This document shows positions 1-36,843 of a stretch of 36,843 bases of DNA, one piece after another; position 1 is the stretch's first letter, and the number at the start of each line of letters is the position of its first letter. The translations under genes were made by a program, and so were the position numbers. This DNA is from an uncultured Saprospiraceae bacterium (lineage in GTDB: Bacteria > Bacteroidota > Bacteroidia > Chitinophagales > Saprospiraceae). The stretch is from NCBI GenBank assembly GCA_937921595.1, contig CAKZTD010000040.1:1-36843 (forward strand). The letters are read 5' to 3'. The notes beneath the pieces are model-generated. The model was not told the origin of the DNA, did no database searches, and saw nothing but the letters and a program-made list of their open reading frames with translations.

Positions 1-899
1 ACTTTAAAAATGTCATAGGCAAATTTTCGATTTTCAGGAATCGCATTTCGTAAATCCTCTTGATTTTCACATTCCCAAGCTTTTAAGTCTCCTTGAAAAT
101 AAGAGAGATATTGTTTCGCAATTTTGACTGCTTCTGCTTCATCCTTTACCAAAAAATCGATGACTCCATTATTATATTGTTCTTGAGCTGGACCAATTTC
201 TTTCGGATGAAATTTTCCTAAACCTCCACCTTCAATCATTGCTGGACCACCCATACCTAAAGACGTATTCTCCGTTGCAATGATCACATCTGAGCAACCA
301 GCAATAGAAGCATTTCCGGCAAAACAATACCCGGAGACAATAGCTATCCTCGGCACTTTTCCGCTTAATCGAGCATACTCAACAAAGGTGGTAATGTCAA
401 GACCACCTGAATGAATAGGATCAAAATCAACATCGCCTGGTCTTCCACCACCGCCCTCAGCAAAAAAGAGAATTGGCTTCTTACTCTGCTTAGCAACCTG
501 CATCATTCGGTCGGTCTTCTTATGGTTGAAAGCTCCTTGGGTTCCAGCGAGAACAGTATAGTCATAACTCAAAATGATGCACTTACTTTGTTCTTCATCA
601 AATGATTTTCCATTAACAGAACCAATGCCGGCAACTAATCCGTCAGCAGGTGTTTGTTCAATTAACTCCTGTTCAGTCTTTCGACCTCGTTGTGCAGCGA
701 CAGTAAGCGAACCAAATTCTAAAAAAGAATCTTCATCACATAAATCTGCGATATTCTCTCTGGCTGATCTTTGCCCTTTTGCATGTCTTTTTGCAATAGC
801 TTCGGTGCGATTAGCGTCTAGTAAAAATGATTTTCTATGGTTTAAATCTTGTAGATCTTTACGAAGTGGAGTCTTATCTTCTTGGGTTTCTTTCGCCAT
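1..899 (-). CDS. Acyl-CoA carboxylase carboxyltransferase subunit, partial (3' end outside window)
   Basis: The minus-strand frame is open from an ATG at 899 to the window edge, giving 299 codons that start MAKETQEDKTPLRKDLQDLN. It reads as the N-terminal half of a biotin-dependent carboxyltransferase of the acetyl/propionyl-CoA carboxylase beta type, the crotonase-fold enzymes that move a carboxyl group from carboxybiotin to an acyl-CoA. Visible family hallmarks are the segment KRHAKGQRSARENIADLCD near the N-terminus, a glycine-rich FAEGGGGRPGDVD loop, the oxyanion-hole-like GYCFAGNASIAGCSD, and GMGGPAMIEGGGLG. The stop and the C-terminal carboxyltransferase lobe lie beyond base 1, so a fusion to a biotin carboxylase cannot be excluded. 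No biotin carboxylase partner is visible beside it. The pyruvate carboxylase at 29202 is a separate, complete enzyme. Substrate is not determinable. Confidence 0.85.
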   Translation of the reverse strand, partial: MAKETQEDKTPLRKDLQDLNHRKSFLLDANRTEAIAKRHAKGQRSARENIADLCDEDSFLEFGSLTVAAQRGRKTEQELIEQTPADGLVAGIGSVNGKSFDEEQSKCIILSYDYTVLAGTQGAFNHKKTDRMMQVAKQSKKPILFFAEGGGGRPGDVDFDPIHSGGLDITTFVEYARLSGKVPRIAIVSGYCFAGNASIAGCSDVIIATENTSLGMGGPAMIEGGGLGKFHPKEIGPAQEQYNNGVIDFLVKDEAEAVKIAKQYLSYFQGDLKAWECENQEDLRNAIPENRKFAYDIFK

Positions 900-983
900 T
901 TTAATTATCTTATTGAAACTCTAAGATAATCTTTTATTTTTTACAAAACAGCTTAGGGAACTTGCTTGAATGCAAGTGTTCTA

Positions 984-2240
984 CTAGGATAGAACCAATA
1001 ATTCTTTAGCGATTATATTTGCTACATTGTTACCTGAATTCATGGCTGCATTGATTGAGCCATTTAACAGAAAGTCGCCACAAGAGTAAAGTCCATCGCG
1101 AATTTTATAATGTTCAGATGAGCATTTGTGCAGCACGTTTTTCTGATTCGGTAAGGAATAATGGATCGTTTTAGAATCCAAATGTCTCCAATCTTGAACT
1201 TCTTTTCCAAACCAAGTTTCGAGTTCTTTTTGAACTGCTTTTTCTAAATCGGAAGAAGATAATTGAGCAGCTCCTACAACAGAAATAGAAATCAAATCCT
1301 GCCCTTTAGGTGCATAACCTTTAGCGACTTTACTGATGGTGCAGATGTTATTTGATATTCGGTTAGGGTTTGTGTTTAATGCAATAATAGGTTTTTCTAA
1401 TGGAGTCTCATTACTTGTAAAATGGAGATGAGTCGTGCTTTGATGTTTTGTTTTTACTGATGTTAAATCTTTGATCAGGCCAGTAGCTTCGGTTGCAACG
1501 ATGATGTAAGGAGCGGTAAAAACAGAGCCATCTTCTAGTTGAATATTTTGACCGTCAATTTTACTTACCCTTGCATTCGTTTGGATAGATTTTTCAGGAA
1601 GGCTTGCAGCGAGTTGTTTTGGAATTTCTTCCATACCTAGATTTGGAACAGCAGTGTTTCCTTCACCAAACATTTTAAAAACAAAATCAAACATTCGTCG
1701 ACTGGTGGAAAGTTCTTTTTCTAAAAAGATGCCAGAGAAAAATGGAGTGAAAAAGCGATCGATCATTTTTGAACTAAAGCCATATTCTGTAGCAAGTACA
1801 TCCTTCGTCGATTTTTCTTCTTGCTGGAAAATCTCGTCAATGGATAATTTTGCTAATCGATTTTTAAGACTTAGAATTTTAAACTTATCAGATAAATTGC
1901 CAGTGCTCGAAAATACAGTAGGGAAGAGACTTGAAAAATCTCGCATCGGATCACCAATACGATCGCGACTTCCATCTGAGTGTAGCAATAAAGCGCCGGG
2001 TAAGAAGTTTTGAAGGTTTAGTTTTTTATAATCTAACCATTTTTTAGCTTCAGGATAAGCTGTAAGTAAGACTTGGAAACCATGGTCAAATCGAAACCCA
2101 TCAACAATATCTGTTTTGACACGGCCACCTATTCGATCTGTAGCTTCTAATAATAAAAAGTCTATTTCTTTTTCTTGAAGTTGACGAGCTGCGGTTAAAC
2201 CTGAAAGGCCACCTCCTATAATTATTGCTGTTGGTTTCAT
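984..2240 (-). CDS. FAD-dependent amine oxidase / protoporphyrinogen-oxidase-like oxidoreductase
   Basis: This is a 418-residue flavoprotein. The N-terminus has the Rossmann dinucleotide-binding loop GGGLSG (residues 9-14), an acidic residue ending the second strand (LLLEA, E32), and the DRIGGRV motif (about 35-41) shared by amine oxidases, phytoene desaturases and protoporphyrinogen oxidases. The C-terminal FAD-contact segment is GLYSCGDFLLNGSINAAMNS, the usual G-D-x-x-x-x-x-S-x-x-x-A pattern. There is no signal peptide, so it is probably cytoplasmic or peripheral. Length fits the family. The substrate cannot be read from sequence: Bacteroidota homologues are commonly annotated as generic NAD(P)/FAD-dependent or amine-oxidase-type proteins. 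It follows the carboxyltransferase start by 85 bases on the same strand, with no clear shared pathway. Confidence 0.85.
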   Translation of the reverse strand: MKPTAIIIGGGLSGLTAARQLQEKEIDFLLLEATDRIGGRVKTDIVDGFRFDHGFQVLLTAYPEAKKWLDYKKLNLQNFLPGALLLHSDGSRDRIGDPMRDFSSLFPTVFSSTGNLSDKFKILSLKNRLAKLSIDEIFQQEEKSTKDVLATEYGFSSKMIDRFFTPFFSGIFLEKELSTSRRMFDFVFKMFGEGNTAVPNLGMEEIPKQLAASLPEKSIQTNARVSKIDGQNIQLEDGSVFTAPYIIVATEATGLIKDLTSVKTKHQSTTHLHFTSNETPLEKPIIALNTNPNRISNNICTISKVAKGYAPKGQDLISISVVGAAQLSSSDLEKAVQKELETWFGKEVQDWRHLDSKTIHYSLPNQKNVLHKCSSEHYKIRDGLYSCGDFLLNGSINAAMNSGNNVANIIAKELLVLS

Positions 2241-2351
2241 TATATTCTTTTACTATTTTACTATGTATATGAAAACAATAAAATGCAGGAAAAGGTTAAG
2301 AATAAAGTAGGAAACTTTTTAGCTATTTTGAAAATATAAAATCAAAAGCCA

Positions 2352-2648
2352 TTATTTAATGTGTGCCAATTCATTGACTATGATTTCTTCAATCGCACCT
2401 TTGGTCGCTTTCCGGAATCTTTTTAAAGGTTTTGCCTTGATATGATCTTGCCATAAATCGTGGCTTGCCCATTTTTCATAAAATAAAAACAAATTTTCAT
2501 TTTTACTGTCTTGGTGAAGATCATAAAGGATACATCCTTCTTCAGTACGAGTCTCTTCGACTAATTTTAATAATTGAAAACGAACTAACTCTTTTTGTGA
2601 TGGCTTAGCAAGTATTTTTGCAACAACAGTCGTTTCTTGATTAGACAT
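2352..2648 (-). CDS. Antibiotic biosynthesis monooxygenase (ABM/YgiN-like) domain protein
   Basis: A 98-residue single-domain protein of the dimeric alpha+beta-barrel ABM superfamily. The pattern is typical: an N-terminal strand (TVVAKILAKP), a helix (ELVRFQLLKLVEETRTEEGC), a second strand with ILYDLHQDSKNENLFLFYEKW, then the ASHDLWQDHIKAKPL segment. The E-x-G-C-x-x-Y-x-L and F-x-F-Y-E-x-W signatures match YgiN-like quinol monooxygenases and related small oxidoreductases, which act without metals or cofactors. Its size is that of a complete family member. It lies 111 bases upstream of the FAD oxidoreductase on the same strand, so co-transcription is possible but not shown. The substrate is unknown; some family members are heme- or aldehyde-related instead. 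Confidence 0.8.
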   Translation of the reverse strand: MSNQETTVVAKILAKPSQKELVRFQLLKLVEETRTEEGCILYDLHQDSKNENLFLFYEKWASHDLWQDHIKAKPLKRFRKATKGAIEEIIVNELAHIK

Positions 2649-2852
2649 ATATATTGATTTTGGTTCTATTGAAAAATGTATCTACAAGTTAAAACTAATT
2701 CTGATTTGTATGCTATGATGAGGGTATTATTTTTTTAGAAAGAAATGTTTTTTATACTTCATCATATTTTTCATCTCAACTTCCATTTTTAAACAATTTC
2801 GTTCTTTGAGTTCACGAAGAACCTACTCCTTTATTATTTGTTATTATTGTAT

Positions 2853-3695
2853 ATGGTATCAAAAGGTGTAGTTTATATCCTAGTGGCAACTTTGGCATTT
2901 GCATTTATGAATACTTTAGCGAAAGAACTAACGACTTTTCACTCTATGCAAATCGTATTCTTTAGAGCTTTTGGAACTTTTGCTTTTGTCTTTCCTTATA
3001 TGCTTTACCGAAAAGTTTCGATAATCGGGAATAATCCAAAGTGGCTGTTTCTACGAGGCTTGGTTGGTGTGATATCCTTATCTACTTTTTTTATGGTCTT
3101 GCAAAGAATACCATTGGGTTCTGCAATTTCGATCAGATATTTAGGGCCGATCTTTGGGGCAATATTCGCCTTTTATTTTTTAAAAGAAAAAGTAAAGAGC
3201 TTGCAATGGTTGAGTTTTGCCATCGCTTTTGCGGGGGTAATTGTTTTAAAGGGATTTGATGTTCGAATTGATTTTATCAGCCTGGCTTTGATTTTAATCT
3301 CAGCGGTCTTCGTAGGGATGGTATTTGTTTTGATTCGATATTTAAGTGATAAGGAAAGCTATCTGACGATTATCAATTACTTCATGGTTATTTCTATGAC
3401 GGTGAGTCTTTTCTTTATAGGTCAATGGCGAATGCCAGTCGGAACAGAATGGTATCCGATAATGAGTATTGGTGTTTTTGGATTGGTTGGTCAGGTATTT
3501 ATGACCAAGGCATTTGAAATGGAAGAGACGAGCGTCTTAGCTCCTTTTAAATATATGGAACTGGTTTGGGCTTTAATTATGGGTTTTCTCTTTTTTGGAG
3601 AAACATATACCTGGCTTCCTTTTATGGGGATTCTGTTAATTATCCTTGGGATGATTGTTAATGTTTATGCGAAAAATAGGAAGGAGGCAGTATAA
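2853..3695 (+). CDS. DMT-superfamily transporter (EamA family)
   Basis: A 280-residue inner-membrane protein with about ten hydrophobic segments in two EamA repeats. The first repeat covers roughly residues 1-135 (ATLAFAFMNTLAKELT, FFRAFGTFAFVFPY, the end-of-repeat GPIFGAIFAFYFLKEK). The second covers roughly 145-275 (FGLVGQVFMTKAFEMEETS, MELVWALIMGFLFFGE). The 'F-L-K/G-E' ends of the eighth/ninth helices are characteristic of drug/metabolite transporters. I chose the ATG at 2853 over an in-frame TTG at 2838, which would only add five residues. The substrate is unknown; family members export amino acids, nucleotides or other metabolites. The next gene, a membrane AraC regulator, starts 32 bases after the stop, so the two may be co-transcribed. 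Confidence 0.85.
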   Translation: MVSKGVVYILVATLAFAFMNTLAKELTTFHSMQIVFFRAFGTFAFVFPYMLYRKVSIIGNNPKWLFLRGLVGVISLSTFFMVLQRIPLGSAISIRYLGPIFGAIFAFYFLKEKVKSLQWLSFAIAFAGVIVLKGFDVRIDFISLALILISAVFVGMVFVLIRYLSDKESYLTIINYFMVISMTVSLFFIGQWRMPVGTEWYPIMSIGVFGLVGQVFMTKAFEMEETSVLAPFKYMELVWALIMGFLFFGETYTWLPFMGILLIILGMIVNVYAKNRKEAV

Positions 3696-3727
3696 GTTTT
3701 CTCAATTTTCCATACCTTTCTTACTAT

Positions 3728-4762
3728 ATGAATCAGTTTGTCTCTATTGTTTTTTTATTAGCCAGTCTTGGAGTTGTTAATGGCTTTTTATTAACGTTTT
3801 TTCTAGTAAGTAGAAAAGAGCGAACGGTAGCAGATTTGTATTTTTCTGGATTGCTGTTTGCGATGTGTACCAGGATTGGAAAATCGGTATTCCTAAGATT
3901 TTATGATGACGTGGATTTATTGATTTTGCAAATAGGCCTATCTGCATGTGTCTTTATTGGGCCATTTTTTTATCTGTATGTCAAGTCTGAAATGAAAAAG
4001 TTGAATCAAGTATCAAGACAAGATATATGGATGCTGGTATCTTTATTATTTGGGATCATCATTGTTGGAATTTTATATCCTTATCGAAGTTTTCCTGATT
4101 ATTGGAATGCTTATATCGTAGGATCGATTTATCTGGTCTGGTTGTTCTTTGTTGGAATGGGGATTTGGGAAGCTAGAACTTTGATTTTGAAAGTGTTTCA
4201 AACACCTAGGAAATTGACTTCCAATGAGACCTTTTTACTAGGCTTGATCACAGGAGTAATTTTTATCACTTTTTCTTACCAGTTTGCATTATTTGTAAAT
4301 GGTGTAACTTATCTGTGGGGAGCAATAGGATTTACTTTTTTCTTTTATCTCTTATTTTTTCAAAAAAATAAAAACAAGTTTTGGAAACAGAAAACAAACT
4401 CACCTGAAATTCCAGTAAAGGAAGGTCAGCAAATTCTTAGAAAGGTAGATGCGCTAATGGAGGAACAACAATTGTATAAAAATCCAAAACTCAAATTAGA
4501 AAGCCTCGCTAGCGAAGTTGAAATTTCTAAACATCAGTTATCTCGATTGTTAAACGAAATATATCCAAACGGTTTTTCTCATTATGTGAATGAATGGAGA
4601 ATTAAAGAAGCTAAGCGTTTAATAAAGGTGAAACAGGAACTTTCTCTCGAAGGTATTGGCTACGATTCTGGGTTCAATTCTAAATCTTCCTTTTTTTCTA
4701 CTTTTAAAAAAATGACGAACACTACTCCTTCTCAGTTTAAGAAATCCTTAGAGGAAGAGTAG
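3728..4762 (+). CDS. Membrane-anchored AraC-family transcriptional regulator
   Basis: A 344-residue protein with two parts. Residues about 1-215 carry several hydrophobic helices (IVFLLASLGVVNGFLLTFFL at the start, then segments ending near FFFYLLFFQKNKNKFWKQK). Residues about 230-344 form a cytoplasmic AraC/XylS DNA-binding domain: YKNPKLKLESLASEVEISKH, then the helix-turn-helix SRLLNEIYPNGFSHYVNEWR, and the family's second HTH signature around GIGYDSGFNSKSSFFSTFKK followed by TPSQFKKS. Many Bacteroidota encode this 7TM-like/AraC arrangement, presumed to sense a membrane or periplasmic cue and act on DNA from the membrane. The adjacent EamA transporter (upstream, 32-base gap) and the exported sugar dehydrogenase (downstream) are plausible targets, but no operator was identified. 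Confidence 0.88.
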   Translation: MNQFVSIVFLLASLGVVNGFLLTFFLVSRKERTVADLYFSGLLFAMCTRIGKSVFLRFYDDVDLLILQIGLSACVFIGPFFYLYVKSEMKKLNQVSRQDIWMLVSLLFGIIIVGILYPYRSFPDYWNAYIVGSIYLVWLFFVGMGIWEARTLILKVFQTPRKLTSNETFLLGLITGVIFITFSYQFALFVNGVTYLWGAIGFTFFFYLLFFQKNKNKFWKQKTNSPEIPVKEGQQILRKVDALMEEQQLYKNPKLKLESLASEVEISKHQLSRLLNEIYPNGFSHYVNEWRIKEAKRLIKVKQELSLEGIGYDSGFNSKSSFFSTFKKMTNTTPSQFKKSLEEE

Positions 4763-4876
4763 GTTTTAGGGTAGAAATGAGTGTAGTATTATCATTTTGT
4801 ACCATATTGATCCTTTAAAACAAGTTTTATCCAATTAATCTCAATATTATTGCAGCAAACAAAAAATGTAATAATT

Positions 4877-6445
4877 ATGAGATATTTTCTTTTTATTAGT
4901 CTACTCTTACTATCAACTATCTCCTTAAAGGCTCAATCCGATGAAGCCGAAATTCGTCAGGTTTTAAATGATTTTATTGAAGGGACGAGTTATAATAATG
5001 CAGATAAAATCAGACAATCTTTTTTACCTGATTCGAGAATGTTTTTGGCAAATGATGCGGATACTTTGCTCATTGTATCTTCTGACCTCTATGCTTCTTG
5101 GTATGATAGAAGGCCTGGTCAGTATAATAATAGGGATGGAAAAATCATTGCTTTAGACATTGAGCTCAATGTTGCCTATGCAAAACTTCAGGTAGACATG
5201 CAGCGTAATCAAAAGCGATATTATGATTTGATTTTATTAAAAAAAGTTGAAGGTGCCTGGAAGATCATTGCTAAATGTACTTCTGCAGAGCCAATCCCTA
5301 AGACACCAAAAGAACTCCGTTATAGTCCTCAAAAAGAAATTATTCTCGATGGATTAAATCACCCTTGGAGTATGGCGTTTGTTTCTGAATATGATGCAAT
5401 TATTGCAGAGAAAGATGGTCAATTACTTAGGGTGGATTTGAAAACTAAAAAACGTGAAGGAATTACGGGTTTACCAAAAGACGTAGCCAGAGCAATTTTA
5501 ATTGATACTGCCAAATATGAAACCGGCGTATTTTTTTCTCAAGCTCATGGGAAAACAGTGAGCTATAATGCCGGGTGGTTTCAAGTCTTACTAGATCCGG
5601 ATTTTAAAAATAATTCCTACCTCTATCTTTCTTATGCTGCAGAGAATAGTAAAAAAGAAAGTGCTCTAAAAATAGTCCGTGGAAAATTAGTCGACAATGA
5701 ACTTTTGGAAGTTGAAACCCTCCTTTTGGCGGATGCCTATAGTCATGGTTTATTTCATTATGGAGGAGGAATGGTTTTCGGAGGAGATGGGAAATTATAC
5801 ATTTCTACTGGCGAACGAAATCTTTACGAATATCGAAATCCACCTCTTCCACTATCTCAGGACTTAAAAGAAAAGCGAGGTAAAATTTTCCGAATCAATC
5901 CAGATGGAAGTATCCCAAAAGGTAATCCTGACTTTGGCCCCGATGCAGTAAAAGGCTTGTATGCTTTAGGCATTCGGGCAACCCAAGGTTTGACACTTCA
6001 GCCTGAGACGAATCAGATTTGGTTTAGCGAACATGGTACGATTCAAGGAGATGAAATCAATATTTTACAAGCAGGCGCAAATTATGGCTGGCCTTATAAA
6101 ACCAGTGGAAAATATCGAACTAGAAATTATAATCCGGTCATTTCGGAAGGGCTGGAATTCGCAGACCCAATCCATTTCTGGGATCAGACGGTCGCACCTA
6201 CTGGACTTTGCTTTTACACTGGTAGAGCATTCCCAATGTGGAAAGGTGATTTGATTGTTCCGGGTTTGAGTAAGGGAAGTCTTTGGAGAATGATTGTGGA
6301 TGGAGATGAAATTGTTGGTGCAGAAGAATTATTAATCAAGGACCGGGTACGTTTGCGAAAAGCGGTCATGTCACCTTTTGGGAAATTGTATCTTTTGAGT
6401 GATGAGGATGATGGAAAATTGATACTCTTGAAGAATGGGAAGTGA
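4877..6445 (+). CDS. Exported PQQ-dependent sugar dehydrogenase with N-terminal NTF2-like domain
   Basis: A 522-residue secreted protein. I place the start at ATG 4877 (MRYFLFISLLLLSTISLKAQ, a good signal peptide) rather than an in-frame TTG at 4850 that would precede it with nine residues. Residues about 22-137 look like an NTF2-like/lumazine-binding 'nuclear-transport-factor' fold (EAEIRQVLNDFIEGTSYNN, KVEGAWKIIAKC). Residues about 153-520 are the six-bladed propeller of soluble aldose/glucose-sorbosone dehydrogenases: GLNHPWSMAF, YNAGWFQVLLDPDFKNNSYL, HYGGGMVFGGDGKLYISTGE, H386 and GDEIN near 391-395, and ANYGWP. The His in HYGGG is in the position of the catalytic base of sGDH/YliI homologues. 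It probably oxidises sugars in the periplasm with PQQ. The two-domain combination is less usual than the lone propeller. Confidence 0.85.
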   Translation: MRYFLFISLLLLSTISLKAQSDEAEIRQVLNDFIEGTSYNNADKIRQSFLPDSRMFLANDADTLLIVSSDLYASWYDRRPGQYNNRDGKIIALDIELNVAYAKLQVDMQRNQKRYYDLILLKKVEGAWKIIAKCTSAEPIPKTPKELRYSPQKEIILDGLNHPWSMAFVSEYDAIIAEKDGQLLRVDLKTKKREGITGLPKDVARAILIDTAKYETGVFFSQAHGKTVSYNAGWFQVLLDPDFKNNSYLYLSYAAENSKKESALKIVRGKLVDNELLEVETLLLADAYSHGLFHYGGGMVFGGDGKLYISTGERNLYEYRNPPLPLSQDLKEKRGKIFRINPDGSIPKGNPDFGPDAVKGLYALGIRATQGLTLQPETNQIWFSEHGTIQGDEINILQAGANYGWPYKTSGKYRTRNYNPVISEGLEFADPIHFWDQTVAPTGLCFYTGRAFPMWKGDLIVPGLSKGSLWRMIVDGDEIVGAEELLIKDRVRLRKAVMSPFGKLYLLSDEDDGKLILLKNGK

Positions 6446-6454
6446 AGATTTTAG

Positions 6455-6500
6455 AATGATGAGTCATGAAGTAATCGTTTCATGACTCATCATTTTATTT
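6455..6500. terminator. Bidirectional intrinsic terminator between convergent genes
   Basis: A perfect 16-bp inverted repeat (arms 6455-6470 and 6479-6494, loop of 8) starts 10 bases after the sugar dehydrogenase stop and abuts the stop of the convergent phosphatase gene. TTATTTATTT follows on the plus strand, so termination looks stronger for the plus-strand gene. Confidence 0.85.
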
Positions 6501-7671
6501 ATTTCTCAGGACTTGTATCAATCACTTCCATTGCTTTTGTTTCAGCCGTGATAATCGGCGCCGGTTCCGTATCTACTGTTGTAAGTAATTGAGATTGTAA
6601 TATATCTTTTTGGACATCACTGATTCCTAATTGATCGGCCAGGAAAGTGTCCATGTCACCATGATTCTCATCCATTTTATCGAAGGCCGCTTGTAGGTAA
6701 GTATCACTAACTTCGAGAAGTGGCTGAGCAACATTTTGATGAACACCAATTAAGGTCATCTTTCTTAGGACTTTATTGTTGTGGTCGTTTCTATAGTAGT
6801 TCGACATCATAAAATCATCCATGATATCTTTTTTATCCACTCCGATGGCTCCGAGGATAATTGCAGCAGCAAGTCCTGTTCGATCCTTTCCTGCAGTACA
6901 GTGAAACAGTAGCGGATAGTTACTTTCGTCCATGAGCAATTCCATCAGCGGGATATATTGATGTGCGTATTTATCGATAAATTCCCGGTTGACATTTTCT
7001 ACAAAAGCCTTACTGTCAAAGTTCGGATCCTTACGGTTTTTCATGACCTGTTTTTTCAAAGCCTCTTGTACATTTCCTTCCTTGTCACCGATGACCACTC
7101 TCACATAATTGATGTTTGAATTTTTCGGATATTTATTTGGATCTTTTTTAATTTCTATATCATTTCGAAAATCAACGACTGTTTTGATCCCTAGGCTAGA
7201 GAAGTGTTTCATGTCTTTTTTAGAAAGGTCAGCTAATTTTCCCGAGCGATATAATTTACCCCATTGAGTCACCTTTCCATCTTTGGTTGGAAGGCCACCT
7301 AGGTCTCTTAAGTTGACAATACTGTGGATAGGAATTCTTCTTTCAGAAGCGATGAATGTCTTATCGTTTTTGGCTTTTACACCAAAATAATGTCGTTGCC
7401 CTTTAGGAAGCTTGTCGAGATGAACGACAGATTCTTTAGTAACAAAATATGGTTTTGACCAGTCAATGTTTTTGCTGTCGATTCCGAGATAGACTTCGTG
7501 AGTACCTTTTTCAGGGAACTCAAGGGTATAATCACCTTTAGCAGATTTTTTAACTACTAATGGTTCCTGAAGCGGTGCTTCTGGAAGCTGAATTCGAGTG
7601 AAAGATTGACAAGAGAATAAAGAAAAAACGACTATCATAGAGATTGCGAATAACAAATGAGATGTTTTCAT
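6499..7671 (-). CDS. Lipoprotein tyrosine phosphatase (Y_phosphatase3-like)
   Basis: A 390-residue protein with a lipoprotein signal peptide: hydrophobic core LLFAISMIVVFSLFS followed by C21 (lipobox LFSC). Residues about 40-112 form a beta-rich module (DYTLEFPEKGTHEVYLGIDS) that resembles a fibronectin-III/Ig-like fold. The catalytic part begins with NLRDLGG (about 120-126), a hallmark of the Y_phosphatase3 family, and carries the CX5R loop HCTAGKDRTG with nucleophile C258 and R264. DFRNDIE (about 168-174) fits the family's substrate loop. Members dephosphorylate phosphotyrosine or phosphoinositides; a lipid-anchored envelope location is expected here. The last 25 residues are a variable tail rich in Thr, Ala and Glu. 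It stands alone, convergent with the sugar dehydrogenase. Confidence 0.88.
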   Translation of the reverse strand: MKTSHLLFAISMIVVFSLFSCQSFTRIQLPEAPLQEPLVVKKSAKGDYTLEFPEKGTHEVYLGIDSKNIDWSKPYFVTKESVVHLDKLPKGQRHYFGVKAKNDKTFIASERRIPIHSIVNLRDLGGLPTKDGKVTQWGKLYRSGKLADLSKKDMKHFSSLGIKTVVDFRNDIEIKKDPNKYPKNSNINYVRVVIGDKEGNVQEALKKQVMKNRKDPNFDSKAFVENVNREFIDKYAHQYIPLMELLMDESNYPLLFHCTAGKDRTGLAAAIILGAIGVDKKDIMDDFMMSNYYRNDHNNKVLRKMTLIGVHQNVAQPLLEVSDTYLQAAFDKMDENHGDMDTFLADQLGISDVQKDILQSQLLTTVDTEPAPIITAETKAMEVIDTSPEK

Positions 7672-7768
7672 GAGTAGTAAGGTTTTGATGAAGTCGATTT
7701 TTACTTATAGGCTGGAATTTTGATTTTGGTTCATATCAATAACAGAACTGGTTGAAAAATAGTTTATT

Positions 7769-7810
7769 TTAAAATGAATTTGTATGTTAAAATATTGTAA
7801 AAATTTAGTT
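7769..7810. repeat. 42-bp degenerate direct repeat, copy 1
   Basis: It aligns without gaps to 7879-7920 at roughly 33 of 42 positions. The shared core is TTAAAATG-N10-TTAAAA, then TGTAAAA and TTTA. The start-to-start distance is 110 bases. It lies upstream of the phosphatase gene (minus strand). Function unknown. Confidence 0.5.
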
Positions 7811-7878
7811 AAAACCAAACCCTCGATGATGAGGATTGTTTTCATTTAGTTTAAAAAATTGTTTGAAAATAATTTCCA

Positions 7879-7920
7879 TTAAAATGCATTAGACTTTTAA
7901 AACACTGTAAAAGTTTAATT
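7879..7920. repeat. 42-bp degenerate direct repeat, copy 2
   Basis: This is the partner of 7769-7810. Its core TTAAAACACTGTAAAAG resembles TTAACACCTGTAAAGG at 12276 upstream of the outer-membrane protein gene, so it may belong to a wider promoter-like motif family. Confidence 0.5.
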
Positions 7921-7940
7921 TTCAATTTACTAAAAATGAA

Positions 7941-7973
7941 AAGACCAATAATGAAGCACTCATTATTGGTCTT
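7941..7973 (-). terminator. Intrinsic terminator of the DUF1800-DUF1501 operon
   Basis: A perfect 14-bp stem (7941-7954 with 7960-7973) encloses a 5-base loop, 21 bases beyond the DUF1501 stop. On the minus strand it is followed by TTCATTTTTAG. The plus side also has a short T-rich stretch, so it may act both ways. Confidence 0.8.
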
Positions 7974-7994
7974 GTTTTGAACTAGAAAGGTAAT

Positions 7995-9545
7995 TTATTT
8001 TTTTACAATCCGCATCGTTTTTACAGCATTTCCAGCTTGAACTCTAGCGAAATAAACTCCAGCGGCTAAACCATGCGTCTCCACAAAAACTTTATGATCA
8101 CCAGCAGATAAATTCTGATTAGATATATTTTTTACAAGCTTTCCAACAACATCATATAAATCGATACTTACTTTTTCTTTTTCTAAAATAGAAAAACTCA
8201 AATTGAAATTATTATCGAAAGGATTTGGAAAAGCCTTAGCATCTACGACTGGATTGATCTCTTTAGTATTTGTCGAAGCACACTCACCAATAACCGGGAC
8301 ATATTGGAAAGTCCCATTCAGTAGCGTTGTTACATCTGATTCTTCTACTTCGAACCAATCCATCAGTACTGAACCATAGACTGATCTGAAATCATATTGC
8401 ATGGCAACACCTTCTTCTGGATCTACATTTGTACCTATCTGTGGATTATCACCAATGATGTTTTGGCCAAGACAAGATCCAAAAAAGATCATAGGAGCGG
8501 CAGATCCATGATCGGTTCCAAGTCCAGCATTAGAAATTATTTTTCTTCCAAACTCAGAAAAAGTCATTCCTAGAACTCGATCCTGAACACCTAATAATTT
8601 AAGGTCTTCTTGGAAAGCATAAATCGCATCAGATAATCTGCCTAAAAGCGTTGCATGCCAACCTTGGGTCACATCAGAACCATCTACCTGATCTGCATGA
8701 GTATCAAAACCTCCAAGTTTGAGCACATAGATTTTTGTTTGTAAACCACCAGAAATCATTTTCGCAACGACCTTCAATTGATCAGCTAGACTAGAATTAG
8801 GATATAAATCTTCATTAGAATTTCCAGCGTCAACAGCTTCAACTACTCGACCTCCATAATCATTTGCTTGTTTATAAGTCTCAACCAAGAAATCTAATTC
8901 TTCCCCATAGCAATCATTAGGTAATGGAGCTTCGATACCAATATTAAGACCACCAATATCATTAGGATTTAAAATGGCCATACTGAAATTTGACTCAGCT
9001 CCCTGACAGGTGCCAGAGATTGATGATCCCATTGTTATTGCAAAAGGATCAGGGCAATCTGTATTTGGATAACCTTCTGGATAGTTTGCAAATTGACTAT
9101 CGAGGTATCGGCCCATCCAACCTGTAGACAGATATTCATCAGCTGCAGAAGCTGTTTTCCATATATCTTCTGAACGGAAGTGAGATCTGTTTTGATTAGG
9201 GTATCCGACTCCTTGAACAACAGACAGGTTGCCATTGTCATACATGTTTTTAATCCCAGTCATCGCCGGATGTAATCCAATATTATCCGTTATGCTCAAA
9301 AGTTGGTTTTGCGGAATGATAACCGCTGGACGAGCATTAGCCAGATTATCATAAGCGTCTAAAGGGATAAATGTATTTAGTCCATCGTTTCCACCAGCTA
9401 GATCAATCAGCACTAATACTTTGTCACTATCTCCATTGACCATGCTTGCCATTCTTTTTGAAGACATCGCATTTAAGCTAAAACCTCCAAACAATGTTGG
9501 TAGAGAAAACACAGCGGATTTTTTTATAAAAGATCTTCTTTTCAT
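7995..9545 (-). CDS. DUF1501 family exported protein with T9SS C-terminal sorting domain
   Basis: A 516-residue protein from ATG 9545; an upstream in-frame start at 9566 would add seven basic residues. The N-terminus MKRRSFIKKSAVFSLPTLFG has a twin-arginine-like pair before a hydrophobic core, so Tat export is likely. The DUF1501 body, an alkaline-phosphatase/sulfatase-like fold, shows LVLIDLAGGNDGLNTFIP, FGRKIISNAGLGTDHGSAAP and GGFDTHADQ, the usual metal-site-like Asp and His motifs. The last ~75 residues are a type A T9SS sorting domain: AFPNPFDNNFNLSF, then SIDLYDVVGKLV and GLAAGVYFARV, ending in a Lys pair. It is therefore expected on the cell surface or released. The upstream DUF1800 gene ends 45 bases before it; the two families occur together widely, but their biochemical role is unknown. 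Confidence 0.9.
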   Translation of the reverse strand: MKRRSFIKKSAVFSLPTLFGGFSLNAMSSKRMASMVNGDSDKVLVLIDLAGGNDGLNTFIPLDAYDNLANARPAVIIPQNQLLSITDNIGLHPAMTGIKNMYDNGNLSVVQGVGYPNQNRSHFRSEDIWKTASAADEYLSTGWMGRYLDSQFANYPEGYPNTDCPDPFAITMGSSISGTCQGAESNFSMAILNPNDIGGLNIGIEAPLPNDCYGEELDFLVETYKQANDYGGRVVEAVDAGNSNEDLYPNSSLADQLKVVAKMISGGLQTKIYVLKLGGFDTHADQVDGSDVTQGWHATLLGRLSDAIYAFQEDLKLLGVQDRVLGMTFSEFGRKIISNAGLGTDHGSAAPMIFFGSCLGQNIIGDNPQIGTNVDPEEGVAMQYDFRSVYGSVLMDWFEVEESDVTTLLNGTFQYVPVIGECASTNTKEINPVVDAKAFPNPFDNNFNLSFSILEKEKVSIDLYDVVGKLVKNISNQNLSAGDHKVFVETHGLAAGVYFARVQAGNAVKTMRIVKK

Positions 9546-9590
9546 TTTTTTAATTTTAAAGTGCAATTTTAAAAATGCTTACACTACTGC

Positions 9591-11156
9591 TTAGCTTAAT
9601 TGGAATTCCGGAACATTCATCATGACCATAAAGAGGTTGAATAATTTATTTTCAACAGCCGTTCGCTTATCTTCATTATCTGGATCAGATAGATAATCAT
9701 CGTATTCAACAGTCCATTCAAAGTCAGGTAATCCCGGAATGAGTGCAGCTTTAAAAAAGTCTTTTTGCTCATCATTCATTGGGCGTGGAAAAACGATTTG
9801 ACAGATCTCATCAATCAATTCATTTGGATTCGATGGATCTTCCAATGTTGCTATAAACTCAATGAAATTATATCCCTGAGTTTCTGGAGAAACATATTGA
9901 GTCAACCATTTAATATCTCTTGCCATTCTTTTTCTTAAGGCAAGAGTTGCCGAATTGATCCAGTCTCTGTAATAGACCGGTGCTTGATGGTAAGCTCGCC
10001 ATCCTGCTACACCAGGTACTCTGAATATTGCCATTCCAAGTTCTTCAAATCTCCAATACCAAGCCACCCAAATTTCATATTCTGTATAAAGTTCGGTTGC
10101 TGCCGGAACTCGAAAAGTATTATAAGCAGAGAAGAAAAAATCTAAAGTATTTTTGATCATACATCCTTGTATCGCAGTACTATAAAAATGCTCACTTTTT
10201 AGAAGTGCTTCGAGTGCTGGCTGGATATTATAATTATTATCAATCAGGACCTGAGCCATAGGCTCTATGATTTCAAGTTCTATCGTGTCATTGATATCAT
10301 AGTGAACAAACCAAATGTATAGGCGTCGACAAATATGTCGAGCGACTTCATCTTTTTGAAAAATGATATCGATGACATTGGCATATTCTTGATCGCCAGC
10401 ATTTGGAATCGTTTGATTGTCAAAACGATAAGATAATTGCTTTGTGCTTGTGTCATGGATGCTACCCCAAGGTTCGAAAGCTGCCGGTTCATTGGTATCC
10501 GTCCATGCTATCCACCCTGTTAATGCTTTTGCAATTTCTGCAATATCTTGCTCCGTATAATTGGTGTAATCGCCAGGAGCTACGAGTGGCCCTTTTCCAA
10601 TAGTGAACAACTCCAGCAATTCCCTTGCATAATTTTCATTAGGTTGATCTGCAAAATTGGAAGTACCGTTTAAATAGATCAACATGGATTTGTCGATCGT
10701 AATTTTTTTGGTCAACTCCTTAAAATCACCTAAAGCATAATCTCTGAGTAAATTAAGGTAAGCCCAATTGGCATTAGCCGCACCAGCTTCAGAAATAACG
10801 AAGTGATTATGCCAAAAGAGGGTCATCTTTTCCATGATCGATTGCTGATCTCTATTCATTTGCATAAACCACCAGGCCCAAAGGGTTTTTGCCCGAGCAA
10901 AATAAATTCCGGTAACATTGCCATCTAGGTTTTTATCCGTCCAAGTTTCGCCAACCGTAGCGGCCGGATCATCATAGAAATCATAATAAACTGGTGGTTC
11001 GGGCGTAGCAGGCGGTGTCATCAGCGTAGCGATGGTACCGTCTAGTCCTTCGTCGACTGCTTGTAGAATTCGTTCTTTAGTAGGGCCGAATACCGTTCGG
11101 CGGAGCAAATGTGCTGCTTGATCAAAGGTCCACGGACCAGTGTAGGGTGCGAACAT
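9591..11156 (-). CDS. DUF1800 family protein
   Basis: A 521-residue protein. The ATG at 11156 (MFAPYTGPWTFDQAAHLLRR) is preferred over an in-frame TTG at 11186. DUF1800 hallmarks are present: the N-terminal AAHLLRRTVFGPT, the MTLFWHNHFV motif, NENYARELLELFTIG with the following GDYTNYTEQDIAEIAKALTG, and VARHICRRLYIWFV. The C-terminal part has VPGVAGWRAYHQAP and ends in the usual LFNLFMVMMNVPEFQLS. No signal peptide or sorting domain is evident, unlike its DUF1501 partner. It is the first gene of a two-gene operon with DUF1501, ending at the hairpin near 7941. The family has no established activity; pairing suggests a joint surface-related function. Confidence 0.9.
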   Translation of the reverse strand: MFAPYTGPWTFDQAAHLLRRTVFGPTKERILQAVDEGLDGTIATLMTPPATPEPPVYYDFYDDPAATVGETWTDKNLDGNVTGIYFARAKTLWAWWFMQMNRDQQSIMEKMTLFWHNHFVISEAGAANANWAYLNLLRDYALGDFKELTKKITIDKSMLIYLNGTSNFADQPNENYARELLELFTIGKGPLVAPGDYTNYTEQDIAEIAKALTGWIAWTDTNEPAAFEPWGSIHDTSTKQLSYRFDNQTIPNAGDQEYANVIDIIFQKDEVARHICRRLYIWFVHYDINDTIELEIIEPMAQVLIDNNYNIQPALEALLKSEHFYSTAIQGCMIKNTLDFFFSAYNTFRVPAATELYTEYEIWVAWYWRFEELGMAIFRVPGVAGWRAYHQAPVYYRDWINSATLALRKRMARDIKWLTQYVSPETQGYNFIEFIATLEDPSNPNELIDEICQIVFPRPMNDEQKDFFKAALIPGLPDFEWTVEYDDYLSDPDNEDKRTAVENKLFNLFMVMMNVPEFQLS

Positions 11157-11484
11157 GCAATTAGTTTTTAGATGGAAGTTGTTCAAAAATGAATTGATGA
11201 ATTATTTGCAAGTCTTTGATTCCTATTTACTTCAGCTATTTTAATTTCCGTAGCTACGACTACGCAAAAGAAAATAAGCTTCGTTCTAGAAATCAAGCAC
11301 TTCCAATTATTTTTAGAACACATTCTTGAACAACTTCGTATTGTTGATGTGGAGTCGATATAAAAATAAACTATAATATGGAAGAAGTACAAAATTTAAG
11401 CCTCTTTTCTTTAAGAACGGATAGAATATGTGAGTTAGTGTGACATTGATTGCTATAAAGGCTACTGTTACGGTGTCTTTATTG
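11157..11484. other. Gene-free region upstream of DUF1800
   Basis: About 330 bases separate the DUF1800 start from the methyltransferase stop. It should carry the promoter of the DUF1800-DUF1501 operon on the minus strand. I saw no exact TAnnTTTG box and no convincing small gene; a 69-codon open frame here looks like chance. Confidence 0.5.
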
Positions 11485-12120
11485 TTAGAAAGATGAGCTA
11501 TTGGAAAAAACTAAGGTTAATATCCTGGGAATATTATTTCGATCGTTATCATCAAAATGTTCTTGTAAATCTTCGAGGTGGAAATTATGCTTTTTAGCAG
11601 CATTAATAAAGTCTGAAGTATGATGTGTAAAACATTCCAAGACTTGAGTGCCTTGTGCTGTTTCGAATCTCGCTTTACTTCCGCTGTATTGTTTTATCGG
11701 ATGAAGTTCACCTATATATATACTACCTTCTTTTTTTATGGTTTTAGAAATTTGATGAAAAATATGATCTAGGTTTTCGATATGTTCTAAAACCAAACTA
11801 AAGGTGATGAGATCAAAAGTACTTGTTCCGAGATTCCATTCGTCATTGATATCTGCTTGTTGAAACTCAACGGCATCCGAAGTGATTTTCTCTTTAGCTT
11901 TAGCTAACATCTCTTCTGAAAAATCTACTGCTTTTACTTTTTGAGATTTACTCAATAAGTAATGGGTGTTTTTACCAGTCCCACAACCAATCTCTAAGCA
12001 ATGTTCAAAATCTAATTTTTCCAAAATTGCTTTTAATGCCTGAGCTTCTAAGTCTCTGGTTTTATTAAGATTAGTATCGTAATGTTTTGACCAATCATTA
12101 TAAGCTGTTCTGGTATCCAT
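11485..12120 (-). CDS. Class I SAM-dependent methyltransferase
   Basis: A 211-residue Rossmann-fold methyltransferase from ATG 12120; the alternative TTG at 12138 adds six residues. Motif I, LEIGCGTGK (residues 42-50), is the SAM-binding glycine loop. AVDFSEEMLAKAKEK (about 64-78) follows with the acidic residue that contacts the ribose. Motif II-III are represented by VEFQQADINDEW and FDLITFSLVLEHI, and the post-III segment by KEGSIYIGELHP. The order and length fit ubiquinone/menaquinone-like or generic small-molecule methyltransferases (Methyltransf_11/25). The substrate is unknown. It is transcribed divergently from the outer-membrane protein at 12554 and has no obvious operon partner. Confidence 0.88.
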   Translation of the reverse strand: MDTRTAYNDWSKHYDTNLNKTRDLEAQALKAILEKLDFEHCLEIGCGTGKNTHYLLSKSQKVKAVDFSEEMLAKAKEKITSDAVEFQQADINDEWNLGTSTFDLITFSLVLEHIENLDHIFHQISKTIKKEGSIYIGELHPIKQYSGSKARFETAQGTQVLECFTHHTSDFINAAKKHNFHLEDLQEHFDDNDRNNIPRILTLVFSNSSSF

Positions 12121-12553
12121 GACATATAGGTTTGACAATAAAGATATCGATATACAATCTATTTTTCAAACCATCAGATACAAGGGGCAGTATGTCTTTT
12201 AATTAAACCTCAAATCTTTTTTGATAGAAAAAACGAGAAATATTAAAATAATACTATTAAAATTTCATAGCCTTTTTAACACCTGTAAAGGATTTTTGAG
12301 GAAAGGATTTTTAAAAATAACAAAATAAAAACTAGTGTAAGTATTTGATAATAAGTGTGTTGTATAATGTTTGGTGAGTTTGATTTTGGTAACCCTTCTT
12401 AACATTTTCTTATTATTTACCGGATTAAACCCTTGTAGGGGAAAACGATCAAAACCACCATCTAGCTAAAGAATCGAATGGTGATTTAAAATAACTGCCA
12501 TTTGATATTAGAAAATAATTAGAAAAATTGTTCAAAATTTAAACCCGTAAGTT
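12121..12553. promoter_or_regulatory. Divergent intergenic region with promoter-like TTAAC/TGTAA motifs
   Basis: This gene-free stretch lies between the methyltransferase (minus) and the outer-membrane protein (plus). Two related motifs face the plus-strand gene: TTAACACCTGTAAAGG at 12276-12291 and TTAAACCCTTGTAGGGG at 12425-12441. The second resembles TTAAACCATGTAAGGG at 21345, upstream of another exported protein. They may be binding sites for an alternative sigma factor or regulator. No small gene was found. Confidence 0.4.
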
Positions 12554-13300
12554 ATGAAATCATTAATTGCAATCTTATCACTGATCTGTACATTTAGCGT
12601 TCTTCAATTGAATGCACAAACGAATTCATTTTACATTGGCGCAAGAGCTGGAGGTAATACTTCTGAATTTAAATTTACAGAAGATTTAAAAGAACTATAT
12701 CCAAATTCAAACACTGTCATGGGACTTAATGGTGGTGTAGATATGGGATTGAAATTAAGCAACTGGACATTGAGTACTGGTTTGCACTACATGCAAAAAG
12801 GAGCAGAGTATCAAACAGATAATTTTGATGAAAACGGTACGACCGCATATTTTACAGGAAGAGAAAAACTACACTTTTTAAGTATTCCTGTTTTAGTAGG
12901 ATACAAACAAAATTTGACAGAGAATATTGGTTGGTCTTTAGCGATAGGTCCTTCGTTTAACTTTGGAGTTGCCGGAAAGATTGATGAAACAACTGAGTAT
13001 TTTGGATCAGATGATGTTGACTTACAAAACTATAAAGTTGCTTTCGGAGAAGGAGTAAATGACGATTACAAATCTACTCAAGTAGACTTCCAAATTAGCC
13101 CTGGTTTGTTTATCGAATTGAATGAGAAAAGTAAAATCAATTTCAATGTTACCTGGGATCTTGGAACGAGTGATATGTTCTCTGAGCGATACAAAAAAGC
13201 GAATGATTTCTTCAGTACTAACAAAGGTACTCAAGCACACCGCTCAACTGTATTCAGCGTAGGATATGAATACCACTTCAATTTTGAAGATAAGTATTAG
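12554..13300 (+). CDS. Outer-membrane beta-barrel protein (PorT-like family)
   Basis: A 248-residue protein with a clear signal peptide (MKSLIAILSLICTFSVLQLN, cleavage likely after NAQ). The mature part alternates amphipathic strands and turns typical of small outer-membrane barrels of the PorT/OMP_b-brl_2 group: SFYIGARAGGNTSEFKF, GGVDMGLKLSNWTLSTGLHY, FLSIPVLVGYKQNL and WSLAIGPSFNFGVAG. It ends in a strand with aromatic residues (FSVGYEYHFNFEDKY). It presumably sits in the outer membrane. It is the first plus-strand gene ahead of the zinc-ribbon and motor-like genes, separated from them by 128 bases that contain a long hairpin. It may therefore be independently transcribed. Its specific role is unknown; a link to the motor-like pair is only contextual. 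Confidence 0.82.
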   Translation: MKSLIAILSLICTFSVLQLNAQTNSFYIGARAGGNTSEFKFTEDLKELYPNSNTVMGLNGGVDMGLKLSNWTLSTGLHYMQKGAEYQTDNFDENGTTAYFTGREKLHFLSIPVLVGYKQNLTENIGWSLAIGPSFNFGVAGKIDETTEYFGSDDVDLQNYKVAFGEGVNDDYKSTQVDFQISPGLFIELNEKSKINFNVTWDLGTSDMFSERYKKANDFFSTNKGTQAHRSTVFSVGYEYHFNFEDKY

Positions 13301-13318
13301 ATAAGTTAGCAAGTCATT

Positions 13319-13375
13319 AAGTTAGTAAGTTAGCAAGTCGATGAAAATTTTGATCCTTTGCTAACTTATTAACTT
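13319..13375 (+). terminator. 18-bp stem hairpin after the outer-membrane protein gene
   Basis: Arms 13319-13336 and 13358-13375 pair with one G-U and enclose a 21-base loop. The arm is itself internally repeated (AAGTTAGTAAGTTAGCAA). No long T-run follows, so it may be a weak terminator or an intergenic palindromic element. Confidence 0.55.
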
Positions 13376-13428
13376 GATCCCTTCAACAAGCGCAGTTCAC
13401 CAACATTAGAACACCATAAATTTTTAGT

Positions 13429-13698
13429 ATGAAAACCTGCAATAATTGTAATACGGTAAATGAAGTCCATCTTTCCAGATGTGTGACTTGTAACATGGAA
13501 GGAAATTTTACCCTTCATGCCGTAGCAACAGAGGCTTTGCCGATAGTAGAAGAGGAAGCGGATAAGTTACATTGTTCGAATTGTGGAAGTAAAGAATCAG
13601 TAGAATTGAGCAAATGCTCACAATGTCGTTTTCCTTTGACTTTAGTCTCAGCGAAACCTATTTCAAAATTAGCACATCTAAACCGAAAGGTAGGATAG
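13429..13698 (+). CDS. Small double zinc-ribbon protein
   Basis: An 89-residue protein with two tandem four-cysteine modules of identical spacing: C4-x2-C7-x10-C18-x2-C21 and C49-x2-C52-x10-C63-x2-C66. Each module also shares the internal pattern V-x-L-S-[RK]-C, so the protein looks like an internal duplication of a rubredoxin-type zinc ribbon. There is no signal peptide, so a cytoplasmic location is likely. Its stop lies 38 bases before the ExbD/MotB-like gene on the same strand, which suggests co-transcription with the motor genes. Zinc ribbons of this kind bind proteins or nucleic acids; no specific function can be assigned. Its presence beside a motor pair is unusual and could mean an adaptor or regulator. 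Confidence 0.75.
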   Translation: MKTCNNCNTVNEVHLSRCVTCNMEGNFTLHAVATEALPIVEEEADKLHCSNCGSKESVELSKCSQCRFPLTLVSAKPISKLAHLNRKVG

Positions 13699-13736
13699 AA
13701 TTAAGAAGCTAATTGTAAACCATTAAAAATAAAACA

Positions 13737-14702
13737 ATGTCAAGAAGAACACAACAACTTTTCAGTTTGTCCTTATTGGATTTGCTGACGAGTGCCCTTG
13801 GAGCAGTGATCTTCCTTTTTATCATAACACCGAAAGGAGGAGCTTCAGCTTCAATGGATCGACAAGCGATGGTCTATTTTGATACCACGCTAATGAAAAT
13901 ACATGGAGACCTTCCTGATAGTTTATTAGGAAAGTTATCTGGAGATACGATGCAGGTTGTACTGATGGCTTATCAGGAAGATCCGCAAGCGGAAGAATTG
14001 GTAAGAGCCGAAGCAAAAAAACGAGCAGCAGAAAGAGCAAAGGCTAGAGCAGAAGCTAAAACGAAGGATGAAGAACGAGCGAAGGAAGCAGCATTAGCAA
14101 AAGCAAAAAGGAGTCAGGCGGCAAATAAAAAGCCAGCACCGACACCGAAACCAAAGCCGACACCAACGACGAAACCGACACCGAAACCTGAAGTAAAACC
14201 AACACCGACAAAACCAAAACCAACTCCGAAGCCGAAGCCAGCAACTTCGAAACCGAGTTATACGGGGAGTGGTCCATCGGTTCCAGCGAATCTCTCAATC
14301 GAGGTAAACTGGAGAGACAAAGGAGACAATATTGATCTCTTTGTATGTAAGGATGGAGATTGTGTTTACGGTGGTCGTAAGAAAAATAAAAAGATCGGAA
14401 ACTGGGATAGTGGAAAGTCACGAAACCGGATTTTCGGAAATGACCTAAGAACGAATCAGGAAGCTGTTCGTCAATTTGATGAAATTATTCCTGGGGAGTA
14501 TCAAATCTATGCTCAACTGAAAAGTAGTAAAGAAAACCGAAATTCAGTCGTGATCAATGGGTTGATTTATACTAAAGATCCGGAGTCGCTAAAAGAGCGT
14601 GGAGAAGGTTTTGAAAGAACGATTGAATTGGGCAAAGGCCGAATATTAATCGCAACGATTATCCTAGAAGCGGACGGGACTTATCGGATGAAGAAACCTT
14701 AA
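13737..14702 (+). CDS. ExbD/MotB-like single-TM protein with TonB-like Pro/Lys spacer and C-terminal beta domain
   Basis: A 321-residue protein with four visible parts. First, an N-terminal transmembrane helix at about 10-31, LSLLDLLTSALGAVIFLFII, preceded by basic residues and carrying an Asp (D15) at its cytoplasmic side. This matches the D-[LF]-[LM]-T-x-A pattern of MotB/ZorB-type and ExbD-type stator subunits. Second, an Ala/Lys/Glu/Arg-rich helical stretch at about 85-130, probably coiled coil. Third, a Pro/Lys/Thr repeat spacer at about 130-175, very like TonB's periplasmic region. Fourth, a beta-rich C-terminal domain from about 188, beginning SIEVNWRDKGDNIDLFV, resembling the DUF2135/YfaP-type 'W-x-x-x-x-D-[IV]-D-L' start (tentative). 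No OmpA-like peptidoglycan-binding domain is present. The MotA/TolQ/ExbB homologue follows at 14837. I infer a force-transmitting subunit. Confidence 0.7.
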   Translation: MSRRTQQLFSLSLLDLLTSALGAVIFLFIITPKGGASASMDRQAMVYFDTTLMKIHGDLPDSLLGKLSGDTMQVVLMAYQEDPQAEELVRAEAKKRAAERAKARAEAKTKDEERAKEAALAKAKRSQAANKKPAPTPKPKPTPTTKPTPKPEVKPTPTKPKPTPKPKPATSKPSYTGSGPSVPANLSIEVNWRDKGDNIDLFVCKDGDCVYGGRKKNKKIGNWDSGKSRNRIFGNDLRTNQEAVRQFDEIIPGEYQIYAQLKSSKENRNSVVINGLIYTKDPESLKERGEGFERTIELGKGRILIATIILEADGTYRMKKP

Positions 14703-14713
14703 GACAAATTTAT

Positions 14714-14763
14714 TAAGCTGTCAAGTAGTCAAGAGTTTTAGTTCTTGACCATTTGACGACTTA
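14714..14763 (+). repeat. Imperfect 22-bp hairpin between the two motor-like genes
   Basis: Arms 14714-14735 and 14742-14763 pair over 22 positions with about five mismatches or G-U pairs around a 6-base loop. It contains the GTCAAG/CTTGAC core also present in the hairpin at 15624. It sits between the motor-like genes without a following T-run, so it may process or attenuate rather than fully terminate. Confidence 0.55.
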
Positions 14764-14836
14764 GCCCTTAACCTCTTTGCTTTTTTATAAAAAGAAATGT
14801 GGTTATTAAATTACTCAACCATTAAAATAAAATATT

Positions 14837-15595
14837 ATGTTACATACAAAGCGTTTGCAAATCATCATAAGCATTGGAGCAGGACTTGGCCTGTGGTTAT
14901 TTTTAATCTTCGCAGCTAGTCTATGTGTAGACGGCTCAGGAATCCAACGATTTTTAGAACTTTTTGGAGGAAACTCTCAAGGATATATTCAAGCAAGTAT
15001 TTATGCTGTTTTTGTTTATAGTTATTTCGAATTATCTGGAAAACGTAAGCACATTAAGCAAGAGTTCAATGCTTTTAAATATGGATTACTTCCAGAGCAA
15101 GACCAATTGGTTTTGAATAGAGAAGAAGTAGCTCAGATCAAATTGAATACCATGCGTTTGGAGAAGGGTGGCCAGTTTTCTATGATCGGTGACTTTATCA
15201 AAAAAGCATGTACACAATACCGTAATGAGCAGAATGTTGGAGAGACTTTACAAGTATTCAACACACAAGTAAACAACAGTAAAGAAGAAATGGAAAGTGA
15301 TCTGGAAGTGGTTCGGTATTTATTAGGAGCGATTATTTCGCTAGGATTTATCGGTACATTGCTTGGTTTATCTTCTTCGATCGGGATGGCTCACTTAGCT
15401 AAAACGGCGGAAGGAATGCCTCAGATTACTCAGAGTCTTAATGTTGCTTTTGATACGACTTTGGTCGCTTTATTAGCAGGCTTGATTTTGAATTTTTTCT
15501 ATCACAGATACCTCAAAGAGATGGATACCTTTTATTCAAGGTCTAAGTCTTATATCATTAATAATTTGATTAGTCGGATTTATCATACGGCTTAA
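14837..15595 (+). CDS. MotA/TolQ/ExbB-family proton-channel homologue
   Basis: A 252-residue membrane protein. Predicted helices are TM1 (IIISIGAGLGLWLFLIFAAS) and TM2 (YIQASIYAVFVYSYF), then a long cytoplasmic helical section (about 68-155), TM3 (LLGAIISLGFIGTLLGLSSS) and TM4 (FDTTLVALLAGLILNFFYHR). TM3's GFIGTLLGL and TM4's AFDTTLVALLAGL are the signature segments of the MotA/TolQ/ExbB channel family, the pentameric half of 5:2 ion-driven motors. The family is used by flagella, TonB and Tol systems, gliding (GldL is distinct) and Zorya defence. It directly follows the ExbD/MotB-like gene, which supplies the expected partner. Order here is partner first, channel second. The gene ends at a strong terminator at 15624, so the unit closes here. 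Confidence 0.82.
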   Translation: MLHTKRLQIIISIGAGLGLWLFLIFAASLCVDGSGIQRFLELFGGNSQGYIQASIYAVFVYSYFELSGKRKHIKQEFNAFKYGLLPEQDQLVLNREEVAQIKLNTMRLEKGGQFSMIGDFIKKACTQYRNEQNVGETLQVFNTQVNNSKEEMESDLEVVRYLLGAIISLGFIGTLLGLSSSIGMAHLAKTAEGMPQITQSLNVAFDTTLVALLAGLILNFFYHRYLKEMDTFYSRSKSYIINNLISRIYHTA

Positions 15596-15623
15596 TAAGT
15601 AGTTAAGTTAATGAATTACCAAG

Positions 15624-15664
15624 TGGTCAAGGAGCCAAGAGCTTCTTGACCATTTGTTTTATTT
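15624..15664 (+). terminator. Intrinsic terminator of the motor-like cluster
   Basis: A 12-bp stem (15624-15635 with 15641-15652, one G-U) with loop CAAGA is followed by TTTGTTTTATTTG. It lies 28 bases after the MotA-like stop and may also serve the convergent histidine kinase gene. Confidence 0.85.
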
Positions 15665-15691
15665 GACCAATTAAAAGCTTGTTTTTTTGTT

Positions 15692-18541
15692 TTAAGAAAC
15701 CAAGTATTCCTTAGGACTCTTGCCAAATCGTTCCTTAAATTTTGTAGTGAAATATGCGGCACTTTCGATTCCAATTTCATATCGAATTTCGGAAACGGTA
15801 GAAAATTGTCGATCCTGAAATAATTGATATGCTCTTTGCAATCTTATTTCTAGAATAAAACTTACTGGAGAAAGACCTGTAAGTTTTTTGATGATTCTGG
15901 TCAGTTGTCTTTGGCTGTAACCAATCTGTTTTGCCAAATCGGGAACTTTGAAATGTGGATCATGGATGTATTTCATGACAATTTCTTCTGCATGTTTTAA
16001 CAATTGATGATCAACGGTTTCTGGCTGATTCTGTTCTTTATCTTCTTTTTGAAAACGATCTCTTTCTTGTTTGTTTTTGAGAAGATTATTTATTCGAGCG
16101 AGTAATTCTCTGGAGTTAAAAGGCTTAGTGATGTAATCATCAATGCCCAAGCTGAGTCCTTTTAACTTGTCTTTTTCAAGACTACTTGCTGTCAGCATGA
16201 TGAAAGGTGTTTGTCTGAGTTGATCATTTTTACTAATGATAGATCGAAGTTCAAAACCATTCATCTCTGGCATCATCACATCAGAAGTTATAAGATCAAA
16301 TTGGGTATTGTTTATTTTTTGAATAGCTTCTCTACCATTTGCTGCAGTTTGTATATCGTAGTAAGGAGATAATATTTTTAATAAAAAATCTGACATTTCC
16401 TCGTTGTCTTCGACGATTAATATTTTTGCCTTTCGATCATTAATCAAAACAGCATGGTAAGGGATTGGTTGGCCTTGTTTTTCTATTAATTTATTGATGA
16501 AGTTTTCCTCTTTATCAATGATCTCATTGATCGGCGTATTGTGTTTTACTTCTTTTAAAGGAATCTCTAAAGTGAAAACACTTCCTTTGTTTACTTCACT
16601 GCTGGCTTTGAGCTCTCCCCCAAATAAGAGTGCTAGTTCTTTTGAAAGTGCTAAACCGATACCAGTTCCTCCTGCTTTTTTTCCGTGTTCACTCTGATAA
16701 AAACGATTAAAAATTTGCTCTAAATCTTTCTCAGAAATTCCAAGTCCAGAATCAATTACTTTTATGCTTAAGAATTTTGAGTCTGTTTTTTTACGATTGA
16801 TTTCCATGTGAATGGATCCACCATCATTAGAAAATTTAACCGCATTGGAAAGTAGGTTGCTTAAGATTTTTTCAAATTTTTCAACATCCAAAGATACCTT
16901 CAGGTATTGAGGGAGGTCAAAGTGTTGACTAAAATCAATTTTTCGTTTTTTTGTAAGTGTCTGAAAAGATTGAAAAATACGACTAGTCAATTGACTTAAT
17001 AAAACAGGCGTTTCTTTTAGTTCGAGTTGTCCAGCTTCCAGTTTTGAAAGATCAAGAATCTCTTTAATCAGCCTTAGTAATTTTTTACTATTATTATGAG
17101 CGAGTAGTAGATTGTCATCCGAAGATTTTAATAAAGCTTCTTCGAGTGGCGTGATAATCATGGAGAGAGGAGTCTTTAATTCATGTGAGATATTAGCGAA
17201 AAAATTGGTCTTTAATTCATCAAGCATTTGTAGTGCTTCGGTTTCGGTTTTTTTCTTTTCTAAAGCGAGTAATGCTTCTTGTTTTTTTCTTTTTTGATGA
17301 TAATAATATCTTTGGAAAACAGCAGTGATTGCAAGGAGTAAGAGGATGCCGCCGATGAGTAATTTGTTTCGATTATTTTTTTGACGCTCAATAGTCAATT
17401 GTTGTTGTGCTAATTCAGTCTCTTTTTCTTTTGCATTATATTTTGCTTCCAGTTCGGAGCTGATCGCAAGACTTTTTTCATTGACCAAGGAGTCTCCCAT
17501 GTCTCTGGAAGTTTTTAAATACTCAAAAGCCTTAGCATGGTTTTTCTGATCAGCATAAAGAAGGGCCAGATTGTTATACGTTTGCTTTTCCTCTTCTCTG
17601 AATTTGGATTTTTTAGAAAGAGCAATAGCTGCTTCGTAATGTTCAATAGCTTTTGCTTGATCATTTAATCTGTAGTATATTTTCCCTAAGGAACTGTGAG
17701 CTGTTGCCATTTTTGTTTTATGACCAACTTGAGTAACCAGTATTAATGCTTCGGAATAATAGGGGAGTGCTCCTTCGTAATTTTTATTAGCCATCATCAG
17801 AGACCCAATATTCATACTTACACTAGCTACACCTTGGACATTATTGTTTTTAGTATGAATATCTAAGGATCGTAAAAAATAACCCATTGCGAGGCTATCA
17901 TTTTTTGCCCTTCTGCCAAGATTCATTAGCGTCATCGCTGCGCTTTTCATTTGATTACTCTCTTCGTATATTTTTAATGCTTTGGTCAAATATTCTAAGG
18001 CAAGGTTATCTTTTTTTTGCTTGTAGAGCATATTACCAATATTGTTGTAAACATTGGCATTTTTTTCTGGGAAAGCACTTTGGTCATAAGCTTTAGTTGC
18101 TTCGATATAATAAATCATTGCGGTATCAAAAATGCCAAGACTGCTGTAAGTATTTCCCAAAGCTGTACTATGAGAGCCGGTCCATCTCCAGTTTTTATTT
18201 TTGGAAGCAAGAGATAATCCTATTTTTCCAAGAGCTAAAGCATAGTCCATATTGCCTTGCATTCGGGAAATTACACTAAGTGTATACAGTGCTTTGATTT
18301 CACCTTTTGTGTAAGCAATACGTTTTGCTAATTCTAAAGATTGCTGCCCATATTTTTCAGCCTCTTTGAGATTGATGTTTCGATAATAAGAAGCAATACT
18401 ATTAGTGAGGTCAACCTTTCCTGTATCGGTTTCTTCTGTTTGTAATTCAAGGATTAAAGAATCGATTTTAGAAGAAGACTGTCCAAAAGAAAATAGAGGG
18501 AGCATTATAAACAGTAAATTGGTTATCAGGAGGTTTTTCAT
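15692..18541 (-). CDS. TPR-containing hybrid sensor histidine kinase with receiver and AraC output domain
   Basis: A 949-residue one-protein two-component system. The order is: signal peptide (MKNLLITNLLFIMLPLFSFG); a run of TPR repeats at about 30-370 (ATALGNTYSSLGIFDTAMIY, NIGNMLYKQKKDNLALEYL); one transmembrane helix at about 394-413; HisKA with H453 in ANISHELKTPLSM; HATPase_c with N-box LSNLLSNAVKFSNDGG near 556, DSGLGIS, and GGTGIGLALS; a receiver with ILIVEDNEEMS and phospho-acceptor D754 in SDVMMPEMNG, then the Lys of DDYITKPF; and a C-terminal AraC HTH (about 850-949, LAKQIGYSQRQLTRIIKKLT and the RFGKSPKEYL end). All catalytic residues are present. Periplasmic TPRs would sense a protein or peptide signal. 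It converges on the motor-like cluster, so its target is not evident from position. Confidence 0.95.
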   Translation of the reverse strand: MKNLLITNLLFIMLPLFSFGQSSSKIDSLILELQTEETDTGKVDLTNSIASYYRNINLKEAEKYGQQSLELAKRIAYTKGEIKALYTLSVISRMQGNMDYALALGKIGLSLASKNKNWRWTGSHSTALGNTYSSLGIFDTAMIYYIEATKAYDQSAFPEKNANVYNNIGNMLYKQKKDNLALEYLTKALKIYEESNQMKSAAMTLMNLGRRAKNDSLAMGYFLRSLDIHTKNNNVQGVASVSMNIGSLMMANKNYEGALPYYSEALILVTQVGHKTKMATAHSSLGKIYYRLNDQAKAIEHYEAAIALSKKSKFREEEKQTYNNLALLYADQKNHAKAFEYLKTSRDMGDSLVNEKSLAISSELEAKYNAKEKETELAQQQLTIERQKNNRNKLLIGGILLLLAITAVFQRYYYHQKRKKQEALLALEKKKTETEALQMLDELKTNFFANISHELKTPLSMIITPLEEALLKSSDDNLLLAHNNSKKLLRLIKEILDLSKLEAGQLELKETPVLLSQLTSRIFQSFQTLTKKRKIDFSQHFDLPQYLKVSLDVEKFEKILSNLLSNAVKFSNDGGSIHMEINRKKTDSKFLSIKVIDSGLGISEKDLEQIFNRFYQSEHGKKAGGTGIGLALSKELALLFGGELKASSEVNKGSVFTLEIPLKEVKHNTPINEIIDKEENFINKLIEKQGQPIPYHAVLINDRKAKILIVEDNEEMSDFLLKILSPYYDIQTAANGREAIQKINNTQFDLITSDVMMPEMNGFELRSIISKNDQLRQTPFIMLTASSLEKDKLKGLSLGIDDYITKPFNSRELLARINNLLKNKQERDRFQKEDKEQNQPETVDHQLLKHAEEIVMKYIHDPHFKVPDLAKQIGYSQRQLTRIIKKLTGLSPVSFILEIRLQRAYQLFQDRQFSTVSEIRYEIGIESAAYFTTKFKERFGKSPKEYLVS

Positions 18542-18561
18542 ATGGTTTTAATTGCTAACAT

Positions 18562-18577
18562 CTACTACATGTTGTAG
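18562..18577. promoter_or_regulatory. 16-bp near-palindrome upstream of the hybrid kinase gene
   Basis: CTACTACATGTTGTAG is palindromic except for one central-flank pair. It lies 21-36 bases upstream of the kinase start codon, where an operator for autoregulation would be expected. The binding protein is unknown. Confidence 0.35.
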
Positions 18578-19053
18578 CTGGGGTTGATTACTTATATCAA
18601 AATGGCAAAAAAAAGTAAGAAAATGGCGAAAATGGAGTATTAATCTTTAAGAGAGGAGCTAATTTGGCTAAATTGCTTAAAGGGGCATATAAAATGACTA
18701 TAAATTGTTAAATGGCTAAAATGAGTAAACCTTTGTCCAAATATAGCATGATGGGAACTCAATTTTACCTGCATCTTTGCTACAGATAGAATGGGCATAT
18801 AGGGTTCATTGTATTTGCGAAATTGAAAATACTTGTATTGAACGGCAAAGTTTATAATTTAGACCATGCTAAATGGTCTAAAAAATAAACTTAAACCCTT
18901 CTTTGTATAAAGGCTTTCAGGTTCCCTATAAAAGCTATTTCGCAAACAGTGTGTTCTGTATCCATTCTTATCTACAAATCGATCAACGCAATTAGGTGAA
19001 TTATAATCCGATGACCTTAAATTACAAATGAAGAGTGTTATTAGCTTCTCATA

Positions 19054-19082
19054 TCTGAGCAACCGGCAAGGCCGGTCTCAGA
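19054..19082 (+). other. Strong compound hairpin
   Basis: TCTGAG (19054-19059) pairs with CTCAGA (19077-19082), and inside it ACCGGC (19062-19067) pairs with GCCGGT (19071-19076). There is a 2-base bulge and an AAG loop. This GC-rich fold stands out in AT-rich flanks. Confidence 0.65.
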
Positions 19083-19151
19083 AGTTTTCTAAAGGAATGC
19101 TGATCTTACAAAATTTTTAATCGAATTTTAATATTTTCTCCCTTATAATGA

Positions 19152-19182
19152 GGCCCTGGAATTTCCTGGGGCCTTTTTTATA
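19152..19182 (+). terminator. Plus-strand intrinsic terminator without an assigned gene
   Basis: AGGCCC and GGGCCT pair around a loop of about 12 bases that can pair further, and TTTTTT follows directly on the plus strand. The minus-strand side lacks a T-run, so it does not look designed for clpP. Confidence 0.75.
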
Positions 19183-19215
19183 TCCATATTCAGTTCATAT
19201 TTGTATTCGAATAAG

Positions 19216-19920
19216 TTAGCTGATGTCTTTTTTCTCTTTGACCAAGACTTCATCTACTAAGCCATAAGTTTTGGCTTCTTTTGACCTGAACCAATGATCA
19301 CGATCGCAATCTGTTTCAATTTGTTCATAAGTTTGGCCAGTGTTATCACTGAGAATATTATACAACTCTGATTGCAATTCTTTGAATAATTTATAATTGA
19401 TTTCCATATCTGAAACCTGTCCTTGCATACCACCTGAAGGTTGATGAATCATAACACGACCATGTTGCAAACAGGTGCGTTTTCCTTTGGTACCTGAGGA
19501 TAAAATAACGGAAGCCATAGAGGCTGCAATACCTGTGCAAATGGTTCCGATTTCAGGAGAAATGAATTGCATGGTATCGTAAATTCCAAGCCCTGCGGTA
19601 ACAGATCCTCCAGGGCAGTTGATGTAAATTTGAACATCTCTTTTTGAATCCAATGAATCCATAAAAAGTAATTGGGCTTGTATGACATTAGCTACATAAT
19701 CGTCGATGGCAACGCCTAGAAAAATAATTCGATCCATCATCAATCTAGAGAAAACATCCATTTGGGCGACATTCATTTGGCGCTCTTCAATAACGCTAGG
19801 TGTGAAGTTATTGAGATGCCAGTTGTTTACATGTGTTTTTTGAATATAGTCTTCGGTACTTGCAGAAGATCTGTTTAGGTGTTTAGTACTGTACTTGAGA
19901 AATTCTTTTTTGTAATTCAT
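19216..19920 (-). CDS. clpP: ATP-dependent Clp protease proteolytic subunit
   Basis: A 234-residue ClpP with a complete catalytic triad: S134 in TGIAASMAS, H159 in VMIHQPSGG and D208 in CDRDHWF. Other conserved features are the RIIFLGVAIDD strand, INCPGGSVTAGLGIYDTMQF (oxyanion hole and substrate strand) and KEAKTYGLVDEV at the C-terminus. The protein is a serine peptidase that forms a double-heptamer barrel fed by ClpX-type ATPases. Its N-terminal stretch before the conserved core is about 45 residues, so the mature enzyme is probably generated by autoprocessing or the true start lies further in. Neither clpX nor tig is adjacent, unlike the frequent tig-clpP-clpX order, so this may be an unlinked or second copy. 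Confidence 0.95.
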   Translation of the reverse strand: MNYKKEFLKYSTKHLNRSSASTEDYIQKTHVNNWHLNNFTPSVIEERQMNVAQMDVFSRLMMDRIIFLGVAIDDYVANVIQAQLLFMDSLDSKRDVQIYINCPGGSVTAGLGIYDTMQFISPEIGTICTGIAASMASVILSSGTKGKRTCLQHGRVMIHQPSGGMQGQVSDMEINYKLFKELQSELYNILSDNTGQTYEQIETDCDRDHWFRSKEAKTYGLVDEVLVKEKKDIS

Positions 19921-20083
19921 AATATTAAATGCTTGAGAAAAGGCATAGCTCTGCCATTACCAATTCTTGTTGATTAAGAAATAGATTTTAAATAGGTTCT
20001 AAGAAAAATTAGAAATTGATGCTTATGAAATCATGAGTCCATCGGTAAAAATTAAAGAAAGGAAGTAGTCTTTTATTTTTTGT

Positions 20084-20242
20084 CTAGAAGTATCTTTTTA
20101 GAATAGATTTTATTTTTTGAAAAAAAGAAATAGGCTTAGGTGTTTCGATTATAATCCATCGTTCCACCTGTTCAAAAGAAACTTCTAAAGGCATCTTTCG
20201 AATTGCCTGAAAGGTCTGCCTGATATTAATTTTTCTGTTCAT
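20084..20242 (-). CDS. 52-residue protein downstream of the ECF sigma factor
   Basis: A short reading frame: ATG 20242, stop TAG at 20084, 52 residues beginning MNRKINIRQTFQAIRKMPLE. It starts only 16 bases after the sigma factor stop, so it is almost certainly in the same transcript. The centre MPLEVSFEQVERWI followed by a Pro/Lys/Phe-rich tail (PKPISFFQKIKSILKRYF) looks like a short interaction helix plus basic amphipathic tail. I recall similar 'P-x-E-V-S-x-E-x-V' segments at the start of proteins encoded beside Bacteroidota ECF sigma genes, but this is memory, not a search. No transmembrane helix is evident. A role as a small anti-sigma or sigma-binding protein is plausible but unproven. 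Confidence 0.65.
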   Translation of the reverse strand: MNRKINIRQTFQAIRKMPLEVSFEQVERWIIIETPKPISFFQKIKSILKRYF

Positions 20243-20258
20243 GATCAATTAAGTTTAC

Positions 20259-20807
20259 TTAAAGTAAAATAGAAGCATAAGCTGCCATCGTTGCAGAGAA
20301 AGAAGTTTTCTTAGGTTGATCACTTAATTGTTTTCTCAAGATTTGCCTCGCTCGACTGATACGAGTTTTGGTTGCTGATTCACTACTCTCTTGGAGTTCG
20401 CCAATTTCCCGAATGCTAAAACCACTGACCTCAAAAAGGAGTAGCGCTTCCTGTTGTTTTGAAGGGAGTTTTTCAATCGCTTGTAGTAGGTAGTGAATGT
20501 CCAAAGCGACTTCCGGACTTGGAACCTTTGACTCTAATTGCTCTAAGAGGCAATCGTTCCAAGTACCTTGGTGTTTTGCTTGACGTTTTTTATTACGGAC
20601 CAGATTATTGACAATGCCGATAAGGTAGGAGAGGAGTCGGTTTTTATCTCGGATATTATCGAAGCTTTTTAAAGTCGCAAGAATGGCTTCCTGAACTAAA
20701 TCCTCGGTTTCCAAAATACCGAAAGCCTTGCTTCGACAATAACGAACGAATGGCTCATGTATCTCTTTGTATTTTTCCAGGAATGCCTGGTGTGAATCAT
20801 TTTTCAT
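20259..20807 (-). CDS. ECF-type RNA polymerase sigma factor
   Basis: A 182-residue sigma-70 family protein from ATG 20807; a GTG at 20828 would add seven residues. Region 2 includes TEDLVQEAILATLKSFDNI and LSYLIGIVNNLVRNKKRQ, covering the -10 recognition and melting helices. Region 4 carries IEKLPSKQQEALLLFEVSGF, SIREIGELQESSESATKTRI and SRARQILRKQL, the -35 recognition helix-turn-helix. No region 3 is present, which is typical of the ECF group. Upstream on the same strand is a 99-residue acidic protein (50-base gap) and downstream a 52-residue protein (16-base gap), likely one operon. No recognisable FecR or transmembrane anti-sigma gene accompanies it, so control may involve the small proteins. 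Confidence 0.92.
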   Translation of the reverse strand: MKNDSHQAFLEKYKEIHEPFVRYCRSKAFGILETEDLVQEAILATLKSFDNIRDKNRLLSYLIGIVNNLVRNKKRQAKHQGTWNDCLLEQLESKVPSPEVALDIHYLLQAIEKLPSKQQEALLLFEVSGFSIREIGELQESSESATKTRISRARQILRKQLSDQPKKTSFSATMAAYASILL

Positions 20808-20856
20808 AATGTTAGAATTGTGGTTCACTTATATAGTAACATGAGTAAGGAAAAGG

Positions 20857-21156
20857 TTACATCAAAGGTTCGTCTTCTTGATCATTCTCTGAATAAGGCA
20901 TAATCGAATCTTCAATGACAATATCATAAGCGTCTTCGATTTCAGAACTGTTTCCAATTTCGTAACAAACCTTAATTTGATCGTTATTAATTGGAGATCC
21001 CATAACCTCTTCTCCAATTATTACTTCGTCCAATTTATAGGGGTGATTAGGAGAAAGTGCGTCATCATTAAAAAGAAAACCTATGTTCGGAGCATCGTTT
21101 TCAAGAAAACTAGCGTAATGGGGAACGGAAGGATTGTTGTGAGGTGCTTTTTTCAT
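20857..21156 (-). CDS. Small acidic hypothetical protein
   Basis: A 99-residue frame from ATG 21156 (MKKAPHNNPSVPHYASFLEN); the upstream frame to 21222 would add 22 residues that look like leader sequence. The protein is strongly acidic, especially its C-terminus (SENDQEDEPLM), with no signal peptide, transmembrane helix or cysteine pattern. I do not recognise a family. It precedes the ECF sigma gene by 50 bases on the same strand, so it may be co-transcribed and could be a regulatory partner. Composition is protein-like, but a spurious frame cannot be ruled out. Confidence 0.5.
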   Translation of the reverse strand: MKKAPHNNPSVPHYASFLENDAPNIGFLFNDDALSPNHPYKLDEVIIGEEVMGSPINNDQIKVCYEIGNSSEIEDAYDIVIEDSIMPYSENDQEDEPLM

Positions 21157-21523
21157 GATAATACATTTTTTAAATGTTATTGGACTAAATCTGCCTAGCC
21201 CGTGAACAGCTAGATTAAACATAGCTCTTTATGTTTTTTAAGATAAAAACAATTGTGTAGATTTACAAATTCGAAGTATTTGATAGGCGTTCAAAATTGT
21301 GAAATTTATGTCTGATATTAGCCAGAAACTAAATTAATGAAGCGTTAAACCATGTAAGGGAATAAAATATAGCATGATTCCTGTAGTTTTATAAAAGGTT
21401 CACGAATTATTAACTTTTCTGATCAAACAAACTGCTAACTTGTCTTGTTGTTCATAGGGAATAAGTTTTTAGGCTAAATTTTACCCGTCATTTAGTATTT
21501 TTAATTTTCAACCTGTATCTATA
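21157..21523. promoter_or_regulatory. Divergent gene-free region with TTAAACC/TGTAAGGG motif
   Basis: No gene is visible between the acidic protein (minus) and the START protein (plus). TTAAACCATGTAAGGG at 21345-21360 closely resembles TTAAACCCTTGTAGGGG at 12425, also upstream of an exported protein gene. It is a candidate promoter element. Confidence 0.35.
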
Positions 21524-22153
21524 ATGAAATTAATTTTCACCATATTTCTTCTTCCATGTTTTATGTTGTTTTCTAATCAGGAATTAGCAGTAGAGCAATT
21601 CTATGAGTTAGATTGGAAATTGAAAAAAGAAAAAAATGGTATTCAAGTTTTTACAAGAGACCTGATCAATTCAAACCTAAAGGAAGTTAAGATTATTATG
21701 TCTATTAGAAAGACTACGATGCCTAAGATTATAGAATTGCTAAATCAATCAGATCTCTATCAAAAATGGATGTATAAATGTTCAGAATCGAGAATGGTGG
21801 AGGAAAAGAATGAATTAGAATCTGTTTCTTATTATAAATTTGATTTTCCTTGGCCATTGAGTGATCGAGAAGCCTATTTGAAATCTGTTATTAGAAAAGA
21901 TGAATACAAAAACCGGTGGATTGTTACAACGACTTCAGTTACTGGTTATGGGGAGGAGAAAGACGATATCGTATTGATGAAAGATCATTTTAATCAATGG
22001 GAATTTCATGAAAAAGAAAATAATCAAATTGATCTTATCTATTATCTAAAAACAAACCCTGGGGGAAATATTCCTGATTGGTTAGTTAATCTTGCCGTTG
22101 ATAAAGGTCCTACCAATTCTTTGGGCAACTTCAGATCTATTTTAGAACAATAA
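21524..22153 (+). CDS. Exported START-domain (lipid-transfer-like) protein
   Basis: A 209-residue protein with a short N-terminal hydrophobic segment (MKLIFTIFLLPCFMLFSNQE) that reads as a signal peptide. The rest matches the START/Bet v1-like lipid-binding fold: DWKLKKEKNGIQVFTRD at the first strand, the KYxKWM-like QKWMYKCSESRMVEE, the PWPLSDREAYL turn that is a common bacterial START signature, and the C-terminal helix region NPGGNIPDWLVNLAVDKGPT. Length fits a single-domain START protein. It probably binds a lipid or hydrophobic molecule in the envelope; the ligand is unknown. It stands alone between the sigma operon and the DyP operon. Confidence 0.82.
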   Translation: MKLIFTIFLLPCFMLFSNQELAVEQFYELDWKLKKEKNGIQVFTRDLINSNLKEVKIIMSIRKTTMPKIIELLNQSDLYQKWMYKCSESRMVEEKNELESVSYYKFDFPWPLSDREAYLKSVIRKDEYKNRWIVTTTSVTGYGEEKDDIVLMKDHFNQWEFHEKENNQIDLIYYLKTNPGGNIPDWLVNLAVDKGPTNSLGNFRSILEQ

Positions 22154-22178
22154 AAAACGCAGCAGTTTTGCAACTGCT
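22152..22178 (-). terminator. Minus-strand intrinsic terminator at the end of the kinase downstream region
   Basis: AGCAGTT (22161-22167) and AACTGCT (22172-22178) form a 7-bp stem. On the minus strand it is followed by GCG and TTTTTT. It touches the START gene's stop codon, so the hairpin may serve both directions. Confidence 0.7.
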
Positions 22179-22448
22179 ACGACTTTGAACATTACACTTT
22201 TTTCTAGTGTAGAGAGATAGATAGAAGAGTTTAGCAATTTAGGGATTGCACTTATCTTCTGAGAGAGAAAGAAGAATCTGAATGTTTTTTGGGGCGTATG
22301 AAAAATTTTAATTGCTTGTCATACTTTAATACAGGGTTACAAATTTCTTCTTTTTTAAAACATAATTCTTTAGGTCAAATGACCTTGAGTGTCCTAGTTT
22401 TTATGTTTCTGTAAAACTTTTTATAATGACTCCGTTTTTCTGAATACA

Positions 22449-22476
22449 CACCCACTAATCGATAGATTAATGGGTG
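22449..22476. repeat. 12-bp inverted repeat
   Basis: CACCCACTAATC (22449-22460) pairs with GATTAATGGGTG (22465-22476) except at one position, with loop GATA. No T-run follows on either strand, so it is more likely an RNA stem or protein-binding site than a terminator. Confidence 0.55.
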
Positions 22477-22728
22477 CGACTATTCAAAATAAGGGAGAAG
22501 TATTTGTTTTAAATTTGTTTGGATAATGTCTTTGAAGACTACTTAATTGCTCAAAAAGGTAGGTTCAAAAAGCAGAATCAAACAAGGTTTTTGACAAACT
22601 TCAGTATGCTTAAACCGTATATATCTCAATTTGAATACAAACGAGACTTCCTCGGTTGTTTAATCTTCCCTTTTATTGAATTGTTAATAACAATATCCCT
22701 AGTTTTCTTGGTAATCTTTAGTCGGAAT

Positions 22729-22756
22729 GTACGAATGACTGGTTTGGCTGTACGAA
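22729..22756 (-). promoter_or_regulatory. Tandem repeat site A, 21-bp period (candidate LytTR operator)
   Basis: Two GTACGAA half-sites start at 22729 and 22750, exactly 21 bp apart. On the minus strand they read TTCGTACA. The site begins 36 bases beyond the kinase stop and matches site B near the response regulator. Direct repeats about two helical turns apart are the known architecture of LytTR-family binding sites. Confidence 0.45.
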
Positions 22757-22791
22757 CGAAAGTGTCTACACATAAGCGTGTATTTTACGTT

Positions 22792-25700
22792 TTAAGCATC
22801 ATCGAGAAAGGGAAGGTCTATCTCTACTCTAGTACCAGTCGGATTTTGATTTTCATCAAATAAGTCGATGTATTCAATGGTACAACGATCATGGTCATTT
22901 GGGAAAAGTAATTTTAAACGATCAGTGATGATTTCTGTGGCTCTGGAAGTATGAGATTTTCTTTTTTGAATGGAAATTTCAGCCGCTTTTTTTCTGCCAA
23001 CACCATTGTCTTCAACAGCGCATTTTAGTAGATTATTTTTACTACTGATGGTTACCTTGATTTGACCAGTTTCTGTCTTATGAGAAATCCCATGCCAGAT
23101 CGCATTTTCGATAAAAGGCTGAAGCATCATTGCTGGAATCAGCGTTTCATAAGGATCAATATTTTCGTCAATGATGATGCTGTGTTCGAAAGGGATTTTA
23201 AAGCGTTGTGCTTCAACTTTTAGGTACAAGTTCAGGAGGTCAATTTCCTGTTGAAGCGGATGCGTAGAATTTCGACTGTTTTCTAAAATCATCCGCATAA
23301 GTTTGGAAAACCGACCAAGGTATTCGCTAGCTTGTTGTTTGTCATTTTTTAAAATATAACTATTGATGGACTGCAAACTATTGAATATAAAATGCGGATT
23401 CATTTGGGCAACTAGAGCAGCCATTTTGTTTTCTGCGATCTTGGTTTTTAGGTCTGAGGTTTTCTGGATTTGGTTGATTCGGAGTTTGGCTAAGAATAAA
23501 ATAAGTCCTAAGCCAGCAAGAATAGCTAAGGAAATAAACCACCAGGTTTTCCAGATTGGAGGAAGGATTTCTATTTGAATGATTCGGGCAATTCCCCATT
23601 GTCCTTCTCCATTAGCTCCTTGTGCTATGAACGTATATTTTCCTGGATTTAATTGCGGGTATAAAATCGAACCGGATTCTCCTTTTTCAGTATACGCCCA
23701 ATTGTCATTGTCGCCTTCCAGTTCTAGTTTATATCTTATCTGGGTATTATTTGGAGCAGAGTAATCGGTCGCTCTAAATTGGATTGAAATCGAATTTTGA
23801 GTATAATCTAAATTGATTTCTTTAATTTGATTTATGTTTGAAGTAATCGAATCTTGAAAATATAAATCTTGCCGGATTTCACCATTAATTTTAATATCTG
23901 AAAAAATGATTTGAGAATTAATATTGAAAGATGATACAACTTTTTCAGGAACGATCGTAATGCCATTTGGTCCGCCAAACCAAGTCTCTCCATTTTTTAA
24001 TTTTAGAAAAGCATACTCGCTAAACTGATTGGAAAGCATCCCGTCTTCTAGAGAAAATGATTTAACGCTTTTTGTTTTTATATTATAAAAAGCTAATCCA
24101 TTATCTGTACTGAGCAATAGTTCATGTTTGTTATGGGGGATAATTCCAAGAATGTTATTGCTGGGGAGAGAATCCTTTGTAGTTGAATATTGGATAACCT
24201 TATGTAGATTGTTTTTGTCAAATTTACCTAAGCCGATAGACGTTCCAATCCATAAGGTTTTCTCATCGTTGGATTCATAAAAACAATTGACAGGAGTGTG
24301 GATATCTAAACTATCCTGTTTAATAATAGCCCCCTCTTTTAAAGCAAAAACATCAATGCTTGAATTTTGTTTATTAACATAAATCTGGTTTAGGCGGTCT
24401 TCGAATATAGTCGTATATCCTTTCTCTTTTGAAATATGATTCAATGTCCACTTGTCTTTTTTAGATGATATTTCAAAAAGACCTTTGTTAAGTGTACTGC
24501 CTAACAGCGTTCCATTTTTTAATTGATAGATATATAAGAAACTATGACCTTTTGAACTAGGTAAAAACTGAAAACCATTTTTTTTATTATCGAAATATGC
24601 TATTCCATTATCTAAGGCGACCCAAATTTTTCCATCTTGATCTTTAAACCCATGATTAATAAATTCACAATTATAATAAATAGTTGGGCAACTAATTGAT
24701 CTGATTAATTGCTTGTCTGGACTGAAAATAGCAAGCCCTTGATTATGGAACGCCCAAATTTTTCCGTCGTCGGTTTCGATAAAGTTTTCAAACTTAAAAT
24801 CAGGCCCAAGGTTTGGAATAACATTTCTGGGTATACTTTTAAATTTATTTTTTTCAAGATGTGTATATATTATTCCATTGGGGTGAGCGGTCATCCATAA
24901 AACCTTTTCTCGATCTAATGACAAATGCCTGATTTCATGATCGAATGAAGTAGCCAAAGGATTGTCTACTGGTTTGAGTAGATAAGGAGATAAACTAAGT
25001 TCTTTTTTATTGACTTTATAAAGTTGATTATTAGCCATCGATAAGAGTAAATTCTCCTGGTCAAGTTTAATGACTGAACCGTAAGCATTTTTCATTCGAT
25101 TTAGGATATAAAAAGTATCCTGAATGGCATTCCATTTTATAAGTCCTCGATTTGAAGTAAGCCAAATGTTTTCTGGATTTTCAAAAAGTGCTTGACGAAA
25201 TTCGATAGAATCTTTTTTCAAAGGATCGATGAAAGGGAAGTATTGTTTGCTGGTTATCTGGTTGTTCTTAAGTGTGAATAAATTGAGGCCTACGTTTTTA
25301 TTATCTAAAGAAAAAATATGACTTAAAAACCCAAGAGAATCAACTCCGACAAAATGATGAACAAAATTAGATTGAGCGATGTGTTCTGTTTTTTGAGGAT
25401 CTCGGATGTTTACGCGATAGATATCAGGTTCTGCATAAACCCAAAGGAAACTATCCCTTTCTAAATGGAAAGCTTTATAGTTGTCGGTGATTTTTTTCCC
25501 TTCATCATTTGTTAGCCAAAAGCGATCGAAATTATCCTGTTTACGATTGTAACGATGAATGGCTGTGTAGGTGACAAACCAAAGGTCTTTATTTGAGTCT
25601 TCAAAAAAAGTACTTTGGATAAATTTATCTGCTAAGGATGTTGAATCATGAGGATCTGGGTGATACTGTTTAGCCTTATTGCCATTAAATCGATTAAGAC

Positions 25701-25887
25701 CATTTATAGAGCTGATCCAAACAAAACCTTCGGAGTCATGGTAGTGGTAATAATTATGTTCTCCTGAGCTAAGGTTATTCGTTTCGTCAATTTTATTGTA
25801 CCATAAAATGTCTTGATCCTGCGCCAGATTGACGACAGGATTAAGACAGATGAGTATTAAATAAAAAAGTGGTTTAATTCTTTTCAA
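22792..25887 (-). CDS. LytS-type sensor histidine kinase with Reg_prop propeller and Y_Y_Y domain
   Basis: A 1031-residue sensor. After a signal peptide (MKRIKPLFYLILICLNPVVN) comes a long periplasmic beta-propeller section (about 25-690) with Reg_prop repeats such as SEGFVWISSINGLNRF, KDLWFVTYTAIHRY and GKIWVALDNGIAYFD. Then follow a Y_Y_Y domain (about 697-766, SIQFRATDYSAPNNTQIRYK and LNPGKYTFIAQGANG) and one transmembrane helix (about 777-800). The His_kinase domain has H832 in MNPHFIFNSLQSINSYIL, and the ATPase part includes MLQPFIENAIWHG (N-box) and EDNGVGRKKA. This architecture phosphorylates LytTR-type regulators. It is the last gene after the DyP peroxidase (33-base gap); the LytTR regulator at 28122 is its likely partner, two genes upstream. 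Confidence 0.94.
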   Translation of the reverse strand: MKRIKPLFYLILICLNPVVNLAQDQDILWYNKIDETNNLSSGEHNYYHYHDSEGFVWISSINGLNRFNGNKAKQYHPDPHDSTSLADKFIQSTFFEDSNKDLWFVTYTAIHRYNRKQDNFDRFWLTNDEGKKITDNYKAFHLERDSFLWVYAEPDIYRVNIRDPQKTEHIAQSNFVHHFVGVDSLGFLSHIFSLDNKNVGLNLFTLKNNQITSKQYFPFIDPLKKDSIEFRQALFENPENIWLTSNRGLIKWNAIQDTFYILNRMKNAYGSVIKLDQENLLLSMANNQLYKVNKKELSLSPYLLKPVDNPLATSFDHEIRHLSLDREKVLWMTAHPNGIIYTHLEKNKFKSIPRNVIPNLGPDFKFENFIETDDGKIWAFHNQGLAIFSPDKQLIRSISCPTIYYNCEFINHGFKDQDGKIWVALDNGIAYFDNKKNGFQFLPSSKGHSFLYIYQLKNGTLLGSTLNKGLFEISSKKDKWTLNHISKEKGYTTIFEDRLNQIYVNKQNSSIDVFALKEGAIIKQDSLDIHTPVNCFYESNDEKTLWIGTSIGLGKFDKNNLHKVIQYSTTKDSLPSNNILGIIPHNKHELLLSTDNGLAFYNIKTKSVKSFSLEDGMLSNQFSEYAFLKLKNGETWFGGPNGITIVPEKVVSSFNINSQIIFSDIKINGEIRQDLYFQDSITSNINQIKEINLDYTQNSISIQFRATDYSAPNNTQIRYKLELEGDNDNWAYTEKGESGSILYPQLNPGKYTFIAQGANGEGQWGIARIIQIEILPPIWKTWWFISLAILAGLGLILFLAKLRINQIQKTSDLKTKIAENKMAALVAQMNPHFIFNSLQSINSYILKNDKQQASEYLGRFSKLMRMILENSRNSTHPLQQEIDLLNLYLKVEAQRFKIPFEHSIIIDENIDPYETLIPAMMLQPFIENAIWHGISHKTETGQIKVTISSKNNLLKCAVEDNGVGRKKAAEISIQKRKSHTSRATEIITDRLKLLFPNDHDRCTIEYIDLFDENQNPTGTRVEIDLPFLDDA

Positions 25888-25920
25888 GTTACAATGTAGT
25901 TTCCGTTACAAGGAGTAAAA

Positions 25921-27588
25921 CTAGGCCTTGTCTTTCTTTACTAGCCTTGTCCAATTCTTAATATACAATTTATCCAGCTCTTTTTTACTTTTTTCGGATT
26001 CCTCTTTTTTCGGAATAAAGTTCATGATGCTCCCGAAATTAAAATTAGTTTTAGACATAGCTTTTTCTTTTTTAATATCGAAAGCTGCCTGAATTAATCC
26101 GTTTTGTTGGCTGAGGAGATTGTCTGGAAAAACGGTGATTTTTTTTAAAAAGGAAATACTTGGAGTGAAGAAATAAATCCCTCCTTCAAAATCAACGAGT
26201 TCATTTTCAATTTCGATATTTGCCATTTTAGGGTCACTGTGATTCCACTGGGTAGGAATTGAATAATGACTTCCTTTTTTTGCAAAGATCATGTCCACGC
26301 CACTATGTTTATATATGTGCTGCGTCTTTTCATTTTCTTCCACCTGGTAGTCTTTAAAATTTCCAGCTTTATATTCCCCTCCTGTTTCGATTAAAGGATT
26401 CATGATCCAATGATTCACCATATATTCAAATTGCTCGATCAAACTATTTTGATAAGCTACGAATAGCAAACCCTGAGTTTTAGCATTTTCAGAATAATAA
26501 ACACCTCGCCGTACAATCTTTTTGTTTTCACTCCCAGCAATTCTTGGGTTTGATTTTCGAGCATGAGTATGAAATGGACAACGACTTCCTTGTTGATCGT
26601 CTAAAGGTTCATTGTTATCTACCGAATTCATCACTTCTTTATAATTGAAATCATTCGTCGGTGTGTTGGTTTTTTGATCAGAAAGTGTGAGGGGAGTGCC
26701 ATCATTAAATCGACCAACAATAAGTGCTTCTGGTAGATCATTATTTGGAGCATTGGTTTTGTCTTTAATTTGTTTGACAAGACTATTGATGGCTGTTTTA
26801 TTAAATTCAAATCTTGCGAAAGCACCAAGACTTCCGGCAGGTGCATCCGTATTGCCACCTCGGTCGACAACCAAGGCTAATTTTAATGGCGGTAAATCAT
26901 TTATACTTAGATTACTATTTGAAGCGTCATTAGAATAAGCAGTAGGGAAAAATTTAGGATTTGCAATTCCATCTTCAAAGTTTGACTTACCAAAAGGTTC
27001 TACCTTATTAGATCCGGATTGCTTAAAATAGGTTATTAAATCTTTTGGAGCTGTAAGCTGTGCGGAGATAAATTTTTCTGTGATTTCACTATCGTTTGCG
27101 ATCATTATGATGGCATGAATATTTTCATTTTGTTTGAAAAAATCCTTAGTCTTTTCTTTGCTAAATTTTAACCGCTCATTCAAGTTTCCTAAGAAGGCTT
27201 CATCATTTGGTTTGATTGATTCAGGTAATCCTAGAAAATCATAACCATTATTGGTCAAAGAGAAAGTGATGATGGGATCAGCTATAGCTTTACTTTTTTC
27301 TTGCTTAAAACTTTTAGAAAGCTCATTAAGTTGATCAATTGCAGGAGTGATCTTTGGTGTGAAACTGACGATCCACTTCCTAGCTTCAAGATGATCACTA
27401 AACGTGACGAATAAGTATTTGATACAGTTCCTTTTTGGATGTTTTAGAATACCCGCTTGAAGATCTGAAAGCAAAACTTCATATTTTTTAGCCTTATAAC
27501 CAAGTGCTGGGTTATCCATCAAATTGTTGAATGCTTGTTTTTTACTGTTATCATAACCAGAATATCTGGTTGCTTTAGTGTGTGGCAT
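25921..27588 (-). CDS. DyP-type heme peroxidase
   Basis: A 555-residue protein of the dye-decolourising peroxidase superfamily. The GxxDG region reads EPFG...FEDGIANP with the catalytic Asp at D206 (a short KSN insertion separates EPFG from FEDG). The proximal-heme His lies in CPFHTHARKSNPR (H342, with C337 and R349), and the distal Arg in VRRGVYY (R360/R361). VDRGGNTDAPAGSLGAFARF and FVAYQNSLIEQFEYMVNHW also fit. These residues support an active heme peroxidase. No signal peptide is seen; cytoplasmic location or encapsulation is possible, but no encapsulin gene is nearby. It is longer than many bacterial family members, with a C-terminal basic tail from about 510. It sits in an operon between a 90-residue unknown protein (21-base gap) and the sensor kinase, suggesting that expression answers the kinase-sensed signal. 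Confidence 0.88.
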   Translation of the reverse strand: MPHTKATRYSGYDNSKKQAFNNLMDNPALGYKAKKYEVLLSDLQAGILKHPKRNCIKYLFVTFSDHLEARKWIVSFTPKITPAIDQLNELSKSFKQEKSKAIADPIITFSLTNNGYDFLGLPESIKPNDEAFLGNLNERLKFSKEKTKDFFKQNENIHAIIMIANDSEITEKFISAQLTAPKDLITYFKQSGSNKVEPFGKSNFEDGIANPKFFPTAYSNDASNSNLSINDLPPLKLALVVDRGGNTDAPAGSLGAFARFEFNKTAINSLVKQIKDKTNAPNNDLPEALIVGRFNDGTPLTLSDQKTNTPTNDFNYKEVMNSVDNNEPLDDQQGSRCPFHTHARKSNPRIAGSENKKIVRRGVYYSENAKTQGLLFVAYQNSLIEQFEYMVNHWIMNPLIETGGEYKAGNFKDYQVEENEKTQHIYKHSGVDMIFAKKGSHYSIPTQWNHSDPKMANIEIENELVDFEGGIYFFTPSISFLKKITVFPDNLLSQQNGLIQAAFDIKKEKAMSKTNFNFGSIMNFIPKKEESEKSKKELDKLYIKNWTRLVKKDKA

Positions 27589-27609
27589 GTTCTTTTTGGT
27601 TTTTTGTGT

Positions 27610-27882
27610 TTAGACTAATACGTTTCCAGGAAAAGCTGCAGGATTCGTTTCATGATAATAAGGTGGGCAGGGGAGAGCCAAGTAGTTTAATATTTGATTG
27701 TTATTATCTTTTGCAGCGAATACAGTAATTTCGTTTCCCTGAAAAGTATAATTAATAAGTCCTACCGTGACCGCACCTTGTTGGTTGATGACAGTTTGTC
27801 GATCTTTTTCGTAATACAAATTAGTTGGAGCTTCGTTTCCTTTACCTTGCAAATTGCTTTGATTAAAAATTGTAAGTGCCAT
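27610..27882 (-). CDS. Small hypothetical protein preceding the DyP peroxidase
   Basis: A 90-residue frame from ATG 27882 (MALTIFNQSNLQGKGNEAPT); in-frame ATGs at 27909 and 27933 would lengthen it to 99 or 107, but the added residues overlap a hairpin leader and look less protein-like. It has no signal peptide or transmembrane helix, and a single Cys in LALPCPPYYHE. The middle is beta-rich (AVTVGLINYTFQGNEITVFA). I do not recognise a family. It is 21 bases upstream of the DyP gene on the same strand, so it is probably the first gene of that operon and could be a peroxidase partner or substrate-binding protein; that is inference. Confidence 0.65.
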   Translation of the reverse strand: MALTIFNQSNLQGKGNEAPTNLYYEKDRQTVINQQGAVTVGLINYTFQGNEITVFAAKDNNNQILNYLALPCPPYYHETNPAAFPGNVLV

Positions 27883-27919
27883 AAATAGAGATGTTTTTAT
27901 GCTGTACATTGAATTTAGG

Positions 27920-27957
27920 GTGCTCCCTGACATAGAAGGGGATGTTCCTTCGGGAGC
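27920..27957 (-). promoter_or_regulatory. Structured leader hairpin upstream of the DyP operon
   Basis: TGCTCCC and GGGAGCA form the outer stem. Within the enclosed loop GAAGG and CCTTC can pair again. It lies between repeat site B and the 90-residue protein, so it would be in the 5' leader. It might be an mRNA stability element or attenuator. Confidence 0.5.
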
Positions 27958-28033
27958 ATAAAATCGGATGTACGTGGTTAAAAAATAAGACCTCTGAAAT
28001 TAATTATTGCATTCTAGAAAAACACTGCTGCAT

Positions 28034-28061
28034 GTACAAGTAGACCTTTCGGTTGTACGAA
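28034..28061 (-). promoter_or_regulatory. Tandem repeat site B, 21-bp period (candidate LytTR operator)
   Basis: Half-sites GTACAAG (28034) and GTACGAA (28055) start 21 bp apart. Site A at 22729 has the same period, orientation and flanking bases (TTT.GG.TGTACGAA.GA). It lies between the response regulator stop and the 90-residue/DyP/kinase genes, about 150 bases upstream of the first ATG. A weaker half-site is at 27970. Confidence 0.5.
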
Positions 28062-28121
28062 TGATAGAAGTCCTTGAATGAATGTTTTACTTGGACTCGA
28101 TTGAAAGAGGAGTATTTATGT

Positions 28122-28880
28122 CTAAAAGTTATCTTTAAAATGTTTAGAGACAGGAACATTACTGTTATCTGTGAGGATGAGTTGGTGACCATCAACCTTG
28201 ATGTATTTTTTGATGTGGACAGAGTTGACGATATGCGATCGATGAGATTGAACAAAATTATAATACTCTAACTCATCTTTATAATAGCCAATGTTTTTGG
28301 AAACAAGCATCGTACTGCCATCGACAAAACAAAAGAGGCAATAATTTCTTTGCGCTTCTAATCGAACGATATCTTTAATTTTTACATAAGAAATCCCCTT
28401 GTCATCTGGCAAACGGATAACTGTATCTTGAGAAAAGGAATTGTTGTGAAGATTGCTGACTAGATTACCAATCACTTTACTTCGGTTGGTTTCCGTAGCA
28501 GGTGTTCCGTTGTCAACTTTTTGATGGAGTTTTTCTATGGCTTCTTTTAATTCATCGACATCCATGGGCTTGAGGATGTAATCTAATGCACTCAACTTAA
28601 TAGCACTGATCGCATAACGTGCATGAGCTGTGACGAAAATAATGTGAATCCCGTCGTCCTGAATCTTGCTGGCTACTTCTAGACCTGTCATCTGAGGCAT
28701 TTCGATATCTAGAAAAACTAAGCCGGGTTTTTCTGCAAGAATTGCTTCTAGACCAAGAACAGAGTTGTCGAATTTTCCGACAATTTCTACGGTAGGGCAG
28801 TAAAGCTTAATCTGTTCTTCTATAGCATTTAAACTATCTAATTCGTCATCGATAAGAATAGCACGAATGGAATCTCCCAT
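28122..28880 (-). CDS. LytTR-family response regulator
   Basis: A 252-residue regulator starting MGDSIRAILIDDELDSLNAI. The receiver domain (about 7-120) has the acidic pair DDE (11-13), phospho-acceptor D58 in LVFLDIEMPQMTG, the Thr of FVTAHARYA and the Lys of DYILKPMDVDE. The LytTR DNA-binding domain covers about 150-252: LPDDKGISYVKIKDIVRLEA, YCLFCFVDGSTMLVSKNIGY, FVQSHRSHIVNSVHIKKYIK, the standard LytTR pattern of QRSHIVN-like residues followed by VPVSKHFKDNF. Partner kinases are LytS-type, and one lies 2.2 kb downstream on the same strand. It is divergent from pyruvate carboxylase. I infer that it binds the repeat sites A and B. Confidence 0.94.
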   Translation of the reverse strand: MGDSIRAILIDDELDSLNAIEEQIKLYCPTVEIVGKFDNSVLGLEAILAEKPGLVFLDIEMPQMTGLEVASKIQDDGIHIIFVTAHARYAISAIKLSALDYILKPMDVDELKEAIEKLHQKVDNGTPATETNRSKVIGNLVSNLHNNSFSQDTVIRLPDDKGISYVKIKDIVRLEAQRNYCLFCFVDGSTMLVSKNIGYYKDELEYYNFVQSHRSHIVNSVHIKKYIKVDGHQLILTDNSNVPVSKHFKDNF

Positions 28881-29201
28881 TGGGTTGCTGGTTTTTTGTA
28901 ATAAGCTAGCTTTCAGTGATGTTTGAAAACACTGAGCAATAAATATATTTGAAATTGACTAGGGAGTCTTTAAATACATAATAGTCTTCCTGTCGGATTA
29001 AATTATGTTGTTTAGCTTTTAGGAAGTTCTAATTTAAAAAATATTTATTACAATTTATTGTTGAGCTTGTAAGTAAATGGCCAAAGAATAGAAAATCATT
29101 TTCTTTTTCTGGCTATCGGGGTATAAATTTAATATCTTTGACCTCCTTCACTATCCAAATCAATCCAAATTTTTAAATTTTCCTTGAGGTTTAGTCGATA
29201 A
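28881..29201. other. Divergent promoter region between the LytTR regulator and pyruvate carboxylase
   Basis: No gene is visible in 321 bases. Toward the regulator, TCAGTG and CACTGA form an inverted repeat near 28915-28938 that could be an operator. Toward pyruvate carboxylase is an exact -7 box, listed separately. Confidence 0.5.
29133..29140 (+). promoter_or_regulatory. -7 box of pyruvate carboxylase
   Basis: TATCTTTG matches the Bacteroidota housekeeping promoter -7 consensus TAnnTTTG exactly and lies 62 bases upstream of the ATG. The -33 TTTG element is only weakly matched. Confidence 0.55.
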
Positions 29202-32200
29202 ATGGCTATGTCTTTTATTAAAACAATGTTCATGAGTATTCCCGTTACACCGATCACAAAACTCTTAGTTGCCAATCGTGGCGAAATTGCCATTCGTATT
29301 CTTAGAGCTGCTTCAGAATTGAAAATCCGAACAGTGGCGATGTTTACTTTCGAAGATCGTTATTCTTTACACCGATACAAAGCAGATGAAGCTTATCAAA
29401 TCGGAGATAAAGACGATCCACTAAAACCATATTTGGATATTGAGATTATTTTAAAAACGGCTAAAGCACATGCCGTCGATGCGATTCATCCTGGATATGG
29501 ATTTCTTTCTGAGAATGTACACTTCGCCAGACGTTGTAGAGAAGAAGGAATAATATTTATTGGTCCAGCTCCTGAAGTGATGGATCAATTAGGAGATAAA
29601 GTCGCTGCGAAAAATATTGCTAGAGCGGTTGATGTTCCTTTGATTGAAGATAGCCAAAAAGAATTGTCATCAGATGAAATTGTCCTCGAAGAAGGGAGGA
29701 GAATTGGTTTTCCGATTATGGTCAAAGCAGTTTCAGGAGGAGGCGGTCGTGGAATGCGGGTGGTACGTTCGGAAGAAAATTTAATTACAGAACTTAATGA
29801 AGCAAAAGGAGAAGCCAGAACTGCTTTTGGCGACGATACTGTTTTTTTAGAAAAATATATTGAAAATCCTAAGCACATTGAAGTACAAATCTTAGGAGAT
29901 AAACATGGAAATTTAGTTCATCTTTTCGAAAGAGATTGTTCGGTACAAAGGCGATTTCAAAAAGTCGTAGAAGTTGCTCCGGCAATGAATCTAAAAGAAT
30001 CCACTCGACAATCGCTTTATGATTATGCTTTAAAAATTACCAGACATGTAAACTATACGCATGCTGGAACGGTAGAGTTTTTAGTCGATCAGAACGAACA
30101 AATATATTTTATAGAAGTCAATCCTAGAATCCAGGTTGAGCATACAATTACAGAAGAAGTAACAGGAATAGATATTGTACGTTCTCAGATTTTGATAGCG
30201 ATGGGTTATCCACTATCTCATCCGAAAATCATGATTGGAAAACAATCAGATATTACTTGTAAAGGTTTTGCTATTCAATGTAGAATTACTACGGAAAATC
30301 CAATAGCGGATTTTAAACCTGATTATGGAACCTTGATCGCTTATCGTTCTGCTGCTGGTTTTGGAATCCGATTGGATGCAGGAAGTGCTTATCCGGGAGC
30401 TAAGATTTCTCCATATTTTGATAGCCTTTTAGTAAAGGTGACGGCTTGGGGGCGAACCCTTTCTGAAGCTTCACAACGTTTGCACCGAGCACTTAGAGAG
30501 TTTAGAATTCGAGGCGTCAAAACGAATATCGGTTTCTTGTTGAATCTTTTACAAAATGAAACTTTTCAAAATGGAGAAGCAACCGTAAACTTTATTGGCG
30601 AGCAACAAGATTTGCTCAAGCCTCCAGGGTGGAAAGATCGAGGAACGAAAATGCTCCGATATTTGGCTAAGGTAATTGTCAATGGAAATCCGGATGTCAA
30701 ATATATAGATGACCGGCAACATTTTATAAAAGCGGAAGTTCCGGCGTTTGATGCATCTAAATCTTTTCCAAAAGGGACCAAGGATTTATTAAATGAATTA
30801 GGACCAGAAGGTTTTTGTGATTGGTTGAAAAAAGAAAAGAAAATTCATTTTACAGATACGACATTTCGAGACGGACATCAATCTCTTTTGGCAACGCGAA
30901 TGCGAACTTTTGATATGCTAAAAGTTGCAGAAAGTTATGCTCGACATCATGGAGGAGATTTGTTTTCTATGGAAGTTTGGGGAGGAGCAACCTTTGATGT
31001 ATCGCTTCGGTTTTTAAAAGAAGATCCTTGGCAACGATTAGCAGCGCTTCGAAAAGCAATGCCAAATGTATTGCTTCAAATGTTGTTGCGAGGTTCCAAT
31101 GCTGTTGGATATGCGGCTTATCCTGATAACCTAGTGGAAGCTTTTGTTGAGAAAGCAGCAGAAACAGGAATGGATGTGTTTAGGATTTTTGATTCGCTGA
31201 ATTGGGTGGAAGCGATGAAGACAAGTATCCATGCGGTTCGCGAACGAACGGATGCTTTGGCTGAAGCTTGTATTTGTTATAGCGGTGATGTGATGAATCC
31301 GAATGAGACAAAATTTAATCTTCAGTATTATCTTGATTTAGCGAGAAGATTGGAAGATGAAGGAGCTCACATTTTAGGGATCAAAGATATGGCTGGATTA
31401 TTAAAACCATATGCTGCTGAACATTTGATTGGAGAACTGAAAAATGTAATTGATATTCCATTGCATTTGCATACCCATGATACTTCTTCCATTCAATCTA
31501 CCACTTATTTGAAAGCAATCGAAAGTGGTATTGATGTAGTCGATGTAGCAATCAGTTCAATGTCTGGTTTGACTTCACAGCCTAATTTTAATTCCATGGT
31601 TGCGATGTTAGAAGGTCAGGAAAGGGAGCAATCAATTGATCTTAAATCGCTGAATAAATTTTCTAATTATTGGGAAGGAGTGAGACGATATTATTATCCT
31701 TTTGAATCGGAATTGCGATCGGGTAGTGCAGAGGTTTATGAACATGAAATTCCTGGAGGTCAATACTCAAATCTTCGACCTCAAGCTCGAGGTTTAGGTT
31801 TGGAAGATCAGTTTGAAACCATCAAAGAAAATTATCGAATTGTCAATGATCTTTTTGGTGGGATTGTAAAAGTGACACCTTCGTCAAAAGTCGTTGGAGA
31901 TATGGCGATGTTTATGACTGCGAATAATTTGACGAAAGAGGATGTTTTAGAAAAAGGAAATACCCTTGCTTTTCCAGATAGTGTAAAAGCATTGATGCGT
32001 GGAGATCTTGGCCAGATTGAAGGTGGTTTTCCGAAAGAAATTCAAAAGCTAATTTTAAATAAAGAAAAGCCTTACACCAACAAACCGAATGCTCATTTGG
32101 AGCCTGTTGATTTTGATAAAGAGTTTAAGGAATTTCAAAAAGAATTTGGAAATATAGTAACGGAGTTGGACTTTATTTCTTATAAACTATATCCAAAAGT

Positions 32201-32693
32201 TTACAGAGACTATTACGAACATTTTGAAAAATTTGGTGCGATTAAAAACTTGCCGACGGTTCCTTTTTTCTATGGGTTAAAACCTAATGAAGAAATTTTG
32301 GTTGAACTAGGTCCTGGGAAAACGATTTTGATAAAATACCTTAATGTTACGGAGCCGAATGAGCTGGGAATGCGCTTAGTTCTTTTTAGTCTCAATGGTC
32401 AAACTCGAACTATTGAAATCAAAGATGAGTCAATCGAGTCAGAAGTAATTGCACATTTAAAAGCTTCTAGACCTTCGGAAGTTGGTGCCCCATTACAAGG
32501 GAATCTTTCGAAAATATTAGTAAAAGAAGGCGATGTTGTTGAAGTGAATACTCCGCTTTTTATTATTGAAGCGATGAAGATGGAGTCGACGATTACAGCT
32601 CCGATGGCTGGTGTTGTTCAGAAGGTTTATATTAAAGAACGGACATTGGTACAGCAGGATGATTTGGTAGTGGAGTTGAAAGCTGCCGAATAA
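29202..32693 (+). CDS. pyc: Pyruvate carboxylase
   Basis: A 1163-residue biotin enzyme that carboxylates pyruvate to oxaloacetate, replenishing the TCA cycle. The biotin carboxylase domain begins LLVANRGEIAIRILRA and holds the ATP loop VSGGGGRGMR, the catalytic segment LFERDCSVQRR and the EVNPRIQVEH motif. The carboxyltransferase starts near residue 549 with DTTFRDGHQSLLATRMRTFD, followed by EVWGGATFDVSLRFL and a metal-binding HLHTHDTSS. The C-terminal carrier has K1126 in EAMKMEST, the biotinylation site. Length equals typical single-chain pyruvate carboxylases. The first two ATGs are only three codons apart, so the exact start is uncertain by a few residues; ATG at 29202 is used. A -7 box lies at 29133. 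It appears monocistronic. Confidence 0.96.
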   Translation: MAMSFIKTMFMSIPVTPITKLLVANRGEIAIRILRAASELKIRTVAMFTFEDRYSLHRYKADEAYQIGDKDDPLKPYLDIEIILKTAKAHAVDAIHPGYGFLSENVHFARRCREEGIIFIGPAPEVMDQLGDKVAAKNIARAVDVPLIEDSQKELSSDEIVLEEGRRIGFPIMVKAVSGGGGRGMRVVRSEENLITELNEAKGEARTAFGDDTVFLEKYIENPKHIEVQILGDKHGNLVHLFERDCSVQRRFQKVVEVAPAMNLKESTRQSLYDYALKITRHVNYTHAGTVEFLVDQNEQIYFIEVNPRIQVEHTITEEVTGIDIVRSQILIAMGYPLSHPKIMIGKQSDITCKGFAIQCRITTENPIADFKPDYGTLIAYRSAAGFGIRLDAGSAYPGAKISPYFDSLLVKVTAWGRTLSEASQRLHRALREFRIRGVKTNIGFLLNLLQNETFQNGEATVNFIGEQQDLLKPPGWKDRGTKMLRYLAKVIVNGNPDVKYIDDRQHFIKAEVPAFDASKSFPKGTKDLLNELGPEGFCDWLKKEKKIHFTDTTFRDGHQSLLATRMRTFDMLKVAESYARHHGGDLFSMEVWGGATFDVSLRFLKEDPWQRLAALRKAMPNVLLQMLLRGSNAVGYAAYPDNLVEAFVEKAAETGMDVFRIFDSLNWVEAMKTSIHAVRERTDALAEACICYSGDVMNPNETKFNLQYYLDLARRLEDEGAHILGIKDMAGLLKPYAAEHLIGELKNVIDIPLHLHTHDTSSIQSTTYLKAIESGIDVVDVAISSMSGLTSQPNFNSMVAMLEGQEREQSIDLKSLNKFSNYWEGVRRYYYPFESELRSGSAEVYEHEIPGGQYSNLRPQARGLGLEDQFETIKENYRIVNDLFGGIVKVTPSSKVVGDMAMFMTANNLTKEDVLEKGNTLAFPDSVKALMRGDLGQIEGGFPKEIQKLILNKEKPYTNKPNAHLEPVDFDKEFKEFQKEFGNIVTELDFISYKLYPKVYRDYYEHFEKFGAIKNLPTVPFFYGLKPNEEILVELGPGKTILIKYLNVTEPNELGMRLVLFSLNGQTRTIEIKDESIESEVIAHLKASRPSEVGAPLQGNLSKILVKEGDVVEVNTPLFIIEAMKMESTITAPMAGVVQKVYIKERTLVQQDDLVVELKAAE

Positions 32694-32733
32694 TATCACC
32701 CAGAAAGGTGAAGGATTTCTCAAGAATAGCTTT

Positions 32734-32741
32734 TATTTTTG
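32734..32741 (+). promoter_or_regulatory. Candidate -7 box upstream of the ELW-repeat protein
   Basis: TATTTTTG matches TAnnTTTG and is 73 bases before the ATG at 32814. The upstream -33 element is not clear, so this is tentative in AT-rich DNA. Confidence 0.35.
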
Positions 32742-32813
32742 TAGTGAGATATTGATGACATTGTATTACACTGTCATCAGTATTATTCTCTCGACAATCG
32801 TAAATACTACCAA

Positions 32814-35603
32814 ATGAAATACTTTACCTTTTTTTTTACGCTATTTTCCTTTACTCTATCTGCGCAAGTTGTTCTTGAAAGAGATATTAACCAAGAGCCT
32901 GCAGCCTCGGATCCCTTTGGTTTTAGTCAGCTAAATGATGCTCTATATTTTAGTGCCGATGATGGTGTTCATGGACAAGAGCTTTATAAATATAACTTAG
33001 ATCAAGGAACCTCTGAACTCGTTGCCAATATCTATTCGAATGAGATAGGGAGTAACATCAATCAAACAATTGCCTTAAATGGCAAGGTTTATTTTAATGC
33101 AAGAGATGGTTCAGGAAATGATACCTATCTATATGTGCATAACCCGGACGATAATAGCACCCAACGTCTTTTTGATATCAATAATGAGGATGTAAAAGAA
33201 CCTTATAATTTGGTAGTTTTTAATAATGAACTTTTCTTTTCTGCAGAGTTTCCAAGCATTGGTACTGAAGTTGGGAAGTACGATCCCATTTCAAATGAAG
33301 TTACTATCCTTGGAAATTTAAATCCTACAGGAGATAGTTATCCAAATTTTTTTACGGAAGTAGATGGACAACTTTGGTTTACCGCTAACAGTGATAATGA
33401 TAGTAGACTTTGGCGATATGACCCAACTACAGCTATGGTAGAAAACATCGTATTCAATAGTCCAAATGGTGATTATCCCGCGTTTAATTTCCTACATTTT
33501 TTTGATAATAAATTTTTCTTTCAAGGTTTTAAACAGGGACAAGGAGAAGAACTTTGGGTCTACGATATAGCTAGTAATACATTGCTAGATTTTCCTGAAA
33601 TTTATACCGGATTAGGAAGCAGCAGTCCAAGTAATTTTAAAACCTATAATGAGAAATTATATTTTTCGGCGAGAACAGCAAGTGTTGGTCGAGAGCTTAG
33701 AGTTTATGATCCATCTACCAACACCGTAAGTTTAGTAGAAGATATAAATGCCAATGGTAATGATGATAGCTTTCCAGGGACGATGGTTGTTGCGGATAAT
33801 AAATTATTTTTTACAGCAAAGACAAGCGAAACTGAACGTTACTTGTTTTCTTATGATTCACAAAACCTGATACAAGAAGCGACGCTTGATTACAATGGAT
33901 TTAGCAACGGCCTGGGTATTGAGATTCTAGCTGATGGTGTTATTTATTTATCTGGAAATGAAGTTAATGTTGGTAGAGAATTATTTAAATATACACCGGG
34001 TGATTCGGACATTGAACTAGCCAGCGATATTAATACAAAAACGATTGGTTCTGATCCTTATGATTTTACGGAGTATAATGGAAAATTATATTTTGGTGCG
34101 ACAGAAATAAATAGCGGAAATGAGGTATGGGTATACAATCCCAATACAGGAAATGTAGATATACTTTCCGATGTACCTGGTAATTATGCACCGAATGGGT
34201 TTACGGTTTTAAATGGAAAATTATATTTCTCAGGAGTAGACCCAGTCGAAGGGTATGGCTTACAAGTCTATGATGATGTAACGAATACTATATCAGCAAC
34301 TTCATTTATCACTCCAAATAATACAGGACATATTACGGATATTACTGCTTACGGTGGTTTGCTTTATTTCAGAGCTTATGACGAAGTAAGTGGAAATGAA
34401 TTGATGGTTTATGACCCCGTAACAAATATTGCATCAATGGTAATAGATTTAAACCCAAACGGAAATGGAAAAGTTGAAGACTTATTTGTTTTTGGAGAAG
34501 AGTTGTTTTTTCAAGGAGATGATGGAGTTGTGGGAGTCGAACTTTGGAAGTATAATCATAGTACGCAAGAAGTGACTTTAGTTTCAGATATTAATCCAGG
34601 AGAAGAAGGTAGTGCCCCACAGTCTTTTGCTATTTATGATAACCAACTTTATTTTAGGGCTTTCCAAGCCAACTTTGGATATGATCTTTATAGTTACAAT
34701 CCTCTTAATGGAACAACTATTCAGCGAACAGATGTTGCTGGAAATTTAGATCCTCAGCATATGACTGTTTATAATGATAAATTATTTTTTAGCGGAAGAT
34801 ATACACCTGCGACCAATGCAGAGTTGGTCTACTATGATGTAGTTGTAAATGAGTTAGTACTGGTAGAAGATTTAAGCCCTAGCGCCAGTAACCCTAGGGA
34901 TCTCGTTGTCTTCAATGATAAGCTTTATTTTGGAACATTTACGCAAGATTATGGGCGTGAGTTGTGGGAATATAATGATACATCAATTTCTATTGTTGCG
35001 GATATTTATTCTGGTGTTGTTGGCTCCGATCCTTCTGGCTTTACTAATTTTAATGGCAAATTATATTTCTCTGCTGATGATGGAGATCGTGGTGTAGAAT
35101 TGTGGAGTATTGCGGAATGTTTGAACATCTTCGTTGATACGGAAGCCCAAATTGGAGAAAATGAAGGTGGATCAATTGATCTTAATGTCCAAGGAGGACT
35201 TCCTCCTTATTCCTTCTCGTGGAATACAGGTGAGGAAACAGAAGACCTTGAAAATGTAAATGCTGGATTTTATACGGTAACGGTTACAGATGCTTCTGGT
35301 TGCCTTTCAGAAATCACTGCAGAAGTTACTTTTCTTAGCCGTATTGATGATCTTCTTGGTCAAAAGAATGTCTCTGTTTTACCAAATCCTAATCAAGGGG
35401 TTTTTACTTTGAATACTGATAATATACAGATAAGAACTGTTGAAATATTTAATGTGAATGGCCAATTAATTTACCAACTACTTGTTAATCAAGAATCCAA
35501 TTCAATTGATATTCATTTACGGCATGCTCCTAGTGGGTTTTATGTTTTAAAAATTAATACATCGCAAGGAGTTATAGCTGAACAATTTATTATTAGTAAT
35601 TAG
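32814..35603 (+). CDS. Large exported ELW-repeat protein with SprB-like repeat and T9SS sorting domain
   Basis: A 929-residue surface protein. The signal peptide is [18 protein letters not shown]. Residues about 25-770 are a run of repeats around ELW/ELY/ELR ('GxELWxYdp', for example [40 protein letters not shown]), with a preceding '[11 protein letters not shown]' strand; they resemble the ELWxxDGT repeat family and suggest a beta-propeller-like fold. Residues about 782-840 form a SprB-type repeat ([31 protein letters not shown]). The last ~80 residues are a type A T9SS domain ([32 protein letters not shown]). It should be transported by T9SS to the surface or medium. Ligand or function is unknown. 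It converges with the dockerin-containing gene. Confidence 0.85.
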
Positions 35604-35612
35604 AAATCAAAA

Positions 35613-35649
35613 AAAGAACCTGCTTCTGATATCTCGGAGCAGGTTCTTT
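35613..35649. terminator. Bidirectional terminator between the two T9SS cargo genes
   Basis: A perfect 12-bp stem (35613-35624 with 35638-35649) is flanked by A-runs upstream and TTTG downstream. On the minus strand a T-run follows. A second, imperfect 8-bp stem at 35688-35713 lies nearer the minus-strand gene. Confidence 0.8.
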
Positions 35650-35715
35650 GACATATTGATCTCATGAAAAAAAAGTCAAATTGTTTTGTCAAAAAGCATA
35701 GACGCTTTTGACAGG

Positions 35716-36843
35716 CTATTTTAAGAGCACCATCTTTTTAGTTGCTGTATGATTAGCAACTTCTAGCTGATAATAAAATACCCCATGTCCCGACAAGTCG
35801 ACACGATTAACATCAACTTCGTTATACCCTTTGTTGAATTCGTCCTGAATCACTTCGATTATTCTTCCAGAGAGGTCGTAAATGGTCAAAGTTCCTACTT
35901 CATTTTTAGGTAAATTAAAACTGATAACTGTTGTTCCTTTAAAAGGATTTGGACGGTTTTGAAATAATTGGAAATGATTCAATGCGATTCCATTTTCGGA
36001 TTCGAAAGCAATTGAAACATCAGAAAATTCTTTATTAAAATAAGCTTGAGCTTTAGTGTATCTTGAATTGATATTAATCAACTCACTTAGTTGTGCATCT
36101 TTTAATACCGTAAACGTTAAGCTAAAACCAGTTGCATTTTCAATGTTCAACATCTCTGTTGTATGCCAGCTACTAGTGATGATACCTTGGTTGATGAAAT
36201 TCATTCCGAAATTGCCTTCATTGATGCCTTCAAATTCTCCAGGAATAATATTTTCAAAAGCCAAAGCATTTTGATCAAAAGCTAAAGTAAACTGATAACC
36301 TTGAAGGTCTTTTACTTCTTTTACATCAAAGTTAACCGTGTAAGTTTGACCAGCTTTTAAGCTTTGATCTTCTAGGAAGAAATTTAAACTTTCGCCATTG
36401 TTTCTATCATCGCTACTTCCTGCGAAATCATTTGCAGTTGCACTGCAGTTGACATCACCAACTTTGACCCCAACGAAGTCTGCCAACATGTTTTCACTAA
36501 GATCATTGATGGTGTAAACTTCAGGGAAACTTGTTTGGAAAGGATCAGCTGGATTAGGAAATACAAAGCCGGCATCCACAAATCTCCAAGAGGCGTTGTT
36601 TGAAAATTCGGAATCGATAAATAAGATTAGTTTTCTAAGTTCTACTAAATCCAGAGTAGTTACCGTTCCTGAATGATTAATATCAGCGGCAATGATTTTG
36701 TAAGGCGTAGCTAAAGTTTCGACATTCAAAATGTGTTGACTGATTTTTACAAGGTCGAAAGTAGAAACTCCATTTAAAGGATTATCGTCTCTTTCTGGTG
36801 TAACGGTATAATTATTTTCAACAGGTAAGTCAAAAGAATAAAC
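35716..36843 (-). CDS. Dockerin-like/cohesin-like exported protein with T9SS sorting domain, partial (5' end outside window)
   Basis: The frame is open from the window edge to a stop at 35716, giving 375 residues with no start inside; the TTG at 36729 is just internal. Near the visible N-terminus is a dockerin-type Ca-binding pair: NPLNGVSTFDLVKISQHIL and AADINHSGTVTTLDLVELRK, each with Asp/Asn ligands in a D-x-N-x-S-G-x-V pattern. Residues about 150-260 resemble a cohesin-like/Big domain (QTYTVNFDVKEVKDLQGYQF, LAFDQNALAFENIIPGEFEG). The last ~80 residues are a T9SS type A sorting domain: LFQNRPNPFKGTTVISF, TLTIYDLSGRIIEVI and GVFYYQLEV. It is probably the C-terminal end of a much larger secreted protein. 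Confidence 0.85.
   Translation of the reverse strand, partial: VYSFDLPVENNYTVTPERDDNPLNGVSTFDLVKISQHILNVETLATPYKIIAADINHSGTVTTLDLVELRKLILFIDSEFSNNASWRFVDAGFVFPNPADPFQTSFPEVYTINDLSENMLADFVGVKVGDVNCSATANDFAGSSDDRNNGESLNFFLEDQSLKAGQTYTVNFDVKEVKDLQGYQFTLAFDQNALAFENIIPGEFEGINEGNFGMNFINQGIITSSWHTTEMLNIENATGFSLTFTVLKDAQLSELININSRYTKAQAYFNKEFSDVSIAFESENGIALNHFQLFQNRPNPFKGTTVISFNLPKNEVGTLTIYDLSGRIIEVIQDEFNKGYNEVDVNRVDLSGHGVFYYQLEVANHTATKKMVLLK

Follow-up and report, generated by a model that had tools for sequence, protein, structure and literature searches.

A four-gene cassette of an uncultured Saprospiraceae bacterium that may encode an ion-driven motor of the cell envelope

What kind of machine is encoded by a cassette that places an outer-membrane barrel, a zinc ribbon, and two stator-like genes side by side? 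The window, the whole stretch of 36,843 nucleotides that was analysed, is contig C40 of an 8.04 Mb genome from an uncultured Saprospiraceae bacterium. Among the best 80 of 507 relatives of its ring-subunit gene (MOT), the closest named ones are Saprospiraceae and Lewinella bins. Four plus-strand genes encode, in order, a PF13568 barrel, a double zinc ribbon, an axle-like protein, and the PF01618 protein MOT. They are separated by 128, 38, and 134 bases. A reading made earlier from the sequence alone had placed these four open reading frames, and all of them were found; the 128 bases that it gave run from the barrel stop to the zinc-ribbon start. A terminator-like stem-loop (15620..15656, plus strand) lies at the cassette end and has a 16-pair stem and then a T-rich tail, as found by a consensus scan, which is not proof. 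The neighbours of the cassette, both on the opposite strand, encode a methyltransferase and a hybrid histidine kinase. The histidine kinase is also present at a locus of the same genus (L034). No Ser/Thr kinase was seen at the window locus.

The MOT gene (14837..15595, plus strand) encodes a ring subunit of 252 amino acids from the MotA/TolQ/ExbB family. It was assigned to this family on sight, and the PF01618 (MotA_ExbB) search agrees, with 39.6 bits against a cut-off of 22.9 (E 5.3e-10). The N-terminal helix of MOT falls outside the TolQ and ExbB matches, and about 28 residues follow TM4. The best sequence match in the PDB is MotA (E 0.0027). Both ring motifs are kept, GFIGT in TM3 (residues 170-174, 15344..15358, plus strand) and AFDTT in TM4 (residues 204-208, 15446..15460, plus strand). 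GxxGT is present in 88 of 88 full-length relatives and AFxTT in 81 of 88 (the best 80 of 507 included), both being among the patterns by which relatives were retrieved. The seven TM4 exceptions have SFDTT (six) or AFDST (one).

The gene upstream of MOT (13737..14702, plus strand) encodes the axle protein. Its 321 amino acids comprise a transpore helix, a Pro/Lys-rich linker, and a DUF2135-like beta-sandwich head. There is a single hydrophobic segment, near the N-terminus, as the sequence-only reading had described. The predicted transmembrane or transpore helix spans codons 11-30 (13767..13826, plus strand), with an AlphaFold2 helix at 11-30 and a hydropathy window from residue 13. It contains Asp15 of DLLTSA (codon at 13779..13781, plus strand), the putative ion carrier. 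Asp15 is invariant in alignment A2 (19 rows) and alignment A3 (30 rows). A profile that itself includes the Asp recognised 76 axle genes, and all 76 have this residue, among relatives that include the best 80 of 507.

The periplasmic linker (codons 35-182, 13839..14282, plus strand) is 14% Pro and 20% Lys plus Arg. Pro makes up 8-19% of the linker in the 20 rows of A3 from the window's clade, 1-9% in the remaining 10 rows, and 13-26% in six axles of a second four-gene clade. TonB and TolA have linkers that are rich in Pro and Lys.

The periplasmic head (codons 183-321, 14283..14699, plus strand) is predicted to be a beta-sandwich, with pLDDT >90 over most of the domain. When all 30 heads were compared by hhalign with 17 DUF2135 domains (a profile built from 17 of 23 loci), they aligned over 120 columns with 98.2% probability (E 3e-14). 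The 20 window-clade heads by themselves gave 91.9% (E 7.2e-7). The Pfam model for DUF2135, PF09906, the family of E. coli YfaP, had no match in the window head and matched 1 of the 30 heads (E 0.0031). Other Pfam matches among the 30 heads were to NOMO_6th (five heads, best 0.0021) and Y_Y_Y (four heads, best 0.0091). A test for sequence-level homology to TerD (PF02342) was negative. Unlike the cassette axle, the 25 places where DUF2135 was found lie within open frames of 542-1234 amino acids. For two of these frames, the upstream Pfam matches were weak TPR matches only.

The double zinc ribbon (13429..13698, plus strand) has 89 amino acids and two CxxC...CxxC units, as had been noticed. Its eight Cys are invariant across 24 aligned rows, in an alignment made without rows L059, L063, and L070. 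No hydrophobic segment was found by hydropathy, and the protein is therefore probably cytoplasmic. The first gene of the cassette (12554..13300, plus strand) encodes an outer-membrane beta-barrel protein of 248 amino acids. It bears out the barrel that had been proposed (PF13568, E 8.4e-16) and belongs to a cassette-specific subfamily.

To test for conserved linkage, both MOT and the barrel were searched for in 119 genomes, among them that of the window. Some MOT match at E<=0.001 was present in 32 of the 119, and many of these are ordinary family members. The barrel subfamily gave 15 matches in 13 of the 119 genomes at E<=1e-10, with the window's own included, and all 15 adjoin MOT genes. In one genome (G061), a contig end leaves only an N-terminal piece of the MOT beside the barrel. 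A MOT that belongs to the window's clade was found in 14 genomes, of which G017 alone has no barrel at E<=1e-10. The G017 MOT has 47% identity and belongs to a kinase-bearing locus (L049) whose upstream side is lost at the contig end.

The relatives that feed the tree and the tallies were retrieved by pattern and include the best 80 of 507. Twelve loci that repeat already fetched places were removed beforehand. Two loci with MOT cut short (L047 and L048) stand outside the tree and tallies, and L087 has no MOT open reading frame. In the tree, the window's clade has 30 rows with support of 100/100, and its tally covers 29 fetched loci. With three bases of upstream sequence, L076 and L127 are untestable for all upstream genes, and L049, where the contig ends, is untestable for the barrel and ribbon. 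The axle lies upstream of MOT in 28 of 28 loci with upstream DNA; at one of these (L037, locus L008), the axle is absent from the open reading frame calls and was taken from tblastn. The barrel is present in 26 of 27 testable loci. A four-CxxC ribbon gene is present in 24 of 27, with that of L036 counted from a separate ribbon tally. These counts are raw with respect to phylogeny and come partly from metagenome bins. Near-duplicate rows occur (L038/L058, L061/L062, and L066/L067), so the loci are not fully independent.

The window's clade extends to several genomes of Dyadobacter (Spirosomataceae), in which the gene order is identical. Spirosomataceae belong to the Cytophagales. The genes around the cassette vary between most loci. 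A separate deep Saprospiraceae clade of seven loci (branch 1.97) also has all four cassette genes, in 6 of 6 testable loci. The four genes occur in the same order at L050, within a kinase-type clade, where the linker is 4% Pro and no kinase is present on the 7.4 kb contig. The four-gene linkage is real and beyond chance, because the Asp is kept in all of the profile-recognised axles and the linkage recurs amid differing flanks. The earlier reading had been prepared to give up a common system if linkage was lacking elsewhere; it is conserved in Saprospiraceae and Dyadobacter, and again in the deep clade.

Several known systems were compared with the cassette. GldLM is, like the cassette pair, a stator pair of Bacteroidota. 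It was rejected as the identity of the pair, since the genome's GldL match is on contig C326 and its GldM matches are on C326, C363, and C422, with none in the window. MotAB and PomAB have the Asp helix in common with the cassette. MotAB was also rejected, as the axle has no OmpA-like peptidoglycan-binding domain (Pfam, E<=1).

Alternatively, MOT and the axle could be a diverged yet ordinary pair of the ExbBD/TolQR type, whose task would be to power TonB-like uptake or to maintain the outer membrane. The protein family is the same and the ring fold similar. This appears improbable. MOT scored 14.7 bits against the TolQ equivalog cut-off of 221, and the axle has no OmpA, ExbD, TonB, or vWA match in Pfam at E<=1, which agrees with the OmpA and TonB absences noted from the sequence. 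The head is DUF2135-like rather than a TonB C-terminus, and two further PF01618 genes, at about 104 bits, are present elsewhere in the genome. The cassette differs from ExbBD-TonB and TolQRA in that the ring subunit has an additional N-terminal helix, the axle has another head, and the axle and force transducer would be merged in one protein.

A Zorya-related anti-phage system is slightly less probable still. In a PADLOC run on the four cassette proteins, MOT does match the ZorA2 model weakly (E 7.6e-6), as does a Bacteriovorax relative in a separate search (6.6e-8). However, MOT has a short tail past TM4 in place of the long C-terminal cytoplasmic tail of ZorA, and the axle has no ZorB-type peptidoglycan-binding OmpA-like domain (Pfam, E<=1). 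No ZorC, ZorD, or ZorE effector and no nuclease or helicase family was found by Pfam among 10 flanking proteins, just as these partners had seemed to be missing. Against ZorAB as described in the accessible part of PMC11890865, the cassette thus differs in the tail, the peptidoglycan-binding domain, and the effectors.

The sequence-only reading had concluded that no described system matches. A confident match to a GldLM, TolQR, or Zorya subfamily was sought and none was found, and this part of the conclusion stands for ExbBD and MotAB as well. The other part has to be narrowed, as fused-head pairs of a related kind were predicted in 2025. In the accessible part of PMC12204202, TPH-vWA proteins are predicted to be axles of TolQ-like rings, in systems yet to be discovered. 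Common to these and the cassette are a TolQ-like ring gene beside an Asp helix fused to a non-peptidoglycan head, and the absence of a TolR, ExbD, or TonB gene. The TPH-vWA systems, as far as that part of the source goes, have a vWA head and mostly heterologous pairs and are found mainly in Proteobacteria and Verrucomicrobia, whereas the cassette has a DUF2135-like head, a single axle gene, a zinc ribbon, and a barrel. The cassette is not TPH-vWA proper, as the beta-sandwich head of the window axle aligns with DUF2135 and has no vWA match in Pfam. Axles with a vWA-type DxSxS motif are more distant relatives of the cassette axle. The main text of PMC12204202 contains no kinase- or zinc- words. 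No ribbon-barrel-DUF2135 form and no kinase-, FHA-, or PP2C-linked stator was found in the searched literature, which takes in few subscription papers and preprints. The form with a ribbon, a barrel, and a DUF2135-like head looks previously undescribed.

The favoured answer, given a little better than an even chance, is a 5:2 motor of the stator type, driven by ions, with an axle that itself reaches toward the outer membrane. Five MOT subunits would form a ring, and two axle proteins would place their N-terminal helices in its pore. Asp15 may then take up and release the coupling ion against the threonines of TM3 and TM4. The conserved residues and predicted fold support well a stator formed by the MOT ring and Asp helix, in which motion would be ion-driven. 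The axle could span the periplasm through its Pro/Lys-rich linker and replace a separate TonB or TolA or a peptidoglycan anchor; such a protein, serving as its own force arm, has moderate support from comparison. The DUF2135-like head would be presented at the far end. Its likeliest partner would be the barrel of the same cassette, so that proton-motive force could do work at an outer-membrane protein or gate it. The zinc ribbon may act in the cytoplasm as an adaptor, either binding the ring or regulating it. Gene linkage suggests both this role and the barrel contact.

The wider family, tallied from relatives that include the best 80 of 507, bears on how such a motor might be controlled. The closest clade to that of the window has 13 rows, at a weakly supported fork (78/87). 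At 11 of its 13 loci a kinase gene is found no more than 8 kb from MOT, and the same count applies to PP2C and to FHA genes; the axle gene is present in 11 of 13 and the barrel in 5 of 13. A Barnesiella locus (L114) has Pfam matches for ribbon plus FHA, Pkinase plus FHA, FHA plus trypsin-like, PP2C, and Pkinase. A metagenome-assembled genome (L078) has ribbons, Pkinase plus FHA, PP2C, and Pkinase. Relatives have a ribbon gene within the same string of genes, frequently fused to FHA and with kinases and PP2C close by, and control by phosphorylation is therefore probable elsewhere in the family. The Ser/Thr kinase, FHA, and PP2C links reshape the picture more than the barrel does.

These links also speak for the main alternative, a sensor. 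The head or barrel would detect the state of the envelope or a ligand, the axle would open an ion path, and the ribbon would relay the signal to the cell interior, where kinases, FHA, and PP2C would receive it in relatives. The patchy occurrence of the family is in keeping with this, and a sensing model has been published for ZorAB, which is thought to run in that direction, according to the accessible part of PMC11890865. In the window's clade, however, a kinase is nearby in only 3 of 29 loci (L049, L075, and L077, with PP2C too at the last two), so a signal would lack an obvious receiver. Kinases may equally regulate a motor. A sensor is considered unlikely, at about one chance in four.

Other heads and arrangements were found further from the window. 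Four loci (L054, L055, L132, and L136) have kinases and an axle with the vWA-type DxSxS motif, and the L136 axle matches vWA models slightly under their cut-offs. A further 25 rows come mostly from Bacteriovoracaceae and Halobacteriovoraceae, and 21 of them have a recognised axle gene on the downstream side of MOT. All 21 have DxSxS, and the two that were scanned (L096 and L099) exceed the Pfam vWA cut-off. At ten Chitinophagales-type loci no axle was recognised near MOT; nine of these loci have ribbon and FHA genes, and eight have kinases. When 395 genomes were drawn evenly from the phylum, the family was present in at least six at E<=1e-12, a lower bound because six candidates at most were scored in many genomes. 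Five family-bearing genomes besides the window's own all have the axle, PP2C, and FHA, and four have a kinase.

With Ser/Thr kinases, FHA, and PP2C among the wider relatives, the cassette looks like the kinase-less form of a larger and possibly phospho-regulated stator superfamily. A bolder proposal, tentative and somewhat short of an even chance, is that the window belongs to a large class of rotary envelope machines, undescribed so far and regulated by phosphorylation. These would have stator rings, axles with interchangeable DUF2135-like or vWA heads, and control by Ser/Thr kinases, FHA, PP2C, and zinc ribbons across Bacteroidota. Two-gene vWA-headed versions would occur in Bdellovibrionota. 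The tree would have at least three places with kinase-less four-gene forms that are coupled to a barrel of their own and combine axle and force arm in one protein.

If the favoured reading is true, the 5:2 motor toolkit is broader than Mot, Ton, Tol, Gld, and Zorya, and it would include motors whose axle heads can be exchanged and which are tied to eukaryote-like kinase signalling. The four genes in several Dyadobacter genomes offer a genetically simple case for an axle as a periplasm-spanning force arm. The family would also suggest a route by which cytoplasmic phosphorylation may switch an envelope motor.

Relatives of the MOT gene, which encodes the MotA/TolQ/ExbB-family ring subunit, were found in 10 loci of the Chitinophagales type (L051, L052, L053, L082, L091, L092, L094, L097, L124, and L125). 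Ribbon-FHA proteins are encoded beside MOT in nine of these loci and kinases are present in eight. No axle gene was recognised near MOT in any of the 10; it may lie in another part of the genome or be very divergent. In three distant relatives, L174, L175, and L176, the axle gene is downstream of MOT, with FHA proteins and a PP2C encoded in between. L174 and L175 also show kinases. In Barnesiella, the kinase-type motor locus L114 encodes a trypsin-like peptidase fused to an FHA domain (L114:3838-5352).

A second protein is encoded between the axle and MOT genes of another locus (L049:4252-5175). It has an axle-type head domain and an apparent signal peptide, lacks the Asp helix, and may be a free periplasmic partner.

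Genome G061 contains two incomplete MOT pieces, each at a contig end (C63 and C307). They overlap at residues 107-147. Because their identities differ there (59% and 78%), these sequences perhaps represent two MOT genes rather than one split gene. The window's own genome has a GldM-like region (C422:3450-5493) made up of three partial stretches in succession, one with an in-frame stop. Separate matches lie on C326 (GldL/GldM) and C363 (GldM).

Repeats are also present within the window's cassette. Direct and inverted repeats, with 26-base arms that are 85% complementary, lie between the barrel and zinc-ribbon genes (13302-13383) and are possibly a regulatory hairpin or a short mobile repeat. 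Near-tandem 12-base units at 14114-14247 code for the Pro/Lys part of the axle linker, and these may allow the length of the linker to change quickly.
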